Assembly: GCF_036088315.1 (NCBI RefSeq)
Contig: NZ_CP107996.1
Location: 6,623,001 to 6,687,000 of the forward strand
Direction: 5' to 3'
DNA: 64,000 bases
Source of the DNA: Streptomyces sp. NBC_00344
Lineage (GTDB): Bacteria > Actinomycetota > Actinomycetes > Streptomycetales > Streptomycetaceae
Position 1 is the stretch's first letter. Each line of letters begins with the position of its first letter. A program made the position numbers and the translations under genes. Positions 1-64,000 of this stretch are shown piece after piece. The notes beneath the pieces were generated by a model. That model was not told the DNA's origin, searched no databases, and saw only the letters and a program-made list of their open reading frames with translations.

Positions 1-375
1 GTCGTCCTGGGCGTCCATGCCGATTCCGACGGACTCTCCTACCTCGACACACCGGTCCCCGCGGCGGAGGCGACCGTTTTCCTCCCGGTTGATGTGCTCC
101 CCACCAAGGCCATCCGCTTCGCGGCGCACTGCTACGCCGAGTGCGCGCAACGCGTGGGGGACGACTGCGGACTGGTCACCAAGGTCGCCAGGCATGCGCC
201 GTCGGTGGAGGAGTCGAGCCTGCCGAAGTGCCACCTGCGGCCGCGCTGCAAGTGGTGGCAGCAGACCGGGATCGATGCCTGCCGGCGCTGCCCCCTCGTC
301 GTGCACGACGTCAAGGTGGGCGACGAGCTGACGATGCGCATCGCCAACCCGAACGTGGCAGCAGACGAAGTCTGA
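1..375 (+). CDS. C-terminal part of a cysteine-rich protein of unknown function
   Basis: The frame is open from base 1 to the stop at 373-375, so the start lies left of the window and only about 124 codons are visible. Seven cysteines occur in this stretch: C-x3-C at visible residues 44 and 48, one at 56, C-x5-C at 77 and 83, and C-x2-C at 94 and 97. The spacing could suit a zinc or iron-sulfur site, but no known motif is matched exactly. No family is recognised. The gene lies 61 bp upstream of the methyltransferase on the same strand, so co-transcription is possible. Confidence 0.6.
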   Translation, partial: VVLGVHADSDGLSYLDTPVPAAEATVFLPVDVLPTKAIRFAAHCYAECAQRVGDDCGLVTKVARHAPSVEESSLPKCHLRPRCKWWQQTGIDACRRCPLVVHDVKVGDELTMRIANPNVAADEV

Positions 376-436
376 GACACGTTCGGCAGTCGCCCCTCGC
401 CGGGCCAACCCGGAACCCTTCTTGTGGAGAAGAAAC

Positions 437-1213
437 GTGACCATACAAGCCGATGTTGCTCCCGGATTGCTGGAGCAGGTGGACCAGCCCCGGGTCGGAG
501 ACGCGTTCGGGGAGCTCGTCACCCGCTGCTGGGCTGCCGGGGCACGGCCCGGGTCTGTCTTCGAGGTACTGGAGCGGGCCGACGGCGCCGTCTTCGCCAC
601 CGACACGTCGCACTGGTTCAGCGGCCCCGCGCAGTGGAACGGCGCCGAGACCTGGGCCTGTGAGCAGGCCCGTGGCCGGATCCTCGACATCGGATGCGGG
701 CCGGGACGGCACGCCCTCGCTCTCACCGAGGCCGGCCACCACGTCCTCGGCCTGGACTCGTCGCCCGGCGCGGTGGCCGTGGCCGAGGAACGCGGGCTCT
801 CCGTGGTTCTCGGAGAACTCGGCGAGGCCGAAGCGCTCGGTGCGTTCGACACCCTGCTGCTCCTCGGCAACAACCTCGGCTTCCTCGGCAGCAGGGAGTC
901 AAGTCCGGCGGTGCTCGCCCAACTGGCGGCACTTGCCCGCCCGGGATCACAACTCCTCGCCTCCACCCGCGACATGCGTAACAGTCAGGTTCCGGAGACC
1001 CTGGCCTACCGTGCCAGGAACCGCGCTCTGGGGCGGCTCCCCGGCGAGTACCGGGTACGCATCCGCTCCCGGGCGACAGCGACCCCCTGGTTCGAATACC
1101 TCTACGCCTCGGTCGACGAGGTGCGGGAGCTTGTGCGGGACTCCCCATGGGCTCTGTGCGACTCCCACCAGGAAGGAACGGCCGTCGCGGTGCGGCTGGA
1201 GCTGCGGGGCTGA
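437..1213 (+). CDS. Class I SAM-dependent methyltransferase
   Basis: A predicted cytosolic 258-residue methyltransferase. Motif I, DIGCGPGRH, lies near residues 84-92 and is followed after the next strand by the acidic ribose-binding position in LGLDSSPGA, the classic Rossmann-like SAM site (Methyltransf_11/25 type). The acceptor substrate cannot be told from sequence. The GTG at 437 is preferred over the TTG at 422 because GGAGA at 426-430 sits at good spacing before it and would lie inside the longer version. The gene follows the Cys-rich gene by 61 bp and precedes the membrane protein genes by about 190 bp. Confidence 0.88.
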   Translation: MTIQADVAPGLLEQVDQPRVGDAFGELVTRCWAAGARPGSVFEVLERADGAVFATDTSHWFSGPAQWNGAETWACEQARGRILDIGCGPGRHALALTEAGHHVLGLDSSPGAVAVAEERGLSVVLGELGEAEALGAFDTLLLLGNNLGFLGSRESSPAVLAQLAALARPGSQLLASTRDMRNSQVPETLAYRARNRALGRLPGEYRVRIRSRATATPWFEYLYASVDEVRELVRDSPWALCDSHQEGTAVAVRLELRG

Positions 1214-1400
1214 CGGGCCGGCGGTCCCGCCGGGCTGGCAGCACCCCGTGCGCCGACCCGGTCCGGCCGCCCATGGAAAGGGGCAATCCGGCTACGGCCA
1301 GGGGGTGTTGAGGGGAACACATTTCACACCGAGCCTCCCGGTGGGGCAGACTCGTGCCCCGTATGCCGCCTCGGGCGGCTGACCTCGGGGGAGGAGAGCA

Positions 1401-2603
1401 GTGAACAGGTTCCTGTCCGGGTTCCTGGCCGCGGGCAATGCGCTGGCCCAGACGGTCGTTCTGTTCTCCTTCCGTTCGGTGTGCCCGCTGCTGACCACGG
1501 AGAGCGTGTGCACCCGTACCGCCACCGACGCCTCCTCTCCCACGCCGGGCGGGTTCGTGGTGGCGGACACCGGACACGCCGCCGGGTACCTTCCGCAACT
1601 GGTCTTCGTGGTGGTGAGCACCGTGCTGGTCCACCGTGTGCTGTGCGGTGCGGCGGGCTCCGGACCGCGACCGGGCTTTGTCCTGCTCCTCATCGGCGCC
1701 GCGCTGCTGTCCGCGGGATCGGCCGAACTGGTGCTGCAGGCACTGACGATGGACGCACAGCCTCCCGGAATGGGCTGGTTCCACTGGTACATCCAGTACA
1801 CACTGCCGCGTCCCGCACCGGCGCCCACCGCATACGCGCTCTGGTGCGGCTGGGAGCCACCGGTGCTTCTCGGCGTTGCGGTCCGGCTGGCGCGCGACTC
1901 CGAGCCGATCCGGCTCCTCCTTTCGCTGGGTGGCAACAGCGATGACGGCGACGCCGGTGCGGCCCGGGCCGCTTCAGCATCGCCGGCCGCGGCCCGGCAC
2001 CGGTGGAACACGGCTGCGGCAGGACTCGTCCCCGTGGTATTGCTGGCCGCCGCCGGAGGGCCGGTGTTGCGCCACACCCTGGTGCTCTCCCGCGACCCGG
2101 CCTCCGTCACCTTCGACCGGGATCTGTGGATGCCCTACCGACCCCCGCAGATCCTCGACGCGTTCCGCAGTCTCCTCTACCCGGCCCTGCGTCTGCGCCC
2201 GTTGCGGACGGAGACGACGGCGGGGTGGCTTGCCACGGCCGGGGCCTGTCTGGTGCTTCTGGCAGTGCTCGGTGCGGCGTTGTATGCCGTGGCGGGAAGC
2301 ACGGCGGGCAAACGGCCGCTCCGGGTGGTGACGGAGTGCTGGTGCGCGACGGTGTTCGCAGCGGCACTTGCCGGGGTTTCGGAGGCGGCAGGACTCAGGG
2401 TGGCGTGGTGGCAGGTGTCGCCGTCCGCCGATGCCCGATTCTTCGACCTGCTCGGCGTCTCGTTCCCCGATGCCGTCCGCTTCGGCACGGTGTGGGGCTG
2501 GGCGGTCGGTGCATGTGTCGTCTGCGCACTGTGGAAGGCGGAACGCGACCGGGCCGGGGCGCCCGTACCCCGCGGTGAGGGAGGGCTGAGTCATGCCGGG
2601 TAG
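1401..2603 (+). CDS. Multi-pass membrane protein, unknown function
   Basis: A 400-residue protein with roughly seven hydrophobic stretches (near residues 5-28, 58-78, 86-110, 205-228, 272-298, 308-330 and 360-380), so an integral membrane protein. No transporter or enzyme motif was recognised. A GC-rich loop near residues 180-200 separates the two hydrophobic halves. The GTG start at 1401 is preceded by GGGGAGGAGAG. Its last 11 bp overlap the start of the next gene, so the two are probably translationally coupled and may work together. Confidence 0.75.
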   Translation: MNRFLSGFLAAGNALAQTVVLFSFRSVCPLLTTESVCTRTATDASSPTPGGFVVADTGHAAGYLPQLVFVVVSTVLVHRVLCGAAGSGPRPGFVLLLIGAALLSAGSAELVLQALTMDAQPPGMGWFHWYIQYTLPRPAPAPTAYALWCGWEPPVLLGVAVRLARDSEPIRLLLSLGGNSDDGDAGAARAASASPAAARHRWNTAAAGLVPVVLLAAAGGPVLRHTLVLSRDPASVTFDRDLWMPYRPPQILDAFRSLLYPALRLRPLRTETTAGWLATAGACLVLLAVLGAALYAVAGSTAGKRPLRVVTECWCATVFAAALAGVSEAAGLRVAWWQVSPSADARFFDLLGVSFPDAVRFGTVWGWAVGACVVCALWKAERDRAGAPVPRGEGGLSHAG

Positions 2604-3534
2604 CCGACCGAGGGTCCGCGGTGCGGGCGCACTCACCCGCAAGAGCGTACGACGGGGGGAGCGCCCTGCCCGTCCGGAGACCGGAGCGGCCGGTGGCCGC
2701 CTGCGGTATCTCAGCAGTCCGGTGGCCTGGCTTGCCACGATCGTCCTAGGGGTGGCCACCGTCACCTTCCAGGACGCGCTGACGACCGCGGTGAAGGCCG
2801 TACTGCCGTTGGACGGCCTGCACGACCGGCTCTCCACGCGGGACGCACTCCAGGTCGTGGAGGTCCGTGACGTCAAGGACAGCGGAACATTCCTGGCCCG
2901 TGGCCCGGTGGACCCACACTTCGTCAACAGTCTGGAAACGGCCTCGCTGGCAGCGCGCGCCGATCTCCTGGACGTCAACAACTCGCAGTGGCTCGTCACC
3001 TTGCGCAGCGGCGCCAGTCAGGAGGTACGCGTCACCGACATCGTCCCCGTGATCGAGGGCGGCCGGTGCGGGAAGCCCCTCGGTGGCAGCCTGGTGTACG
3101 CGCCGGGACAGGGCGGTGAGGAGGTCCTCCCGCTGGACGTCACCGTCGACGCCCCGGTGCCGAGGCTGCACAAGGACGGCGCCAAAGGGCCGTACTTCAC
3201 GGGCCCCGAGGCCCGGCAGATCGTCCTGAAGCAGAACCAGAGCACCGCGTTCCTGCTTCGTGCGTCGGTGCAGCGGGGCCACTGCCGCTGGCACTACCGG
3301 GTTCACTACCAGGTGGGGGGCAAGACGGCGGAGGCCGTGCTGAGCGCTCCGCACGGCCACCCGTTCGAGATCACCGGCGAGCTGCCGGATGCCGGCGACT
3401 ACCGGGCCGTCTATCTGCCCACCTTCCTGTGTCCCAACTCCAAGGAGTTTCAGCCCGGGTGGCGCACCGCCGACGGACAGTGGTTCGCCCGAGGTCCGGG
3501 CAGGGGCAAGTCGCTTCCCTGCCCGAAGGACTGA
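2593..3534 (+). CDS. Single-pass membrane-anchored protein, unknown function
   Basis: A 313-residue protein with a basic N-terminus and one hydrophobic segment near residues 37-58 (from PVAWLATIVLGVATVTF), followed by a long hydrophilic domain. The likely topology is an N-terminal anchor with the C-terminal 250 residues outside. The C-terminal half has a few cysteines (near 156, 230 and 280) that could form disulfides in an extracytoplasmic domain. The start overlaps the end of the preceding membrane protein gene by 11 bp, suggesting a two-component membrane unit. No family recognised. Confidence 0.75.
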   Translation: MPGSRPRVRGAGALTRKSVRRGERPARPETGAAGGRLRYLSSPVAWLATIVLGVATVTFQDALTTAVKAVLPLDGLHDRLSTRDALQVVEVRDVKDSGTFLARGPVDPHFVNSLETASLAARADLLDVNNSQWLVTLRSGASQEVRVTDIVPVIEGGRCGKPLGGSLVYAPGQGGEEVLPLDVTVDAPVPRLHKDGAKGPYFTGPEARQIVLKQNQSTAFLLRASVQRGHCRWHYRVHYQVGGKTAEAVLSAPHGHPFEITGELPDAGDYRAVYLPTFLCPNSKEFQPGWRTADGQWFARGPGRGKSLPCPKD

Positions 3535-3628
3535 CCTGGCGGATGCGATGCCTGCTCCAGCACAGCTGACACTCAGTCAATAGCCGTGCACAGTGGTGGC
3601 GTTGTGCGGGATTCTGTGGACCCATGGA

Positions 3629-4147
3629 TCAGTCCGTGGTGGGGATGTCCAGGGCTGTTCCGTACAGGCGGGACACCCTGATCCTGATGACCACACGCCG
3701 TTCCGCGACCAGTTGCGCGAGGAACGCCGTCTCCTGCGCCGGATCCTCGAACCCAGGGGTCAGAGCGAGTAGTTCCCGGCCGATCGCGTCACCCGGCTCC
3801 GTGGTCACATCCGACACCTCCGCCAGCCCCTCGGCGACGGCGAACGACCAGACATCCGGCCCGGTGACATGCAGAGCGGCGTGCGGATCGTGCCGCAACT
3901 GGCGAACCTTGAGGCGGTCGGCTGTTGTGGAGATCCGTACGACGCGTTCGTCGGGATTCCAGTGATAGAGCACGGTCGTCAGATGGGGGTGGCCGCTACG
4001 CCGAACGCTCGCGAGCACTCCGAACTGCTGCTCCCGCAACAACCGGGACAGCTGTTTCTCCGAGAGAATCCGGGGTGCCGGTCCACCACCCGGCTCCTGC
4101 TCCTCTCCGGTCGTGACGCTTGCGGTCTCGGGCGCGTTCGTGTTCAT
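3629..4147 (-). CDS. PPOX-class split-barrel flavin/F420-dependent protein
   Basis: A 172-residue protein of the pyridoxamine 5'-phosphate oxidase-like split-barrel fold. Residues about 38-65 (FGVLASVRRSGHPHLTTV) match the start of the FMN/F420-binding barrel, and HVTGPDVWSFAVAEG near 115 matches the middle strands. Actinobacterial members often use F420 or FMN to reduce small molecules, but the substrate here is unknown. The ATG at 4147 is preceded by GAGGGGAAAG. It is the first intact gene downstream, on the same strand, of the MFS relic and the MarR gene. Confidence 0.85.
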   Translation of the reverse strand: MNTNAPETASVTTGEEQEPGGGPAPRILSEKQLSRLLREQQFGVLASVRRSGHPHLTTVLYHWNPDERVVRISTTADRLKVRQLRHDPHAALHVTGPDVWSFAVAEGLAEVSDVTTEPGDAIGRELLALTPGFEDPAQETAFLAQLVAERRVVIRIRVSRLYGTALDIPTTD

Positions 4148-4179
4148 GGATCTTTCCCCTCGCAGTGATGTGTCGGAGA

Positions 4180-4558
4180 TCAGACGGCGGTGATGTGCTC
4201 GGCGGGTGCGGGGCCCTTCGGCCGGTACGGCGGGGCGCGGTGCGGCCCAGCACGGTGGACGCGACGAGGAAGGGTGTGACGAGGAGGCCGGCGCCGAACG
4301 CCGGATGGTGGCCGCCGGTCAGCGCCGCGGCCCGGCTTCTGCCGTCCGCGAGGAGACTGAGGCGACGAGTGCCCGGGTAGGTGTTGACGACCCAGGTGAG
4401 ACCCGCGGGGAGAACCCCGGATCGCTCTGGATGACCGGCATTGCCACGGTCACGATGCTCCCGTCGAGAACGACCATGAGCATCCCGGTGGCGAGTACCC
4501 CGAGAGCGAGCCTGAGTGATCGCGGAGCGGCGGAGGAATGAGCGGGTGCGGCGAACAT
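4180..4558 (-). pseudogene. Internally deleted MFS (DHA2-type) transporter
   Basis: The minus strand starts well: AGGAGA then ATG at 4558 and the typical DHA2 opening GMLMVVLDGSIVTVAMPV. After GFSP (about 4412) the match moves to another frame, continuing AGLTWVVNTY, the motif that normally follows. The family's next ~350 residues are missing and the frame runs into AALTGGHHPAFGAGLLV and FLVASTVLG, which resemble the last transmembrane helix. A further frame change yields AEHITAV and a stop at 4180, a common DHA2 tail. So the start and end of one pump remain with the middle deleted and at least two frameshifts. It lies directly downstream of marR. Confidence 0.75.
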
Positions 4559-4603
4559 GCCTGTCTCTCCTGTCAGTTGAGGCGACAAGAGAGAAGGTAG
4601 CAG

Positions 4604-4623
4604 ATGGTTTTGTTGCAGACTAT
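4604..4623 (-). promoter_or_regulatory. Possible MarR operator
   Basis: On the minus strand, ATAGTCTGCAACAAAACCAT is an imperfect inverted repeat of the AT-rich type bound by MarR proteins. It overlaps the marR stop codon and lies about 45 bp before the start of the relic pump gene. The assignment is inferred from position and symmetry only. Confidence 0.3.
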
Positions 4624-5123
4624 TTGTTTCGGCCTTGCTTTCCGTGCTGACGCGCCCTCCGGACCGGTCGCGGATTCTCGACGGGAGTTGCCAACGGCCC
4701 CTCGACCAGGCTGTGCAAGATGCTCAGGAAGACCCTCCTGTCCTCCTTGGTGAGATCGGAGAGTGCTTCCTTGTGGACGCCGTCGACGATCTCCTGGCTC
4801 CGCCCGGCGATCCGGGCGCCCTTCGGTGTGACCGCGATGATCCGGGCCCGCCGGTCCGTGCTCGAGGGGCGGCGCTCGGCGAGACCGGCGTCTTCGAGGG
4901 CGTCCACCGTCACCACCATGGTCGTCTTGTCCATGTCGCCGATCTCGGCGAGCTGGATCTGAGTGCGTTCCTCTTCCATGGCGTGAACCAGTACGCAGTG
5001 CATGCGTGCCGTGAGGCCGATCTCGGCGAGCGCCGCGGACATACGGGTCCGCAGGACGTGACTCGCGTGGTCCAGCAGGAACGACAGGTCCGGCTCGGTG
5101 CGGGTGGGTGTCATGGCTGTCAT
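4620..5123 (-). CDS. MarR-family transcriptional regulator
   Basis: A 167-residue regulator with an N-terminal dimerisation helix, then a winged helix-turn-helix at about residues 55-105: IGDMDKTTMVVTVDALEDAG is the recognition part and RRPSSTDRRARIIAVTPKG the wing. MarR proteins usually repress a neighbouring efflux pump and release DNA on ligand binding. The expected pump lies just downstream but is a pseudogene. The start could be ATG 5123 or ATG 5114; neither has a strong ribosome binding site. The open frame extends further upstream but the extra part does not resemble the family. Confidence 0.88.
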   Translation of the reverse strand: MTAMTPTRTEPDLSFLLDHASHVLRTRMSAALAEIGLTARMHCVLVHAMEEERTQIQLAEIGDMDKTTMVVTVDALEDAGLAERRPSSTDRRARIIAVTPKGARIAGRSQEIVDGVHKEALSDLTKEDRRVFLSILHSLVEGPLATPVENPRPVRRARQHGKQGRNK

Positions 5124-5328
5124 GGCCGCAGGGTAACAATGTGATCCGTGGCGGATTATCCGGAAGGGAACTTTGCGGACACCGCGATGCCCCGGATATG
5201 ACCACCCGCGTGCCTGCGGAGGTGCGCAGTTCATGAAACCGGCGGGAGTCCGGTCGAACCCGTTCTGCGAAGATCCAGGACTGCCCGCGGCGATGAGAAG
5301 CGACGTCCAACGCGTCCCCGGGCGAGCG

Positions 5329-5595
5329 TCAGAAGGTGCCTGCTGTGCCCTCCACGGGGACACCGCCCTCCAGTGGGGCCGACGCCATCGGCACGATGTC
5401 GTACTGGGGGCACGGCTGCGTGAAGCATTGTTTGGGTGTCGGCACGCAGGCGTAGCCCGGATACGCGACAACGGTCGCACAGGGGTTCGCCTGCGGTACG
5501 TCGAGGGTTCCTCCGGCGTGCGCGGGGCCGGTCATGGTGAAGGGGGCCGCAGTGAGGGCGACCGTCATGGCGGCACGCGTCAGGTTCTTGATCAC
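5329..5595 (-). CDS. Small secreted protein, unknown function
   Basis: From GTG 5595 this gives an 88-residue product beginning VIKNLTRAAMTVAL, a basic N-terminus plus hydrophobic core, with a good signal peptidase site after GPAHA. The mature part is about 60 residues with four cysteines (in NPCATVV, GYACVP and QCFTQPC), likely two disulfides. Small secreted Cys proteins like this are common in Streptomyces and mostly uncharacterised. The frame is open further upstream to 5703 but that part is Arg/Trp-rich and spoils the signal peptide, so the shorter start is preferred. Confidence 0.6.
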   Translation of the reverse strand: MIKNLTRAAMTVALTAAPFTMTGPAHAGGTLDVPQANPCATVVAYPGYACVPTPKQCFTQPCPQYDIVPMASAPLEGGVPVEGTAGTF

Positions 5596-5901
5596 ACGCT
5601 GCAGGATGGTGGCCCGGCCGGCCCCGGGGGAGCAGGCCGCCGCCCAAATCACTCGTATGGGGGCGCTGTTCCACCATCGGCGCCTGCGCGGAGCGCCGCA
5701 CAACCGGAGCTTCGTCCGCAGCCCCCTTCCAGTTGCTGCCGGGCCCGGGCCCCGCTCACTCCTGAGTGAGAGCGAGTTGTCACAGTGAAACCGCGCTCCG
5801 GACCGCTTCCGCCGACCGCTCTTGATCTTGCTCCGGGAAAGGGTCGTTCATGAGAGACGTTTCATCGAGGCTGCGACAAGCTTCGAGGACCTTGCCCCTG
5901 T
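5596..5901. other. Gene-free stretch between the small secreted protein and the ABC permease
   Basis: About 300 bp with no convincing coding frame on either strand. It should hold the promoter of the secreted-protein gene. No clear repeat was seen except the hairpin at 5902-5938, listed separately. Confidence 0.4.
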
Positions 5902-5938
5902 GTGCCTCCGGCGCGCGATATGCGCGTCTCGGAGGCAC
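5902..5938 (-). terminator. Hairpin just after the ABC permease gene
   Basis: GTGCCTCCG at 5902-5910 pairs with CGGAGGCAC at 5930-5938, with further CGCG/CGCG pairing inside the loop. It starts 3 bp past the permease stop on the minus strand, a typical place for a Streptomyces terminator without a U-tract. Confidence 0.6.
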
Positions 5939-5940
5939 GT

Positions 5941-6795
5941 TCACACGTCGCGGTGCCGCACGATGACCACAGCGAGTGCAACAGCGACCAACGGCCAGAG
6001 CGCGTACACGGCCCACGAGCCGGGGACTGTGGCGCTGTAGGCGAGCGAATGGGAATCCGGTGCCCAGTTCTGGACCAGGCGCTTCCATGCCGTGACCGGC
6101 ATCGCGTGGCTCACAGCGGCGGACCAGCGGGCGCTCTGCGAGAAGATCGGCGGCAGCATCACCAGGGTAAAGGCGCTGGTGACCATGGTGGTGGCGCTGT
6201 GCCTGATCAGAGCCCCGAAGCCGAGGCCGATCAGTGCGCAGACCGGGGCCAGCAGGGCGGACGCCACCAAGGCCCGGAGGACTCCGGGATGGGTGAGCGG
6301 AACCCCGGCCTGTTGCCCGTTCAGGATGGCTTGGGAGACCAGGAAGCAACCGGGGGAGATGACCGTGCCGACTGCGGTCCAGAGCGCGGCGGTGACGACC
6401 GCCTTGGCCAGCACCACCGCACCACGGGCGGGGACGGCCACGGTGGTGGTGCGGATCAGGCCGCTGCTGTACTCGCTCACGACGGTGAGGGCACCGACGC
6501 TGCCGGCGACGAGCATCAGCGTCATGTAACCGGCCGCGGGAAACGCGACGAACACATGGAATCCCTGATCGGCCCTCGCCGCCGGGCTCATCGTCCGAAG
6601 GTCGTTGATTTCCGCCAGTGCCGCTACAGCAGCGGACCCGATGACGAACAGGGTGGTGAGTGCGAGGGTCCATGGGGTGGAGCGCAGGGACCGTATCTTG
6701 ATCCATTCGGAGACGAGCAGGTCGCGGAAACGGGCGGCCGGCTCGGCGGCAGTCACGGCCGAGATGGTCGGGGTGGCCGAGGAGAGTGTGGTCAT
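5941..6795 (-). CDS. ABC-2 type transporter permease
   Basis: A 284-residue membrane protein with about six hydrophobic helices. After a cytosolic N-terminus ending FRDLLVSEWIKIRSLRSTPW, a signature of ABC-2 permeases that pair with CcmA-type ATPases, the helices follow. VSEYSSGLIRTTT near residue 107 is the conserved ABC-2 loop. It forms the membrane half of an exporter with the ATPase encoded upstream; their genes overlap by 4 bp (ATGA at 6792-6795), so the two are translated together. The substrate is unknown; related pairs export antibiotics or peptides or give self-resistance. Confidence 0.88.
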   Translation of the reverse strand: MTTLSSATPTISAVTAAEPAARFRDLLVSEWIKIRSLRSTPWTLALTTLFVIGSAAVAALAEINDLRTMSPAARADQGFHVFVAFPAAGYMTLMLVAGSVGALTVVSEYSSGLIRTTTVAVPARGAVVLAKAVVTAALWTAVGTVISPGCFLVSQAILNGQQAGVPLTHPGVLRALVASALLAPVCALIGLGFGALIRHSATTMVTSAFTLVMLPPIFSQSARWSAAVSHAMPVTAWKRLVQNWAPDSHSLAYSATVPGSWAVYALWPLVAVALAVVIVRHRDV

Positions 6796-7712
6796 CGGGG
6801 TTGTCCTGCCTGGTATTCGACGCTGCTGGCGGTGAGTTCCATGAAGGCCTCCTCCAGTGAGGCAGTTCGGGTGGTCAGCTCGTTCAGCACGATCCGGTTC
6901 TCGAAGGCGAGCGCTGCGATCCGGTCCGCCGGCAGCCCGGTCACGGCGAACCTCTCGGCGTCCGCCGATCCCTCCGGCTCGACCGACGCCCCCGCGGCGG
7001 TCAGCACCGCCGTCAGCTCGGCGGCCTGCCGCGTGCTCACCAGGACGCCGAGGCGGGTGCCGCGTGCCGCGAAGTCCCGTACCGACTCGGCGGCGATGAG
7101 CCGGCCCCGGCCGATGACGACGAGCTGGTCGGCGGTGTTCTCCATCTCCGACATGAGGTGGCTGGAGAGGAAGACCGTACGGCCCTCGGCCGCGAGGCGC
7201 CGGAAGAGGCGGCGCATCCAGAGCACGCCCTCCGGGTCCATGCCGTTGACCGGTTCGTCGAACATCAGCACCGGCGGGTCGCCGAGCAGCGCGGTGGCGA
7301 TCCCGAGCCGCTGTTTCATGCCGAGCGAGAAGCCGCCGATGCGGCGGGGCGCTGCCTCGGCCAGCCCCACCTCGTGCAGCACTTCGTCCACTCGGCGCGG
7401 GGAGATCCCGTTGCCGTGGGCCAGGGCAGACAGGTGAGCCTCGGCAGTGCGTCCGCCGTGGACCTGGCCCGCGTCAAGGAGGGCGCCGACGTGCCGCAGG
7501 CCGCGCGGGTGGCTGCGGAAGGGGACGCCGCTGACTGTGGCGGCGCCGCCGGTGGGCGCGTCCAGGCCGAGGATCATCCGCAGGGTGGTGGTCTTACCGG
7601 CTCCGTTGGGGCCGAGGAAACCGGTGACCTGGCCCGGTCGCACGGTGAAGGACAGCCGGTCGACGGCGGTCTTGCCGCTGTAGCGCTTGGTGAGTTCGTT
7701 GACTTCGATCAC
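6792..7712 (-). CDS. ABC transporter ATP-binding protein
   Basis: A 306-residue nucleotide-binding subunit. Walker A GPNGAGKT is at residues 34-41, the signature FSLGMKQR near 132-139, and Walker B VLMFDEP near 153-159 followed by NGMDPEG. The C-terminal 80 residues form the extra domain seen in DrrA/CcmA-like exporters. GTG 7712 is chosen because the alignable domain begins there and GGCAGGG lies before it; the open frame continues upstream without similarity. It is co-transcribed with the permease and divergent from the histidine kinase gene at 7921, which may control it. Confidence 0.92.
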   Translation of the reverse strand: MIEVNELTKRYSGKTAVDRLSFTVRPGQVTGFLGPNGAGKTTTLRMILGLDAPTGGAATVSGVPFRSHPRGLRHVGALLDAGQVHGGRTAEAHLSALAHGNGISPRRVDEVLHEVGLAEAAPRRIGGFSLGMKQRLGIATALLGDPPVLMFDEPVNGMDPEGVLWMRRLFRRLAAEGRTVFLSSHLMSEMENTADQLVVIGRGRLIAAESVRDFAARGTRLGVLVSTRQAAELTAVLTAAGASVEPEGSADAERFAVTGLPADRIAALAFENRIVLNELTTRTASLEEAFMELTASSVEYQAGQPR

Positions 7713-7920
7713 AGGGACAACCCTGCCGGGAGGGTCCCGTCCGGTCATGAGGCCGTGGGTGGCAATCGCGAGGCCCCCTTCGCCCGTGGGCGTACGTCCG
7801 TGGGCCGATCCCGCAGGGGCGGCGGGCTGGTTAGTCTCGCGGGATGGACGCCATACCGACCACCCCGATGCCCGTGCGCGTCGCACAGCGCGGTCTCCCT
7901 CTTGAGAGGCCACACCAGCG

Positions 7921-9099
7921 ATGACGAGAACGAAGATCATGGCCTGGGCGGGAGGTGCCCTGTATCTCCTCGTGGTGGTACTGCTCGTGGGAGGCGCGCC
8001 GCGGGCTTCGGGCACGGCCCACGGTTTCGGGGCACTGCTCGCCGCGAGTCTGCTGGTCGGGGTGGTACGGCGCATGCCGCTCCTGGCTCTGTCCCTGGCG
8101 CTCTTCGGGTCCACCGCCGTGGTGCTGGGCGCTCCTGGCCCCGCCCACTCCAACCTGTCGACTTGGTATCAGGGCCAGTTCCTGTCCTATCTGGCGGTAG
8201 ACCTCGTTCTGGGCTTCATCGTTGCCACTTGCGCGCGGCGCGCTTCGACCGTCGCCGTGGCCGGATCCCTCATCGTCCAGCTCGTGGTCATCGGCGGCTT
8301 CTCACACGGGAACAACCTGATTGTCAACGTCGTGATCGGCCTCCTGGCGATGGCCGCGGCCTGCACGGGGGCATTGTTGAGCCGCGAACGCAGCGAGCAC
8401 GCGGTGGCGCTGCGGTCACAGGAGGTCGCCGAGGCGGTGATGGCCGAACGGCTGCGAATCGCACGGGAGTTGCACGACATGGTTGCGCACAGCATCGGTA
8501 TCATCGCCATACAGGCCGGGGCGGCGAGCCAAGTCATCCGGAGCCGGCCCACGGAGGCCGGTGAGGCACTGCGGGCCATCGAGACCACCAGCAGGGAGAC
8601 TCTGTCGGGCCTTCGGCGCACACTGGTGGCACTCCGGCAGGCAGATCCGGGTACAGCGGCCTCGGGAGGACAGGCAGCCCTCGCACCCTCGCCGGGTCTG
8701 GCGGACATCGACCGGCTGGCGGCGGCCACGGCCGACGCGGGGGTGCATGTGGATGTGCGCCGCAGTGGGGAAGAGCGCCCCCTGCCGGCCGACATCGACC
8801 TGTCCGCCTTCCGTATCGTCCAGGAGGCGCTGACCAACGTGGTCCGCCACGCGGGCACCGGACGCTGTCGGGTGCTCATCGACTACGGGGACGAGGAGCT
8901 GTCCGTGGAGGTCGTCGACGATGGGCGCGGTGCCACCGGGAACAGCTCGGCCCACGGCTTCGGTCTCGTGGGCATGCGGGAGCGGGTCGCCCTGTTGTAC
9001 GGCGACCTCAGCGCCGGGACGCGTCCCGAGGGCGGTTTCCGGGTGACGGCCCGGCTGCCGCTGCCGGACCTCGCCGGAGTTCCGGTGGAAGCCCGATGA
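7921..9099 (+). CDS. Two-component sensor histidine kinase (NarL/DesK type)
   Basis: A 392-residue membrane kinase. The first 155 residues are mostly hydrophobic (five or six membrane segments) with short loops, so it probably senses a signal within or near the membrane. A HisKA_3 domain follows with the phospho-accepting His185 in RELHDMVAHSIG. The ATPase domain has the N-box Asn305 in EALTNVVRHAG and glycine boxes DDGRG (about 333) and GFGLVGM (about 346). It phosphorylates the response regulator encoded next, with a 4-bp ATGA overlap. Its divergent neighbours encode an ABC exporter, its likely target. Confidence 0.93.
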   Translation: MTRTKIMAWAGGALYLLVVVLLVGGAPRASGTAHGFGALLAASLLVGVVRRMPLLALSLALFGSTAVVLGAPGPAHSNLSTWYQGQFLSYLAVDLVLGFIVATCARRASTVAVAGSLIVQLVVIGGFSHGNNLIVNVVIGLLAMAAACTGALLSRERSEHAVALRSQEVAEAVMAERLRIARELHDMVAHSIGIIAIQAGAASQVIRSRPTEAGEALRAIETTSRETLSGLRRTLVALRQADPGTAASGGQAALAPSPGLADIDRLAAATADAGVHVDVRRSGEERPLPADIDLSAFRIVQEALTNVVRHAGTGRCRVLIDYGDEELSVEVVDDGRGATGNSSAHGFGLVGMRERVALLYGDLSAGTRPEGGFRVTARLPLPDLAGVPVEAR

Positions 9100-9758
9100 C
9101 CGCCGCTCCCGTACGCGTCGTACTCGCCGACGACCAGCCACTGGTGCGGTCCGGCCTGCGCCTGGTCATGGCCGATCACCCCGACCTGGAGGTCGTCGGC
9201 GAAGCCGCAACCGGTGCCGAGGCGGTCCAACTGGTCAGGGACATCGGCCCCGACGTCGTGGTGATGGACATCCGGATGCCCGGCATGGACGGGATCGAGG
9301 CCACTCGCCTGATCACTGCCGGCCCGACCGCAACGCGCGTCCTCGTCCTGACCACGTTCGACGAGGACGACTACGTCTACGGCGCGCTGCGGGCCGGAGC
9401 GAGCGGCTTCGTGGTCAAGGACATGGCGCTGAACGAGATCCTCGCGGCGATCCGCGTGGTCGCCGTCGGCGATGCACTGATCGCGCCGGGGATCACGCGC
9501 CGACTGATCGCCGACTTCGCCGGGCGCCCCCCGCAGCGCTCCCCGCGGCCGGTCGAGGGCATCACCGAGCGGGAACGGGAAGTCCTGACCCTCATCGGGC
9601 GCGGCCGGACGAACACCGAGATCGCGGAGGACCTCTTCATCACGGTGGCCACCGCCAAGTCGCACGTGTCACGCCTGCTCACCAAACTGGGCGCCCGGGA
9701 CCGGGTCCAGCTCGTGATCACCGCCTATGAGGTGGGGCTCGTCACGCTGCCCGGCTGA
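9096..9758 (+). CDS. LuxR/NarL-family response regulator
   Basis: A 220-residue response regulator. The receiver domain (about 1-125) has the acidic pair D12-D13, phospho-acceptor D58 in VVVMDIRMPGMDG, and the conserved Lys in GFVVKDM near 110. The C-terminal LuxR helix-turn-helix (about 153-205) contains TEREREVLTLIGRG and TEIAEDLFI. It is translated with the kinase through a 4-bp overlap and is the DNA-binding output of the pair. Likely targets, by position, are the divergent ABC exporter and its own operon. Confidence 0.95.
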   Translation: MTAAPVRVVLADDQPLVRSGLRLVMADHPDLEVVGEAATGAEAVQLVRDIGPDVVVMDIRMPGMDGIEATRLITAGPTATRVLVLTTFDEDDYVYGALRAGASGFVVKDMALNEILAAIRVVAVGDALIAPGITRRLIADFAGRPPQRSPRPVEGITEREREVLTLIGRGRTNTEIAEDLFITVATAKSHVSRLLTKLGARDRVQLVITAYEVGLVTLPG

Positions 9759-9799
9759 GCAGGCACCGCGGCTTCGGTCAGTCCCGGAGCCGTGGTGCC

Positions 9800-10053
9800 T
9801 GCTGCCTCCCCCCTGCGGAGTGCGCGGGACGGGCACCGCCGCCCGGATGGACAGGTCCAGATCGACGCTGTTCATGTCCAGTTCGAACCGGCCGTACGGA
9901 TTCACATGGGTCCCGCCGCACATGGCACAGCGCGGCCAGCAGCGTCAGGCGCCGCGGCGGCTTCATCCGCCCCAGGTTCGCCGGGTACTCCTTCGACGCC
10001 CGCGCCCGCCACGCGTCCACCAGCTTCTCCGACACGTCCGCGGTTGTGCCCAC
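9800..10053 (-). pseudogene. Relic of a Tn3-family transposase
   Basis: The minus strand from 10053 reads VDAWRARASKEYPANL and then RRLTLLAALC, resembling an internal segment of Tn3-family transposases. A shift to another frame then gives THVNPYGRFELDMNS, which resembles the end of such transposases (the H-x-N-x-x-GRY/F region). The roughly 500-700 residues normally between the two are missing, as are both transposon ends and any resolvase. It is a deletion remnant. Assignment rests on remembered family motifs, not a search. Confidence 0.5.
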
Positions 10054-10080
10054 TCCTTGTCACCTACGGGCGAGCTCGGC

Positions 10081-10575
10081 TCAGCCGTGATAGGTGATGT
10101 AGCCGTTGCCATCGCGGTCGTTGGCGCTCCTGGTGTAGGCGTGGACGTCCGAGCGGCTGCCGCCGGGCTTGTAGAGGTAGACCGTGTCCTTGTCGTTGTT
10201 CCACATGAAGTTGCAGTTGTTGCGGTAGACGACGTTGTTGGTGTCGGAGTCGGTGCCGTGGCCGCCGCGGAGCTTGATGTAGTCGCCGGGCTGCAGATAG
10301 TGGTTGGCGGTGAACGTGAAATGGTTGCCGGTGGCGTCCTTGACGACGTAGCCCTTGAGATTGATGGTCGTCGATGACGAGTAGTTCTCGAGCGTCAGGT
10401 ATTCCTCGCGGCTGTTTCCGGAGGAACAGCTGTTGGAGTCCCGGCCGGGTGCGTCGTACTGGATTCCGCGGATCTTGAGTGCCGAGGAGTATTCGGTGGC
10501 CTGGGCCGGGAACGCGGCTATCGCAGTCAGGGTGCCGGCCGCGATGGCCGCCGCGGTGACAAGGGTCTTGTGCAT
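10081..10575 (-). CDS. Secreted lamin-tail-domain-like protein
   Basis: A 164-residue secreted protein. Residues 1-30 form a signal peptide (MHKTLVTAAAIAAGTLTAIA core, cleavage after PAQA). The mature part resembles the lamin-tail domain (LTD): EEYLTLENYSSSTTINLKGY and LQPGDYIKLRGGHGTD are its typical beta-strand and turn signatures. Two cysteines (NSCSSGN and NNCNFMW) could form a disulfide. Bacterial LTD proteins are cell-surface or secreted and their role is poorly known. The ATG at 10575 is preceded by GGGGGA. It lies next to the Tn3 relic. Confidence 0.82.
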   Translation of the reverse strand: MHKTLVTAAAIAAGTLTAIAAFPAQATEYSSALKIRGIQYDAPGRDSNSCSSGNSREEYLTLENYSSSTTINLKGYVVKDATGNHFTFTANHYLQPGDYIKLRGGHGTDSDTNNVVYRNNCNFMWNNDKDTVYLYKPGGSRSDVHAYTRSANDRDGNGYITYHG

Positions 10576-11315
10576 GTGAGGTCCCCCCTCGGTGGTGCTG
10601 ATGAGTGGCAGAAGCCTACAGACGTCGCAGGCAGCCCGTTGCCGTATCAAGTCCGAATCCATGGCGGGATTTTGGGACTTTCCCTCGCGCCCGGTTCGGC
10701 CGGACGGCCTGTGGGGGAAGGCGACCGACCGGTGGTTCAGGTATCAGATCCTTGCGGCCGAACACCGAATTCGGGCGCGGGCATCCAGTGCGGAACGGAA
10801 GGTTCCTCAGGTGCCGCGGGCTCTGCGGCGGACGTCACCGGGGCTGTTGCGCACAGGACGGTCAGGGGGAGGATGCTTTCCCAGCCCCACAGTCGCAGCC
10901 CCACCGTCGTGGTCGCGTAGCTGCGGACCTCGAGCCCAGGGATGTTCGTACGGTTCCAGACCGATGGCGTGTTGTCCATGACCCATAGTGGCGCCGGACG
11001 TCGTCAGCGGGCGTTGCGACACGAGACCGTTTGCCGTTGCGAGATGTTCTGCGGCCCCACTGCACCGGCACCACAGCTGACCGAGGTGTGCGGGGTGCCC
11101 GTCCGGAAGCGAGTCAGCCCCGGGAGACACAGCGGGCCCTCGGTCTCGGTTCCGGGCTCTCCTGGTTGTTCATGAAACGGCCATGAGTGCCCCAAGTATT
11201 CACCCTTAGGCAAAGCGTTCGATATCAATGGACAAACGCTCTTGTTCCGCGCATGCCTCCCCGATGAGATCACGGCAGCCGCTTCGTGCGGCTCCGCTCC
11301 ATACAAGGAGAATTC
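10576..11315. other. 740-bp stretch without an assured gene
   Basis: Holds the divergent promoters of the LTD protein (minus) and the sedolisin gene (plus). The only frame with coding-like third positions is the 80-codon minus-strand ORF at 10737-10979, listed separately. No clear repeats were seen. Confidence 0.4.
10737..10979 (-). CDS. Possible small membrane or secreted protein, doubtful
   Basis: An 80-codon frame from ATG 10979. Its first 50 codons have a high share of G/C third positions and it contains a hydrophobic stretch, GLRLWGWESILPLTVLCATA, which could be a membrane segment or signal. No ribosome binding site is visible and no family is recognised; the last 25 codons look non-coding. 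It may be a decayed fragment of a longer gene. Confidence 0.25.
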   Translation of the reverse strand: MDNTPSVWNRTNIPGLEVRSYATTTVGLRLWGWESILPLTVLCATAPVTSAAEPAAPEEPSVPHWMPAPEFGVRPQGSDT

Positions 11316-12692
11316 ATGCGCATAGCCCGTCCCCGGCCCCGTGCTGGGGCCGCAACGGCAGGGGCCACCGCCCTCGTCGCCGCTGCGGTGATAGCCACCC
11401 CCCTGAGCAGCAGTGCCATCGCAGCACCCGCCCATGCCGTACCGCAGACCAAGGCGGTACCGGCTGCCGCGGGTCATCTGCTGGTCAGTGGTGTGAGCAG
11501 TCCCCTGTCCATCGAGCAGTGCCGGACGAAGTGGAAGATCGCCTGCTACAGCCCGATCCAGTACCGGCAGGCGTACAACCTCAACCCGCTGTACAAGTCC
11601 GGGATCACGGGCAAGGGCCGCACGATCGTCATCGTCGACTCGTACGGCTCGCCGACCATCCAGCACGATCTCGACGTCTACAGCAGGCAGTTCGGGTTGA
11701 AGAGCAGCAAGGTACAGGTCAAGAAGTGGGGCCACGTCCCCAAGTTCGACCCGAAGAACGCCGACATGACCGGCTGGGCCGGCGAGTCGACGCTCGATGT
11801 GGAGATGGCTCACGCGGTCGCCCCCGATGCGAAGATCGTGCTCGTGGAGACCGCGGTCGCGGAGACCGAAGGTGTGACCGGTCTGCCGGAGATGATGTCC
11901 GCTGAGAAGTCTCTCATCGACCACGGCGTCGGTGACGTGATCTCGCAGAGCTTCGGCGCGACGGAGAACACGTTCCCCGGCTTCGGCAAGGGTGACTTCT
12001 CGAGCATCGGCAAGCTCCGTTACGCGTTCAAGGACGCCGCCAGGCACGGGGTGACCGTCCTTGCCTCCTCCGGTGACGGCGGTGCCACCGACAGCACCGC
12101 GGACGGCAAGGGTTACTACAAGAAGCGCGTCAACTCATGGCCCTCTTCCGACCCGTTGGTGACGTCGATCGGCGGAACCCAACTGCACCTCGACGACAAG
12201 GGCAATCGCACCGCGCCGGAGAGCGTGTACAACGATTACGGCTCCGGTGGTGGCGGCCAGTCGCACGTCTTCGGCCGTCCCGCGTTCCAGAACGGCGTGA
12301 AGAACCTCGTCGGCGCGCGCCGCGGCACCCCGGATGTGTCGATGGCCGCAGCGGTCAACGGCGGCGCGTGGGTGTACTCCAGCTACGATCCGACGTCGGT
12401 CGGCTGGGACGTCTCCGGTGGCACGAGCGAGGCCGGGCCGCTGTTCTCCGGCGTCGTCGCCCTCGCCGACCAGGCCGCCGGTCACCGGGTGGGGAACATC
12501 AACAAGGCGTTGTACACCCTGTTCCGTCACCGGTCGTCCGGCGTCGTTGATGTCAACGACGGTACGAACAACAGCTATCAGGGTGTGACCGGCTACACCG
12601 CCGTCGACGGCTACGACATGGCCACAGGCGTCGGCACCGTGGACGCGGCACGGTTCGTGCCTGCCCTCGCCCGCGCGAGCCGCCGCGGCTGA
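11316..12692 (+). CDS. Secreted S53-family serine peptidase (sedolisin)
   Basis: A 458-residue secreted protease. Residues 1-41 form a signal peptide. The sedolisin catalytic set is complete: Glu157 and Asp161 in GESTLDVEMAHAVAPDA, oxyanion Asp254 in SSGDGGA, and Ser371 in SGGTSEAGP. The C-terminal segment with DVNDG and DMATGVGTVD matches the calcium-binding end of the fold. The region before the catalytic domain is only about 50 residues, much shorter than the usual ~180-residue propeptide, so activation may differ from kumamolisin. The ATG at 11316 has AAGGAG directly before it. Confidence 0.92.
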   Translation: MRIARPRPRAGAATAGATALVAAAVIATPLSSSAIAAPAHAVPQTKAVPAAAGHLLVSGVSSPLSIEQCRTKWKIACYSPIQYRQAYNLNPLYKSGITGKGRTIVIVDSYGSPTIQHDLDVYSRQFGLKSSKVQVKKWGHVPKFDPKNADMTGWAGESTLDVEMAHAVAPDAKIVLVETAVAETEGVTGLPEMMSAEKSLIDHGVGDVISQSFGATENTFPGFGKGDFSSIGKLRYAFKDAARHGVTVLASSGDGGATDSTADGKGYYKKRVNSWPSSDPLVTSIGGTQLHLDDKGNRTAPESVYNDYGSGGGGQSHVFGRPAFQNGVKNLVGARRGTPDVSMAAAVNGGAWVYSSYDPTSVGWDVSGGTSEAGPLFSGVVALADQAAGHRVGNINKALYTLFRHRSSGVVDVNDGTNNSYQGVTGYTAVDGYDMATGVGTVDAARFVPALARASRRG

Positions 12693-12730
12693 CCACCGCA
12701 CCGCGCCGGATCCCGGCGCACCCCTCCACA

Positions 12731-12767
12731 TCACCGGGCGGGCTCGGCTGCCGAGCCCGCCCGGTGA
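12731..12767. terminator. Strong bidirectional hairpin
   Basis: Perfect 17-bp arms (12731-12747 and 12751-12767) with a 3-nt loop, between the convergent sedolisin and SDR genes. It can end transcription from both sides. Confidence 0.85.
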
Positions 12768-12826
12768 CAGGGAGCACGCTCGGTGCTGTGCACGTCCGGG
12801 CGCGATGGCGACGCCGCCAGGTCCGT

Positions 12827-13537
12827 CTACCAGGGGAGGGTGCCTTCGGCGTCGAAGTAGCCCCCGGTGGGGCCGTCGGAGCCGGCCCGCGCCATGCGGA
12901 CGATGATCTCGGCGCCCTGCTCGACGGTCTGGATGCCGGTGTTCCCGTTCAGGTCCGTCTTGGTGAAGCCGGGCTCCACCGCGTTGATCCGCATGCTCGG
13001 GAACGCCTTCGCGTACTGCACGGTGATCATGTTGACCGCGGCCTTGGAGGCGGGGTAGGCGACGCCGGGGTAGGCGTACGCCGGGGTGTCCGGGGTGCTG
13101 ACGCGGGTCAGCGAAGCCAGGCCGCTGCTGACGTTGACCACGACCGGGGCGCTGGACCGCTGCAGTAGCGGGAGAAACGCGCGCGTGACGCGCACCATGC
13201 CGAAGACGTTCGTCTCGAAGGTCCTCCGCATCAGATCGGCGGTCACGTCCGCCGGGCCGATCACCCCGTTGTCGTCGCTCCTCTCCGTTTCGATGCCCGC
13301 GTTGTTGATCAGTACGTCAAGCCCTCCACCGGCCTCGATCGTCTTCACCGCCGCAGCCACGGAAGCGTCGTCGGTGACGTCGAGCTGGACCACCCGTGCG
13401 CCCAGTTGCCCGGCGGCCCGGCGGCCGCGTTCTGTATCCCGGCTCCCGATGTAGACGGTGTGGCCCGCGGCCATGAGCCGCCGGGCGGTCTCGAAACCGA
13501 GACCCTTGTTCGCTCCGGTGATCAGTGTTGCTGTCAT
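12827..13537 (-). CDS. Short-chain dehydrogenase/reductase
   Basis: A 236-residue classical SDR. The coenzyme site TGANKGLG is at residues 7-14, NNAG near 78-81, catalytic Ser138 in NVSSGLAS, and the Tyr161-x3-Lys165 pair in YPASK. The acidic ending of beta-strand 2 is replaced by GSRD, which favours NADPH. The substrate is unknown. It is divergent from the XRE-MmyB regulator across 101 bp holding a near-perfect palindrome, so regulator and enzyme form the common Streptomyces pair in which the regulator controls the SDR. Confidence 0.92.
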   Translation of the reverse strand: MTATLITGANKGLGFETARRLMAAGHTVYIGSRDTERGRRAAGQLGARVVQLDVTDDASVAAAVKTIEAGGGLDVLINNAGIETERSDDNGVIGPADVTADLMRRTFETNVFGMVRVTRAFLPLLQRSSAPVVVNVSSGLASLTRVSTPDTPAYAYPGVAYPASKAAVNMITVQYAKAFPSMRINAVEPGFTKTDLNGNTGIQTVEQGAEIIVRMARAGSDGPTGGYFDAEGTLPW

Positions 13538-13581
13538 GCCTCCACGGTCCGGTGAAACCGCCCGGTCAGCCAGTCGTCCCG

Positions 13582-13610
13582 TCTTCCTGGGACTGTCAGT
13601 ACCAGGAAGA
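13582..13610. promoter_or_regulatory. 29-bp near-perfect palindromic operator
   Basis: Arms TCTTCCTGG (13582-13590) and CCAGGAAGA (13602-13610) surround a second inverted repeat ACTG-T-CAGT. Only one position pair (13591/13601) breaks the symmetry. It lies between the divergent SDR and XRE-MmyB genes, 29 bp before the regulator start, and is the probable binding site of that regulator. Confidence 0.75.
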
Positions 13611-13638
13611 GCCGGGCAACGCGGTGCACAGTGGTGTC

Positions 13639-14469
13639 ATGGCGATCACTGAGTTCGGGCACACGGTGCGGCGCTGGCGCGACCGGGCTTCCCCCGCGGC
13701 GGCCGGGCTGCCCGTCGGCGGCCACCGGCGCGCGACCGGGTTGCGCCGTGAGGAGCTCGCGCTGCTGGCCGGGATCTCGGTGGACTACGTCACCCGCCTT
13801 GAACAGGGCCGGGCGACCAACCCGTCGGAACAGGTCGTGGAAGCTCTGGGACGGGCTCTCCGCCTTTCCGGCGCCGAGCGCGAGCATCTGTTCAACGCCG
13901 CAGGGCTGGTGCCGCCGGGGCAGGGCACCGTGCCCGCCTACATCACGCCGAGCGTGCAGCGGATGCTGGACCGGCTGACCGGGACGCCGGTCGCGGTCTC
14001 CGACGCGGCGTGGACATTGCTGCTGGCCAACCCGCTGTACACGGCACTGATGGGGGAGCGGCGCGGCAAGGAGCGCAACGCGGTGTGGCGCAACTTTCTG
14101 GGCTCGGGCAGCCGCGTCCGCCACACACCGCAGTCCCAGCGCGCCCTGGAGGCCGCGCAGGTCGCCACTCTGCGTGCGACGACGAGCCGGTATCCGGCCG
14201 ACCAGCGGTTGCTGCGCCTGGTCGCGGAGCTGCGCGCCAACAGCGACCGGTTCGCCCAACTGTGGGAATCCAGAGCGGTGGGCGGGCACGAGGCGTCGCT
14301 CAAGACCGTCGATCACCCGCAGGTGGGTCCTCTGACGCTGGACTGTGACGTGCTCAGCGTCGCCGGCAGCGACCTGCGCATCATGATCTACACGGCCGAG
14401 CCCGGAACCGATGACGCCGAACGGCTTGCGCTCCTCTCCGTCATCGGCACCCAGACACTCGTCGGGTAG
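13639..14469 (+). CDS. XRE-family regulator with MmyB-like ligand domain
   Basis: A 276-residue regulator. The N-terminal helix-turn-helix (about 10-85) has the family pattern GLRREELALLAGISVDY and RLEQGRATNPS. The C-terminal two-thirds match the MmyB-like PAS-related domain, with DAAWTLLLANPLYTALMG, LWESRAVGGHEASLKTVDHP and IMIYTAEPGTDDAERLALLS. Such proteins typically bind fatty-acid-like ligands and control an adjacent SDR, which is divergent here. The ATG at 13639 begins the conserved helix-turn-helix; the frame is open upstream but would cover the operator. Confidence 0.92.
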   Translation: MAITEFGHTVRRWRDRASPAAAGLPVGGHRRATGLRREELALLAGISVDYVTRLEQGRATNPSEQVVEALGRALRLSGAEREHLFNAAGLVPPGQGTVPAYITPSVQRMLDRLTGTPVAVSDAAWTLLLANPLYTALMGERRGKERNAVWRNFLGSGSRVRHTPQSQRALEAAQVATLRATTSRYPADQRLLRLVAELRANSDRFAQLWESRAVGGHEASLKTVDHPQVGPLTLDCDVLSVAGSDLRIMIYTAEPGTDDAERLALLSVIGTQTLVG

Positions 14470-14855
14470 CAGCGGACCGGCCGGGCGCAGCGGCCATCGG
14501 GTTCCGGGGCCCGGTAAGCACCTGAATGCACACGTCGTGCCCGCCGCCGCGCTCCACCGGCCGTGGCTGCCGATGGGCGGCTGGAACAGGCCTGATCCGG
14601 TGTGCGACTCGGCGACGATCCGGAAGGCTGACCCGCCGGCAGGCGGGAGTGCGCGAACAGCGGCGAGTCAACATCCCTACCCACAAGACTCGTTGAGTAT
14701 TCACGGAATCTCCATGCATGTTTGGCGAACGCCAAGGCGAATGTACGCACAAACGTGCGTGCGTCACTCTGTGCCGTGATGGAGTAGCACACGGTCCCGA
14801 ACCTGCGGGCCACGTGCCGGGCCCGACATCAGCCCAGGCCTGACCTAGGAGAGCC
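14470..14855. other. 386-bp region upstream of the ATP-grasp gene
   Basis: No convincing gene. It probably holds the promoter of the 14856-19606 cassette. It carries a 14-bp palindrome at 14722-14735 (separate entry) and a second small inverted repeat, ACGCAC-AAAC-GTGCGT, at 14745-14760, both within 135 bp of the start. Confidence 0.5.
14722..14735. promoter_or_regulatory. Palindrome upstream of the ATP-grasp cassette
   Basis: TTGGCGAACGCCAA is a perfect inverted repeat with 6-bp arms and a 2-bp centre, 121 bp before the GTG start. With the inverted repeat at 14745-14760 it could be an operator for a cassette regulator, for example the PAS-LuxR protein encoded at 19619-20617. Confidence 0.35.
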
Positions 14856-16220
14856 GTGACAGCCTTCGCCCCCATTCTCTTCGTCTACGCCAAGGGCGGC
14901 CCGCCGCTGGCGTATGCGATACCCCGGATCGCCGCGCACGCCCAGGTGCACGTGCTGGCGCTCGCGCCACTGCCGGAGGCGACGGCGGACACGTGGTGGC
15001 CGCGCTGCGAGACGGTCACCGAGGCGCAGCCGGTGGAGGGGGACGACCTGGTGGACCTGATCTGCCGTCACGCGCGCATCGTGGGGGCCCGCGCCGTGAT
15101 GACGCTGTCGGAGTACGCCGTCGTCGCCGTCGCCCACGCCGGCCGCCGCCTCGGCCTGGCGGGTGTCGGCCCCAATGTCGAGGCGGCGCGCGACAAGCGC
15201 CAGATGCGCAGCCGCTGGCACGAGGCCGGCGTACCGGTCCCGGGCTTCGCGCCGGTGGACCGCGCCGCCGACATCACCGAGGCCTTCGCCCGACTGCGGC
15301 CGCCACTGCTGCTGAAGGCGGCGTGGAGCGCCGGTTCCACCGCGCACGTCCGCGTGCGCGACGAAGCGCAGGCCGAACGTGCCTGGCAGCTCGGCCGCAG
15401 CGTGATGGCCGACTCCGCCGCCCAGGGGTACGCCGAACTGCACTCCGTCCACGGTGGTGTGAGTGACTTCCTGCTCGAGGAGATCGTCACCGGCGACGCG
15501 TCAGCCTGGTTCGAGGGCGAGGGCTGGGGTGACTACGTGAGTGTCGAGGGCATCGTCGCGGACGGTGTCTACCACCCCCTGTGCATCAACGGCCGCATGC
15601 CCACGATCCCTCCGTTCACGGAGAGGGCTGGCCTCGCCCCGGTCGCCCTGCCCGCGGAGGCCCAGCGCCGCATCGAGGAGGTCTCCCGGCAGGCCGTCGA
15701 CGCGCTGCAGCTGGAGAACTGCGCCACACACACCGAGATCAAGCTCGGCGCGGACGGCGAGATGTGGGTGATCGAGACGGCGGCCCGCTTCGGCGGTGTC
15801 ATGACGACCCGTCAGGTCGAGACGGTCTACGGTCTGGACATGCTCGGCATGCTGGTGCGCCAACTGCTCGGGGAGAAGGTCGACTACCCGGAACGGATGC
15901 TCACCCGGGGCGAGGGCGCCGCAGGCTCTCTCGTGATCCTTGCCGCCGATGCCGAGGGCCGCCCGTGGAGTGAACTGCCGCCGTGGGACTTCGACGCCGT
16001 CGACTGGCCGGCGCTCCTCGGTGACGGCTCGCACATCGAGCTGGTCCGCGAGGCCAGCCTGCCGCCCGGCACCCCGATGCCCGCCTACGAGGAGGCAGGC
16101 GGCGCCAACGCGATGGCCGCGCTCTGCTTCGTGACGGCCGCCTCGGAGCAGGAGCTGATCGCAGACTGCGAGAACGTCGTCGCCGCTCTGCCGCAGCACC
16201 TCACGGGGAAGCGCGCATGA
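14856..16220 (+). CDS. ATP-grasp carboxylate-amine ligase
   Basis: A 454-residue predicted ATP-dependent ligase. The N-terminal ~110 residues form the pre-ATP-grasp domain. Lys154 in LLLKAAWSAGS is the nucleotide-binding lysine, LLEEIVTG (about 206) the adenine-binding strand, and THTEIKL (about 291) with IETAARFGG (306-314) carries the Mg/ATP Glu and Arg. This pattern is seen in L-amino-acid ligases of the BacD/carnosine synthase type, which activate a carboxylate as acyl phosphate and join it to an amine; the substrates here are unknown. The GTG at 14856 follows AGGAGAGCC. It overlaps the next gene by 4 bp (ATGA). Confidence 0.88.
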   Translation: MTAFAPILFVYAKGGPPLAYAIPRIAAHAQVHVLALAPLPEATADTWWPRCETVTEAQPVEGDDLVDLICRHARIVGARAVMTLSEYAVVAVAHAGRRLGLAGVGPNVEAARDKRQMRSRWHEAGVPVPGFAPVDRAADITEAFARLRPPLLLKAAWSAGSTAHVRVRDEAQAERAWQLGRSVMADSAAQGYAELHSVHGGVSDFLLEEIVTGDASAWFEGEGWGDYVSVEGIVADGVYHPLCINGRMPTIPPFTERAGLAPVALPAEAQRRIEEVSRQAVDALQLENCATHTEIKLGADGEMWVIETAARFGGVMTTRQVETVYGLDMLGMLVRQLLGEKVDYPERMLTRGEGAAGSLVILAADAEGRPWSELPPWDFDAVDWPALLGDGSHIELVREASLPPGTPMPAYEEAGGANAMAALCFVTAASEQELIADCENVVAALPQHLTGKRA

Positions 16221-18223
16221 CCGCCCCGGCACAGACTCCGGCCGGTGAGCACCGGCACGGTGCGGTCGTCGGCGGCCTGCTCACCCTTCCGCTGTTCGAG
16301 CAGCTGAGCGGCGTCCTCGGTGGCCATCCCTACGTCAAGGTCGTCGTGGACCGCCAAGAGCGCACCTGGCACGTGCTGGACAGCTCGGTGCACTCCTTCC
16401 ATGTCAACTACGTGGCCACGTGCATCGAGGGCCTCACTCTCGAAGAGCTCGATGCCGACCTCGACGGCTTCAACCACAGCGTCTACCACGCCCCGGACCG
16501 CCGCTTCCTGCTCGGTGTGCTCTCCCTGCACTCCGGCACGGCCACACCGCAGGACGCCCCGCAGCCGTTCATGGTGCTGGAGACCACCGAGGCCGACACG
16601 ATGAACGGCGCGGTGCTCACCGAGTTCCACGCCTTCGTCCGTGCCCATCTGGACTCCTCCCTCGCCCTGGTGGTCAAGCCGGCCAACCACGGGCAGGAGC
16701 AGGCTGTCGCGGCGATCCCGGAATCCGTCATGCCGCGGGCGCAGGGCCACGAGCTGCTGTCCACCGCCCCGTTCGTACCGCTGACCCTCGGTTCGGCCGA
16801 CGGCCGGCTGCGCTGTTTCGCGAGCGATGAGGAGTACCGCGCCGCCCGCGAGGATCTGGCCTGGTACGACATCGTCGCGATGCCCGTCGTCCCCGACGAC
16901 ATCCCGCGCCTGGCCGGCCTGGTCAACGCCCTACCGACCACTCCGCTTTCACACACCAACATGCTCGCCGCAGGCTGGGGCGTACCGAACGCCATCGTGC
17001 GCGGTGTCCTCGAACGGATCACCGCCGATGAGCTGAACGGCTCCTGGGTCCGCTACGAGGTGACCACCGAGGGCGCGAGGCTGGAGCGCGCCGAGCAGCC
17101 TGACGACCTGGCCGAACCTGTCTGGCACACCCAGCGCATACGCCTCGACGCCCCCAGGGTGAAGGATCTGCCGATACTGCCGCTGCCGGAGCTGCGTGCC
17201 GGCGACCGGCACGGTTACGGCACCAAGGCGGCCAACCTGGGCGAACTGCACCACGTGCTGCGGCACGGCTCTCCGCGGCTGCCCGGCTACTACGCCGTAC
17301 CACGCCCGCCCCGCCGCAACCTCCTCGGCCACCTGGCAGCCCGGCTCGAGGTGCCCGAGGGCACCGAAGCAGCCGAAGCCGCAGGCGACTTCCTCACCCG
17401 TCACGTCACGGGCCCCGACGGCATCGCGCTGCCCTTCGCCCTGCAGCAGCGCTTCCTGAACGGCTCGCCCGCCATCCAGCAGAGCATCGGCAAGCTGAAG
17501 ATGGCTCTGGAACTCGACGCGATGGACGTCATCGACACCGTCTGCGTGCAGCTCCAGCATCTGGTGCGCACCACGCCCGTGCCCGACGACATCGCCCGCA
17601 CCATCGACACCCACCTCGTCAAACACCTCGCGGGTGCCACCAGGTTCGCGGTCCGCTCCTCCTCCAACGCGGAGGATCTGGCCGGCTTCTCCGCCGCCGG
17701 GATCTACGAGTCGCACACGCAGGTCACCGACCTGCCCGGCGTGCTGGACGCCGTACGGCAGGTGTGGGCGTCGCTCTGCTCCCCGCGCAGCGTACGGCTG
17801 CGCCACCAGGCCGGCATCTCGCTGGACGACACCTACATGGGCGTCATCGTGCAGCGCTTCGAACCCTCCCCGCTCGGCGGTGTGATGGTCACGTGCAACC
17901 CGACCAACCGGGCCGACTTCCGCAACGTCTATCTGAACTGCGCCCACGGCTCGACGGCAGCCGTGGTCGACGGCACCACGCTGCCCATGCAGTACCTGTA
18001 CAACACGGTCGAGGGCGGGGGCCGCACGCTGTCCCTGGGCGCCGCCGAGCACGACCTCGACGCTGACACCCGGGCCCGGCTCGCGCGACTCGCCCTCGCG
18101 GGACGACTGCTGCAGTCACATTTCGCGACGGACTACACCTTCGCCGCGCCGCTCGACATCGAGTGGCTGCTCACCGCCGACGGCAACCTGCACATCCTGC
18201 AGCTCCGGCCCTACTCGGCCTGA
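16217..18223 (+). CDS. PEP/pyruvate-binding dikinase-like protein with swapped domain order
   Basis: A 668-residue protein in three parts. Residues 1-220 are of unknown fold. A swivelling phosphohistidine-type domain (about 220-300) has a candidate His246 in TPLSHTNMLAAGWGVPN. An ATP-grasp domain of the PPDK_N type (about 330-668) has GTKAANLGEL near 335, VRSSSNAEDLAGFS near 479-492 and the end HILQLRP. There is no C-terminal TIM barrel for PEP or pyruvate, so it is not a normal PEP synthase. The His-then-ATP-grasp order recalls glucan water dikinase. I infer phosphate transfer from ATP through His246 to a substrate bound by the N-terminal part. Coupled to the ligase by ATGA. Confidence 0.82.
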   Translation: MTAPAQTPAGEHRHGAVVGGLLTLPLFEQLSGVLGGHPYVKVVVDRQERTWHVLDSSVHSFHVNYVATCIEGLTLEELDADLDGFNHSVYHAPDRRFLLGVLSLHSGTATPQDAPQPFMVLETTEADTMNGAVLTEFHAFVRAHLDSSLALVVKPANHGQEQAVAAIPESVMPRAQGHELLSTAPFVPLTLGSADGRLRCFASDEEYRAAREDLAWYDIVAMPVVPDDIPRLAGLVNALPTTPLSHTNMLAAGWGVPNAIVRGVLERITADELNGSWVRYEVTTEGARLERAEQPDDLAEPVWHTQRIRLDAPRVKDLPILPLPELRAGDRHGYGTKAANLGELHHVLRHGSPRLPGYYAVPRPPRRNLLGHLAARLEVPEGTEAAEAAGDFLTRHVTGPDGIALPFALQQRFLNGSPAIQQSIGKLKMALELDAMDVIDTVCVQLQHLVRTTPVPDDIARTIDTHLVKHLAGATRFAVRSSSNAEDLAGFSAAGIYESHTQVTDLPGVLDAVRQVWASLCSPRSVRLRHQAGISLDDTYMGVIVQRFEPSPLGGVMVTCNPTNRADFRNVYLNCAHGSTAAVVDGTTLPMQYLYNTVEGGGRTLSLGAAEHDLDADTRARLARLALAGRLLQSHFATDYTFAAPLDIEWLLTADGNLHILQLRPYSA

Positions 18224-18246
18224 CACCTCCACCCGCGACCCGGGGA

Positions 18247-18283
18247 GGCCCCGGCACCCGCACCCCCGTGCGCTGCCGGGGCC
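18247..18283 (+). terminator. Hairpin between the dikinase-like and MFS genes
   Basis: GGCCCCGGCA (18247-18256) pairs with TGCCGGGGCC (18274-18283), with an inner GCAC/GTGC stem. It starts 23 bp after the dikinase stop and may be a terminator or a partial terminator that lowers expression of the exporter gene. Confidence 0.55.
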
Positions 18284-18325
18284 CCACCCAACCCTGCCCT
18301 CCGCCCGCTTTGACGAAGGCGCACC

Positions 18326-19606
18326 ATGCCCACACCCCTGTCCCTGCTCAGGCGCTCACAGCCCAAGCGCCGCACCGTGCTCCCCCCGCTCGCCCGCCGT
18401 ATCGTCCGGCTCAACAACGGCTTCCAGCTGCTGTTCAACCTGCTGTGGTGGATGCCCGTCTTCTACGAGTACCAGCGGCAGGCCGGGCTCAGCGACAGCC
18501 AGATCTTCGGCATCCAGAGCGTCTACTACGTGGCGTTCTGCCTGCTGGAGATACCCACCGGCCTCGTCGCCGACCGGATCGGGCAGCGCCGCTGCATGCA
18601 GCTGGGCGCTGCCGTCATGACGGCAGCCAACCTCGTCCCCGTAGCAGCCCCCACCGCCACCGGCTTCCTCCTCCACTTCCTCGCCATCGCCACGGCCCGC
18701 TCACTCGTTTCCGGCGCCTCAAGCGCCTACCTGTACGAGTCACTGCACGCGCACGACGCCGGCGACCACTACGTGCAGGCCGAAGGCACCGCGCGGGCTC
18801 TCGGACTGTGGGCGAAGATCGCCTGCTGGCCGCTGGTCGGTGTCCTCATGCAGCTCGCGCACTCGGCGCCGTACGTGCTGACTGCCGTCAGCGCCGCCGG
18901 CTCGCTGGTCTGCGCCATGGCGCTGCCGCCCGTCCCGCCCCATCTGGCCCCGGCGTCCCGGGTGCCCGCAGCCGAACGCGCCGGGCTGTGGACGTCCCTG
19001 AAGCAGACCGCGTCGGTGCTGCGCACATCCAAACCGCTCGGCCCGCTGATGGTGCAGGGCGTGGCGCTCTTCACCCTCGCCCGCATCTGCCAGGTCAACC
19101 TGTTCCAGCCGCTTCTGCTCGCCAAGGCCGTCCCGGTCGCCGAACACGGCGCCGTGCTCTCCGCGATGACGGTCGCGGAGGCGGTCGGCTCCTCCCGCCC
19201 CTCCTGGGTGCGCTCCCGGCTCTCCGACACCGCCGCCGTCACTGTGCTCAGCCTCGTCATGGCCTTCTCGCTGGCCGCGACCACCGCGAGCGGCGGCGCG
19301 GGAACGATCGGCTGGCTGTGCGTGTTCGCCGCCGCGACCGGCCTGGCTTTCCCCGTCCAGCGACACCTCATCAACGCGGCGATACCGACGACCCCGTACC
19401 GCACCACGCTGCTGTCACTGGAGTCCATCATCGACCGCGGGGTCTGCGCCCTGGTCGCGCTTGCCGTCGGCGCATGTCTTGCCGCCAACCGGTTGGACAC
19501 GCTGCTCATCAGCGCGGCCCTGGGAACCTGCCTGCTGCTCGGTATCGTCAGTCTGGCTCTGCGCCTGCTGCGCCGTGGACCCACATCGGCCGAGGCCGGC
19601 CTCTGA
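18326..19606 (+). CDS. MFS transporter, probable exporter of the cassette
   Basis: A 426-residue major facilitator with about 12 helices. After a basic N-terminus, LNNGFQLLFNLLWWMPVF begins helix 1 and the loop 2-3 signature is LVADRIGQRR (about 84-93). RLSDTAAVTV near 300 starts the second half. It belongs to the small-molecule efflux group rather than DHA2 (14 helices). It lies 102 bp after the dikinase gene on the same strand, separated by a hairpin, and is the natural candidate to export the cassette product. It converges with the PAS-LuxR gene 12 bp downstream. Confidence 0.9.
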   Translation: MPTPLSLLRRSQPKRRTVLPPLARRIVRLNNGFQLLFNLLWWMPVFYEYQRQAGLSDSQIFGIQSVYYVAFCLLEIPTGLVADRIGQRRCMQLGAAVMTAANLVPVAAPTATGFLLHFLAIATARSLVSGASSAYLYESLHAHDAGDHYVQAEGTARALGLWAKIACWPLVGVLMQLAHSAPYVLTAVSAAGSLVCAMALPPVPPHLAPASRVPAAERAGLWTSLKQTASVLRTSKPLGPLMVQGVALFTLARICQVNLFQPLLLAKAVPVAEHGAVLSAMTVAEAVGSSRPSWVRSRLSDTAAVTVLSLVMAFSLAATTASGGAGTIGWLCVFAAATGLAFPVQRHLINAAIPTTPYRTTLLSLESIIDRGVCALVALAVGACLAANRLDTLLISAALGTCLLLGIVSLALRLLRRGPTSAEAGL

Positions 19607-19618
19607 CGGAGCAGGGCA

Positions 19619-20617
19619 TCACCGGTCGAAGGGCACGGCGGTCGCCCGCGGCGGCCACGTCGTGGGGTCCAGAATTCCCGTGGCATAGGCGCGCGCGACC
19701 ATCGCGGGCCGTGAGTCGGCGTCCAGCACGGTCCGCAGACGTCGCAGGTGGTAGTCCAGCGCCTGTCGCGAAAGACCGAGTGCCTTGGCGACGGCTGTGT
19801 TCGGCTCGCCGCCCGCCATCAGCGTCAGCACCCGGAGCTGCGTCGGCGTGATCCGCGGACGGGCCGGTGTTTCCGCGCCTATCGGCTTCAGGACGGCCAG
19901 CACCCGGTCCGGCACGCCCGAACGCTGCACCAACGCCAGGTCGGTGCGCACGATCCGGGTGGTGCCGAGCGCCGTGCGTACCGCCACCATCCCGGCACGG
20001 CGCGCGACCCGGCCCGCGACGAGCGACCCCCACGACCCGACCAGCGCGGCCGCGTCCAGCCCTTCGCCCAGATGCGCCACCGCCTCGCTGCCCTCCAGCG
20101 CCGGCGGGCTCCATCCGACCAACTCCGCCGCGCCCGTGTTGGCGCGCCGCACGCGGCCGTCCAGGTCCAGTGTCACGACCGCGAGCCCGGCCCGCTCCCG
20201 CAGCGCGTGCAACTCCTCCTGCGCGGCGTCGTTTTCCGCCTGCGCACGGGCGTGTCCGGTCACGTCGACGTAGATGCCGCCGACCCGCGGGCCCCGATGG
20301 CCGTCCAGCGCGAACCGGTGGCCTATGGCCTTCCCCTGAGAGCCGTCGGCCTGCACGAACGTGATCACATGCCGGACGGGCTTCCTCGACTCGAGTACCT
20401 CCCGGTCCAGCGCCCGCGCAGTAGTGGCGTCGGCGGACGGGTCGACCTCCTCGACGACGCGGCCCATCATCTCGCGCGGCGACCGGTGATAGAGATGCGC
20501 GTAGGCGGCGTTGACCCAGAGATAGCGGCCGTGGGTGTCCCGTATGAATGCTGCGGCGGGTGAGAAGGAGGCCAACGCCTCGAACCACTGCGCTGCCTCA
20601 CCGCTTTCGCCGTCCAC
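19619..20617 (-). CDS. PAS-domain LuxR-type transcriptional regulator
   Basis: A 332-residue regulator. Residues about 10-130 form a PAS domain (FSPAAAFIRDTHGRYLWVN and the PAC-like YVDVTGHARAQAEN); a second PAS-like stretch (about 135-180) has VVTLDLDGRVRRANTGAAEL. The C-terminal LuxR helix-turn-helix (about 265-330) reads TPTQLRVLTLMAGGEPNTAV. PAS-LuxR proteins include pathway-specific activators such as PimM. Position next to the ATP-grasp cassette suggests it controls it, but this is inference. GTG 20617, preceded by GAAGGGAAG, is chosen; the open frame upstream lacks domain similarity. Confidence 0.85.
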   Translation of the reverse strand: MDGESGEAAQWFEALASFSPAAAFIRDTHGRYLWVNAAYAHLYHRSPREMMGRVVEEVDPSADATTARALDREVLESRKPVRHVITFVQADGSQGKAIGHRFALDGHRGPRVGGIYVDVTGHARAQAENDAAQEELHALRERAGLAVVTLDLDGRVRRANTGAAELVGWSPPALEGSEAVAHLGEGLDAAALVGSWGSLVAGRVARRAGMVAVRTALGTTRIVRTDLALVQRSGVPDRVLAVLKPIGAETPARPRITPTQLRVLTLMAGGEPNTAVAKALGLSRQALDYHLRRLRTVLDADSRPAMVARAYATGILDPTTWPPRATAVPFDR

Positions 20618-20785
20618 TCGGCTTCCCTTCTCCCATGCCCATCGCCGGCCCGCGACCGGCCAGGGTGCCATGGTTACGCAGCAGGGCCGCGCCGTCACCC
20701 CCGGCCGCGGATACCGGGCATCGGCCGACGGGCCGAACCCGCTGCGGTCGCACGGCATTTCGGGCATGGCGGCCCTGGGACGGGG

Positions 20786-20823
20786 CCCACCGGTGGGGGC
20801 ATCTGCGCGCCTCCACCGGTGGC
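20786..20823 (-). terminator. Hairpin downstream of the S8 peptidase gene
   Basis: Two copies of CCACCGGTGG (20787-20796 and 20813-20822) form a 14-bp stem with one G-U pair and an 8-nt loop. It begins 7 bp past the S8 peptidase stop on the minus strand. Confidence 0.65.
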
Positions 20824-20829
20824 ACGGCG

Positions 20830-23800
20830 TTACTCGAGGCCGTAGGCGTTCAGCACCGTCTGGGTGACGGTGTTGCCCGCGCTGTCCTTTGCGGTGGCGC
20901 GCAGTGATACGTAAGCAGCGGACTTCGGTGCCTTCACCGTGGAGGTCCAGGAGCCGTTCGCCTGGCGTCTGAGAGTGAGGGGAACCCAGCTCGATCCGTC
21001 GTCGAAGGACACCTTGAGGGTGGCCGCGCTGATCCGGCCGGCGCCGGTGACCCCGGCGAGGTGCGAGGCGGTCAGCGACAGCGGGGTGGTGCGCTTCGCC
21101 TTGCCGGAGAGGCTGGTGGCGACGCCGTAGTCGAGCTGGATGAGCGGCAGGTCGACGTATCCGTTGCCGGAGGTGAAGCCCCATTCGGTGCGGGTGGCCG
21201 GCGAGTACGGCAGGACGCCGCTCTGGCTGGTCTCGGCGACCAACTGGTAACGCAGCGGCGCCGGACCGGGTGCGGTGGCCGTGAGTTGCTGATAGAGCGT
21301 CGAGCCGAGCTCGGTGCTGCCCTGACGGAGTGAGACCTTCTCGTGCAGCATGTCCTCGTCCCCCCACAGGTTCTGGTCGAAGCCGTTGTGCCCGGAACCT
21401 GAGTCGCCCCAGCCCGGGACGTTGAGGACGAAGAAGTCGCCCTGCCGGTCGGGCAGCGACTGGCTCTCGTTCAGCCGGGGATGGAAGACGGACAGGAACC
21501 AGTCGCTCCTGGTCCTGGAGCCCTTCGCCGGTGTGGTGACCAGCGACCGCTCCTGCACGGCGGGGTTGTCGGATTCCTCGTACCAGCCGAACTTCGTGCC
21601 GCCCGGGGTGACCCAGTCGGTACGGGTGGTACCGAGCGTCTGGGCCGTCTGGTAGCCGACGCCGTACCGGTCGAAGTCCTGCATGTCGTAGCGTCCGTTG
21701 TCACCGGAGTCGGTGGCCTTGCCGGCGAACCGGGAGTCGATCCTGGCCAGGTCGGCGGTCTTCGGGGTATAGGTCAGGTCGGCATCGGGGATGGCGCCGT
21801 CGTGTCGTTCGACGAGGTCGTAGGCGTACGGTGACGTGGGCGTCGAGGCCAGGTCGAGGACCAGACCGGGGTGACCGGCGGCCGCGATCAGTGAGGTGCC
21901 CTGGGCAGCCTGCAGGCCGGCCACCTCGATGGGACCGGTGGTCTCGAAATCGTCGGCGCCGTACCAGCTGGAAAGCCGGCCGACGGTGTCGTTGACGACC
22001 AGCAGCAGCTTGGCCCCGGCAGCGGCCGCGGCGGCAGCCTGGGCGGTGTCCGTGGCCGACTGGGCGGCCGGGTCGGCCTGCCGGTCGTAACGGACCACCA
22101 CGGCTTTGCCCTTGGCGTCCAGGCCCGCGTAGTCGGCAGTGGTACCGGCGCCGGCGTACACGACGGGGAGCTTGCGGCGTCCGGCCGGCAGGAGGGCGGA
22201 ACCGGCCTGGACGAGCAGGCTCGACATGTCCACCGCCGGAAGGTGCGGGCGAAGGGCGGTTGCGGTCAGTGTCGGAGCGCTCTTGCGCCAGCGTGTGTCG
22301 AAAGCGAAGCTGCCGCTGGTCACCTTGGCGGTGGACTGTGCCCAGACGCTGGTGTAGGCGGCCGGCAGGAGGAAGTTCGCGTTGAAGGTGCCGCCGCCCG
22401 CAACCCGGTTCCATTCGACCCGGGTCAGCCGGTCCTCAGCCCGGTGCGGGGCGACGGAGGAAACGCGGTGAGCGTTGCGGGCGTCGAGCGCCGCCGTGCG
22501 GTCGCGGTCCAACCGCACCTGGGGCACGGACAGCACACCGAGCCCGAGGTCGTCGGGTCCGGCCGCACCCGGCAGGTCGGCGTACATCAGCACCGAGTAC
22601 TCACCCTTGGGCAGGCGCAGGGTGAGCCTGCCGCCGGCAGGGATCTCCACCGGAGAGGGATCCGCGTCTCCGGTTCGGTAGATCACCGCTGTGCCCGGAA
22701 TCCCCGCGCCGGTGCGGTCGCCTGTGGTGATGGTGAGGTTGTACCGCTCGTCCTCGCGGTCCAGACCGATGAGAGTGTGGGAGAGGACGGTGCCGTCGGT
22801 GGCGGTCGCCTCCACCTGGCCGTCGGTGGCACCGTACGGCGCCTTGGCCGGGTCTGCGGTGACGGTCACCGATGCGGCGCCGCCGGCCGGCACGGTGACG
22901 CCCGACATGGACAGTGCGAACGCTCCCGAGGCGTCGGAGCCGTCGGTGCCGGTGGCCGTGGCCCTCAGCCGCAGCCTGACGTCGGAGCCGCCGGTATTGG
23001 AGTAGGTGACGGTCTTGACCGTGGGCTGGTCAGCGGTGTGCGGCCACGGGTAGAAACCGGCCCAGGCGGTGGCTGAGGCGTGCACGGTGCCCAGGACTGC
23101 GGCCTTGGCGTCCAGCCTGCCGCTGCCGCCCTTGGTCACCGGGATGCCGGGGGTCTCGTGCGCGGTGCTGACCAGGGCGTCCTTGATCTGCTGGCCGGTC
23201 CAGTCCGTGTGTCGCTCAGCGAGGAGGGCGGCCGCGCCGGCAACGTGCGGCGTAGCCATCGAGGTGCCGCTGAGCGTGAGGTAAGGGCCCGAGCCTTCGG
23301 TGGAGTACTGCGAGCGGGCAGCGAGGATGTCCACGCCGGGCGCGGTGATCTCGGGCTTGAGGCCGCCGTCGAGGTAGCGCGGGCCCCAGCTCGAGAAGTC
23401 GGCGAGCTGGTCGGTGGAGTCGACCGCGCCCACGGTGAGCGCCGAGGTGGCCGCACCGGGGGCGCCGATGCCGCCCGGGCCTGAGTTGCCGGCTGCGATG
23501 ACGAACAGGGCGCCGGTGGCGTCGCTGAGTTCGTTGACGGCCTGGCTCATCGGGTCGGAACCGTCGCTGGGCCCGGTCGAGCCCAGACTCATGTTGACGA
23601 CCTTGGCATGCCTGGTCTGGGCTGCCCACTGCATGCCGGCGATGATCCAGGACTCGTCGCCGTAGCCGTCGTTGCCCAGCACCTTGCCGACCAGGAGACG
23701 GGCGCCCGGGGCGACACCCTTCTCCTTGCCGTCGGATGCGGCGCCGGTGCCGGCGATCGTGGAGGCGGTGTGGGTGCCGTGGCCGTTGCGGTCGGTGACG

Positions 23801-24672
23801 TCCTGACCCGGCACGAAGCTCTGCGACGCGGCCATCTGGCCGTTGAGGTCGGGGTGTTCCGCGTCGATGCCCGGGTCGAGGATGGCAACGTCCACCCCCT
23901 TGCCGTCGGTGCCGGACTGCCACACGCCGGGGGCGCCGATCTGGGAGGTGCTGTCGGCGAGGGCCGACGTGACCTTGCCGTCGAGCCAGATGTGGCTGAT
24001 GTTCGCGCCGAAGACGGCCGCCCCGCCACCGGCGCCCTTCACCTGCGCCGGAAGGCCGGCCCCTGTCTGTCGCAGCGCGGCACGCGCCTTGGCCCGGCCG
24101 AGGGCATCGGCGGGAGCGACCTCCTGCCAGAACGCCGCCGCTCCGGCACGGTTTTCGCTGACCGCCCGGCCGTGCACGGCCGGCAGATCGAGGCGGTCGG
24201 ACAGCCCCTTGGGAATGGCGTCCGCAGTGCGCGCCTTCGCGTCGCCGTACTGGACGATCAGCGGTAGCTTGCTCGAACGGGCGTCGTCGTAGCCGTCCTT
24301 GATCAGGGCCGTGACATCGAAAAGACGCCGGTCGAGCACGCCCGCTGCGAGGTAGGGCAGGACCTCGGTCGGGTAGACGTACAGATCCTTGCCGACGGTC
24401 TGGGTCTGTACGCCGCCCGTGAGGTTCGCGGGGCGTTCGACGGTGGCCGTCGAGCGGCCGTCGGCCAGGGCGGTGACGGTGACCCGGTCACCTGTGACGA
24501 GCGTGACGGTCCTGGGGGCGCCAAAGGACGCGCCGGCGGAGATCGTCCCGGACGGTGGGGCGGGGGTGCCCTGAGAGGCGGTGGCCTGTGCGATCGACGG
24601 GGTGGCGGCTATCGCGGCGAGGACTGTACCCACGGCGACCAGAGCACGCCGACGCCTGACTGAGGATCTCAA
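20830..24672 (-). CDS. Large secreted S8 (subtilisin-like) serine peptidase
   Basis: A 1280-residue secreted protease. The signal peptide covers residues 1-32 and the propeptide extends to about 235. The catalytic domain has Asp266 (VAILDPGID), His298 (NGHGTHTAS), oxyanion Asn396 (AAGNSGPG) and Ser471 (SGTSMATPHVAG). The usual Thr or Ser after the catalytic Asp is Pro. Beyond about 540 come beta-rich domains, a PA-like region (AAGAKLLLVVNDTVGRLSSW), and a C-terminal Ig-like end. It probably degrades extracellular protein. The TTG start at 24672 has GGAGG seven bases before it. The regulator gene 200 bp upstream may control it. Confidence 0.92.
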   Translation of the reverse strand: MRSSVRRRRALVAVGTVLAAIAATPSIAQATASQGTPAPPSGTISAGASFGAPRTVTLVTGDRVTVTALADGRSTATVERPANLTGGVQTQTVGKDLYVYPTEVLPYLAAGVLDRRLFDVTALIKDGYDDARSSKLPLIVQYGDAKARTADAIPKGLSDRLDLPAVHGRAVSENRAGAAAFWQEVAPADALGRAKARAALRQTGAGLPAQVKGAGGGAAVFGANISHIWLDGKVTSALADSTSQIGAPGVWQSGTDGKGVDVAILDPGIDAEHPDLNGQMAASQSFVPGQDVTDRNGHGTHTASTIAGTGAASDGKEKGVAPGARLLVGKVLGNDGYGDESWIIAGMQWAAQTRHAKVVNMSLGSTGPSDGSDPMSQAVNELSDATGALFVIAAGNSGPGGIGAPGAATSALTVGAVDSTDQLADFSSWGPRYLDGGLKPEITAPGVDILAARSQYSTEGSGPYLTLSGTSMATPHVAGAAALLAERHTDWTGQQIKDALVSTAHETPGIPVTKGGSGRLDAKAAVLGTVHASATAWAGFYPWPHTADQPTVKTVTYSNTGGSDVRLRLRATATGTDGSDASGAFALSMSGVTVPAGGAASVTVTADPAKAPYGATDGQVEATATDGTVLSHTLIGLDREDERYNLTITTGDRTGAGIPGTAVIYRTGDADPSPVEIPAGGRLTLRLPKGEYSVLMYADLPGAAGPDDLGLGVLSVPQVRLDRDRTAALDARNAHRVSSVAPHRAEDRLTRVEWNRVAGGGTFNANFLLPAAYTSVWAQSTAKVTSGSFAFDTRWRKSAPTLTATALRPHLPAVDMSSLLVQAGSALLPAGRRKLPVVYAGAGTTADYAGLDAKGKAVVVRYDRQADPAAQSATDTAQAAAAAAAGAKLLLVVNDTVGRLSSWYGADDFETTGPIEVAGLQAAQGTSLIAAAGHPGLVLDLASTPTSPYAYDLVERHDGAIPDADLTYTPKTADLARIDSRFAGKATDSGDNGRYDMQDFDRYGVGYQTAQTLGTTRTDWVTPGGTKFGWYEESDNPAVQERSLVTTPAKGSRTRSDWFLSVFHPRLNESQSLPDRQGDFFVLNVPGWGDSGSGHNGFDQNLWGDEDMLHEKVSLRQGSTELGSTLYQQLTATAPGPAPLRYQLVAETSQSGVLPYSPATRTEWGFTSGNGYVDLPLIQLDYGVATSLSGKAKRTTPLSLTASHLAGVTGAGRISAATLKVSFDDGSSWVPLTLRRQANGSWTSTVKAPKSAAYVSLRATAKDSAGNTVTQTVLNAYGLE

Positions 24673-24872
24673 GTGGTGCCCTCCGTAAGCTGCGTTGAAC
24701 GCGGACGCAGCACATTCTTTGCGCGACCTGCGGCACAGGTGAACTCTTTGGGGTGACGGTTCACCGCCATGACGGAAACCTGCCGCTACCGATGGAGCGC
24801 CAGGATCATGTGGTCGCGCCCGGCCGGTTCACGGAGCCGGTGGTGCGGCTGGGCGCCGCGAGAAGCGAAGGG

Positions 24873-25913
24873 TCAGCGCTTCAGCCATCCCCTGGTCACT
24901 GCCTCGACACCGAGCTGGAAACGCGATCCGGCGGATGCAAGGTCCATGAGGGCGCGGATCTTCCGCTCGACGGTGCGCAGCGACAGGTCCAGCTGGGCGG
25001 CGATGGTCCGGTCGGACAGGTCGAGGGCGAGCAGCGCGAGGATCTGCCGGTCCTGCTCGCTGGGCCGGGGGGCGGCCGATTCCTCACCATGCCGTGTTCC
25101 GGGCGGGCCCGGGCCCTCGCCGGACCTGGACATCGGCTGAGCCCGCTCCCAGTAGTGCTCGAAGAGCAGCACCAGCGCATGCACGAGTCCGGTGCCGTGC
25201 ACGACGAGGGTTTCGGCAAGGCCGGGCTCATCGGCAAGCGACAGGGGCACCATCGCGTTGGCACGGTCCGAGACGATCAGACGCATCGGGATCTCGTCCG
25301 CCACCCGCATCTTCATACCCAGCCCGGTGACCTCCCGCACGTCGTCCCACATGCCGGGGACCTCCAGGTGGCTGCGGGTGATGACGGCACGGAAGTCCAC
25401 CCCGCGCAGCAAGGCGTCGTATTCCATCGAGTGAACGCCGCCGCGCTCCACCGCGATCACCGACTTGGCCAGGAACATCAGTACTTCGCGCCGGGAGCCG
25501 CCGAGCAGCTGTTCCAGTCGGTGACGGACCGCGACCGGTCCCGAGACGACTTCCACGACACCGCCCGCCGCCCGCGATGAGGCGCTGCGGAACTGCTCGG
25601 TGAGCGCGGTGACGGTGGCATCGGCATGGTCGAGCGAGGTCCGCTGGCGCACCAGCAGCGGCGTGAGTGCGATGGACGGGGAGCTGGCCCGGTAGGTCCG
25701 CAGGGCCGCGTCCTGCGGAGCGGCACCGTCGAAGGGCAGCGGTGGCTCGCCGACCACGAGTCCGCGTGCGGCCATCTCCTCCAGCTGGACCCCGGCCCGC
25801 TCGGCTGTGATGCCGGCCGCCTCGGCAATGTCGGCGGCCGAACTGCCCGGCCGGTTGATCAGCAGTTCGTACAACCGCTCCTGCTCCGGCGGGATGCCGA
25901 GCTGCGCCAGCAT
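24873..25913 (-). CDS. TrmB-like/LuxR helix-turn-helix regulator
   Basis: A 346-residue regulator with two DNA-binding segments. Residues about 5-60 form a TrmB-type winged helix (LYELLINRPGSSAADIAEAA), and the C-terminal 60 residues form a LuxR-type helix-turn-helix (RQILALLALDLSDRTIAAQL, then LRTVERKI). The middle resembles a phospholipase D-like ligand domain of the kind found in this group (VLMFLAKSVIAVE, RLIVSDRANAMVPL). Such TrmB-LuxR hybrids are frequent in Streptomyces next to secreted peptidase genes. It lies on the same strand 200 bp before the S8 peptidase gene, its probable target. Confidence 0.85.
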   Translation of the reverse strand: MLAQLGIPPEQERLYELLINRPGSSAADIAEAAGITAERAGVQLEEMAARGLVVGEPPLPFDGAAPQDAALRTYRASSPSIALTPLLVRQRTSLDHADATVTALTEQFRSASSRAAGGVVEVVSGPVAVRHRLEQLLGGSRREVLMFLAKSVIAVERGGVHSMEYDALLRGVDFRAVITRSHLEVPGMWDDVREVTGLGMKMRVADEIPMRLIVSDRANAMVPLSLADEPGLAETLVVHGTGLVHALVLLFEHYWERAQPMSRSGEGPGPPGTRHGEESAAPRPSEQDRQILALLALDLSDRTIAAQLDLSLRTVERKIRALMDLASAGSRFQLGVEAVTRGWLKR

Positions 25914-26160
25914 CAGGGGCTCCCGAACTTGATCGGCCGCGTATGTGCCGGAATTTTCATGGCTGGTACATCTGCTGTCAAGACCGGGACCTCGCCGCGG
26001 GCGCGGCCGCCGCCTGCGGCACCGGGCCGGCGATCGCCGTGCCCCGGGATGAGGTGATGCTGTCGGCGCTCACGTGAACAAGGGGCCGTCCCCCACCCGC
26101 GAACAATTCCCCGCCGCAGGCTCGTTCATGAGCTGAACGGTCGATCCCGGCTGATCGTGC

Positions 26161-27399
26161 TCATCGCGTGTGCGCGCCGCCGCGCAGCAGCAGGGCGGCG
26201 AGCGCGAGGGCGTTGCCGCGTGGAGAGGCGACGTCGAGACCGGTGAGCTCGGTCAATTTCGCCAGTCGGTTGTCCACTGTGTTGGGGTGCAGCCCGAGGT
26301 GGTGGGCGGTGCCGCGGCGATCCTGGCGGTGTTCGAGGTACGCGCGCAGGGTGTCGATGAGTTCCGGCCGGTCGCCGACGGGGTCGAGCAGCGCGGCGAT
26401 GCGAGCGCTGCTCTCGTCACGGCGGGACAGGTGGAATTCCAGCAGCACATCTTCCATGCGGTGCAGCCCAGCAGGTCGCCCGCAGGCACGTGCGACCTGC
26501 ACGACATCGGTGGCGGTGCGGGCGCCGGCGGGCACGTCCTGGGGTGAGCCGGCGACGACTGCCGCCAGCCGGATGCCGTCTCCGCAGGCGTGCCGGAGAC
26601 GTGCGCACAGCTCTTCGCAGGCGCGCTCGCCGTCCGGGTCGCCGGGGTGGGGCGAGGCGATCACATGGCCTCCGCCGGCGTCGAGCAGAGACATCGCATC
26701 GGTGCCGAAGGCGTGGTCGAGGACGGTCTGTACGCGGCGGACCATCCGGCGGTCGGCGACGGCCGAGGGCGCAGAGCGTCCCGGCGGCAGATACAGGTGG
26801 ACGACGAGGCAGGGAGCTTTGAGGCCGAGTTGTTCGAAGGCGTCCGCGGGCGGTAGCGCACCGTCCAGCAGTCCGCGCATCAGGGAGCGGTGGTGCTCGC
26901 GGCGTTCGGCGGAGATCGCCGCCTGCTCGTCGAGGTACGTCTCGGCCACTGCGCCGATGATGGCCTGGTGGCCGTGCAGGAGGAGGTCGACCAGTTCAAT
27001 GAGGGCTCCCTCCTCCCCGCTCGCGGCCTCCTCTCTGAGCGCCTGCCACAGGACGTAGACGCCCAGCGAGTGGCTGCGCAGCAGGGTGTGCAGAGGCATG
27101 CCCTCTTCGGCGCGTTGTGCGGCACGTTCGCGAAAGAGGCTGTAATCGCCGGGCTGCGCCTGTGGTTCACGTACGCGGCGCAGGAAGAGGCGCAGACCGT
27201 TGCGCACCGTCGCGGCGATTTCCACGTCCTTCACATCGGCGGGCAGTTCCGGATATCCGGGAAGCCGTTCGAACGTGTCGCGGGCCATGTGGCGGGCGAG
27301 TTCGTTGACCCGGCTCTCGCACCGGGCGGCGAGTGCCTGGGCAGCGGGCGAAGGCGGCGGATACGCCGGGCTGGGCTGGGACGGCAGACGGGTCGGCAC
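26161..27399 (-). CDS. PucR/CdaR-family transcriptional regulator
   Basis: A 412-residue regulator. The N-terminal half is an RsbRD-like/PucR sensory domain (LPLHTLLRSHSLGVYVLWQAL type), the centre a GGDEF-like CdaR domain, and the C-terminus the PucR helix-turn-helix (LIDTLRAYLEHRQDRRGTAH and LHPNTVDNRLAKLTELTG, about 345-400). It is divergent from the alkylsulfatase-like gene at 27576 and probably controls it together with the MFS gene that follows. GTG 27399 follows GGAGAGG; the longer open frame to 27570 would run through the shared promoter and is rejected. Confidence 0.88.
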   Translation of the reverse strand: MPTRLPSQPSPAYPPPSPAAQALAARCESRVNELARHMARDTFERLPGYPELPADVKDVEIAATVRNGLRLFLRRVREPQAQPGDYSLFRERAAQRAEEGMPLHTLLRSHSLGVYVLWQALREEAASGEEGALIELVDLLLHGHQAIIGAVAETYLDEQAAISAERREHHRSLMRGLLDGALPPADAFEQLGLKAPCLVVHLYLPPGRSAPSAVADRRMVRRVQTVLDHAFGTDAMSLLDAGGGHVIASPHPGDPDGERACEELCARLRHACGDGIRLAAVVAGSPQDVPAGARTATDVVQVARACGRPAGLHRMEDVLLEFHLSRRDESSARIAALLDPVGDRPELIDTLRAYLEHRQDRRGTAHHLGLHPNTVDNRLAKLTELTGLDVASPRGNALALAALLLRGGAHTR

Positions 27400-27418
27400 C
27401 GGACCTCTCCTCTCTCGA

Positions 27419-27441
27419 ACAATGGATTGTGACAGATCACA
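27419..27441. promoter_or_regulatory. Overlapping palindromes in the PucR/MBL divergent promoter
   Basis: ACAATGGATTGT (27419-27430) is a perfect palindrome; TGTGA-CAGA-TCACA (27428-27441) overlaps it. GGATTGTG occurs at 27424-27431 and again at 27451-27458, 27 bp apart. Likely operator for the PucR regulator. Confidence 0.5.
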
Positions 27442-27575
27442 GGATCCACCGGATTGTGCTGTGAGGGGGACGGGTGTCTCCTGACCGGGCTTCCCAGCAG
27501 ACTCTACGGAGATCAGCGGCCGCCCGACAAGAACGGGACGGGCCGTCATGGAAGACGTTCGAGGAGCCATCGGCT

Positions 27576-28982
27576 ATGACGGAACACAGTGCCAGTGCCT
27601 ACTTGTCTTACGCGGACCGGGTCTGGGCGGGTGAGGAGACACTGCTGGCCCACTTCACCGGAGAGCACGCCGGAGACGGTCTCGTGCCGCTCGGTGAGCG
27701 GACCGGATTCTTCCCCGCCTTCGCCAACGTGGCGGTGTTCGACACCGGGGACGGGCTGGTACTGGTGGACTCCGGGGATATCCGTACGGCCTCACAACTG
27801 CACCTGGCCGTGCGTCGCTTCTCGGCAGATCCAGTGCGCTCGGTCGTGTTCACGCATGGCCACGTGGACCACGTCTTCGGCGTCGGCCCCTTCGACAAGG
27901 AGGCCGAGGACGACGGCGCGGGACGCCCCGAGGTCATCGCGCACGAGGCGGTGCGGGACCGGTTCGACCGTTACCGGCAGACGGCCGGCTACAACACCTG
28001 GATCAACCGGCGGCAGTTCGGCGTCCCCTCCCTGGAATGGCCCACGGAATACCGCTACCCCGACACGACCTACCGTGACCGGCTGAGCGTACGCAGGGGA
28101 GTACTGACCTTCGAGTTGTTCCACGCGCGCGGTGAGACGGACGACCACACCTACGTGTGGATTCCGGAACTGCGCACCCTGTGCACCGGCGATCTGTTCA
28201 TCTGGAACTCCCCCAACGCCGGCAATCCGCAGAAGGTGCAGCGCTATCCGGTGCAGTGGGCCCAGGCGCTGCGTGCCATGCGGGCGTTGGGCGCCGAGGT
28301 GCTGCTTCCCGGTCACGGGGTGCCGATCCGCGGCGCCGATCGCGTCCGACAGGCACTGGGGGACACCGCTGAACTGCTGGAGTCGCTGTGCGCCCAGACC
28401 CGCGAGTTGATGAACAGCGGTGCGCGCCTGGACGAGGTGCTGCACGCCGTGAAGGCGCCGGCCGGCCTCTTGGAGAAGCCGTATCTGCACCCTGCCTACG
28501 ACGAGCCGGAGTTCGTCGTGCGGAATCTGTGGCGGCTGTGGGGCGGCTGGTACGACCAGAACCCGGCGAACCTCAAACCGGCATCCGAAGCCGCGCTCGC
28601 CACCGAACTCGCCGATGCGGCGGGCGGCGCGCGGACACTGTCAGGCCGGGCCGTGGAGCTCCTGGGCCGTGGGGAGCTGAGGCTGGCGGCACATCTGGCC
28701 GAGATCGCCGCCCTCGCCGCGCCGGCCGACCCCGAGGTCGCCCGGATCCGGGCCCAGGTGTACACGCGCCGGGCCGAGGAGGAGCCGTCGACCATGGCAC
28801 GCGGCGTGTTCAACTGGGCAGCCGCCGAGTCCGCCGCCGTGGCGGAAGGGACGGACGTCGCGACGGAGCTGACACGCAGTACCGAGGGGCGCCGCCGGGC
28901 TGCGGGCGCCATCAGCGTGGGTGTCGTCGACGACGACTGTGGATGCGGAGCGCCGGACGACAGCCCGGTGAACGCGCCGTGA
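27576..28982 (+). CDS. Alkylsulfatase-like MBL-fold hydrolase
   Basis: A 468-residue metallo-beta-lactamase-fold enzyme. The zinc motif is THGHVDH (His94, His96, Asp98, His99); further ligands lie in CTGDLFIWNSPNAGN (Asp near 205) and LLPGHGVPI. The second half matches the alkylsulfatase dimerisation domain (LHPAYDEPEFVVRNLWRLWGG) and then an SCP2-less helical end. SdsA1-type enzymes cleave sulfate from alkyl sulfates; here the C-terminal SCP2 domain is absent, so the substrate may differ. The ATG at 27576 follows GAGGAG. It overlaps the MFS gene by 4 bp (GTGA). Confidence 0.88.
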   Translation: MTEHSASAYLSYADRVWAGEETLLAHFTGEHAGDGLVPLGERTGFFPAFANVAVFDTGDGLVLVDSGDIRTASQLHLAVRRFSADPVRSVVFTHGHVDHVFGVGPFDKEAEDDGAGRPEVIAHEAVRDRFDRYRQTAGYNTWINRRQFGVPSLEWPTEYRYPDTTYRDRLSVRRGVLTFELFHARGETDDHTYVWIPELRTLCTGDLFIWNSPNAGNPQKVQRYPVQWAQALRAMRALGAEVLLPGHGVPIRGADRVRQALGDTAELLESLCAQTRELMNSGARLDEVLHAVKAPAGLLEKPYLHPAYDEPEFVVRNLWRLWGGWYDQNPANLKPASEAALATELADAAGGARTLSGRAVELLGRGELRLAAHLAEIAALAAPADPEVARIRAQVYTRRAEEEPSTMARGVFNWAAAESAAVAEGTDVATELTRSTEGRRRAAGAISVGVVDDDCGCGAPDDSPVNAP

Positions 28983-30334
28983 GGGATGTGACCGCGCGGG
29001 CAACGGCTGCCGCATCACGGCGCACCGGCGTGGCCCACGCATCGTCGGGCGGCCCGCAGGCGTGGGGGACGACCTGGCTGCTACTGGTTTTCATGCTGGT
29101 GAACTTTGCCGACAAGGCAGTCGTCGGGTTGGCCGGACCCGAGATCATGCAGGAGTTCGGTCTCACCCGACAGGAGTTCGGCACGGCCCAGGCCGCGTTC
29201 TTCAGTCTGTTCTCGCTGTCCGCGCTGGGTGTGTCGTTCCTGACCCGCACGATGCGTACCTCGGTGCTGCTCGCGGTGATGGCGCTGCTGTGGTCGGCTG
29301 CGCAGTTGCCCATGCTCTGGGGTGCGGCGGGTTTCGGAGTGCTGATCGCGACCAGGGCGCTGCTGGGTATCGCCGAGGGTCCAGCTGCGCCCGTGGCGGT
29401 GCACCATGTCCACGGCTGGTTCGGACAGCGGGAGCGCACCCTGCCGACCGCCGTCCTCATGGTCGGCGCTGCGGCGGGTGTCGCGGTGGCAGCGCCGGCC
29501 CTGGGCGCGGTGATCTCCCATTTCGGATGGCGTTGGGCGTTCGGCGTGGTGGGCATCGCCGGCCTGCTGTGGACGGCGGCCTGGTCGGCGAAGGGCACGG
29601 AGGGGCCGCTGGCCCCGCCGGTGGGCGTCGCGCGGAGCACGGAAAGCGACGGCATGGCGGGGGCGACGCTGCGTGCCGTCTTCCTCTCGGGCACCTTCGG
29701 CACGGCGGCGCTGGGCGCGTTCGCGGCCTATTGGGTGATGAGCGCCAAACTGACCTGGCTGCCCGACTATCTGCAAGCGGTGCTGGGGTGGGACCTCAGC
29801 CAGGCGAGTGCCGCCGTCGGTGGGGGCGCCGTGGCCAACGGTGTGGTGCTGCTGGCGCACGGGCTGCTGGCGCGCCGCTCATCGCGGCGTGGGACCAGGG
29901 GCCGTCTGCCGGCCGGGGCCGGTGCCGGGCTGCTGCTGATGGTCTCGGCGGGCGCCGTGACCGTGTTCGCCACCGTCGACGTCCCCTGGATAAGGATCCC
30001 GATGATGTTCGGCCCGATGGCGGCCGGGCTGGTGATGATCACCGCTGCGCAGACGGCCGCCGCCCGGATCACGCTGCCCTCCCAGCGTGGTGTCGTCCTC
30101 GGCGCCCTGGTGGCCGTCTTCGCTCTGGGCGGCACCGTGTCGCCCCTGGTCCTGGGGTGGATCGTGGACAGCGCCCCTTCTGTCACGGCCGGCTATCGAA
30201 GCGGCTGGCTGGTGACGGCAGCTCTGCTGCTGGCCACCGGCATCCTCGCAGCGCTTTTCATGCGCCCGGAGCGCGACGCCCAACGCCTGGGAGTGCCGCT
30301 GGGCCAGGACTCCGTCGTGCCTGGCCCGCACTGA
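28979..30334 (+). CDS. MFS transporter (anion:cation symporter-like)
   Basis: A 451-residue major facilitator with 12 helices. FMLVNFADKAVVGLAGPEIM in helix 1, ATRALLGIAEGPAAPVAVH in helix 4 and the GWRWAFGV motif are typical of the ACS/phthalate-permease group that imports organic anions. Translated together with the alkylsulfatase-like enzyme (GTGA overlap at 28979-28982), it probably takes up that enzyme's substrate or moves its product. A pair of an importer and an organosulfate hydrolase under a PucR regulator suggests a catabolic unit. Confidence 0.88.
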   Translation: MRDVTARATAAASRRTGVAHASSGGPQAWGTTWLLLVFMLVNFADKAVVGLAGPEIMQEFGLTRQEFGTAQAAFFSLFSLSALGVSFLTRTMRTSVLLAVMALLWSAAQLPMLWGAAGFGVLIATRALLGIAEGPAAPVAVHHVHGWFGQRERTLPTAVLMVGAAAGVAVAAPALGAVISHFGWRWAFGVVGIAGLLWTAAWSAKGTEGPLAPPVGVARSTESDGMAGATLRAVFLSGTFGTAALGAFAAYWVMSAKLTWLPDYLQAVLGWDLSQASAAVGGGAVANGVVLLAHGLLARRSSRRGTRGRLPAGAGAGLLLMVSAGAVTVFATVDVPWIRIPMMFGPMAAGLVMITAAQTAAARITLPSQRGVVLGALVAVFALGGTVSPLVLGWIVDSAPSVTAGYRSGWLVTAALLLATGILAALFMRPERDAQRLGVPLGQDSVVPGPH

Positions 30335-30445
30335 GAGCCGTCATTCTCACCGTGCCCCGAGCCTGGCTGGGACGAGCTGCCGCCGCCCACGGACACAATG
30401 CACCCCGGGAAGGGTGGCCCTGACCGGGCCCGGACCACGACGAGC

Positions 30446-31003
30446 TCACCGTTCGCTCGGCGCGTGCAACTGGGCGAACTCGGCGGCGAGTACGCCCATC
30501 ACGACGAGATCCTGGTGCCGACCGGCGGAGAACACACGATCCCGGAGGCGGCCCTCCTCGATGAAACCGAGCCGGCGCTGAAGTGTCAGCGATGCCTCGT
30601 TGTGCGCGAAGATCCGCGCTTCGCATTTGTGAAAGCGGCGCTCGTCGAACATGAAGCGCAGCAGCAGCTCCGCGGCTTCCGCCGCATATCCCTTCCGCCG
30701 GTGATCAGCGCCGATCGTGACGCCGTACTCGAACCAGCCCGCACGTGGATCGGCGTGGTGCGAACCGACAGCACCGACGGTTTCGCCCGTGCTGATGGCT
30801 TCGACCGCCAGCTGGAAGCAGTCGCCTTCGGGTCTGGCGGCCGCCTGTTCCTTCGCCCAGGAGCGGTAGCCTTCGGCGGAACGGGGCGGGTGCAGCAGAA
30901 CTCCCAACCGCTCCTCTTCACCGGCGAAGCGCATGAACGCTGTCCAGTCGTAGGGCTCGATTCCGCGCAGGCGTACCCGTTTGCCGGTCCAGAACGATGT
31001 CAT
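30446..31003 (-). CDS. GNAT-family N-acetyltransferase (RimJ/RimL-like)
   Basis: A 185-residue acetyltransferase. It opens TGKRVRLRGIEPYDW, the family's first strand, and has the acetyl-CoA pyrophosphate loop in GADHRRKGYAAEAAELLL (about 98-115, Q/R-x-x-G-x-A). NEASLTLQRRLGFIEEGRLR is the typical RimJ/RimL end. It may acetylate a small molecule or an N-terminus; no partner is visible. It starts at ATG 31003, about 150 bp downstream of the DUF899 gene on the same strand. Confidence 0.9.
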   Translation of the reverse strand: MTSFWTGKRVRLRGIEPYDWTAFMRFAGEEERLGVLLHPPRSAEGYRSWAKEQAAARPEGDCFQLAVEAISTGETVGAVGSHHADPRAGWFEYGVTIGADHRRKGYAAEAAELLLRFMFDERRFHKCEARIFAHNEASLTLQRRLGFIEEGRLRDRVFSAGRHQDLVVMGVLAAEFAQLHAPSER

Positions 31004-31156
31004 CCCCCATCAGATCACGCGGCAACGTGCGAGATCCGGACTTCGCAGACCCGTGAGAGCGTCTGTGACCCGGCACTTCGAGGCCGTCGGCGCCGTGCGG
31101 AGCGCGTCGTCCGGCGCTTCCGGAGGTGGTCGCGGGTGCCCGCCCCGGCTGCCTCG

Positions 31157-31951
31157 TCAGATGTCGTATTCGTCGGGGAAGCGCATGTTGGGGCCGCCGA
31201 CTTGCAGACCGAGTGGGACAGCGCGTCCCTTCGGCTCTTCCCAGGCCTCCTGGCGGCCGAGCGCGCAAAGGTCGAGATAGTGGTAGCCGTTGTGGAACTC
31301 TTCGATGCCACGGCCGAACGTGGAGTAGGTGTGGAACACCTCGTCGCCGACCCGGAGGAAGGCACTGATGCCCGGCCAGTCGCCGCGCATGCTCGCAGTG
31401 AACGGCGTTCCGGACCCGTCGAGTTCGGCCTCGGTGCGGTGGAAGATCTGGACCGGTGCGACCCGTTCGTCGACGGTCGCATGGAAGTCGTAGTTGAAGT
31501 CGCTGCCGGCCGAGGAGTACCAGGGGAACGTCCAGCCCATCCGCTCGCGGAACGCGGCGAGCTTCTCGTACGGCGCCCGGGTGACCGCGACGAGCGTGGT
31601 GTTGCGGACGTGCAGCTGCCTCAGCCTGCCGATGCCGTCGGCGGCGGACGAGCAGCTGGAGCAGCCGGTGTCGCGGGGGTGTTCGGTACCGTCGGCGTCG
31701 ACGTCGTGGGCCCACATGAAGTGATGCATCACCAGCTGCGGCCGCCCCTCGAACAGATCGAGCAGGCTCACCTCTCCGTCCGGTCCTCCGAACGTGTACG
31801 GCTTGTCGATCCGAACCATCGGCAACCGCCGGCGGTCGGCATTGACCCTGTCTCGCGCCCGGGTGAGCTCTTTCTCCTCGGCCAGCAGCCTCTTGCGCGC
31901 GGCCAGCCACTCCTCGCGCGACACCACCTCGGGCAGATTCCCCATCGACAT
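31157..31951 (-). CDS. DUF899 thioredoxin-like protein
   Basis: A 264-residue DUF899 protein. VVSREEWLAARKRLLAEEKE is the family's N-terminal signature; FEGRPQLVMHHFMWAHD and the Cys motif GCSSCSSAADG (about 95-105) form the thioredoxin-like core; NYDFHATVDER, GISAFLR and YHYLDLCALGRQE complete the pattern. Members are assumed to be redox proteins; the reaction is not established. The ATG at 31951 follows GGAGG. The frame is open upstream but without similarity. Confidence 0.9.
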   Translation of the reverse strand: MSMGNLPEVVSREEWLAARKRLLAEEKELTRARDRVNADRRRLPMVRIDKPYTFGGPDGEVSLLDLFEGRPQLVMHHFMWAHDVDADGTEHPRDTGCSSCSSAADGIGRLRQLHVRNTTLVAVTRAPYEKLAAFRERMGWTFPWYSSAGSDFNYDFHATVDERVAPVQIFHRTEAELDGSGTPFTASMRGDWPGISAFLRVGDEVFHTYSTFGRGIEEFHNGYHYLDLCALGRQEAWEEPKGRAVPLGLQVGGPNMRFPDEYDI

Positions 31952-32393
31952 GTGCGCCTCCAGAACTGATCTTCGCCGCACCTGGTTGCAGCAGAGACTG
32001 GTGGAAGAATGCAACCATTTCCGCAGTGGAGCTGTGCAGAAGGACATGCGGGTCTCGTTCCGATGCCCCAGAAGGGTCAGCGGGGCGCCGGCCCGGTCGG
32101 GTCCCGCACCGCGAGCTGAGTGGCCGGTTCCACGTGCAAGGTGTACACCGCATGCCGGCGCCCGCTGTCTCCGCCTGACGCAGACCGCCGCATCCGGCAG
32201 CTGGTGGAGCATCGCTGCCCTGTGACACTGCCGGTCGCGCGACACCGCAGCGGCCTCGCGACCGGGAGTCCGCCGACCGCGCGGGAACGCCGCTCCCCGG
32301 CGGACCTGGTCGGTTCGCGATGGTGCGCCTGATGCCGTGTCGGCTGTGGAGGAGGGCGGGCGCGGTTCGCGCGACTCGCAGTCCTTGACGGTG
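31952..32393. other. 442-bp stretch without an assured gene
   Basis: Lies between the DUF899 start and the SnoaL-like stop. A short minus-strand frame, about 32077-32160, with GC-rich third positions reads AVYTLHVEPATQLAVRDP before a stop and may be the decayed end of an old gene. Nothing else was recognised. Confidence 0.3.
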
Positions 32394-33008
32394 TCAGAGG
32401 CCGGAGTGTCCCCGGGCCGGCCCGGCGGGTCGGGCGCCGTGCAGCCAGGTGGCGCCGGCGGCCTTCATGTCGGCCTCCAGCTCACTGCCCCGGGTGGGGA
32501 AGGTGCGGCCGAGCGGAAAGCCGGACGCTTCGAGCAGGTAGGCCAGGGCGGCGTATTCGCGCGGATGGCGGCGCACGGCCTTCTCGTCGATGTCCTGGAC
32601 GCGGGCCAGGAAGGTGAACGAGCTCATGTCGTAGACGCTCTGGCGGTGAACGATCCGCCATACGCCGTCGCGCTTCTCCACGCGGTCCCAGAAGCGATTG
32701 TGAGCGGTGCAGCCGAGATCCAGGGCGGTGTTCTCGGCCATGATCATGGCGTTGGTCTCCACCAGAGCCCGGTCGTCGCGGAAGGTGATCGAGGGGCTTG
32801 CCACCAGGTGCTTGGTGCGCAGGTCGGATGCGCCCATGCGCGCGGATCCGTCCACGAAGTCGTGGGCCGGCCCTTCGAACCAGGTGATCGCGATGGTGGC
32901 ATCAGCGTGGAAGAGGCCCCTCAGCAGGTCCCACTCACCCAGGTCTCGATGTATCCAGCCGGTCATCAGGCCGGCGATGGCTGCGCGGTCCTCGATGCGT
33001 GTGTCCAC
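32394..33008 (-). CDS. SnoaL/NTF2-like domain protein
   Basis: A 204-residue protein with an NTF2-like alpha+beta cone. IEDRAAIAGLMTGWIHRDLG is the opening helix, LFHADATIAITWFEG the strand after it, and AHNRFWDRVEKRDGVWRIVH the C-terminal sheet. The fold is used by isomerases, cyclases and dehydratases as well as binding proteins; the reaction is unknown. GTG 33008 is chosen since AAAGAGG lies before it; TTG 33026 is an alternative. It is divergent from the TetR gene and shares its operator. Confidence 0.85.
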   Translation of the reverse strand: MDTRIEDRAAIAGLMTGWIHRDLGEWDLLRGLFHADATIAITWFEGPAHDFVDGSARMGASDLRTKHLVASPSITFRDDRALVETNAMIMAENTALDLGCTAHNRFWDRVEKRDGVWRIVHRQSVYDMSSFTFLARVQDIDEKAVRRHPREYAALAYLLEASGFPLGRTFPTRGSELEADMKAAGATWLHGARPAGPARGHSGL

Positions 33009-33041
33009 GAGAGGCGCCTCTTTCAATTAGGAGACAAATTT

Positions 33042-33060
33042 GTACTCTAAATAAGAGTAC
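33042..33060. promoter_or_regulatory. TetR operator, 19-bp palindrome
   Basis: GTACTCTAAATAAGAGTAC: 7-bp perfect arms with a 5-bp AT centre, unusually AT-rich for this genome. It lies between the divergent SnoaL-like and TetR genes, 34 bp from the former and 51 bp from the latter, so the repressor would cover both promoters. Confidence 0.75.
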
Positions 33061-33110
33061 GTGTCCCTACCGTTCGACGCGATTCCGGGCCTGCGGATAT
33101 AACGGAAGGC

Positions 33111-33806
33111 GTGACCGCATCCCCCCGACCGTCCGTCCCGCCGACCCCTGCCACCTGTGACGGCGCAAGTGCGGGAGGCACCGGGGCAGCGCGCTCCGCT
33201 GCTGCGCCCACGCGTCGCCGGGGCGCCGTGCTGACCCGAGCGATCTTCGAGGCGACGTTGGAGGAACTGGCCGCAGGCAGTCTCGAGGAGCTGAGCTTCG
33301 ACAAGATCGCCCCAAGGGCGGGGACCGGGAAGTCAGTGCTCTACCGCCGCTGGAGCACTCCCGCGGAACTGGTTCTCGCCGCATTGCGGGATCCGGTCGT
33401 CGGCCTCGGGAACCTGCACGTCCCCGATACCGGGACCCTGAGGGGAGACCTCCTTGCCCTGCTCACCGCTTTCGCCCAGGTGCTGGACGAACCGCGCGGC
33501 CGGGCGCTGCGGCCGTTGCTCACTCAGCGGGGCCGCCACCGCGAAGTCTTCGACCGTGTGATGGAGCTGGTCATCCGGCCGCACCGCGACGTCCTGCTCG
33601 ACCGCTTGCATGTGGCCGCCGAGCGGGGCCAGGCCGATCCGCGGCGGGTGACTCGGCGCATCGCCTCGGTTGGCCCCCGCATGATCGTCGCCGAGTCCAT
33701 GGAACAGGGAACGGTGCCGGACCACGAGGTACGCGCCATCGTCGACGAGATTCTGATGCCCCTCATCGCGGCGCCGGCACCGTCCGGAGGACCTCTTCCG
33801 CACTGA
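33111..33806 (+). CDS. TetR-family transcriptional regulator
   Basis: A 231-residue regulator. After a 35-residue Ala/Pro-rich leader, the TetR helix-turn-helix is at about 38-88: RAIFEATLEELAAGSLEELS, then FDKIAPRAGTGKSVLYRRW. The C-terminal ligand domain is of the TetR_C_16/YfiR-like group. It probably represses the divergent SnoaL-like gene and itself through the palindrome at 33042-33060. A terminator hairpin follows at 33841. Confidence 0.9.
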   Translation: MTASPRPSVPPTPATCDGASAGGTGAARSAAAPTRRRGAVLTRAIFEATLEELAAGSLEELSFDKIAPRAGTGKSVLYRRWSTPAELVLAALRDPVVGLGNLHVPDTGTLRGDLLALLTAFAQVLDEPRGRALRPLLTQRGRHREVFDRVMELVIRPHRDVLLDRLHVAAERGQADPRRVTRRIASVGPRMIVAESMEQGTVPDHEVRAIVDEILMPLIAAPAPSGGPLPH

Positions 33807-33840
33807 TCCGCGGCACGCCGCGGGGCCAGGGCCGGGGCCG

Positions 33841-33864
33841 TTCCGCCGGGGTGTTCCGGCGGAA
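33841..33864 (+). terminator. Hairpin after the TetR gene
   Basis: TTCCGCCGG and CCGGCGGAA form a perfect 9-bp stem with a 6-nt loop, 34 bp past the TetR stop. Confidence 0.65.
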
Positions 33865-33972
33865 GCGTGGCCACACGGCGGGCACCGCAAGGGGAGCGGA
33901 CGTACCGGCTGATCCTTTGAAGACTCTTGGGCTGCTCACAGGCATGGAAGGACGCAGTCCGGCAACGCGGCC

Positions 33973-35559
33973 ATGGTGATAAGAATCGGATGGGTCGGTC
34001 TGCTGACGGTCGCAGCTCTTGCTGCGCTGGGCGCCGCCGTATGGATTTCGCCGTGGTGGTGGGTCGCGGGTGCCCTGCTGGCCCTGCCGGCCGTGTTGGG
34101 TATCTACGACCTGGTGCAGCGCCGGCATTCGGTGCTGCGCAACTACCCGGTCATCGGGCATGCCCGGTTCCTGCTGGAACGCATCCGGCCCGAACTGCAG
34201 CAGTACTTCGTGGAGCGGAACTTCGACGGCCGCCCTTTCGACCGTGATGTGCGCAGCATCGTGTACGAACGCGCGAAGGGCACCGACGCCGAGGAGCCGT
34301 ACGGAACCGAGCGCGATGTCTATCAGCCGGGCCATGAGTTCCTGGTGCCGTCGATGTCGCCCTGCCCGGTACCGCAGACGCCCCCGAAAGTACGGGTCGG
34401 CGGGCCCGACTGCGCTCAGCCGTACGACATGTCGCTGCTCAACGTTTCGGCCATGAGCTTCGGCTCGTTGTCCGCGAACGCGATCCTGGCGCTCAACCGG
34501 GGGGCCGCTGCCGGAGGTTTCGCCCACGACACGGGGGAGGGCGGCATGTCCGAATATCACCTGCGGCACGGCGGTGACCTGGTCTGGGAAATCGGTACCG
34601 GGTACTTCGGATGCCGTACCGAGGAAGGCGAATTCGATGCCGGCAAGTTCGCCGACAAGGCTGCCCACTCCCACGTGAAGTGCGTTTCCCTGAAGCTGTC
34701 GCAGGGTGCCAAGCCGGGGATCGGAGGCGTGCTGCCGGGAGCGAAGGTCAATGCGGAGATTGCCCGGGTGCGGGGCGTGCCGCAGGGGCAGACCGTTGTC
34801 TCGCCTCCGTACCACCGGGTGTTCTCCACACCCCGTGAACTGGTTCGTTTCGTTGCGCGGATGCGGGAACTCTCCGGCGGCAAGCCCACCGGCTTCAAGC
34901 TGTGCCCCGGTTCGCGACGGCAGTTCCTGGCGGTGTGCAAGGCCATGCTGGAGGAGGGCACGACGCCCGACTTCATCATCGTGGACGGCGCCGAGGGCGG
35001 AACGGGAGCAGCTCCGCTGGAATTCGCCGATCATGTGGGCACCCCGCTCACCGACGGGCTGCTCACCGTGCACAGCGCACTCGTCGGCGCGGGGCTGCGG
35101 AGTCGGATCAAAATCGGCGCCAGCGGCAGGATCGCAACCGGCGCCGACCTGGTCAAGCGGTTGCTGCAGGGCGCCGACTACGCAAACGCGGCGCGCGCAA
35201 TGATGTTCGCCGTGGGCTGCATCCAGGCTCAGCGCTGTCACACCAACACCTGTCCGACCGGGGTCACCACGCAGGACCCTCGTCGCGCACGGGCCCTGGA
35301 CGTGGGAGACAAGTCGCTGCGGGTTCAGCGCTTCCAGGAGGCGACCGTGGCGAGCGCCCAGCAGATCATGGCCTCGATGGGCGTCGCGGACTCTTCGGAA
35401 CTGCGTCCGCACATGCTGCAACGGCGCATTGACCCTTACACCGTGCGCTCCTTCGCGGAGATGCACGAATGGCTCGCTCCCGGCCAGTTGCTCGCCGAGC
35501 CGCCGAGTTCGTGGGCTGCTGACTGGCAAGCCGCCGACCCTGACCACTTCACTGTCTGA
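33973..35559 (+). CDS. Membrane-anchored FMN-binding glutamate synthase family protein
   Basis: A 528-residue protein. Residues 1-50 hold two hydrophobic helices; the rest matches the FMN barrel of the glutamate synthase large subunit. MSFGSLSANAILALNRGA, DGAEGGTGAAPLEFADHVGTPL and GASGRIATGADLVKRLLQGAD bind FMN, and CIQAQRCHTNTCPTGV matches the Cys cluster region, though with cysteines spaced for possible Fe-S use. There is no glutaminase domain, so it is not a full glutamate synthase; its donor and acceptor are unknown. It precedes the pyruvate oxidase gene by 13 bp, so the pair is probably one operon. Confidence 0.87.
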   Translation: MVIRIGWVGLLTVAALAALGAAVWISPWWWVAGALLALPAVLGIYDLVQRRHSVLRNYPVIGHARFLLERIRPELQQYFVERNFDGRPFDRDVRSIVYERAKGTDAEEPYGTERDVYQPGHEFLVPSMSPCPVPQTPPKVRVGGPDCAQPYDMSLLNVSAMSFGSLSANAILALNRGAAAGGFAHDTGEGGMSEYHLRHGGDLVWEIGTGYFGCRTEEGEFDAGKFADKAAHSHVKCVSLKLSQGAKPGIGGVLPGAKVNAEIARVRGVPQGQTVVSPPYHRVFSTPRELVRFVARMRELSGGKPTGFKLCPGSRRQFLAVCKAMLEEGTTPDFIIVDGAEGGTGAAPLEFADHVGTPLTDGLLTVHSALVGAGLRSRIKIGASGRIATGADLVKRLLQGADYANAARAMMFAVGCIQAQRCHTNTCPTGVTTQDPRRARALDVGDKSLRVQRFQEATVASAQQIMASMGVADSSELRPHMLQRRIDPYTVRSFAEMHEWLAPGQLLAEPPSSWAADWQAADPDHFTV

Positions 35560-35572
35560 CCTGGAGGATCCT

Positions 35573-37321
35573 GTGGCCCGTACCGTCGCCCGTCTCATCG
35601 TGGACGCGCTGAACGAACTCGGCGTACGCCAGGTGTTCGGCGTCGTCGGGGACGCGCTCAACCCCCTGACCGACGCAATCCGCACCACCGAGGACGTGGA
35701 GTGGGTCGGGTGCCGCCACGAGGAGGCGGCCGCCTTCGCCGCGAGCGCCCAGTCCCAGCTCTCCGGTCGTCTGGGTGTGTGCATGGGAACGGTCGGCCCC
35801 GGATCCGTCCACCTGCTCAACGGTCTCTACGACGCCGCGAAGAGCCGTACCCCGGTCCTGGCGATCGCCGGCCAGGTGCCCACGACGGAAATGGGCAGCG
35901 ACTCCTTCCAGGAGGTGGACAACGATGCTCTCTTCGGCGATGTGGCTGTGTTCCGTGCGACTGTGACCTCGCCCGATCAGCTGCCGCAGCTGCTGGAGAC
36001 GGCCGTGCGCAACGCGCTGGGCCACAAGGGCGTTGCCGTCCTCACCGTGCCCGCAGACATCGGGGGCCAGGAGGTGAGCGGCGACCGCAGGGCCCGGTTC
36101 TCCCTCAGCTCCACGGTGACACGGCCCGAGGCGGCCGCCGTGCGCAGTGCGGCCAGGCTGCTCGAAAGCTCCGAACGCATCACCCTGCTCGTCGGCCAGG
36201 GCGCCCGTGCCTCCCGGGACGATGTCATGACCCTGGCCGACCGACTGGCCGCCCCGATGGTGCTCACCCTGAAGGCGAAGGAGGGTTTCGAGGGTGCCGA
36301 CAACCAGTTCCAGGTCGGACAGACCGGGCTGATCGGCAACCCGGCGGCCGCTTCGGCCATGCAGGACGCGGACACGCTTCTGTTGCTGGGCACGGACTTC
36401 CCCTACCGCGAGTGGTATCCGGACGGCCCGACCGTCATCCAGGTGGACACGGAACCCACGCACATCGGACGACGCGTCCCGGTCGAGGTGGGCCTGGTCG
36501 GTGACGTGGGCGCCACTGTGCGGGATCTGCTCGAGCAGCTGCCCGAGGGCGGCGCCCGTGATCGGGGACATCTGGACCACGCGCGAAAGCGTTTCGTGTC
36601 GTGGCGGGAGGGCCAGGCACGTCTGGCCGACCCGGCGCACGACAAGGAGTCGGTGGGACGGATCCGTTCGGCGCTGGACAACCCCGAGCACGGGATCCGG
36701 CCCGAGGCACTGGCGGCCGTCGTCGACCGGATTGCGGCCGAAGACGCCGTATTCACCTCGGACACCGGGATGGCCACCGTGTGGCTCTCGCGCTTCGTCG
36801 AGATGCGCGGCGCCCGGCGGTTGCTCGGCTCGTACAACCTCGGCTCCATGGCGAACGCCATGCCGCATGCGCTCGGCGCCCAGTGTCTGGACCGGCAGCG
36901 TCAGGTGGTGGCGTTCTGCGGTGATGGTGGCCTGAGCATGCTCCTCGGCGACCTCATGACGCTCAGGACGGGCGAACTCCCCGTCAAGCTCGTCGTCTTC
37001 GACAACCGCCGCCTCGGCATGGTCAAACTGGAGCAGGAACAGGCGGGCCTGCCGGAGTTCGGCACCGTGCTGGACAACCCCGACTTCGCGGCAGTGGCCA
37101 CCGCCATGGGCATCACCGGAATCCGGGTGACCGATCCCGTCGATCTAGAGGAGTCCGTGCAGCGTGCCTTCAGTACGCCGGGGCCTGTTCTGCTCGACGT
37201 CCTCACGAACCCCGATGAGATCGCTGTTCCCGCCGAACCGACCGTCGGGCAGGGCTGGGGCTTCGCGGTCGCGAAGGTGAAAGAGATCGTGCGAGGCCGC
37301 GGTGACTCGGACGCGCGCTGA
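35573..37321 (+). CDS. poxB: Thiamine-diphosphate-dependent pyruvate:quinone oxidoreductase (PoxB-like)
   Basis: A 582-residue ThDP enzyme of the pyruvate oxidase/PoxB group. The activating Glu is in GCRHEEAAAFAA (about 46-57), the TPP/Mg motif begins GDGGLSMLLGDLMTL near 446, and the middle domain (about 190-330) binds FAD. PoxB decarboxylates pyruvate to acetate and passes electrons to the quinone pool. The C-terminal tail could be the lipid-binding helix. GTG 35573 follows GGAGG at 35563-35567. It lies directly after the glutamate-synthase-like gene. Other ThDP oxidases remain possible. Confidence 0.85.
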   Translation: MARTVARLIVDALNELGVRQVFGVVGDALNPLTDAIRTTEDVEWVGCRHEEAAAFAASAQSQLSGRLGVCMGTVGPGSVHLLNGLYDAAKSRTPVLAIAGQVPTTEMGSDSFQEVDNDALFGDVAVFRATVTSPDQLPQLLETAVRNALGHKGVAVLTVPADIGGQEVSGDRRARFSLSSTVTRPEAAAVRSAARLLESSERITLLVGQGARASRDDVMTLADRLAAPMVLTLKAKEGFEGADNQFQVGQTGLIGNPAAASAMQDADTLLLLGTDFPYREWYPDGPTVIQVDTEPTHIGRRVPVEVGLVGDVGATVRDLLEQLPEGGARDRGHLDHARKRFVSWREGQARLADPAHDKESVGRIRSALDNPEHGIRPEALAAVVDRIAAEDAVFTSDTGMATVWLSRFVEMRGARRLLGSYNLGSMANAMPHALGAQCLDRQRQVVAFCGDGGLSMLLGDLMTLRTGELPVKLVVFDNRRLGMVKLEQEQAGLPEFGTVLDNPDFAAVATAMGITGIRVTDPVDLEESVQRAFSTPGPVLLDVLTNPDEIAVPAEPTVGQGWGFAVAKVKEIVRGRGDSDAR

Positions 37322-37366
37322 TTCCGGCCGGCCTTGATCCGCAGGGGCGCCACTGCCGGTCTTCGT

Positions 37367-37404
37367 CCCTCGCGGCCCGGCCCGGACCGCCGGGCCGGCG
37401 AGGG
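37367..37404. terminator. Bidirectional hairpin between poxB-like and cupin genes
   Basis: CCCTCGC at 37367-37373 pairs with GCGAGGG at 37398-37404, and the stem continues through GGCCCGG with one bulged base. It lies between convergent genes, one base before the cupin stop. Confidence 0.7.
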
Positions 37405-37405
37405 T

Positions 37406-37894
37406 TCAGAGCCCCTCGTCCCAGGGCGGGATCCGCTCGACGTACGTGTCGTGCAACTCCTGTACCTCCCGCAGGCTCTGGGGCGGAACCTTGCCGTAGG
37501 TGATGCGCTCCAAGTGGCGGAAGTACTCGAACCGTTCGACGCCGGGGGCGATGACGATGAGGATGTCGGCGTCCTCGCCGGGGGCGGCGGCGAACGCGTG
37601 CGGGAGCCCGGGCGGTACGACGACCGGGTCGCCGCGCTCCACGGTGACGACCTGCTCACCGGAAAGGATCTGTGCGGTTCCGCCGAGCATGCAGAACAGT
37701 TCGGCGGAACCGGCATGACGGTGCGGTTTCGCACCGTCTGCCCCGCCCGTGAGGGTCACCCGCCGGGTGGGCAGCGCGCCGCCGGTCGTACTGCTGTAGG
37801 CCAGCAGCCGGACGGTGGTGGGCACCCGGCGACCGCTTCGGCGTCGGCGGAGCGGACCCTCACGGATTCGTCGAAGCCGGGCGGTCAGCGACAC
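37406..37894 (-). CDS. Cupin-domain protein
   Basis: A 162-residue protein with one cupin domain (about 45-125). Motif 1, GAKPHRHAGSAELFCMLGG, carries the metal-binding HxH and Glu; motif 2, GDPVVVPPGLPHAFAA, carries the third His. Small single-cupin proteins may be enzymes (dioxygenases, isomerases) or sugar/ligand binders; the function is not clear. It converges with the poxB-like gene and has its own promoter region at about 37895-38000. Confidence 0.87.
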   Translation of the reverse strand: MSLTARLRRIREGPLRRRRSGRRVPTTVRLLAYSSTTGGALPTRRVTLTGGADGAKPHRHAGSAELFCMLGGTAQILSGEQVVTVERGDPVVVPPGLPHAFAAAPGEDADILIVIAPGVERFEYFRHLERITYGKVPPQSLREVQELHDTYVERIPPWDEGL

Positions 37895-38000
37895 CTGATG
37901 ACTCCCTGGGTGTGCATGCTCCGGTGAAGCCGATGACTCCTGCAGTTCGCGGTGGCTCCCGGGGGCGCAGGCGTGGCCCCCACGGTCGCTCGGCCACGGT

Positions 38001-38372
38001 TCACGCCGCGAAGAGCAGGACCGCGCTGATCAGGACCACCACAGCTGTCGCGAAGTGGATGCCGAACGCGACGCTTCTGGTGCCGCCGTGACGCAGCACT
38101 ATCAGTGTGTCGCCCAGCGGCGCCACGGCAACGACAAGCATGAACCATGCTTCGGCGTGAACGCCGGCGAAGGCCAGCAGGACAAGACCCATCACCGCGA
38201 ACGTGGTATCGCGGAGACCTTTGACCGTCAGGTAGGCGGGGTCGCCGTTCTCCTGTGCGGGAACGCCGTATCCAGCCGCGGCCGGCCCCGGCTGGAGCAG
38301 AAATCGCACACCGATGAACAGCACGAAGAGGTCGAGCACGATGGCGAGGCCTGAAGCGGTGGTGGTGAGCAT
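38001..38372 (-). CDS. DUF4267 membrane protein
   Basis: A 123-residue protein with four hydrophobic helices and the DUF4267 pattern: FIGVRFLLQPGPAAAGYGVP after helix 1, then TVKGLRDTTFAVMG, and GDTLIVLRHGG before the last helix. The function of the family is unknown. ATG 38372 follows AAGGAG. Two related palindromic sites lie upstream (38387-38399 and 38433-38453), so expression is probably repressor-controlled, though no regulator gene is adjacent. Confidence 0.85.
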   Translation of the reverse strand: MLTTTASGLAIVLDLFVLFIGVRFLLQPGPAAAGYGVPAQENGDPAYLTVKGLRDTTFAVMGLVLLAFAGVHAEAWFMLVVAVAPLGDTLIVLRHGGTRSVAFGIHFATAVVVLISAVLLFAA

Positions 38373-38386
38373 GCCGGAACTCCTTG

Positions 38387-38399
38387 CTAGCGCCGCTAG
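38387..38399. promoter_or_regulatory. Palindromic operator 1 of the DUF4267 gene
   Basis: CTAGCGCCGCTAG, 6-bp arms with a one-base centre, 14 bp before the DUF4267 start. It shares CTAGC-N3-GCTAG with operator 2. Confidence 0.6.
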
Positions 38400-38432
38400 G
38401 AACAACAGTGAAGCTAACAGAGCGCGGGCAAT

Positions 38433-38453
38433 AATTCTAGCGATGCTAGAATT
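38433..38453. promoter_or_regulatory. Palindromic operator 2 of the DUF4267 gene
   Basis: AATTCTAGC-GAT-GCTAGAATT, a perfect 21-bp palindrome with 9-bp arms. Its CTAGC-N3-GCTAG core is exactly 50 bp from the core of operator 1. AT-rich for this genome. Confidence 0.7.
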
Positions 38454-38689
38454 CTCTTCATGTCAGGGAGAGTGAGGCGACGCCGGCCGGACAAGTGGCT
38501 TTCCGGCCGGAGGATTCCGCACGGGTGGGATCTCCGGTGGAGCCGTCCGGGACATCCGCCGCACTGCCCGGCGCGCCTGGCGTTTCGCCGGAGATCTGCT
38601 GACCTTCGACTTCCGTGCCAATCTGGAGGAGTGCGCCGACGGCTGGCCACCGGTCAGTGAGGTGCCGCCCGTACGGGAGGATCCCCGAC
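38454..38689. other. Stretch between operator 2 and the DUF7144 gene, coding status unclear
   Basis: Both a minus-strand frame (38458-38691) and a plus-strand frame (RRTARRAWRFAGDLLTFDF, about 38549-38605) show GC-rich third positions, but neither resembles a known family. It may be the remnant of a regulator gene that once paired with the two operators. Confidence 0.3.
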
Positions 38690-39121
38690 ATGACCACAGC
38701 TCACGTCACACGGAACGACTCGGACAAGCACAGCGGATCAATGACGGCGGTGTCCGGCTGGATCACGTTCGCCGCGGTCATGATGATCTTCGGTGGCGTG
38801 ATGGCGATATTCCAGGGAATCGCCGCCATCGCCAAGGACGACGTCTTCGTCACGACCCGCAACTACGCTTACTCGTTCGACCTCACCAGCTGGGGGTGGA
38901 TCCACCTCGCCCTCGGTGTCCTGGTCTTTCTGGCGGGCCTCGCCCTGTTCCGCGGAGCGCTGTGGGCCCGCATCATCGGTGTGGTGCTCGCCTCGCTGTT
39001 GATGGTCGCCAACTTCATGTGGCTGCCGCACTATCCGCTCTGGGCCCTCGTGCTGATCGCCATCAACGCCTTCGTGATCTGGGCCCTCTGTACCGGACCC
39101 GGCCATAAGGCCCGGAGCTAG
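38690..39121 (+). CDS. DUF7144 family membrane protein
   Basis: A 143-residue protein with four helices: SGWITFAAVMMIFGGVMAIF at about 19-38, then a loop with YAYSFDLTSWGWIHL, and three more helices ending FVIWALCTG. This arrangement is common in actinobacteria and often lies near stress or respiratory genes; the function is unknown. The ATG at 38690 follows GGGAGG. It heads the plus-strand block that includes the respiratory genes, though 333 bp separate it from the next gene. Confidence 0.85.
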   Translation: MTTAHVTRNDSDKHSGSMTAVSGWITFAAVMMIFGGVMAIFQGIAAIAKDDVFVTTRNYAYSFDLTSWGWIHLALGVLVFLAGLALFRGALWARIIGVVLASLLMVANFMWLPHYPLWALVLIAINAFVIWALCTGPGHKARS

Positions 39122-39454
39122 GGGAGCAGCGCACCCTTCCTCGTGCTTCCACCCTCGGCCGCCGTCTCGTGCTCACGAGGCGGCGGCCGACGTAGTGGAC
39201 GGACGGCAGATGTACTGCGGACTCCGGTGAGCGGGCCGGAGCGCACCCGCCGGACACGGGGCCGATAAGTCTGGATCAGAGCTGATGCTATGTCAGGGCC
39301 GGCTCACACCTGACGGGTCGTTCCCGTGTTGCGCCGTTGGAGGGAGACCGCTGCCCCGGATGGGCGAGGGGGGCGAGCCACTGGCCATGGCCGGGGTGCC
39401 GCCGAGGAGGGTTGTATCCCGCTGCGGGTGTCCGGCCGATGACAGGAGAGATCA
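39122..39454. other. 333-bp intergenic region before the SDR-NDH2-cydAB operon
   Basis: No gene recognised. It should hold the promoter of the SDR-ndh-cydAB operon. A small palindrome, ATCAG-AG-CTGAT, at 39275-39286 is the only symmetric site noticed. No obvious Rex-type TGTGAAC site was seen. Confidence 0.4.
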
Positions 39455-40291
39455 GTGACCTCAGCTGTGGGCGAGCGGCAGCGGCCGGTGCCGCCGATTC
39501 TCCGGGGACAGAAGGCACTGGTGACCGGGGCCAACTCCGGCATCGGCAGAGCTACCGCGATCGGTCTGGGCCGGGCGGGCGCCGATGTCGTCGTGAACTA
39601 CGTGTCCGGGCGCGAGGCGGCTGAGGAAGTGGTCGAGGAGATCAAGTCCTCCGGTGTACGGGCCTACGCGCACGAGGCGGACGTCTCCCAGGAGGACCAG
39701 GTCGTCGGGATGGTCGACCGCATGGTGGGGGAGTTCGGCACCATCGACATCATGGTGGCCAACGCAGGGCTGCAGCGCGACGCCGCCATCACGGAGATGA
39801 CCGCCGCCCAATGGCAGAAGGTGCTCGACGTCAACCTCACCGGGCAGTTCCTCTGCGCCCGTGAGGCCGCCAAGGAGTTCCTCCGCCGGGGCGTCGTACC
39901 GGAGGTTTCCCGGTCGGCCGGAAAGATCGTCTGTATGAGCTCGGTCCATCAGATCATTCCGTGGTCCGGCCATGTGAACTACGCAGCCTCCAAGGGGGGC
40001 GTCCTGATGCTGATGCAGACGTTGGCCCAGGAACTCGCACCGAAGAACATCCGGGTCAACGCGGTCGCGCCCGGCGCGATCCGCACTCCCATCAACCGCA
40101 GTGCCTGGGACACCGCCGAGGCCGAGGCGGACCTCCTGAGGTTGATCCCCTACCGGCGGGTCGGCGACCCCGAGGACATCGCCAACGCCGTGACCGTCCT
40201 GGCATCCGACCTGATGGACTACATCGTCGGCACCACCCTCTACGTCGACGGCGGAATGACGCTCTTCCCCGGCTTCGCCACCGGAGGCTGA
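39455..40291 (+). CDS. SDR-family oxidoreductase (glucose 1-dehydrogenase-like)
   Basis: A 278-residue classical SDR. The coenzyme site TGANSGIGRA begins near residue 27, NAG near 102 in VANAGLQRDA, and the catalytic Ser/Tyr/Lys set lies in CMSSVHQ and NYAASKGG. The end YVDGGMTLFPGF is typical of glucose 1-dehydrogenase-like members, which could feed NAD(P)H to the NDH-2 encoded 7 bp downstream; that link is inference. The GTG at 39455 is preceded by AGGAGAGATCA. Confidence 0.92.
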   Translation: MTSAVGERQRPVPPILRGQKALVTGANSGIGRATAIGLGRAGADVVVNYVSGREAAEEVVEEIKSSGVRAYAHEADVSQEDQVVGMVDRMVGEFGTIDIMVANAGLQRDAAITEMTAAQWQKVLDVNLTGQFLCAREAAKEFLRRGVVPEVSRSAGKIVCMSSVHQIIPWSGHVNYAASKGGVLMLMQTLAQELAPKNIRVNAVAPGAIRTPINRSAWDTAEAEADLLRLIPYRRVGDPEDIANAVTVLASDLMDYIVGTTLYVDGGMTLFPGFATGG

Positions 40292-40298
40292 CCACACA

Positions 40299-41672
40299 GT
40301 GGAAGACCACGTCACCCACCGCCGGGTGGTCATCCTCGGCGGTGGCTTCGCCGGCCTCTTCGCCGTACGGGCCCTGCGCAGCGCCCCCGTGGAGGTCACC
40401 CTGGTCGACAGCTGCGCCCACCACCTCTTTCAGCCGCTCCTCTACCAGTGCGCCTCCGGCATCCTCTCCGAGGGCCAGATCGCCCAGCCGCTCCGGGCCG
40501 TCCTTCGCCGCCACCCCCAGGTGCGGTGCCTGCTGGCGACGGCCACCGATGTGGACGCTGCCGGGCGAACGGTCCGGGCGACGCGCCCGGACGGCGGCGC
40601 CCTCGAGCTGCCCTACGACGATCTGATCGTGGGGATCGGCGTGCGCCAGTCCTACTTCGGACACGATGAGTTCGCTCCGTTCGCCCCCGGCATGAAGACC
40701 CTGGAGGACGCGCTGGCGGTGCGGACCAAGCTCTACCAGGCGTTCGAGATGGCCGAGGCGAGCACGGATCCGCAGGAACGCGCGCAGTGGCTCACCTTCG
40801 CTCTGGTGGGCGGCGGCCCCACCGGGGTCGAACTGGCGGGCCAGATCCGGGAGATCGCCGGCCACACGCTCGAGAGGGAGTTCTCCACCATCGACCCCGG
40901 CCAGGCCCGGGTGCTGCTGTTCGACGGCTCGGACGGAGTGCTCGGTGCTTTCGGGCCGGTGCTCTCACGCAGGGCCGCTCGGACCCTGGACACTCTCGGT
41001 GTCGAAGTCCACCTGGAGTCGATCGTCACGCAGGTGGACGACCGGGGGCTGACAGCGCGTCATAAAAGTGGCGGAGTTCAGCGGGTGGAGGCCCGCACGG
41101 TGTTCTGGACGGCCGGGATCGAAGCACCACCGCTGGCGACGGCGCTGGCCCGGGCGACCGGTGCTGAGCAGGACAGGGCGGGACGCATCCGGGTTCAGCC
41201 CGACCTGACCATCGCTGGACATCCGGAGATCCGGGTGGTCGGCGACCTGATGAGCCTGGACAAGCTGCCCGGCCTCGCGGAAGTCGCGATGCAGAGTGGT
41301 GCGTACGCCGGCCGCAGGATCCGCCACGCCATCGAGGGAAGGACCCGCAGGCCGCGTCCGTTCCGCTATCTGGACATGGGAAGCGCGGCCTACATCTCGC
41401 GCGGCAGAGCCGTCGTGAAGAGGGGCCGGTTCCACGCCTCCGGGCTGATCGGCTGGCTGATCTGGCTGTTCATCCACATCGTGTTCCTCACCGGATTCCG
41501 CAGCCGGGCCGGCGCACTGCTCAGCTGGGCGGTGGTCTTCGCCTCCGGCGCGCGCCGCGAGCGTGCTTTCACCCCGGCGGCTCCGCAGATCTCCGCTGCC
41601 GGGACCGTTACCCCACCCCATCCACCGGCTGACCCTGCGGTCGTACGGCACGAGCCACCGAGGCACGCATGA
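40299..41672 (+). CDS. Type II NADH dehydrogenase (NDH-2-like flavoprotein)
   Basis: A 457-residue FAD protein with two Rossmann sites: VVILGGGFAG (10-19) for FAD and LVGGGPTGVELAG near 169-181 for NADH. FQPLLYQCASGIL and VVGDLMSL match the NDH-2 family. The C-terminal end has LIGWLIWLFIHIVFLTGF, a hydrophobic membrane segment found in many NDH-2 proteins. It would pass electrons from NADH to quinone without proton pumping. It overlaps cydA by 4 bp (ATGA), so electrons from NADH are physically linked in expression to cytochrome bd. Confidence 0.9.
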   Translation: MEDHVTHRRVVILGGGFAGLFAVRALRSAPVEVTLVDSCAHHLFQPLLYQCASGILSEGQIAQPLRAVLRRHPQVRCLLATATDVDAAGRTVRATRPDGGALELPYDDLIVGIGVRQSYFGHDEFAPFAPGMKTLEDALAVRTKLYQAFEMAEASTDPQERAQWLTFALVGGGPTGVELAGQIREIAGHTLEREFSTIDPGQARVLLFDGSDGVLGAFGPVLSRRAARTLDTLGVEVHLESIVTQVDDRGLTARHKSGGVQRVEARTVFWTAGIEAPPLATALARATGAEQDRAGRIRVQPDLTIAGHPEIRVVGDLMSLDKLPGLAEVAMQSGAYAGRRIRHAIEGRTRRPRPFRYLDMGSAAYISRGRAVVKRGRFHASGLIGWLIWLFIHIVFLTGFRSRAGALLSWAVVFASGARRERAFTPAAPQISAAGTVTPPHPPADPAVVRHEPPRHA

Positions 41673-43132
41673 GCACCACGGCACACCTGCTGGCGGACGC
41701 CCCCGCCCAGCTCCTGCCCGCGCGGGAACTGATGGCGTTCAGCCTCGCCACGCACATCATCCTGGTACCGCTGGGGGTGGCCCTGCCCTTCGTCACCCTG
41801 GTCATGCACTACCGGGGCCTGCGCAGGGCCGACCCGGTCGCGCTGCTGCTGGCCCGCCGGTGGTCCGCGGTGATGGCGGTCCAGTTCGCCGTCGGCATTG
41901 TCACAGGCACCGTGCTCTCCTTCGAGTTCGGGCTCCTGTGGCCCGGCATGATGGGCCGCTGGGGGGATGTGTTCGGCCTCGGATTCGGGGTCGAGGCATG
42001 GGCCTTCTTCCTCGAGGCGATCCTGATCGCCATCTACCTGTACGGCTGGCGCCGCCTCAGGCCGAGAACGCACTTCTGGCTCGGTGTACCGCTGCCGCTC
42101 GCCGCTCTGATGGGAGCGTTCGGCATCATCGCCGCCAATTCGTGGATGAACACCCCACAGGGATTCACCCTCGACAACCGCGGCAGACCCGTCGACGTCA
42201 GCGTCCAGCAAGCCGTCTTCACACCGATGTTCGGCCCGCAGTACTGGCACTTCGCCGTCGCGATGTTCCTCACCGCCGGCTACGTGGTGGCCGGTGTGTA
42301 CGCGGTCGGCTGGCTGCGTGGACGACGTGATCGTTACCACCGTCTCGGGTTCACCGTGCCGTTCACCATCGCGGCGATTCTCACCCCGGTGCAGTTCGTG
42401 CTGGGCGACAACATCGCGCGGCAGGTCTTCCAGAAGCAGCCGGTCAAGTTCGCCGCCACCGAACTGGTCTGGGACACGGACAAGCAGGTGCCCGAGTACC
42501 TGTTCGGCCGGCTGCGGAAGGACGGCAGCGTCAGCGGCGGCATCAAGATTCCCCAACTGGATTCCATTCTCGCCGGGTTCAGCCCGAACACGCAGGTGAC
42601 GGGCCTGTCATCGGTCGCAGCCGACGAGCGCCCCACGGTCACCCAGGCGACCATCGCGCACTGTGCCTTCGACATCATGGCGACCATCGGAAGCGCCCTG
42701 ATCGCGCTGGCACTCTGGTACGCCTGGTGCTGGTGGCGGCGGCGCGACCTGCCGAAGTCCCGGTGGTTCTTCCGGAGCGCCGCCGTCGCCGGAGTCGCGA
42801 GCGTGGTGACCGTTGAATGCGGCTGGATCACGACCGAGGTGGGCCGCCAACCCTGGATCGTCTACCGGAACATGCGGGTTTCCGAGGCGGTCACCCCCAC
42901 CTCCGCATCCTCGCTCTGGGTCGTGTTCGGCCTCGTCGTCGTGGTCTACGTACTGGTCTTCGGCGCGTTCCTCGGCGTGCTGCTCACGATGCGCACCCGC
43001 TGGCGGCTGGCCGACTCGGGCTCCGCACGGGCACTCGCCGAGATCCCGGAGACCGCAACGCCGTACGGCCCCCGTCCGGAACCGGCCGTCGGCGCACCGG
43101 GTGTCCGCCGAACACCCGGGGGCGATCGGTGA
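41669..43132 (+). CDS. cydA: Cytochrome bd ubiquinol oxidase subunit I
   Basis: A 487-residue membrane subunit. The heme-ligand His lies in LATHIILVPLG near residue 28; the conserved GRQPWIVYRNMRVSEAVT near 390-407 belongs to the quinol/heme region. The Q-loop is of the short type. It oxidises quinol and reduces oxygen to water at high affinity together with CydB. It is translationally coupled to the NDH-2 gene before it and the cydB gene after it (GTGA). Confidence 0.95.
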   Translation: MSTTAHLLADAPAQLLPARELMAFSLATHIILVPLGVALPFVTLVMHYRGLRRADPVALLLARRWSAVMAVQFAVGIVTGTVLSFEFGLLWPGMMGRWGDVFGLGFGVEAWAFFLEAILIAIYLYGWRRLRPRTHFWLGVPLPLAALMGAFGIIAANSWMNTPQGFTLDNRGRPVDVSVQQAVFTPMFGPQYWHFAVAMFLTAGYVVAGVYAVGWLRGRRDRYHRLGFTVPFTIAAILTPVQFVLGDNIARQVFQKQPVKFAATELVWDTDKQVPEYLFGRLRKDGSVSGGIKIPQLDSILAGFSPNTQVTGLSSVAADERPTVTQATIAHCAFDIMATIGSALIALALWYAWCWWRRRDLPKSRWFFRSAAVAGVASVVTVECGWITTEVGRQPWIVYRNMRVSEAVTPTSASSLWVVFGLVVVVYVLVFGAFLGVLLTMRTRWRLADSGSARALAEIPETATPYGPRPEPAVGAPGVRRTPGGDR

Positions 43133-44148
43133 CCGCGAACGTCGTTGCCTGCATCCTGCTCGCCGTGATCGCCGCCTACGCCTGCGGCGGGGGCGTCGAC
43201 TACGGCGCGGGCTTCTGGGACCTGCTCGCCGGCGGGGCCGATCGCGGGAAACGAGCGCGCTGGCTGATCGACCACGCCATGGCACCGGTCTGGGAGGTCA
43301 ACAACGTCTGGCTCATCTTCGTGCTCGTCCTCATGTGGACCGGCTTCCCGGTGTTCTTCCAGACGGTGTTCACCGCGCTCTGGCTGCCGCTGGCCCTGGC
43401 GGCCGTCGGCATGGTTCTCCGTGGTGCCGGGTTCGCGCTGCGCAAACCCACCCGGCGACTCGCCGAACGCCGGATCTACGGAGCCGTGTTCGCCATCTCG
43501 TCACTGGTCACACCCTTCTTCCTGGGCACTGCCGTCGGCTCGGTGGCCTCCGGACGCGTCGCGCCCGGTACCGCCGCGTCGGCCGATGCGTGGGCCAACA
43601 CCACATCGTTGATGGCCGGACTGGTCGCGGTGACGGCCACCGCCTTCCTGGGTTCGGTGTTCCTCGCTGTGGACGCCCGCCGCTTCGACGCGCCCGACCT
43701 GTTCGGCTACTTCCGGCTCCGGGCATGGATCAGCAGCGCAGCCCTGCCGGTCATCGGTGTGATCGGCCTGACCGTGACCGACCCGCACGCCGCCCACGTC
43801 CATCACGGGCTCACCCACGGCCCGGGGCTCGCCCTCGTGCTCATCGCCGGTGCGGCCGTGGCGGTCACCGCCCGGCTGGTGGCAGGCGCCGGCGCCGGGT
43901 GGGCCCGATACAGCTCGGTGGGTGCGGTGGCGCTGCTGGTCGCCGCCTGGGGGCTTTCCCAGCGGCCCTACCTGGTGCCCACCTCGCTGACCGTTCAGCA
44001 AGGCGCCGGAGCGAGCGCCCCGCTCCAGTGGATGCTCATCGTCGCGGCCGTCGCCCTGGTGCTGATCGGCCCCGCCCTGGTCGTGCTGTACCGCCTCGAC
44101 ACCCACGGTGTCCTGGAACCGCTCACCGACGAGGACGTTGCGGAATGA
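43129..44148 (+). CDS. cydB: Cytochrome bd ubiquinol oxidase subunit II
   Basis: A 339-residue membrane subunit. It begins VVACILLAVIAAYACGGGVD and contains the family pattern VWEVNNVWLIFVLVLMWTGF near 51-70, then six more helices. It holds the oxidase complex together with CydA. GTG 43129 overlaps the cydA stop (GTGA). No cydCD exporter genes follow, so heme insertion would depend on genes elsewhere. The next gene encodes a cation/proton antiporter after 113 bp. Confidence 0.95.
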   Translation: MTANVVACILLAVIAAYACGGGVDYGAGFWDLLAGGADRGKRARWLIDHAMAPVWEVNNVWLIFVLVLMWTGFPVFFQTVFTALWLPLALAAVGMVLRGAGFALRKPTRRLAERRIYGAVFAISSLVTPFFLGTAVGSVASGRVAPGTAASADAWANTTSLMAGLVAVTATAFLGSVFLAVDARRFDAPDLFGYFRLRAWISSAALPVIGVIGLTVTDPHAAHVHHGLTHGPGLALVLIAGAAVAVTARLVAGAGAGWARYSSVGAVALLVAAWGLSQRPYLVPTSLTVQQGAGASAPLQWMLIVAAVALVLIGPALVVLYRLDTHGVLEPLTDEDVAE

Positions 44149-44261
44149 CAGCTGGCCCCGGCGAACGGTGACGAGGATCCGTGACCGGCTGCTGCCAGGT
44201 CCCGGGCCGGCCGGATCATCCACCGGCTCACCGGGTGATACGGGGTTCAAGAGGAGCTGCA

Positions 44262-46028
44262 ATGACATCCAGTGAGGTACTGATCGGGATCGGACTGATC
44301 GTGGCCCTCGCCGTCGGCGCCCAGGTGCTGGCGAACCGGCTGCGTGTACCGGCGATCCTCCTGCTGCTGCCGGCCGGATTCATCGCCGGCATCCTGACCG
44401 ACGACGTCGATCCCGAGAAGCTGCTGGGCGCCGCGTTCTCCCCGCTGGTCTCGCTCGCTGTCGCTGTGATTCTCTACGACGCCGGCCTCGGGCTGGATCT
44501 GAGTCGCTTCAGGGGACACACCCGCACGGTCGTGGTCAGGCTCATCTGGCTCGGGGCACTTACCACCTGCGTATCGGCCGCGCTGCTCGCCGTCCCCATC
44601 ATGGACATGTCGCTTGGTGCGGCCGTGATGCTGGGTGCGATCCTCGTGGTCAGCGGCCCGACCGTCGTCGGGCCGCTGCTCAACTTCGTCCGCCCGAGCG
44701 AACGGCTGCAACGCATCCTCGTCTGGGAGGGCACCCTGATCGACCCGCTCGGCGGCATCCTCGGCGCGTTCGTCTTCCACGGTGTCCAGGCCTACGGTCA
44801 GCACGGACTGAGCAGCCAGCTGGGCAAGTTCAGCGGCAGCGCAGCGGTCGGACTGGCCGGCGGCGCTGCCGGCGCCGCTGTGCTCTGGCTGCTGCTGCGT
44901 CATCTCGCCCTGGACGAGATGCTCGGCACGACGGTGCAGCTTGCCACCGTGGCCGCGGTGGCAGCGTTCTGTGACGCGTTCCGGGATGACACCGGCCTCA
45001 TCGCCGCCGTCGTCATGGGCATGGCTCTGGCCAATCTGCCCGGGCTGGACATCCCGGCACGCCGGCCCTTCTTCGAGACGCTGGTCTCACTGACCATCGG
45101 GCTGCTGTTCGTCGCCATCTCCGCCACCGTCACCCCGGAGTCGCTGCGCCATGTGGTGCTGCCAGCCCTGGGCCTCGTCGGCGCACTCGTTTTCGTGGTC
45201 AGACCGCTGGTGGCGTTGGTGTCCACTGCCCGCACCGATGTTCCGTACCGGGAAAGGTGGTTCATCGGGTGGATGGCACCACGGGGCATCGTCGCCGCGG
45301 CGACCGCCTCCACCTTCTCCGTCGCGCTCGTGCAGGCCGGCATCGGGGGAGCAGAGAAGATCCTTCCGGCCACCTTCCTGGTGATCGTCGCCACTGTCAT
45401 GCTGTACGGCCTGACCGCTCTTCCCGCAGCGCGGATTCTTGGCGTACGGCGTTCGGCACGGTCGCGGCCGCTGCTGGTCGGCGGCGATCCCTGGGTCGTG
45501 GAGCTGGGGGGCGCTCTGCGCACGGCGGGCCTGGACGTGCTCGTGTGGGCAGGCCTCGACCGGCAGCGCCGGAGCATCACGGATGCCGGTCTTGAGCTCG
45601 CGCCCGGGGAACTTCTCGCTGCCGCCACCGGTGCGGGAGCCGAGCTGGAAGGCATCACCGATGTACTTCTGCTCACCGGGGAGGACGACTTCAACGCTCT
45701 CGCATGCATGACCCTCGAGGAGACGGTGAAGGGGCCCGTCCACCGCTTGCGGCCGCCCACGGACAGCCATGGTGTGGTCGCCCCCTACACGGGTGGTGAG
45801 GCGCTGTTCGCCCCCGGCCTGAACCGGCCTGAACTGGTTCGCCGGTACGCGGGAGGCGCTCGGATCATCACCCACTCGTTCGACGGGGCCATTCCCGCCG
45901 GACACGACATGCTGTTCCTGGTGCGTGCGGACGGACAGCTCACCGCTGTCACCGGGACCACTGTGCCGGTGCCCGCGGGAGGCGACATCGCCATCCTGCT
46001 CTCGCCCCCGGCGGTGTCCCCTTCGTAG
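44262..46028 (+). CDS. CPA1-type cation/proton antiporter with C-terminal nucleotide-binding-like domain
   Basis: A 588-residue protein. Residues 1-400 have about 12 helices with LRVPAILLLLPAGFIAGIL, SGPTVVGPLLNFVRPSERL and WMAPRGIVAAATASTF, marks of the NhaP/CPA1 family that exchanges Na+ or K+ for H+. The soluble end (about 415-588) resembles an RCK-like Rossmann domain plus a small TrkA_C-like lobe (RPLLVGGDPWVVELGGALRT, then DVLLLTGEDDFNALAC), which may sense nucleotides. The ATG at 44262 follows GAGGAG. It adjoins cydB, fitting an ion-balance role in a stressed membrane. Confidence 0.88.
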   Translation: MTSSEVLIGIGLIVALAVGAQVLANRLRVPAILLLLPAGFIAGILTDDVDPEKLLGAAFSPLVSLAVAVILYDAGLGLDLSRFRGHTRTVVVRLIWLGALTTCVSAALLAVPIMDMSLGAAVMLGAILVVSGPTVVGPLLNFVRPSERLQRILVWEGTLIDPLGGILGAFVFHGVQAYGQHGLSSQLGKFSGSAAVGLAGGAAGAAVLWLLLRHLALDEMLGTTVQLATVAAVAAFCDAFRDDTGLIAAVVMGMALANLPGLDIPARRPFFETLVSLTIGLLFVAISATVTPESLRHVVLPALGLVGALVFVVRPLVALVSTARTDVPYRERWFIGWMAPRGIVAAATASTFSVALVQAGIGGAEKILPATFLVIVATVMLYGLTALPAARILGVRRSARSRPLLVGGDPWVVELGGALRTAGLDVLVWAGLDRQRRSITDAGLELAPGELLAAATGAGAELEGITDVLLLTGEDDFNALACMTLEETVKGPVHRLRPPTDSHGVVAPYTGGEALFAPGLNRPELVRRYAGGARIITHSFDGAIPAGHDMLFLVRADGQLTAVTGTTVPVPAGGDIAILLSPPAVSPS

Positions 46029-46110
46029 GTGCCCGCAGGGATCCTCTCCCGGCGTTTGTGCAGGTCCTGCCGGTTCTGCGTACCCACGAACATCGCTTCT
46101 CGGGTGGGTG

Positions 46111-47931
46111 TCAGCCGCGCTGCCGGTCGAGGGCCTCGTCCAGGGTGCAGGCCGCCGAGATGAGCGACAGATGAGTGAAGGCCTGCGGGAAGTTGCCCAG
46201 CTGCTCGCCGCTGGGGCCCACCTCCTCGGCGAACAGTCCCACATGGTTGGCATAGGTGTGCATCTTCTCGAAGGTGTACCGGGCAGGGCGCAGCCGCCCG
46301 GCCCGGGCCAGTGCGTCGACATACAGGAAGGTGCAGAGGCTGAAGGTGCCTTCGGAGCCGCGCAGGCCGTCCGGGGATGCGGCCGGGTCGTACCGGTAGA
46401 CCAGGCTGTCGGACACCAGCGTGCGGTCCATCGCATCCAGGGTGGACAGCCAGGACGGGTCGCGGGGAGCCACGAATCCGACCCGGGGCATCAGGAGCAG
46501 CGAGGCGTCCAGGACGTCGTCGCCTCCGTAGTGCTGCACGTAGGCCTGGCTCGACTCGCTCCAGCCGCGCTCCATGACCTGCTCGAGGATGGCGTCACGG
46601 GCCTTCGTCCAGCGGTCGGTGTCGGCGGGCCGTCTGAAGTCCGAGGCCAGCCGCAGGCCGCGGTCGAACGCGGCCCAGCACATCACCCGGCTGTACGTGA
46701 AGTCCTGTCGCCCGCCACGGGTCTCCCAGACGCCCTCGTCCGGGCGGTCCCACGAATCGGCCAGCCAGTCCAGGGTGCGGGACAGCTCCTTCCAGCCCCG
46801 GTAGCCGGTCTGCATGGCGACCTCACGGCCCTCCGAGAGGGCGTAGAGCGCCTCGCCGTAGATGTCCAGCTGCAACTGGTCGGCCGCTGCGTTGCCCAGC
46901 CGCACCGGGGCGGAGCCGCGATAGCCCTCCAGGTGACCGAGTATCTCCTCGCCCAGGAGAGGTTCGCCGTTGACCCGGTACATGATCTGGAGCGGCTCGC
47001 CGTCCTTGCCTGCACTCTCGCGAAGCCGGTCGCCGAGCCAGTGCGTGAAGGCAGTGGCTTCCTCGACGAAGCCCAGGTCGAGCAGCGACCGGACGGAGAG
47101 CGATCCGTCGCGTACCCAGGTGTAGCGGTAGTCCCAGTTGCGTTCACCGCCGATCTGTTCGGGCAGGCCCATGGTGGCCGCGGCGACCGGCGCGCCGGTG
47201 GGTGCGTAGGTGAGCAGCTTGAGCGTGATGGCGGAGCGATTGACCATGTCACGCCAGCGGCCGCGATAGTGGGAGCCACGGACCCACTTCTGCCAGAAGT
47301 CGGCCGCGTCCCACAGCTGCTGGGTGATCCCGTCCTCGGTGGGCGGCGGTGGAGCCTCACCGTCTGCGTCGCAGACGGTGAGAACGACCGCTGCCGCCTC
47401 CCCGACGTGCAACGTGAACGTACCGCGCAGATCGTTGCCGTCACGCTCCAGCGGAACGGTGCTCTGCAGGTACGCGGTCACGCCCGGCGCCCGGAACACG
47501 GCAGCGCCGGGTCTCAGGTCGAGTTCGTGGGTGGCCCGGCCGTAGTCGAATCGTGGTCGGCACTCGAGACTGAAGCGAACGGTTCCGCGCACGGTACGCA
47601 CCGTGCGGGCCAGGGTGTGCCGGTCGGTCGCGGTACGCCTGGTGATCGGTGGCATCCAGTCGATCACCTCACCGACCCCGTCCGGAGACATGAACCGGGT
47701 GACCAGGAGGGCGGTGTCCGGGTAGTAGAGCTGCTTGCAGGTCGCCTGCGGATCGTCGGTTCCGACGCGGAAGTACCCGCCGCGGTCGTGGTCGAGCAGG
47801 GCGGCGAAGATGCTGGGGGAGTCGAAGCGGGGTGCGGCGAACCAGTCCACGACACCTCGCGAGGTCACCAGTGCCGCGCTCTGCAGGTCGCCTATGAGGC
47901 CGTGCTCGGCAATCGGCGGGTAGCGGTCCAT
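46111..47931 (-). CDS. GH15-family glycoside hydrolase (trehalase/glucoamylase-like)
   Basis: A 606-residue cytosolic enzyme without a signal peptide. The N-terminal super-beta-sandwich (about 1-210) opens YPPIAEHGLIGDLQSAALV, and the (alpha/alpha)6 barrel follows. RNWDYRYTWVRDGSL near 265 is the family motif, DEGVWETR near 410 carries the probable acid Glu, and FAEEVGPSGEQLGNFPQAF near 570 the base Glu. Mycobacterial homologues act as trehalases; a glucoamylase-like role is also possible. It converges with the antiporter gene. Confidence 0.9.
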   Translation of the reverse strand: MDRYPPIAEHGLIGDLQSAALVTSRGVVDWFAAPRFDSPSIFAALLDHDRGGYFRVGTDDPQATCKQLYYPDTALLVTRFMSPDGVGEVIDWMPPITRRTATDRHTLARTVRTVRGTVRFSLECRPRFDYGRATHELDLRPGAAVFRAPGVTAYLQSTVPLERDGNDLRGTFTLHVGEAAAVVLTVCDADGEAPPPPTEDGITQQLWDAADFWQKWVRGSHYRGRWRDMVNRSAITLKLLTYAPTGAPVAAATMGLPEQIGGERNWDYRYTWVRDGSLSVRSLLDLGFVEEATAFTHWLGDRLRESAGKDGEPLQIMYRVNGEPLLGEEILGHLEGYRGSAPVRLGNAAADQLQLDIYGEALYALSEGREVAMQTGYRGWKELSRTLDWLADSWDRPDEGVWETRGGRQDFTYSRVMCWAAFDRGLRLASDFRRPADTDRWTKARDAILEQVMERGWSESSQAYVQHYGGDDVLDASLLLMPRVGFVAPRDPSWLSTLDAMDRTLVSDSLVYRYDPAASPDGLRGSEGTFSLCTFLYVDALARAGRLRPARYTFEKMHTYANHVGLFAEEVGPSGEQLGNFPQAFTHLSLISAACTLDEALDRQRG

Positions 47932-48158
47932 GAGTGTCCCCCGGATCGGAGAGGTCCCTTGGCTTCACTATCGGCCAGGACCGGCAGGTGCGCCCGTCGT
48001 GGCGGGCGACCCGGCAGATCGCCTGCCCGAGCTCTTTCGGACGCTCTGGATTGGTGGACGGTCTGCGCGTGGCGTCGGCGCCGAGGGCCGGTCTCTCTGA
48101 GGGATCCTGCAAGGGCCGGCAGCCGCCACTGGCGGCCGGAGGCCGTGGAGGTTCAGGA

Positions 48159-49112
48159 TTGGACGTGATCCGTGTCCGCGTGGTGAGCCCACCGGACATC
48201 ACCGAGCGGGTCCTTGCGTTTCTCTCTGGCGACCCCTCGGTCCTCAACCTCGTGACACAACCCGGCGCCGCGCGCCACCCGGGCGGCGACGCCATCGCCT
48301 GCGACGTGCTGACCGGTGCGGCGAACGAGGTCCTTCGGGCCCTGCGTGCACTGCATCTGGACGAGCGGGGCTCCATCGTCATCGAGCCGGTGGACATGGC
48401 CTTCTTCGGCCGGGATGCCAAGGCGGGGGCGCAGAGGATGGGTGTGCTCACCCATGCCCCGGTCTGGGAGGAAGTCGAGGCGCGGATCCGCTCACTGGGC
48501 ACGTATGCGCCGAGTTTCTACCTCTACCTGGTTGTCGCCGGGCTCATCGGCGCGGTCGGGATTGTCACCAACTCCCAGATTCTGATCGTCGCGGCGATGG
48601 TCGTCGGCCCCGAGTACGGAGCCATCGTCAGCATCGCTCTGGGCATCGATCAGCACGACGGCAACCGGATCCGCCAAGGGCTTCTCGCGCTGCTGAGGGG
48701 CTTCTCCCTGGCCATCGTCGTCACGTTTCTCTTCAGCTTGCTGATCCGCGCATGCGGCTTCGAATCGGACGCGTTCAGCCTGGGCGTGCGACCGGTCTCC
48801 CAGCTGATCAACACGCCCAACTTCTTCTCCTTCGCCGTCGCGGGGCTGGCCGGCGTCATCGGCGTCGTCTCGCTCACCGAGGCAAAGACGAGTGCCCTGT
48901 TGGGGGTGTTCATCTCGGTCACGACGATCCCCGCAGCCGCGGACATTGCGGTCTCCGTCGCCTTCACCAGCTGGAGCGAGGTCCGGGGCTCGCTCGTCCA
49001 GCTGTTCGTCAACATCGTCGTGCTCATCGTGATGGGCACCGCGACACTCCGCTGCCAGCGGGCGATCTGGCGCCGGGTCGGCGCCCGGCGTGATCCGAGT
49101 GCCCGGCGGTAG
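48159..49112 (+). CDS. DUF389 membrane protein (TIGR00341 type)
   Basis: A 317-residue protein. The N-terminal ~100 residues form a soluble ferredoxin-like domain; the rest has about six helices starting SFYLYLVVAGLIGAVGIV, with the family motif QILIVAAMVVGPEYGAIVSI and GIDQHDGNRI between helices. Function in bacteria is unknown. The TTG at 48159 is chosen because GGAGGT at 48147-48152 lies at ideal spacing; GTG 48165 gives nearly the same protein. It is divergent from the GH15 gene. Confidence 0.82.
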   Translation: MDVIRVRVVSPPDITERVLAFLSGDPSVLNLVTQPGAARHPGGDAIACDVLTGAANEVLRALRALHLDERGSIVIEPVDMAFFGRDAKAGAQRMGVLTHAPVWEEVEARIRSLGTYAPSFYLYLVVAGLIGAVGIVTNSQILIVAAMVVGPEYGAIVSIALGIDQHDGNRIRQGLLALLRGFSLAIVVTFLFSLLIRACGFESDAFSLGVRPVSQLINTPNFFSFAVAGLAGVIGVVSLTEAKTSALLGVFISVTTIPAAADIAVSVAFTSWSEVRGSLVQLFVNIVVLIVMGTATLRCQRAIWRRVGARRDPSARR

Positions 49113-49275
49113 CGGCGCCCTCCCGGCGAGCTGAGCTGTGGGAATGACGATCGGTGAAACGCCGGACAGGCTGGGCCGAAAGCCCCGGTGGCGCCGTCCG
49201 CCCGTGGTAGGACATGCGCGAGGCTTGTCGACCGACGCGTTTCAGATGGCTTCCGATGCTGAGGAGACGATGAGC

Positions 49276-50634
49276 ATGTCGGCCACCCCAGGACCGACCG
49301 CCGCCCCCGGCCGGACCGCGACCACAGCCCCGGATCCGCTGGCACTGGTCCGTACGCGCGGTTACGCGGTGCTGCTGGTGATGGCGGCGCTTCTCGGCAT
49401 CCCGATTTCCGCGGTGGCGTTCGGCTTTCTGGCTCTCGTCTCCGAACTCCAGTCGCTGACCTACACCGACCTTCCCCGGGGCCTCGGATTCCACGGAACA
49501 CCTTCCTGGTGGCCGATTCCGCTGCTCGCCGTCACCGGGCTCCTGGTGGCCCTTTCCATCCGCTACCTGCCGGGGGAGGGCGGACACAAGCCGGCCGAGG
49601 GCCTGGCCGCCAAGGGTGCGCCGTCGTCGGCAGAACTGCCCGGTATCGCGATCGCGGCGCTGGCTTCCCTGGCAGGAGGTGTGGTACTCGGGCCCGAGGC
49701 GCCGCTCATTGCGCTCGGCGGCGGCCTCGCTGTCTTCGCCGTCAGGGCGGTGAAGCGTGACATCCAGCCGAACGCGATTGCCGTGCTGGCAGCCGCCGGG
49801 AGCTTCGCGGCCATCAGTACGCTGCTCGGCTCGCCGCTGCTCGGCGCGTTCCTCCTGATGGAGGCGGCCGGTCTCGGTGGAGTGATGATGGGAGTCGTCC
49901 TGGTGCCGGGCCTTCTCGCTGCCGGAGTGGGCGCACTGATCTTCACCGGCCTGGGGTCATGGACCGGCCTCGGCACCTACTCGCTGACCCTTCACCATGT
50001 GCCGCACGCCGACCGCCCCGACATCGTCGCATTCGGCTGGGCACTCGCCGTCGGGGTGGCGGCGGCCCTCACCGGGGCAGGGGTACGCAGGGCCGCCCTC
50101 TTCCTGCAGACACGGGTCGAGCGGCAGCGGATCGTGGCCACCGTGCTGAGCGGTGCGCTCGTGGGAGTGATCGCGCTCGTGTACGCCGAGTGGACGGGCA
50201 ACAAGGCGTCCGGAGTGCTCTACTCCGGCCAGAGTGCCCTGGGCCCGTTGCTGGCCGGTCAGGCCAAGCAGACCGCGGGCGCTCTGGTGGTACTCGTGAT
50301 CTGCAAGGCGCTCGCCTACAGCCTTTCGCTCAGCAGCTTTCGCGGCGGGCCGGTATTTCCCTCAATGTTCGTGGGGGCAGCGGGAGGTCTGGCCGTGGCG
50401 CATCTTCCGGGCCTCGACACGACGTCCGGCTTCGCCATGGGCCTCGGAGCGATGTGCGTGGCGATGCTGAAACTGCCGATGACGGCGGTGCTGCTGGCCA
50501 CGCTGCTCCTGGGCGCAGAAGGCCTCACCGTGATGCCGCTCGTCATTGTCGCGGTCGTGGTCTCCTACGTCCTGTCGCTCCGGCTCACCCCTGTGCCCGG
50601 ACCGGCGCAGGACCGGGCCGGCTCAACCCCGTGA
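49276..50634 (+). CDS. ClC-family chloride channel/transporter
   Basis: A 452-residue ClC protein with about ten helices. The three conserved anion-site stretches are present in altered form: GHKPAEGLAAKG for the first, VVLGPEAPLIALGGG for the GxEGP motif (gating Glu is in place), and SFRGGPVFPSMFVGAAGG for GxFxP. It moves Cl- or exchanges it for H+. ATG 49276 is chosen because GAGGAG is 9 bp before it; ATG 49270 is possible. It ends the ion-homeostasis block and converges with the DHA2 gene. Confidence 0.88.
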   Translation: MSATPGPTAAPGRTATTAPDPLALVRTRGYAVLLVMAALLGIPISAVAFGFLALVSELQSLTYTDLPRGLGFHGTPSWWPIPLLAVTGLLVALSIRYLPGEGGHKPAEGLAAKGAPSSAELPGIAIAALASLAGGVVLGPEAPLIALGGGLAVFAVRAVKRDIQPNAIAVLAAAGSFAAISTLLGSPLLGAFLLMEAAGLGGVMMGVVLVPGLLAAGVGALIFTGLGSWTGLGTYSLTLHHVPHADRPDIVAFGWALAVGVAAALTGAGVRRAALFLQTRVERQRIVATVLSGALVGVIALVYAEWTGNKASGVLYSGQSALGPLLAGQAKQTAGALVVLVICKALAYSLSLSSFRGGPVFPSMFVGAAGGLAVAHLPGLDTTSGFAMGLGAMCVAMLKLPMTAVLLATLLLGAEGLTVMPLVIVAVVVSYVLSLRLTPVPGPAQDRAGSTP

Positions 50635-50688
50635 AGACCACCGTGGGCACGATGGTTCGGGCAGGTTCCTGGAACGCCTGCACGCTCT

Positions 50689-52098
50689 TCACTGCCGGTT
50701 CGCACGAGGCACCGCGAGCAGGGTCAGAGCTGCGGCGGCCAGCCAGAGGGCGGCGGCGAGTACGCCGATGTGGTGCAGGCCGTCCGTGAACCGCCCGGCG
50801 GCGGCGGTGTCCTGCACCATCGCTCCGAAGACCGCGATGCCCAGGGCGCCACCCGCCTGACGAGCGGTGTTGTTGACCCCGGAGGACAGTCCCGGAAGTT
50901 CCGGGGGGCCGGCCTGGAGGGAGGCGGCGACCACGGAGGGTGTCAGCAGCCCCATCCCGAGCCCCAGTCCGAGCAGAGCGGGAACGAGCCGTAGGGAGGA
51001 ACTTCCGGGGCCGATGGACAGCAGACTCGCGGCGCCCGTGGCGCCGAGCAACAGACCGGCGAGCATCGGCGGCCGGGGGCCGAACCGAGCGGCCAGGCGT
51101 CCGGCGAAGGGCGCGCACACCGCGAGCGGGACAAACAGCGGCAGCAGCAAGGCGCCGGCGGACAGCGCGTCGTGGCCCCGCACCTGCTGCAGATACAGCG
51201 TCACCACGAACACCGTACCGATGCCGACGAAGTTCATGGCGGCCGCGACCGTGTTGGCGCCCACGAAGTCCAGCCTGCGCAGCAGCGCCGGAGGCAGCAT
51301 CGGGTTCGGCGCACGTCGTTCCCACGCCGCCAGGGCGGCCGCGCCGGCCACCGCGACCCCGGCAGCGGTCAGAGCCCGTGCCGGCGCCCCCGCGCGGCCC
51401 ACGCTGATCGCGCAGTAGACCAGCGCCGTCAGAACCACGGCCGACGCGAGCACGCCAGGAAGGTCGAAGTGGCTGCTGCGGGAGGGTTCGTCCTTGCGCA
51501 CGACGCGCAGGGTCAGTGCGAGGGCGGCCACCACGACAGGCAGGTTGATCAGGAAGACGGCGCGCCATCCGCCGGCCGCGGTGACCAGGACTCCGCCCAG
51601 GAGCGGCCCGGCGGGCAGCGCCAGTGCCGAGATCCCGGCCCAGATGCCCAATGCCTTTGCCTTCTCGGCTCGTTCAGGAAAGGTGCGATTGACTACGGCG
51701 AGAGTGCTGGGAAGCAACAGTGCGGCCGACAGGCCCTGGCCGGCGCGTGCGGCCACCAGGGCGGCGGAGTCCGGGGCGAGGCCGCACATCAGCGAGGCCG
51801 CCCCGAAGAGAGCGAATCCCAGCACAGCCACGTTCCGGTGCCCCCACCGGTCACCGGCAACCCCCGCGCCGAGCAGGAACGCGGCCAGAACCACCGTGTA
51901 GGAGTCGACCACCCATTGGAGTCCCGCCAGGTCGGTGTGGAGCGCATCGCCGATGTGGGGCAGAGCCACGTTGACAACGGTCACGTCCAGCTGGACGAGG
52001 AACATGCCCGCACACATCACGGTCAGGACCACTGAGCGCGGGGCGGTGGGGGCCGTACGTGCTGGATGCGAGAGGGGAGTGCCGGGCGATGAGGACAT
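50689..52098 (-). CDS. MFS transporter, DHA2 (14-helix) family
   Basis: A 469-residue drug:H+ antiporter-2 type pump. Helix 1 has MFLVQLDVTVVNVALPHIG, then GLQWVVDSYTVVLAAFLL, motif A GDRWGHR near 92 and motif C region PAGPLLGGVLV. Such pumps export drugs and secondary metabolites. The frame is open to GTG 52194 and the start is uncertain (ATG 52098 or GTG 52116 begin nearest to the usual family length). It follows the aldo/keto reductase gene on the same strand, likely in one operon. Confidence 0.87.
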   Translation of the reverse strand: MSSSPGTPLSHPARTAPTAPRSVVLTVMCAGMFLVQLDVTVVNVALPHIGDALHTDLAGLQWVVDSYTVVLAAFLLGAGVAGDRWGHRNVAVLGFALFGAASLMCGLAPDSAALVAARAGQGLSAALLLPSTLAVVNRTFPERAEKAKALGIWAGISALALPAGPLLGGVLVTAAGGWRAVFLINLPVVVAALALTLRVVRKDEPSRSSHFDLPGVLASAVVLTALVYCAISVGRAGAPARALTAAGVAVAGAAALAAWERRAPNPMLPPALLRRLDFVGANTVAAAMNFVGIGTVFVVTLYLQQVRGHDALSAGALLLPLFVPLAVCAPFAGRLAARFGPRPPMLAGLLLGATGAASLLSIGPGSSSLRLVPALLGLGLGMGLLTPSVVAASLQAGPPELPGLSSGVNNTARQAGGALGIAVFGAMVQDTAAAGRFTDGLHHIGVLAAALWLAAAALTLLAVPRANRQ

Positions 52099-52203
52099 GT
52101 CGCCATCGTTACGCACATACCGTTCGGTGCAGGCCGAATCGTCGGCGGCAGAGGATCGTGCCGAGACCGCCTCCCGCTGGAGCCGCATCTCCACCTCGTC
52201 AGG

Positions 52204-53130
52204 TCAACAGGTGTTCGCGGGCCCGTCCGGGTGGAGGCGCCGGTCCCGGAGCGAATCGAGTAGCCGCCGTTCTTCATCCGTCAGCACGAGTGCGCCCGCT
52301 GCCACGTTGTCGACGAGGTGTTCCGGGTTGCCGGTCCCGGGGATCGCCAACACATGGTCGCCCTGCCGCAGGATCCATGCCAGACGGACCTGCGCGGGTG
52401 AGACGCCGTGCGCGCGGGCCACAGTGTGAACCTGGTCGTGCTCGGCCCTGACGGCTCCGGCCTCGCGTCCCTCCCCGGCGATGGCGAAGAAGGGCACGAA
52501 CGCGATGCCGCGAGCCGCGCATGCCCGGAGCATCTCGTCTCCGCCGGGCGCGTCGATGCCGAAGCGGTTCTGGACGCATACCACGGGGGCGATCTCCTGG
52601 GCCTGGGCCACGTGCTCCGGTCGGGCGCCGGAGATGCCGAGATGCCGGATGAGCCCGGCGCCGCGCAGCTCGGCAAGAGCACCGAAGTGCTCACTGATGG
52701 AATCCTGGCCCATGAGGCGCAGGTTGACCACGTCGAGGTGGTCGCGGCCGAGTTGACGCAGATTCTCCTCGACCTGACCGCGCAGTTGGTCGGGCCGCGC
52801 CGGGGTGCCCCACTCGCCGTCGGCATCCCTCGCCGGGCCGACCTTGGTGACGATGACGAGGTCGTCCGCGTAAGGCGCCAGCGCCGAGTTGATCAGTTCG
52901 TTGGCGGAGCGCAGCCGGGAGAAGTAGAAGGCAGCGGTGTCGATGTGGTTGATGCCGAGTTCGACCGCACGGCGGATGACACCGATTGCCTGGCCGCGGT
53001 CGCTGGGTGTGCCCTGGTGGAAAGCTGCGCTGCCTGTCAGGCGCATCGCGCCGAAGCCCATCCGGTTGACCTCCAGGTCACCGAGCAGCCACGTGCCGGC
53101 AGCGTCCGCAACGAGCGGGTGCGACGTCAT
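52204..53130 (-). CDS. Aldo/keto reductase
   Basis: A 308-residue (beta/alpha)8 NADPH-dependent reductase. Conserved parts are MGFGAMRLTG, HIDTAAFYFSRLRSANELIN (Asp and Tyr of the tetrad), VTKVGP (Lys) and the coenzyme end LAIPGTGNPEHLVDN. The usual tetrad His is replaced: the strand reads LDVVNLRLMGQD, as in the YdbC-like subgroup, so catalysis may differ. The substrate is unknown. ATG 53130 follows GAGGGAAGAG. It lies upstream of the DHA2 pump gene. Confidence 0.9.
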   Translation of the reverse strand: MTSHPLVADAAGTWLLGDLEVNRMGFGAMRLTGSAAFHQGTPSDRGQAIGVIRRAVELGINHIDTAAFYFSRLRSANELINSALAPYADDLVIVTKVGPARDADGEWGTPARPDQLRGQVEENLRQLGRDHLDVVNLRLMGQDSISEHFGALAELRGAGLIRHLGISGARPEHVAQAQEIAPVVCVQNRFGIDAPGGDEMLRACAARGIAFVPFFAIAGEGREAGAVRAEHDQVHTVARAHGVSPAQVRLAWILRQGDHVLAIPGTGNPEHLVDNVAAGALVLTDEERRLLDSLRDRRLHPDGPANTC

Positions 53131-53828
53131 CTCTTCCCTCAACTCCATCCGATCGGCCACCACCGGTCGACGACTTGAGACGCGGCGGTCCTGGAGTATG
53201 GGCGGGTGACATGTCTGGCGGGAAGGTACGGAGCATCGGGGGAATGTCACAGGGTGACCGGGAACCCCGCACACGCAGTCCGAGTTGTAACTGGTGATGC
53301 CTCGGCCCCGCGCTCTCCCTTGTCAGGAACGGATCCTGATGAGGCGCGTGGCAGTCGTGAGACGGCTGAAGACGTCGTACGCGCGCACATCGCACCGCGT
53401 GGCGGCCGCTCCGAACTGCTTCAACGTGTTGATCGCCCGTTCCACCGAGTTCCGCGCCCGGTGACGGCCTGGTCGAAGCCGGCGGTCAGCCGGTCGTGCG
53501 GCCCGCATCTGCGGACCGCCGCCCGCTCGCCGCGCGGCTGCCGGCCGGCTCAGCGGCAGACTTCATAGCCGCCTGCCGCCACCGACGAGCGGCACACCCG
53601 CTCGATATTTTTCCACTATGCGCTGGACCCTGGCACCCGAGGCCCGGCAATCCGTACGTTCTGTACCCGCTGCGCGCCGTGAGTTCCGCGGCCGCCCGTG
53701 ACAGCCCCCCGGCCGGTGGTGTGGGGCCGTGGGCGGGGTCTGACAGCCGAGCGGTTCCGCCGGGAGTTGAGTAACTTTGTCCTATGGGTCCAAGTGAGGG
53801 GCCGGGTCAGCTGCGAGGACCGCGAGTG
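53131..53828. other. 698-bp stretch around an IS relic
   Basis: No intact gene. It holds the aldo/keto reductase promoter (minus), the IS5-like transposase fragment at 53323-53508, and the promoter of the phosphatase gene (plus). No terminal inverted repeats were found. Confidence 0.4.
53323..53508 (-). pseudogene. C-terminal fragment of an IS5-family transposase
   Basis: The minus-strand frame reads RNSVERAINTLKQFGAAATR followed by CDVRAYDVF before its stop. This is the last part of IS5-group DDE transposases, where the catalytic Glu (in VERAI) lies in the conserved R-N-x-V-E-R-x-x-x-x-L-K pattern. The upstream ~200 residues with both catalytic Asp are missing, as are inverted repeats. It is an old insertion remnant. 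Confidence 0.65.
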
Positions 53829-54962
53829 ATGCGATCCCCCACGGCCCGGTTCGTGACGGCGCTGCTGGTCGTCGTTGTTCTGCTGGCGTTCGATGAGCTG
53901 GGCGGCTCACGTGTGCGGATTGCCGGCCTGCTGGTGGCGGTTCCGGCCTTGTCCGCGGTGTTCCTGGGCCCCGCAGCGGTCCTGGTGGTGGCCGTCGTAT
54001 CCATGACAGCCGCCGTGGTGGCGGGCGCCAGCAACGGACAGCTGGGTGACGAGAACTTCACCATTGTCCTGATCACTATGGTGCTGATCAGTGTGGCCTC
54101 TGTGAGGGCGGCCGCCGCCCGAACGCGGCGCGAGCGCCAGCTCGCCCAGGCTCGGTGGGTGGCTGCCGTGACCCAGAGGGCGCTCATGCCGCCGTTGCCG
54201 GCACGCCTGGGCTCGCTGACGCTGGCGTCGATGTATCTGGCCGCCGACGACGAAGCGGCCATCGGCGGAGACCTGTACGCCGTGGCCCGCCTGGACGACG
54301 GGGAGATCAGGCTGATCGTGGGCGACGTGCAGGGCAAGGGGCTGGGGGCCACGGAACTGGCGGGCTTCCTGCTGGCAGCCTTCCGACGCGCCGCCAGGCG
54401 CCGCGTCCCGTTGCGAGAGCTGCCCGGGGACCTCGACCGAGCAATCCGCGAGGACATGTCGGACCTCGCTGTGTCCACGCCGGTACCACCCGGCACGCCG
54501 GCGACTCCGCCAGGCCCGCTCGGCCCGGAGAGCTTCATCACCGCCGTCCTGGTCGACGTGCAGGACGGCGGCCGGATGTTGCGTTTCGTCAGCTGCGGGC
54601 ACCCACCGCCGCTCCTGCTGCGTGAGGACGGGGTCCTCGCGCTGACTTCGGATGTGCCGGCTCTGCCCCTTGGCCTGGGCGACCTCGGGCAGGCCACGCA
54701 GGAGGCCGGCACCTGCCCGCTGGGCAGGGGGGACATCCTGCTCCTCTACACCGACGGAGTGATCGAGACCCGTAACGCGAAGGGCGCCTTTTATCCGCTC
54801 GCGGACCGGCTTGCCGGTCTGAGCGGCGGAACTCCGGCCCAACTGCTGCGGGCCGTCCAGGAGGATCTGGAGCACTACGCGGCCTCCCGACTCAGCGATG
54901 ACGTGGCTATGGTCGCGATCCAGCGGACAGGAGAAGCAGACCCTGAGCGGCAGATCAGCTGA
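53829..54962 (+). CDS. Membrane-anchored SpoIIE/PP2C-type serine phosphatase
   Basis: A 377-residue phosphatase. The first ~100 residues contain about four helices; the SpoIIE domain (about 130-370) has the metal-binding set GGDLYAV, VGDVQGKG, LYTDGVIETR and LSDDVAMVAI. Such enzymes dephosphorylate anti-anti-sigma factors and so release alternative sigma factors. No cognate kinase or antagonist is nearby. ATG 53829 (GAGGA upstream) is preferred; ATG 53784 is an alternative. Similar in plan to the phosphatase at 58161. Confidence 0.9.
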   Translation: MRSPTARFVTALLVVVVLLAFDELGGSRVRIAGLLVAVPALSAVFLGPAAVLVVAVVSMTAAVVAGASNGQLGDENFTIVLITMVLISVASVRAAAARTRRERQLAQARWVAAVTQRALMPPLPARLGSLTLASMYLAADDEAAIGGDLYAVARLDDGEIRLIVGDVQGKGLGATELAGFLLAAFRRAARRRVPLRELPGDLDRAIREDMSDLAVSTPVPPGTPATPPGPLGPESFITAVLVDVQDGGRMLRFVSCGHPPPLLLREDGVLALTSDVPALPLGLGDLGQATQEAGTCPLGRGDILLLYTDGVIETRNAKGAFYPLADRLAGLSGGTPAQLLRAVQEDLEHYAASRLSDDVAMVAIQRTGEADPERQIS

Positions 54963-55157
54963 GGCCGTGTCGCGCGACTGAATGGCGTGAGGGCAGTTCC
55001 CGTGAACGCATGCGGCGGGCTCCTCGCGCCGGGGGCCGGCGCGCAGCGCCCTCGGAAAGGTCACGTCCCGAGGACGCGGGTGCGGGGGATGGCATCGGTT
55101 TCCGCGCCTCCCGATGCCATGATTGGGACACGCGTTTGGATTGATGCAGGGAGAGCC

Positions 55158-56093
55158 GTGCCCTACGAACTCACCAACCGCCTGGTCATCGGTGTCGCGT
55201 CCAGCGCTCTGTTCGACCTGGCGGAGGCGGATGCCGTCTTCCGCGACCAGGGCGAGGAACCCTACCGCGCTTACCAGGAGACCCACCTGGCCGACACCCT
55301 CGGCCGTGGCGTGGCTTTCTCCTTCATCCGCAGACTGCTGTCCCTGAACAACCTGCACCCACTCGGCGATCCTCTCGTAGAGGTCATCGTCCTGTCCCGC
55401 AACGACCCCGACACCGGCCTGCGGGTCATGCGGTCCATCCAGTCCCACGGCCTGCCGATCAGCCGGGCCATTTTCATGCAGGGGCGCTCGCCGTACCACT
55501 TCATGCCGGCCCTGAACATGTCGCTGTTCCTCTCCGCGAACGAGACAGACGTCCGTGAGGCCGTCGCCCTCGGCCTGCCTGCTGGGTACGTACTCGGGTC
55601 CGCGTTTGCCGACGATGCCGATGACCAGGACCTGCGCATCGCCTTCGACTTCGACGGGGTCCTCGCCGACGACGCCTCGGAACAGGTCTACCAGGCCGAC
55701 GGAATAGAGAAGTTCCGCTCGCACGAGACCGTGAACGCCGCAACTCCGCACGACCCCGGCCCGCTGCGGGACTTCCTCGCCAGTGTGAACCGCGTCCAGC
55801 GGCACGAGGAGGAGCAGCGCACAAGGGATCCGGACTACAAGATCCGCGTCCACGTCTCGCTCGTCACCGCCCGCAACGCACCGGCCCACGAACGTGCGGT
55901 GCGCAGCCTGAAGAACTGGGGTGTGACAGTCAACGACGCGTTCTTCCTCGGCGGCATCGACAAGGGTGCGGTCATGCGGATCCTGAAGCCGCACATCTTC
56001 TTCGACGACCAGGTGGGCCACCTGACCGGCACCTCGCACACCACACCCAGCGTTCATGTGCCCTTCGGCAAGGTGAATGAGGCTCCCGCCTGA
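55158..56093 (+). CDS. 5'-nucleotidase family protein (cytosolic 5'-NT type I-like)
   Basis: A 311-residue protein of the family related to vertebrate cytosolic 5'-nucleotidase I. FDLAEADAVFRDQGEEPYRAYQ, LSRNDPDTGLRVMRSI, and the HAD-like motif IAFDFDGVLADDASEQVYQ near 160-178 (DxD nucleophile) are visible. HIFFDDQVGHL near 285 gives the C-terminal acidic motif. It probably removes phosphate from 5'-nucleotides. GTG 55158 follows GGGAGAG. It converges with the unknown gene pair at 56120-57792. Confidence 0.85.
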   Translation: MPYELTNRLVIGVASSALFDLAEADAVFRDQGEEPYRAYQETHLADTLGRGVAFSFIRRLLSLNNLHPLGDPLVEVIVLSRNDPDTGLRVMRSIQSHGLPISRAIFMQGRSPYHFMPALNMSLFLSANETDVREAVALGLPAGYVLGSAFADDADDQDLRIAFDFDGVLADDASEQVYQADGIEKFRSHETVNAATPHDPGPLRDFLASVNRVQRHEEEQRTRDPDYKIRVHVSLVTARNAPAHERAVRSLKNWGVTVNDAFFLGGIDKGAVMRILKPHIFFDDQVGHLTGTSHTTPSVHVPFGKVNEAPA

Positions 56094-56119
56094 GTGCAGC
56101 GCGGGCGGCGGCCCCCGCG

Positions 56120-56887
56120 TCATGGCTCGCGCGTCAGCATTCCGAGGAGCCTGCTGGTGACGTCGTCCTTGCCTGCCGCCGGGTCCGGCACCAGTGTGTC
56201 CCTGTCGCTGGGGTCCCGGGCAAGGACGTGCAGCCGCCCTCCACTGCGGGCGAGGATCAGATCACTGCTGGTGCCCGCGATCTCGGCCGATCCCTGTGCG
56301 GTGTAGTGCGTGACAGTGACCAGAGCGGAACGCTCCGCGGCAGCGAGCACGGCCTCGGCGTCCCTCTCCGGATCGTGCTCCGCCACCGGGCCCCGCGGCA
56401 GCCAGTCGGTGAGCATTCTCAGGGACTCGTCGAGCTTGTACAGGCCGATCCGGTGGACGCCGAGCGCGTCGATGCGGATCACGAGGCAGATCCGCTCGGG
56501 CTGGGGGAGCAGCAGGATCCGCCATGGCTCACCCGGCGCCGAGCCGGTGGTGCGGGCATCGAGCACCTCGCGGGCCCGTTGCTGGAACGCCACCGCGATG
56601 CCCAGGTCACCCTGCACCTGAACCTGCTCGCTCGTAGAACCCGCCAGAATCAGCTGGCGTGCCGCGAGCGAGCGGACGGCCTCGGCGAGTACGTCGTCCG
56701 ACGGCCTGGCCTCGAGGAAGTCGACGATCGCGTCCACGGCGGTGAGCTCTGCGACGGTGTACGCACCGAGCAGCACCGGTCCGGTGTTCACCAGTTCCAC
56801 CACGGCCGAGACCAGCCCCGCGGGGACGGCGGCCGCGCCGGGTTCGGACGGAGTCGCGGCGGGCACGTCACGCTGATCGCCGCTCAC
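56120..56887 (-). CDS. Unknown protein, second gene of a coupled pair
   Basis: A 255-residue soluble protein, acidic and rich in Ala, Leu and Val, with no membrane segment. A helical first half (AVDAIVDFLEARPSDDVLAE) is followed by a predicted beta-sheet part (WRILLLPQPERICLVIRIDA and HRIGLYKLDESLRML). Loosely recalls EspG-like chaperone layout, but the similarity is too weak to assign. GTG 56887 overlaps the stop of the upstream gene (GTGA) and follows GGGAGG, so translation of the two is coupled. Function unknown. Confidence 0.65.
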   Translation of the reverse strand: MSGDQRDVPAATPSEPGAAAVPAGLVSAVVELVNTGPVLLGAYTVAELTAVDAIVDFLEARPSDDVLAEAVRSLAARQLILAGSTSEQVQVQGDLGIAVAFQQRAREVLDARTTGSAPGEPWRILLLPQPERICLVIRIDALGVHRIGLYKLDESLRMLTDWLPRGPVAEHDPERDAEAVLAAAERSALVTVTHYTAQGSAEIAGTSSDLILARSGGRLHVLARDPSDRDTLVPDPAAGKDDVTSRLLGMLTREP

Positions 56888-57792
56888 GTCGGCCCTCCCG
56901 TCCGCCACCAGCCGACCGCCGGTGGTACGCGGCTCTCACGGAAGACCGCTGCGGCGCTGCGTGACGGCGTCTCGGTGATCCACACCTCGGAACTGCCGAA
57001 CAACCCACGTCCCGCTCTGCCGGTCAGCGACCGGCCCAGCTCTTCGGTCAGGTCGGCCCGGTCCGGGGGAGGGAACCTGGCCGCCAGATCCTGGGAGGCG
57101 GAGGTGACATCATCGGCCGCCTCGATCCGGCGCAGAGCCTGGGTCAGCAACCCTGCGACCGCGGGTGTCAGAGACGTGGACACGGCCAGTACGGGCGCCA
57201 GGTACATCGGGTACCGCTCGGTCATCCGAGACAGTCCCCAGGGGCCGACGTTGCTGCGGGTGAGCCGGTAGATCACATAGTCCATGAGATGCCGGAGGTC
57301 GCTCATGCTGGGCAGCTTGCGACCGCCGAAGGCAGCCGGTGTCTTCTCCAGCTGCACCCAGGTGCCCTGGGCGGTGCGTCCGTGCAGCTTCTCCCGCACC
57401 ACGTCCCCGCGCATCCCGATGTCGGGATAGAGCGACTTGTCGATGTCCCGGTGGTGGCTGGACAGGCGCGGATGGCTGACCTCGTCGAACCGCCAGTCCT
57501 CGTACAACTGTGGGTCGTCCACCAGCACATGTCCGCCGCACAGCACGTCGTGCAACTGCGGCACCTGGAGCCCGTGCCGTTCCAGATCGGAAAGGATCAC
57601 CGCTTCCTCCGGGCTGAGGCGTCGGGTCGCCGCGATCAGCCCCTTGCGGTAGGCGCCTGCCCGCGCCGTGATCTCGATCATGAGCCGGACCCGGTTGCGC
57701 GCCTCGTCGGCCTGCCGGGCGCGCGTGCCGGAAGGCGTCACGCCGGGAAGCTTTGTGTGCCTGACCCATGCCAGTGTGTGCTTGCGCTCCAC
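56884..57792 (-). CDS. Unknown protein, first gene of a coupled pair
   Basis: A 302-residue soluble protein starting at GTG 57792. Its N-terminal ~75 residues are rich in Arg and helical (RVRLMIEITARAGAYRKGLI). The middle has charged conserved-looking motifs, DVLCGGHVLVDDPQLYEDW, SSHHRDIDKSLYPDIG and DYVIYRLTRSNVGPWGLSRM, which could form an active or nucleic-acid-binding site. No family was recognised. It overlaps the following gene by 4 bp. The pair sits between a nucleotidase gene and a SpoIIE phosphatase gene. Confidence 0.65.
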   Translation of the reverse strand: MERKHTLAWVRHTKLPGVTPSGTRARQADEARNRVRLMIEITARAGAYRKGLIAATRRLSPEEAVILSDLERHGLQVPQLHDVLCGGHVLVDDPQLYEDWRFDEVSHPRLSSHHRDIDKSLYPDIGMRGDVVREKLHGRTAQGTWVQLEKTPAAFGGRKLPSMSDLRHLMDYVIYRLTRSNVGPWGLSRMTERYPMYLAPVLAVSTSLTPAVAGLLTQALRRIEAADDVTSASQDLAARFPPPDRADLTEELGRSLTGRAGRGLFGSSEVWITETPSRSAAAVFRESRVPPAVGWWRTGGPT

Positions 57793-58160
57793 CTGGCCAG
57801 TACAGCACAGCCTTCAAGTGCCCGCACCGGCTCAGCTTCCGGTCCGCAGTCTGCGGGTGAGCGGTGCTCTCGCCGGAGAGCGGTGCGGCAGGACCGGTGA
57901 CCACCGGGGCCGGACCGACGCCGGCTGATGCTGACCGTGCTGCTGCGGGGTGCCCGACACATCGGCCCCGGCTTGTCCGCCCAGTGGCGCGTCACCGAAG
58001 CGGTGAGACACAGGCACCCGTCCGCCCACTCACGAGGGAGCGCCGGAGCCTGCGGTACGGCCGGGGGGACGCGCCAACCGGATGGCTGGGAAGTGCGTCG
58101 TCGGGGCCGAAGTTCAACTGCCCGAATCACCTGGTGTATAACGGAATGCTTTGTCCAGTT
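57793..58160. other. 368-bp divergent promoter region
   Basis: Separates the unknown pair (minus) from the phosphatase gene (plus). No gene is supported. The last 60 bp are AT-rich for this genome and probably contain the phosphatase promoter. Confidence 0.4.
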
Positions 58161-59291
58161 ATGATGCGTTTTGTGATCAGTTTTCGACGGTTGCTGAGTC
58201 GCCGTCATCCCTACGGCGGCCGGTGGGGCGTTGCCCAGCTGTCCCCGGTGATCCTCACCATCCTCATCACCGCCTTGGCGTGGCCCACACCGAGGGAGAT
58301 CGCCTTCAGCCGCCTCCTGCCCGCAGCGCCCGCCCTCGCTGCCGCGATGTGGACCGTGCTTCCCACGATCCTGCTGGGGGCGGTCTGCCTGCTGATCATG
58401 ATCAGCCTCGGGCTCGTCTACACCGACCTGGGGACGCCGTACACGGCGGCCGCGATCGTCGCTGTCACCTTGGCGGCCGCATATGCAAGCCATGTCCGGC
58501 TCCAGCGGGAGGACACGCTCATCCGAGTCCGGCTCGTCGCCGACGCGGCACAGACGGTGCTGCTGCGTCCGCTGCCGCGCCGCATCCAGAACATCGAGAT
58601 CGAGTCGCTGTATCTGGCGGCCCAGGAGCAGGCCCGGATCGGCGGCGACTTCTACGAGGCGGCCGACACGCCCCATGGCGTGCGGCTGCTCATCGGTGAC
58701 GTACGCGGCAAGGGCCTGCCAGCGGTGGGTGCGGCCGCGGCGGTGATCAGCTGCTTCAGGGAGGCCGCGTTCGACGAGCCGGACCTGACAGGCGTCATCC
58801 GGCGTCTGGAGGCGAGCATAACCCGCTACAGTGCCGCGGTCCCTGCTCAAGACCTGCTGGAACGCTTCGCCACGACTGTTCTCGCCGAGATCCAGCCCGG
58901 CAGCGGCCACGTCAGACTCCTCAACTGCGGACACCCCCCGCCGCTGCTTGCGCACCGGGCGGAAATCCGTGTCCTGGAACCCACCGCTCCCTCGCCTCCC
59001 CTCAACCTCGCGTCGCTGATCGGAGACCGCTACTGCGTCGACACCTTCGCTTTCGTCCCCGGCGACCAGCTGCTGCTCTACACCGACGGGGTGACGGAGA
59101 CCCGGGACCGTGCCGGCGAGTTCTTCCCGCTGCCGGAATGGATGCGGCGGCAAGGCCCGGCACCACCGCGCGAGCTGCTCGACCGGCTTCACCGGGACCT
59201 GTTCGACTACAGCGGCGGAAAGTTGGACGACGACATTGCGGCCCTCACCGTGCGGTGCCCGGGCGACCTCGCGCAGACCCCCGGAACGTGA
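58161..59291 (+). CDS. Membrane-anchored SpoIIE/PP2C-type serine phosphatase
   Basis: A 376-residue phosphatase with about three hydrophobic helices in the first 115 residues (SPVILTILITALAW, AAMWTVLPTILLGAVCLLIM, AAAIVAVTLAAAYA). The SpoIIE domain has GGDFYEAADT, IGDVRGKGLPAVG, LYTDGVTETRDRAG and LDDDIAALTVRCPGD. The family resets sigma-factor partner switches. ATG 58161 and ATG 58164 are adjacent; either may serve. A near twin in layout lies 4.3 kb upstream. Confidence 0.9.
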   Translation: MMRFVISFRRLLSRRHPYGGRWGVAQLSPVILTILITALAWPTPREIAFSRLLPAAPALAAAMWTVLPTILLGAVCLLIMISLGLVYTDLGTPYTAAAIVAVTLAAAYASHVRLQREDTLIRVRLVADAAQTVLLRPLPRRIQNIEIESLYLAAQEQARIGGDFYEAADTPHGVRLLIGDVRGKGLPAVGAAAAVISCFREAAFDEPDLTGVIRRLEASITRYSAAVPAQDLLERFATTVLAEIQPGSGHVRLLNCGHPPPLLAHRAEIRVLEPTAPSPPLNLASLIGDRYCVDTFAFVPGDQLLLYTDGVTETRDRAGEFFPLPEWMRRQGPAPPRELLDRLHRDLFDYSGGKLDDDIAALTVRCPGDLAQTPGT

Positions 59292-59617
59292 GGCACGGAT
59301 CGTGTCACCCTCTGCCGGGCCAGTCACGGCCGGCATCGTGCAGGGGGCACGGCGTCCGGCGTGCTCTTCGAGACTTCGGGCGATGGGCTGGAAACGACCG
59401 TGCGCCGGCAGCCGGCCCAGCAGGCGAAGCACTGCGCCCGCCGACCGAAGCGCTGTCCGGGGCGCAGGGGAATCCACCGGGCCGGATGTCTGTGCTGACG
59501 TCGTAGCGACCGACCGCCGTCCGTCGAAGGCCCGGGACGCTGCCGTGACGACTCGACGGGCCTCCTCGCCCGCCGCGCCCTCGTCGACCGGGGCCTCCGC
59601 CGGAAGACGGTGCCGCC
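59292..59617. other. 326-bp stretch without a gene
   Basis: Between the phosphatase and the DHA2 transporter genes on the same strand. No coding frame or repeat was recognised. Confidence 0.4.
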
Positions 59618-61030
59618 ATGGTGCGCGCCGGTAGCCCCCGAGCCGATCGATCGAATGGGCCCGCTGCTCCGAAACAGCCCCTGACCCCGCTTCTCGCGGT
59701 CTGTGCGGGCTATTTCATGGTCATTCTGGACGTGACGGTCATCAACGTCGCCGTTCCAGCGATCGGACGGGAACTGTCGGCCTCCCTCACCGGCATTCAG
59801 TGGATCACGGACGGCTACACCTTGGTATTCGCCGGCCTGTTGCTCACCGGTGGGGCGCTGGGCGACAGGCTGGGACACCGCCGGGTCTTCTGTGCCGGCG
59901 TGGTGGTGTTCACCGTCGCATCGGCCGGCTGTGGACTGGCCCCGAATACCGAGGCGCTGGTAGCCGCCCGGCTGTTGGAAGGCCTCGGGGCGGCACTGAT
60001 CGTGCCGGGTTCCCTCGCCCTCCTCCAGCAGGCGTATCCGTCACCCGCCGAACGCTCCCGGGCCTTCGGGGTATGGGGCTCCGTCGCGGGCACGGCCGCC
60101 TGCGCCGGCCCTCTGCTGGGCGGCCTCCTGGTCACCACCGTGGGCTGGCGCTGGGTGTTCTTCATCAACCTGCCCGTCGGATGCGTCTGCCTGTTGCTCA
60201 CGCTGCGCCATGTGGCTGCTTCGGCCCGGCGCCCCGGCCGCCCCGTGGACTGGCCGGCCCAGTGCGCGCTGATCGTGACGGTGGCGCTGCTGACCGCCGT
60301 ACTCAACGAGGCAGGACGGCGTGGCTGGGCGGACCCTCTCATCCTCGCCGGGGCAGGTCTCTGTCTGGTGGCAGCCGCCGCCTTCGTCCTGCGCGAGCAT
60401 CTGGCCCGCAGACCCGTGCTGCCGCTGCGGCTGCTGCGCTCCCGGGCGATGAGCGGGGGAGCGGCCATCGGCCTGCTGTTCAACTTCGCCTTCTACGGCA
60501 TGATCTTCACCGCGAGTCTGTACTTCCAGCACGAACGCGGTCTGTCCGCGCTGCGCACCGGGATCGCCCTCTTCCCGGCGGTTGCCATGACGATGTTCGC
60601 CTCCGTCCTGTCCGGGCGACTGGCAGGCGTCACCGGACACCGCCCGCTCGTGGTCACGGGCATGCTCCTGGGAGCGGCGGGGCTGGCCGGCTGGGCCGCC
60701 GCCGGGCCGGATCCCGGGTATCTGCTGCTCGTGGGGCCGATGATGGCGGCGGGGTTCGGCACATCCTTCGCCCTCACCGGATCAACCGCCACCGCGATGT
60801 CAGCCGCCCCCGAGCACTACTCGGGCACCGCATCCGCCCTGTTCAACACCACCCGCCAGGTGGGCAGTGCCGCAGGCGTCGCGCTGGGAGGCTCGTTGCT
60901 GGCCGCCGCGTCAGGCTTCACCAGCGGACTGCGGGTCAGCATGGCCATTGGGGCGACGGCGTACCTGACGGCCGCCGCGCTCGCGCTCTTCTGCATCCCA
61001 CCGAAGGCACCCCGGCACGCAACGGACTGA
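59618..61030 (+). CDS. MFS transporter, DHA2 (14-helix) family
   Basis: A 470-residue drug:H+ antiporter-2 type pump. FMVILDVTVINVAVPAIGRE in helix 1, GIQWITDGYTLVFAGLLLTG, motif A GDRLGHRR near 85 and AGPLLGGLLVTTVGWRWVFF are the family marks. It converges with the sbnA-like gene 35 bp downstream and may export the product of the diaminopropionate cluster, but it could equally be an independent resistance pump. The ATG at 59618 follows a weak ribosome binding site. Confidence 0.88.
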   Translation: MVRAGSPRADRSNGPAAPKQPLTPLLAVCAGYFMVILDVTVINVAVPAIGRELSASLTGIQWITDGYTLVFAGLLLTGGALGDRLGHRRVFCAGVVVFTVASAGCGLAPNTEALVAARLLEGLGAALIVPGSLALLQQAYPSPAERSRAFGVWGSVAGTAACAGPLLGGLLVTTVGWRWVFFINLPVGCVCLLLTLRHVAASARRPGRPVDWPAQCALIVTVALLTAVLNEAGRRGWADPLILAGAGLCLVAAAAFVLREHLARRPVLPLRLLRSRAMSGGAAIGLLFNFAFYGMIFTASLYFQHERGLSALRTGIALFPAVAMTMFASVLSGRLAGVTGHRPLVVTGMLLGAAGLAGWAAAGPDPGYLLLVGPMMAAGFGTSFALTGSTATAMSAAPEHYSGTASALFNTTRQVGSAAGVALGGSLLAAASGFTSGLRVSMAIGATAYLTAAALALFCIPPKAPRHATD

Positions 61031-61065
61031 AGCCCGCGGCGCTGCGGAGCAACGTCGCCCTGATC

Positions 61066-62121
61066 TCATACCTCGTGCTGCCGATGCCGTCGAGGCGACC
61101 GGCCGCCCGGGGACCGCGCCGCTGATGCGGGGCCTGCCGCTGCGAGATCAGCGCCCGATGGCGGGTCGGGGCCGAGTGCGTCCTCGCCGTAGAGGTCCTG
61201 CACCCAGTTGGTCTGGTAGACGGTGTCGAGGTAGCGCTCGCCGAGGTCCGGGGCGATGGCGACCGCCGTGAGCCCCCGTGTGTCGTGCCGGGCCAGCCAG
61301 CCAGCCGCGCCGCTCACCACGGTGCCGGTCGATCCGCCGAACAGGAAGCCCTGTCCGGCCATCCGCCGGCAGGCCCGGATGGTGTCCGCCTCCTCCACGC
61401 ATATCACTTCGTCGACATACGACTCGTCCAGGAGCGGCGGCCGGATGTTCATGCCCAGGCCGGGGATCATCCTGCGTCCGGGTGGTCCGCCGAATGACAC
61501 CGACCCGACGCTGTCGACAGCTATGACCCGGACCTCACGGTGCCACTGCCGGAAATAGCGTGCGCAGCCCATCAGAGTGCCGGTGGTACCCGCCCCGACG
61601 AACAGCAGGTCCAGCTGCGGGAAGGAGCGGGCGATGGCAGGCGCCGTACTGCGGTAGTGCGCTTTCCAGTTGGACGGGTTGGTGTACTGGCTGAGCCATA
61701 CGTACCGATGGTCGGAGGCACAGAGTCTGCGCACATAGGCGAGCCGTGCGCCGAGGAAGCCGCCATGCATCTTGTCATCGGCCACGATGTGCACCTGGCT
61801 GCCCAGCGCCTCCATCATCAGTCGGGTCGCCAGGTTGCAGCGGGAGTCGGTCACACAAAGGAATCGGTAGCCTTTGCTCGCCGCGATCATGCTGAGAGCC
61901 ACGCCGAGGTTTCCGGACGACGACTCGATCAGGACCGAATCCCTGGTCAGCTCTCCGTCCCGTTCGGCGGACTCCACCATCTCCCTCGCGGCCTTCAGCT
62001 TGATCGAGCCTGCGAAGTTGAAGCCCTCGCACTTGAGGAAGAGGGAGTGCCCGATGACCGACCGGAGATCGACATAGAGATCTTCTTCGTTGAAAGCGTA
62101 GGGCACGGATATGACTGACAC
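61066..62121 (-). CDS. sbnA: SbnA-like N-(2-amino-2-carboxyethyl)-L-glutamate synthase
   Basis: A 351-residue PLP enzyme of the cysteine synthase fold. The PLP lysine is Lys41 in FNFAGSIKLKAA; the phosphate-binding loops are ESSSGNLGVA near 68 and GAGTTGTLMG. SbnA joins O-phosphoserine with glutamate to form N-(1-amino-1-carboxy-2-ethyl)glutamate, the first step to L-2,3-diaminopropionate in staphyloferrin B and related pathways. GTG 62121 follows GAGGAG and removes an unrelated Pro-rich extension. It lies downstream of sbnB on the same strand after 197 bp. A plain cysteine synthase is less likely given this context. Confidence 0.87.
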   Translation of the reverse strand: MSVISVPYAFNEEDLYVDLRSVIGHSLFLKCEGFNFAGSIKLKAAREMVESAERDGELTRDSVLIESSSGNLGVALSMIAASKGYRFLCVTDSRCNLATRLMMEALGSQVHIVADDKMHGGFLGARLAYVRRLCASDHRYVWLSQYTNPSNWKAHYRSTAPAIARSFPQLDLLFVGAGTTGTLMGCARYFRQWHREVRVIAVDSVGSVSFGGPPGRRMIPGLGMNIRPPLLDESYVDEVICVEEADTIRACRRMAGQGFLFGGSTGTVVSGAAGWLARHDTRGLTAVAIAPDLGERYLDTVYQTNWVQDLYGEDALGPDPPSGADLAAAGPASAARSPGGRSPRRHRQHEV

Positions 62122-62318
62122 GGTGGGCTCCTCATCTGCGGCACCTTCGGACTGCCTGGCCGGCGGTGGCGGTGGCCTCCGCGGCTCCGGGCGCGACGGC
62201 GGTCCGAACTGGTGGGATGCGATGCTCTGTTGTGGCGTGCGGTGTGATGCGCTGAACTGTGGCGGCCGGCCGCCGGTACCGGCGCTCCCTGCCGGAGGGA
62301 GCCGGTGGCCGCAGCCGC

Positions 62319-63386
62319 TCACCCGTACCTGCGCAGTTCATGGAAGAAGCTGTCGACGACCCGCAGATCGCCCGATCGGTTCACCTCGTCGTAGACGTAC
62401 TTGCCGACCGCAAGGTCGAGCACACCGAGGCCGAACGGGGAGAAAACGGCGGTACGGTCCGCCGGCACGCTCACCCGGTCGGCCATCACATCGTCCAGCG
62501 TTCCGTGCAGGAACTCCCGGCTGCCCGTCAGCTGCTCGGTCAGCTGGGTGGAGGTGGCGGCTCGCAGACAATGCTCGATGTCGTCGACGATGTTGGTCGA
62601 GGCGAGCAGAATCTCCGGCGCGAGGTCACGCAGCGATACATGCAGTACCACCGGGTGGTGGTCGAACCAGGAGACATCACTGACATGCGGCTGCGGGGCG
62701 ACCGTGGCGAAAACCACCAGATCACTGCAGCGGATCAGCTCCTCAGGGCTGTCGTGCACGGTGATCTGCCCGGCGGCACCCGACTGTTCCAGGTACAGCC
62801 GGAAGCCGGCCGCGCTTTCGGCGGACAGGTCGTGCACGCCGATCTCGTCGAACGACCAGCCGGTGCCTTCCAGGAACGTGTGGATGTAGCGGGCGATCAG
62901 ACCTGCCCCGAAGAACCCGACGCGCGTCGGGCGAGGGCGGCCACGACTGAGCCGGTCGGCCGCCGAGGCCGCTGACGCGGCCGTCCTGGTGGCGCTGATG
63001 ATCGAGCTCTCCAGGCAGGCGAACGGATAGCCGGTGAGGTGGTCGTTGAGGATGAGCACGGCCGAGGCCCTGGGGATGCCGGATGCCACGTTCGGCGGGA
63101 AGCTGGAGATCCACTTCACTCCGTCCACCTGCGCCGTTCCGCCGATCGAGGCGGGCAGCGCGATGATCCGGGACGACGGACGGTCGGTGAAGCGCAGGAA
63201 GGAGGACGGCGGGTTCACCGACTCACCGGAGCCGTGGAGCTGATAGGTGGCCTCGACCACCTCCACGATCTCCTTTTCCCTTCCGTCCAGGGCTTTCCGG
63301 ACCTGGACTCCCGGGATCACCGCGAAGGACGGCACGGCGGGCGGTTCGGGCAGTGCCGACCGCGCTGCGGCGGGGGCGGTAGTCAT
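62319..63386 (-). CDS. sbnB: SbnB-like dehydrogenase for 2,3-diaminopropionate
   Basis: A 355-residue member of the ornithine cyclodeaminase family. Lys91 in GVKWISSFPPN is the substrate-site lysine, and the NAD Rossmann motif is GFFGAGLIAR at about 157-166. SbnB oxidatively cleaves the SbnA product to L-2,3-diaminopropionate and 2-oxoglutarate using NAD+. ATG 63386 overlaps the end of the dioxygenase gene (ATGA at 63383-63386), so the two are translated together; sbnA follows downstream. Together they supply diaminopropionate to a nonribosomal product. Confidence 0.9.
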   Translation of the reverse strand: MTTAPAAARSALPEPPAVPSFAVIPGVQVRKALDGREKEIVEVVEATYQLHGSGESVNPPSSFLRFTDRPSSRIIALPASIGGTAQVDGVKWISSFPPNVASGIPRASAVLILNDHLTGYPFACLESSIISATRTAASAASAADRLSRGRPRPTRVGFFGAGLIARYIHTFLEGTGWSFDEIGVHDLSAESAAGFRLYLEQSGAAGQITVHDSPEELIRCSDLVVFATVAPQPHVSDVSWFDHHPVVLHVSLRDLAPEILLASTNIVDDIEHCLRAATSTQLTEQLTGSREFLHGTLDDVMADRVSVPADRTAVFSPFGLGVLDLAVGKYVYDEVNRSGDLRVVDSFFHELRRYG

Positions 63387-64000
63387 GAGAATGTCACCTC
63401 ACGTGTGGGTGAGCAGTCGGTCAGCCGCACCGGATCCGCCAAGGCCACGACCACGTCGCGCGGCCCCGCGAAGGGCTCCCTGCTGTGCGCGGTACGGACG
63501 TTGTCGACCAGCAGAAGGTCACCGGCCTCCCAAGGGTGGCGGGTGGTGTTGGCTTCGTATGCCTCATTGATCAGGCGCACGACGTCCTCGGTGAGGGGGT
63601 CGCCGTTTCCGTAACGCGTATTGAACGGCAGGCCGTCGGGACCGTACTCGTCGATCAGGTACTCCCGCACCTCGGGATCCATCGTCCACTCGTTGAGAAA
63701 GGCGATCTGGTTGAACCAGCAGGGCCGGCCACTGGCCGGATGGTGGACCACTGCGCTGCGACGCTGTCCGGTGCGCAGGCCGCCGACCGGATTCCAGGTA
63801 CATTCGATGGCGTTGGCACGGCAGTAGCGCTCAACGGCTTCCGGATCACTGGTCCCGAAGGCCTGATCCAACGACGCACCGATCTCGTCGTGGTAACTGC
63901 GGGTCAGCAACCAGCCCTCCCGCGCGAACCGTTCGGTCAGGGGCGGCGGCAGGGCGTCGAGTACGGCCGTCGAGTCGGCCACTGCGGTAGCCCCGCCCTC
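63383..64000 (-). CDS. TauD/clavaminate-synthase-like dioxygenase, C-terminal part
   Basis: The frame is open to base 64000, so the N-terminus lies beyond the window; 205 codons are visible. The visible end matches Fe(II)/2-oxoglutarate dioxygenases of the clavaminate synthase/TauD group: WNPVGGLRTGQRRSAVVHHP, WFNQIAFLNEWTMDPEV, and LLLVDNVRTAHSREPFAGPR with the last metal His and the 2-oxoglutarate Arg. The HxD pair would be in the missing half. Members hydroxylate amino acids, often for nonribosomal peptides. Coupled to sbnB by ATGA, it probably works in the same pathway. Confidence 0.88.
   Translation of the reverse strand, partial: EGGATAVADSTAVLDALPPPLTERFAREGWLLTRSYHDEIGASLDQAFGTSDPEAVERYCRANAIECTWNPVGGLRTGQRRSAVVHHPASGRPCWFNQIAFLNEWTMDPEVREYLIDEYGPDGLPFNTRYGNGDPLTEDVVRLINEAYEANTTRHPWEAGDLLLVDNVRTAHSREPFAGPRDVVVALADPVRLTDCSPTREVTFS

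Follow-up and report, generated by a model that had tools for sequence, protein, structure and literature searches.

A conserved four-gene Streptomyces cassette as a candidate, unstudied pathway to a phosphorylated small molecule

Four genes and their predicted products

The window analysed here is a 64,000-nucleotide stretch of Streptomyces sp. NBC_00344 (C1:6623001-6687000 of the 7.06 Mb genome G000), in which four ORFs fill positions 14856-20617. Three of them code for an ATP-grasp protein, a PPDK_N protein and an MFS transporter; the fourth, a PAS-LuxR gene, is read from the opposite strand. The first ORF (14856-16220, + strand) codes for a 454-aa protein with homology to the L-amino-acid ligase BacD, and its stop codon overlaps the start codon of the second in the sequence ATGA (16217-16220, +). 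The second ORF (16217-18223, +) specifies a predicted three-domain dikinase of 668 aa and is followed by the gene for a 426-aa MFS transporter (18326-19606, +), whose match to MFS_1 lies barely over the Pfam cut-off. The fourth gene (19619-20617, −) encodes a 332-aa regulator with two PAS domains and a GerE domain; it begins at an internal GTG, and because the frame remains open to 21367 the start codon is uncertain. The gene caller picked identical boundaries for it. A gene for an MmyB-like XRE regulator lies immediately upstream of the cassette (13525-14469, +) and has a match in one of the 80 related loci described below (L065), and a large subtilase-family (S8) protease, which is not among the families common to these loci, is encoded next to the cassette at 20830-24633 (−).

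The ligase matches ATP-grasp_4 above the Pfam cut-off and carries, judged from sequence only, the ATP-grasp fold with a full catalytic core. Among proteins of solved structure BacD comes closest (E 1e-44, with the ATP-grasp core spanning residues 63-352), and E294, E307 and R311 are retained in the alignment of the two proteins, which bears out the amino-acid-ligase site pattern claimed in the preliminary description. Among 77 family members, E294 is kept in at least 97% and E307 and R311 in all 77; going by the roles of the BacD residues, we take the two acidic residues to be metal-binding Glu and the arginine to be the substrate Arg. We infer that the enzyme catalyzes ATP-dependent dipeptide formation. 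The position of BacD Trp332, a numbering that rests on an inferred two-residue offset of the PDB chain, is occupied by Ala in 67 and by Val in 10 of the 77 ligases (V315 in the window), and the absence of this Trp from every member indicates that the protein is BacD-like and not BacD; against the NCBIfam BacD model it scores 167 bits, far below the cut-off of 850. In an excerpt of a review, Trp332 is described as a key substrate-pocket residue and BacD as restricted to smaller first residues (PMC6920838), so that, with Ala or Val in its place, the cassette ligase may accommodate a larger first residue than BacD.

The dikinase consists of an N-domain (aa 1-182; 16217-16762), a phosphohistidine swivel domain (aa ~183-295; 16763-17101) and a C-terminal ATP-grasp domain (aa ~316-668; 17162-18220), all read from the + strand, with the PPDK_N match confined to residues 396-666 (E 1.2e-35). 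The swivel contains the motif TPLSHTN, in which H246 (codon 16952-16954) is invariant. A fold search with the N-domain, a putative acceptor-substrate domain, gave no convincing match, a PDB sequence search with the swivel matched no entry, and the window's own swivel segment had no Pfam match. In fold comparisons, the solved protein closest to the ATP-grasp and swivel domains is rifampin phosphotransferase (RPH). The ATP site and the swivel histidine are supported by sequence and fold, and the presence of a phosphohistidine swivel strengthens the earlier claim that the ligase's partner looks like a phosphotransferase. Set against RPH-like dikinases, the protein has the ATP-grasp and swivel domains with the invariant His, but not the order ATP-grasp, substrate domain, swivel, and an RPH-type RIF-binding substrate domain was not detected. 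Nor was a PEP/pyruvate-binding domain found after the swivel, where the ATP-grasp domain comes instead and ends the protein; for lack of this domain and because of the permuted order, PEP synthase was rejected as an identity. Database names of the cassette homologues include 'PEP synthase', a frequent name for relatives of the dikinase, and 'ATP-grasp protein', and with such names rule-based cluster finders may pass over the genes. Among 120 listed dikinase homologues, three are fused to an ATP-grasp_4 domain. Elsewhere in the genome, at G000:C1:223525-224364, a 957-aa frame gives another PPDK_N-type match, with 29% identity over query residues 395-666.

Conservation, distribution and a HAD-fold partner

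A scan of genome contigs with the dikinase alone yielded 98 confirmed relatives, of which the best 80 were kept as loci. In tblastn searches with the window proteins, the ligase was matched in 79, the MFS transporter in all 80 and the PAS-LuxR protein in 76 of these dikinase-selected loci, with partial matches for ligase, transporter and regulator in L083 and for the transporter in L088; the sole locus without a ligase match, L099, stems from a Bacteriovoracaceae MAG. ORF clustering of the 79 Streptomycetaceae loci recovered the dikinase in 79, the transporter in 77, the ligase in 76 and the regulator in 74, followed by a HAD-fold family in 22 and by no other family in more than 11, so that the common cassette comprises four genes. 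A phosphonate pathway would call for a PEP mutase in the cluster, and beyond the four no gene family is common to the 79 loci. Ligase and dikinase genes are spaced by -4 in 75 of the 77 called pairs, window counted. The pairwise distances of the four proteins correlate at 0.92-0.97 (72 loci) and at 0.86-0.95 within the far clade, as raw values without species-tree control. Conservation across loci excludes a chance grouping, and the four genes at 14856-20617 are a real, conserved cassette. The preliminary description of a four-gene system with two ATGA-coupled ATP-using enzymes is thereby confirmed, these enzymes being nearly always neighbours in Streptomycetaceae. Its convergent PAS-LuxR gene applies to the near clade, in which the regulator gene lies downstream, but not to the far clade (~60% identity), in which it lies upstream and is divergent. 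The cassette is also found on two Streptomyces plasmids of ~0.55 Mb each, one of which carries an adjoining HAD gene with 66% identity to that of NBC_00344. A variant order, dikinase-MFS-ligase with overlapping ends and a transposase fragment alongside, is present at L202 (G692), near which neither a regulator nor a HAD match was found.

Across the phylum of the window, the dikinase is encoded at E 1e-60 or better in 3 of 296 genomes, all of the same genus and NBC_00344 included. Within 295 Streptomyces genomes, it occurs in 33 and the ligase in 36, among which are all 33 dikinase genomes. The ligase is an accessory gene, closest to BacD, rather than the orthologue of a primary-metabolism enzyme allowed for in the preliminary description. 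Extra ligase copies with 44-49% identity occur in three dikinase-less genomes and as a second copy in a fourth, and sit in other candidate clusters (L198 to L201, of which L199 and L200 were scanned). L198 and L199 contain several ATP-grasp ligases and may represent a separate ATP-grasp pathway; in L199 the scan revealed two PALP enzymes, an O-methyltransferase, a TauD oxygenase, an HpcH aldolase, an AraC regulator and an MFS protein. In L200, which L201 resembles by gene sizes, the ligase paralogue adjoins an asparagine-synthase-like gene and an MFS gene, and a methyltransferase is also encoded.

The HAD-fold protein is encoded directly 3' of the MFS gene, and convergent to it, in 21 of the 79 Streptomycetaceae loci and further off in one more. 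In NBC_00344 the gene is located ~54 kb past the window (G000:C1:6741439-6742077; L205:8443-9081), and its product has a signal-like leader and is 68% identical to the query from L055. In the first 61 genomes, a HAD match was present in four, all within the six that have a full-length dikinase. In the 295 Streptomyces genomes, 25 have a match at E 1e-15, 23 of them together with the dikinase (hypergeometric 2.5e-24, a p-value that ignores shared ancestry) and two without it, while 10 of the 33 dikinase genomes have no match at this threshold. The two genes lie within 6 kb of each other in 13 of the 23 genomes, far apart on the same contig in five and on different contigs in five, in which linkage across contig ends is possible. 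The system, which had been called compact, is thus a set of four linked genes but incomplete, since a likely fifth gene is often encoded elsewhere in the genome.

HAD phosphatases use an Asp nucleophile, a motif III Lys and an acidic motif IV. In 50 HAD loci, with ORFs chosen by BLAST, the corresponding residues are D61 (49/50), K149 (50/50) and E172 (49/50), and the position two residues after the nucleophile is Gly in 49 of 50, not the second Asp. A hydrophobic leader precedes motif I in 47 of 49 frames, one frame being too short to score; applied to the first 60 aa, the same measure is positive for 27 of 77 ligases, 8 of 99 dikinases and 1 of 76 regulators, the ligase count showing that its specificity is limited. 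One TGA was counted inside the HAD match or frame in L150, L153, L154, L156 and L159, probably where the match overruns the stop or frame end. One scanned Streptomyces member had no Pfam match, the NBC_00344 protein matched neither NCBIfam nor PDB entries, and in the best 120 of 271 homologues none has a precomputed Pfam domain and most of the named ones are called 'hypothetical protein'. The HAD protein is likely the fifth component of the cassette, as a predicted secreted phosphatase, and its co-occurrence with the dikinase, together with its signal-peptide-like N-terminus, lends weight to the self-protection idea of the preliminary description.

Dikinase-MFS pairs in Bdellovibrionota

The Bacteriovoracaceae, the family of L099, belong to the phylum Bdellovibrionota, in which 26 of 290 genomes encode the dikinase. 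Of the 21 loci examined (20 of the 25 other loci and L099), 19 contain a member of the MFS family. A dikinase was called in 19 loci, and in 17 of these the MFS gene comes directly after it. The ligase family is present in none of these 21 loci, the PAS-LuxR family was not found in them, and a search of the whole L099 genome, run without a positive control, returned zero ligase matches. The dikinase-MFS pair thus occurs without the ligase, which is therefore not obligatory for the core, and the dikinase may act on something other than a ligase product. HAD is a separate gene in 6 of the 21 loci. In a seventh, from a draft genome (L145:4272-6035, −), the dikinase gene is immediately followed by a frame of 587 aa that runs without interruption through an MFS part (residues 2-384, 37% identity to the window MFS), a hydrophobic stretch and a HAD part (394-584, 43% to the L144 HAD); this single case may be a natural fusion that joins export to the HAD step. 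At E 1e-8 the HAD protein is encoded in 23 Bdellovibrionota genomes, 13 with the dikinase (6e-10, likewise ignoring shared ancestry) and 10 without, and 13 of the 26 dikinase genomes have no HAD match. In L132, L136, L137, L138, L139, L140 and L143, the surroundings of the dikinase-MFS pair include a family that was read by eye as an H+-translocating pyrophosphatase; this may be ordinary synteny.

Proposed mechanism and relation to known systems

We hypothesize that the cassette is an NRPS-independent system that combines dipeptide ligation, phosphorylation inside the cell, MFS export, dephosphorylation outside by the HAD protein and regulation by the PAS-LuxR protein, a reading with about an even chance of being right. 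By its homology to BacD, the ligase would join two amino acids or amino-acid-like acids. Using a chemistry borrowed from RPH, the dikinase would then transfer the beta-phosphate of ATP to H246 and from there to a putative acceptor on the N-domain, giving the phosphorylated product, AMP and Pi. The MFS transporter would export this phosphorylated, inactive form, and the HAD phosphatase, which is predicted to be secreted and whose gene adjoins the cassette or lies at another site, would strip the phosphate outside; the PAS-LuxR protein, as its linkage suggests, may control the gene set. The inference in the preliminary description of a small peptide-like or amide product, phosphorylated and then exported, is strengthened by these findings, and that interpretation is supported in part. 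Several findings weigh against the model: in both groups some genomes have the dikinase or the HAD protein but not the other, the HAD proteins carry Gly two residues after the nucleophile and gave no matches in the Pfam, NCBIfam and PDB searches, the leader measure is of limited specificity, the swivel has no sequence match in the PDB, and the Bdellovibrionota pair occurs without the ligase. Dikinase, exporter and HAD protein appear to form a separable module, present also in Bdellovibrionota, to which the ligase may have been added in Streptomycetaceae. More tentatively, the cassette may represent a widespread, undescribed NRPS-, PKS- and RiPP-independent class, in which a phosphorylated dipeptide-like pro-compound is made with a new dikinase architecture, exported and activated outside the cell by a secreted HAD protein, the gene of which often lies in trans, with a core common to Streptomyces and Bdellovibrionota and, in one locus, exporter and HAD joined in a single protein.

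PigC-type enzymes are ligases, and by a PigC/RedH-like logic the dikinase would be a second ligase, phosphorylating a carboxylate or carbonyl via H246 and losing the phosphate on condensation, so that the product would be tripeptide-like or otherwise condensed and non-phosphorylated. Its ATP-grasp domain is matched by the models of PigC (E 1.1e-16) and RedH (3e-18), and an excerpt on the ATP-grasp pathway of the phosphonoalamides offers a precedent for a dipeptide ligase accompanied by another enzyme that forms a bond, with PnaC followed by PnaB (PMC11867202). However, we consider this unlikely, as the RPH and PEP-synthase models score better on the same domain, a second amine-donor domain is not evident, the N-domain being uncharacterised, and the co-occurring predicted phosphatase would be left unexplained. 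It is improbable, too, that the cassette serves resistance or detoxification, with foreign compounds being phosphorylated in an RPH-like manner or amidated and then pumped out: RPH as nearest solved relative, the adjoining transporter, the patchy spread and the carriage on two large plasmids are consistent with such a role, whereas the RPH substrate-binding domain is not detected, the domain order is unlike that of RPH, a secreted phosphatase would reverse the modification and the ligase most resembles a dipeptide-forming enzyme. Instead of an antibiotic, the product might be a phosphorylated dipeptide or amino acid that serves as a signal or nutrient store and is sensed by the PAS-LuxR protein. 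This would suit the regulator's linkage, the very small gene set and the core common to Bdellovibrionota, but is also improbable, since the 21 Bdellovibrionota loci yielded no member of the regulator family and any ligand of the regulator is hypothetical.

On the preferred reading of phosphorylation inside and dephosphorylation outside, the cassette appears to be a pathway, so far unstudied, by which a small phosphorylated compound is made. If true, about one in nine sampled Streptomyces (33 of 295) would possess a two-enzyme pathway to a phosphorylated small molecule, small-molecule dikinases would include a new domain arrangement, five genes would implement a logic of phosphorylating inside and removing the phosphate outside, and actinomycetes and Bdellovibrionota would be linked by a common dikinase core.

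A description of the cassette itself was not found among the open-licence papers searched, and its parts can be set beside several known systems. With BacD (YwfE), the alanine-anticapsin ligase of bacilysin, the cassette ligase shares the ATP-grasp core, the catalytic acidic residues and the Arg, whereas the Trp332 position is Ala or Val in every cassette ligase. RPH has the order ATP-grasp, RIF-domain, swivel, as given in an excerpt (PMC4844700), in contrast to N-domain, swivel, ATP-grasp in the cassette dikinase, where the RIF-binding domain is missing from the detected domains. PEP synthase and pyruvate phosphate dikinase have the ATP-grasp and swivel domains in common with it, but the cassette order is permuted and their PEP-binding domain was not found. 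Alpha-glucan water dikinase (GWD) acts on starch, is much larger and places its swivel before a C-terminal nucleotide-binding domain. The cassette dikinase likewise has the swivel followed by the nucleotide-binding domain, a likeness by described order and not by sequence; the phosphohistidine of GWD is His992 (PMC12892837). The phenolic dikinase HpeHI is presented in an excerpt as two separate proteins with a catabolic role (PMC12167813). In contrast to this split enzyme, the cassette dikinase is one protein. In the phaseolotoxin cluster, an amino-acid ligase is paired with the PPDK-like gene product PhtL. The likeness to this cluster, which according to an abstract has 23 genes including phtL, is one of description and not of sequence. 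Streptomycin-6-phosphate is dephosphorylated by a secreted phosphatase. It is the inactive phosphorylated precursor made by the streptomycin producer (PMC6283892), and the cassette would resemble this self-protection in its phosphorylated-precursor logic, with unrelated enzymes and an unrelated product.
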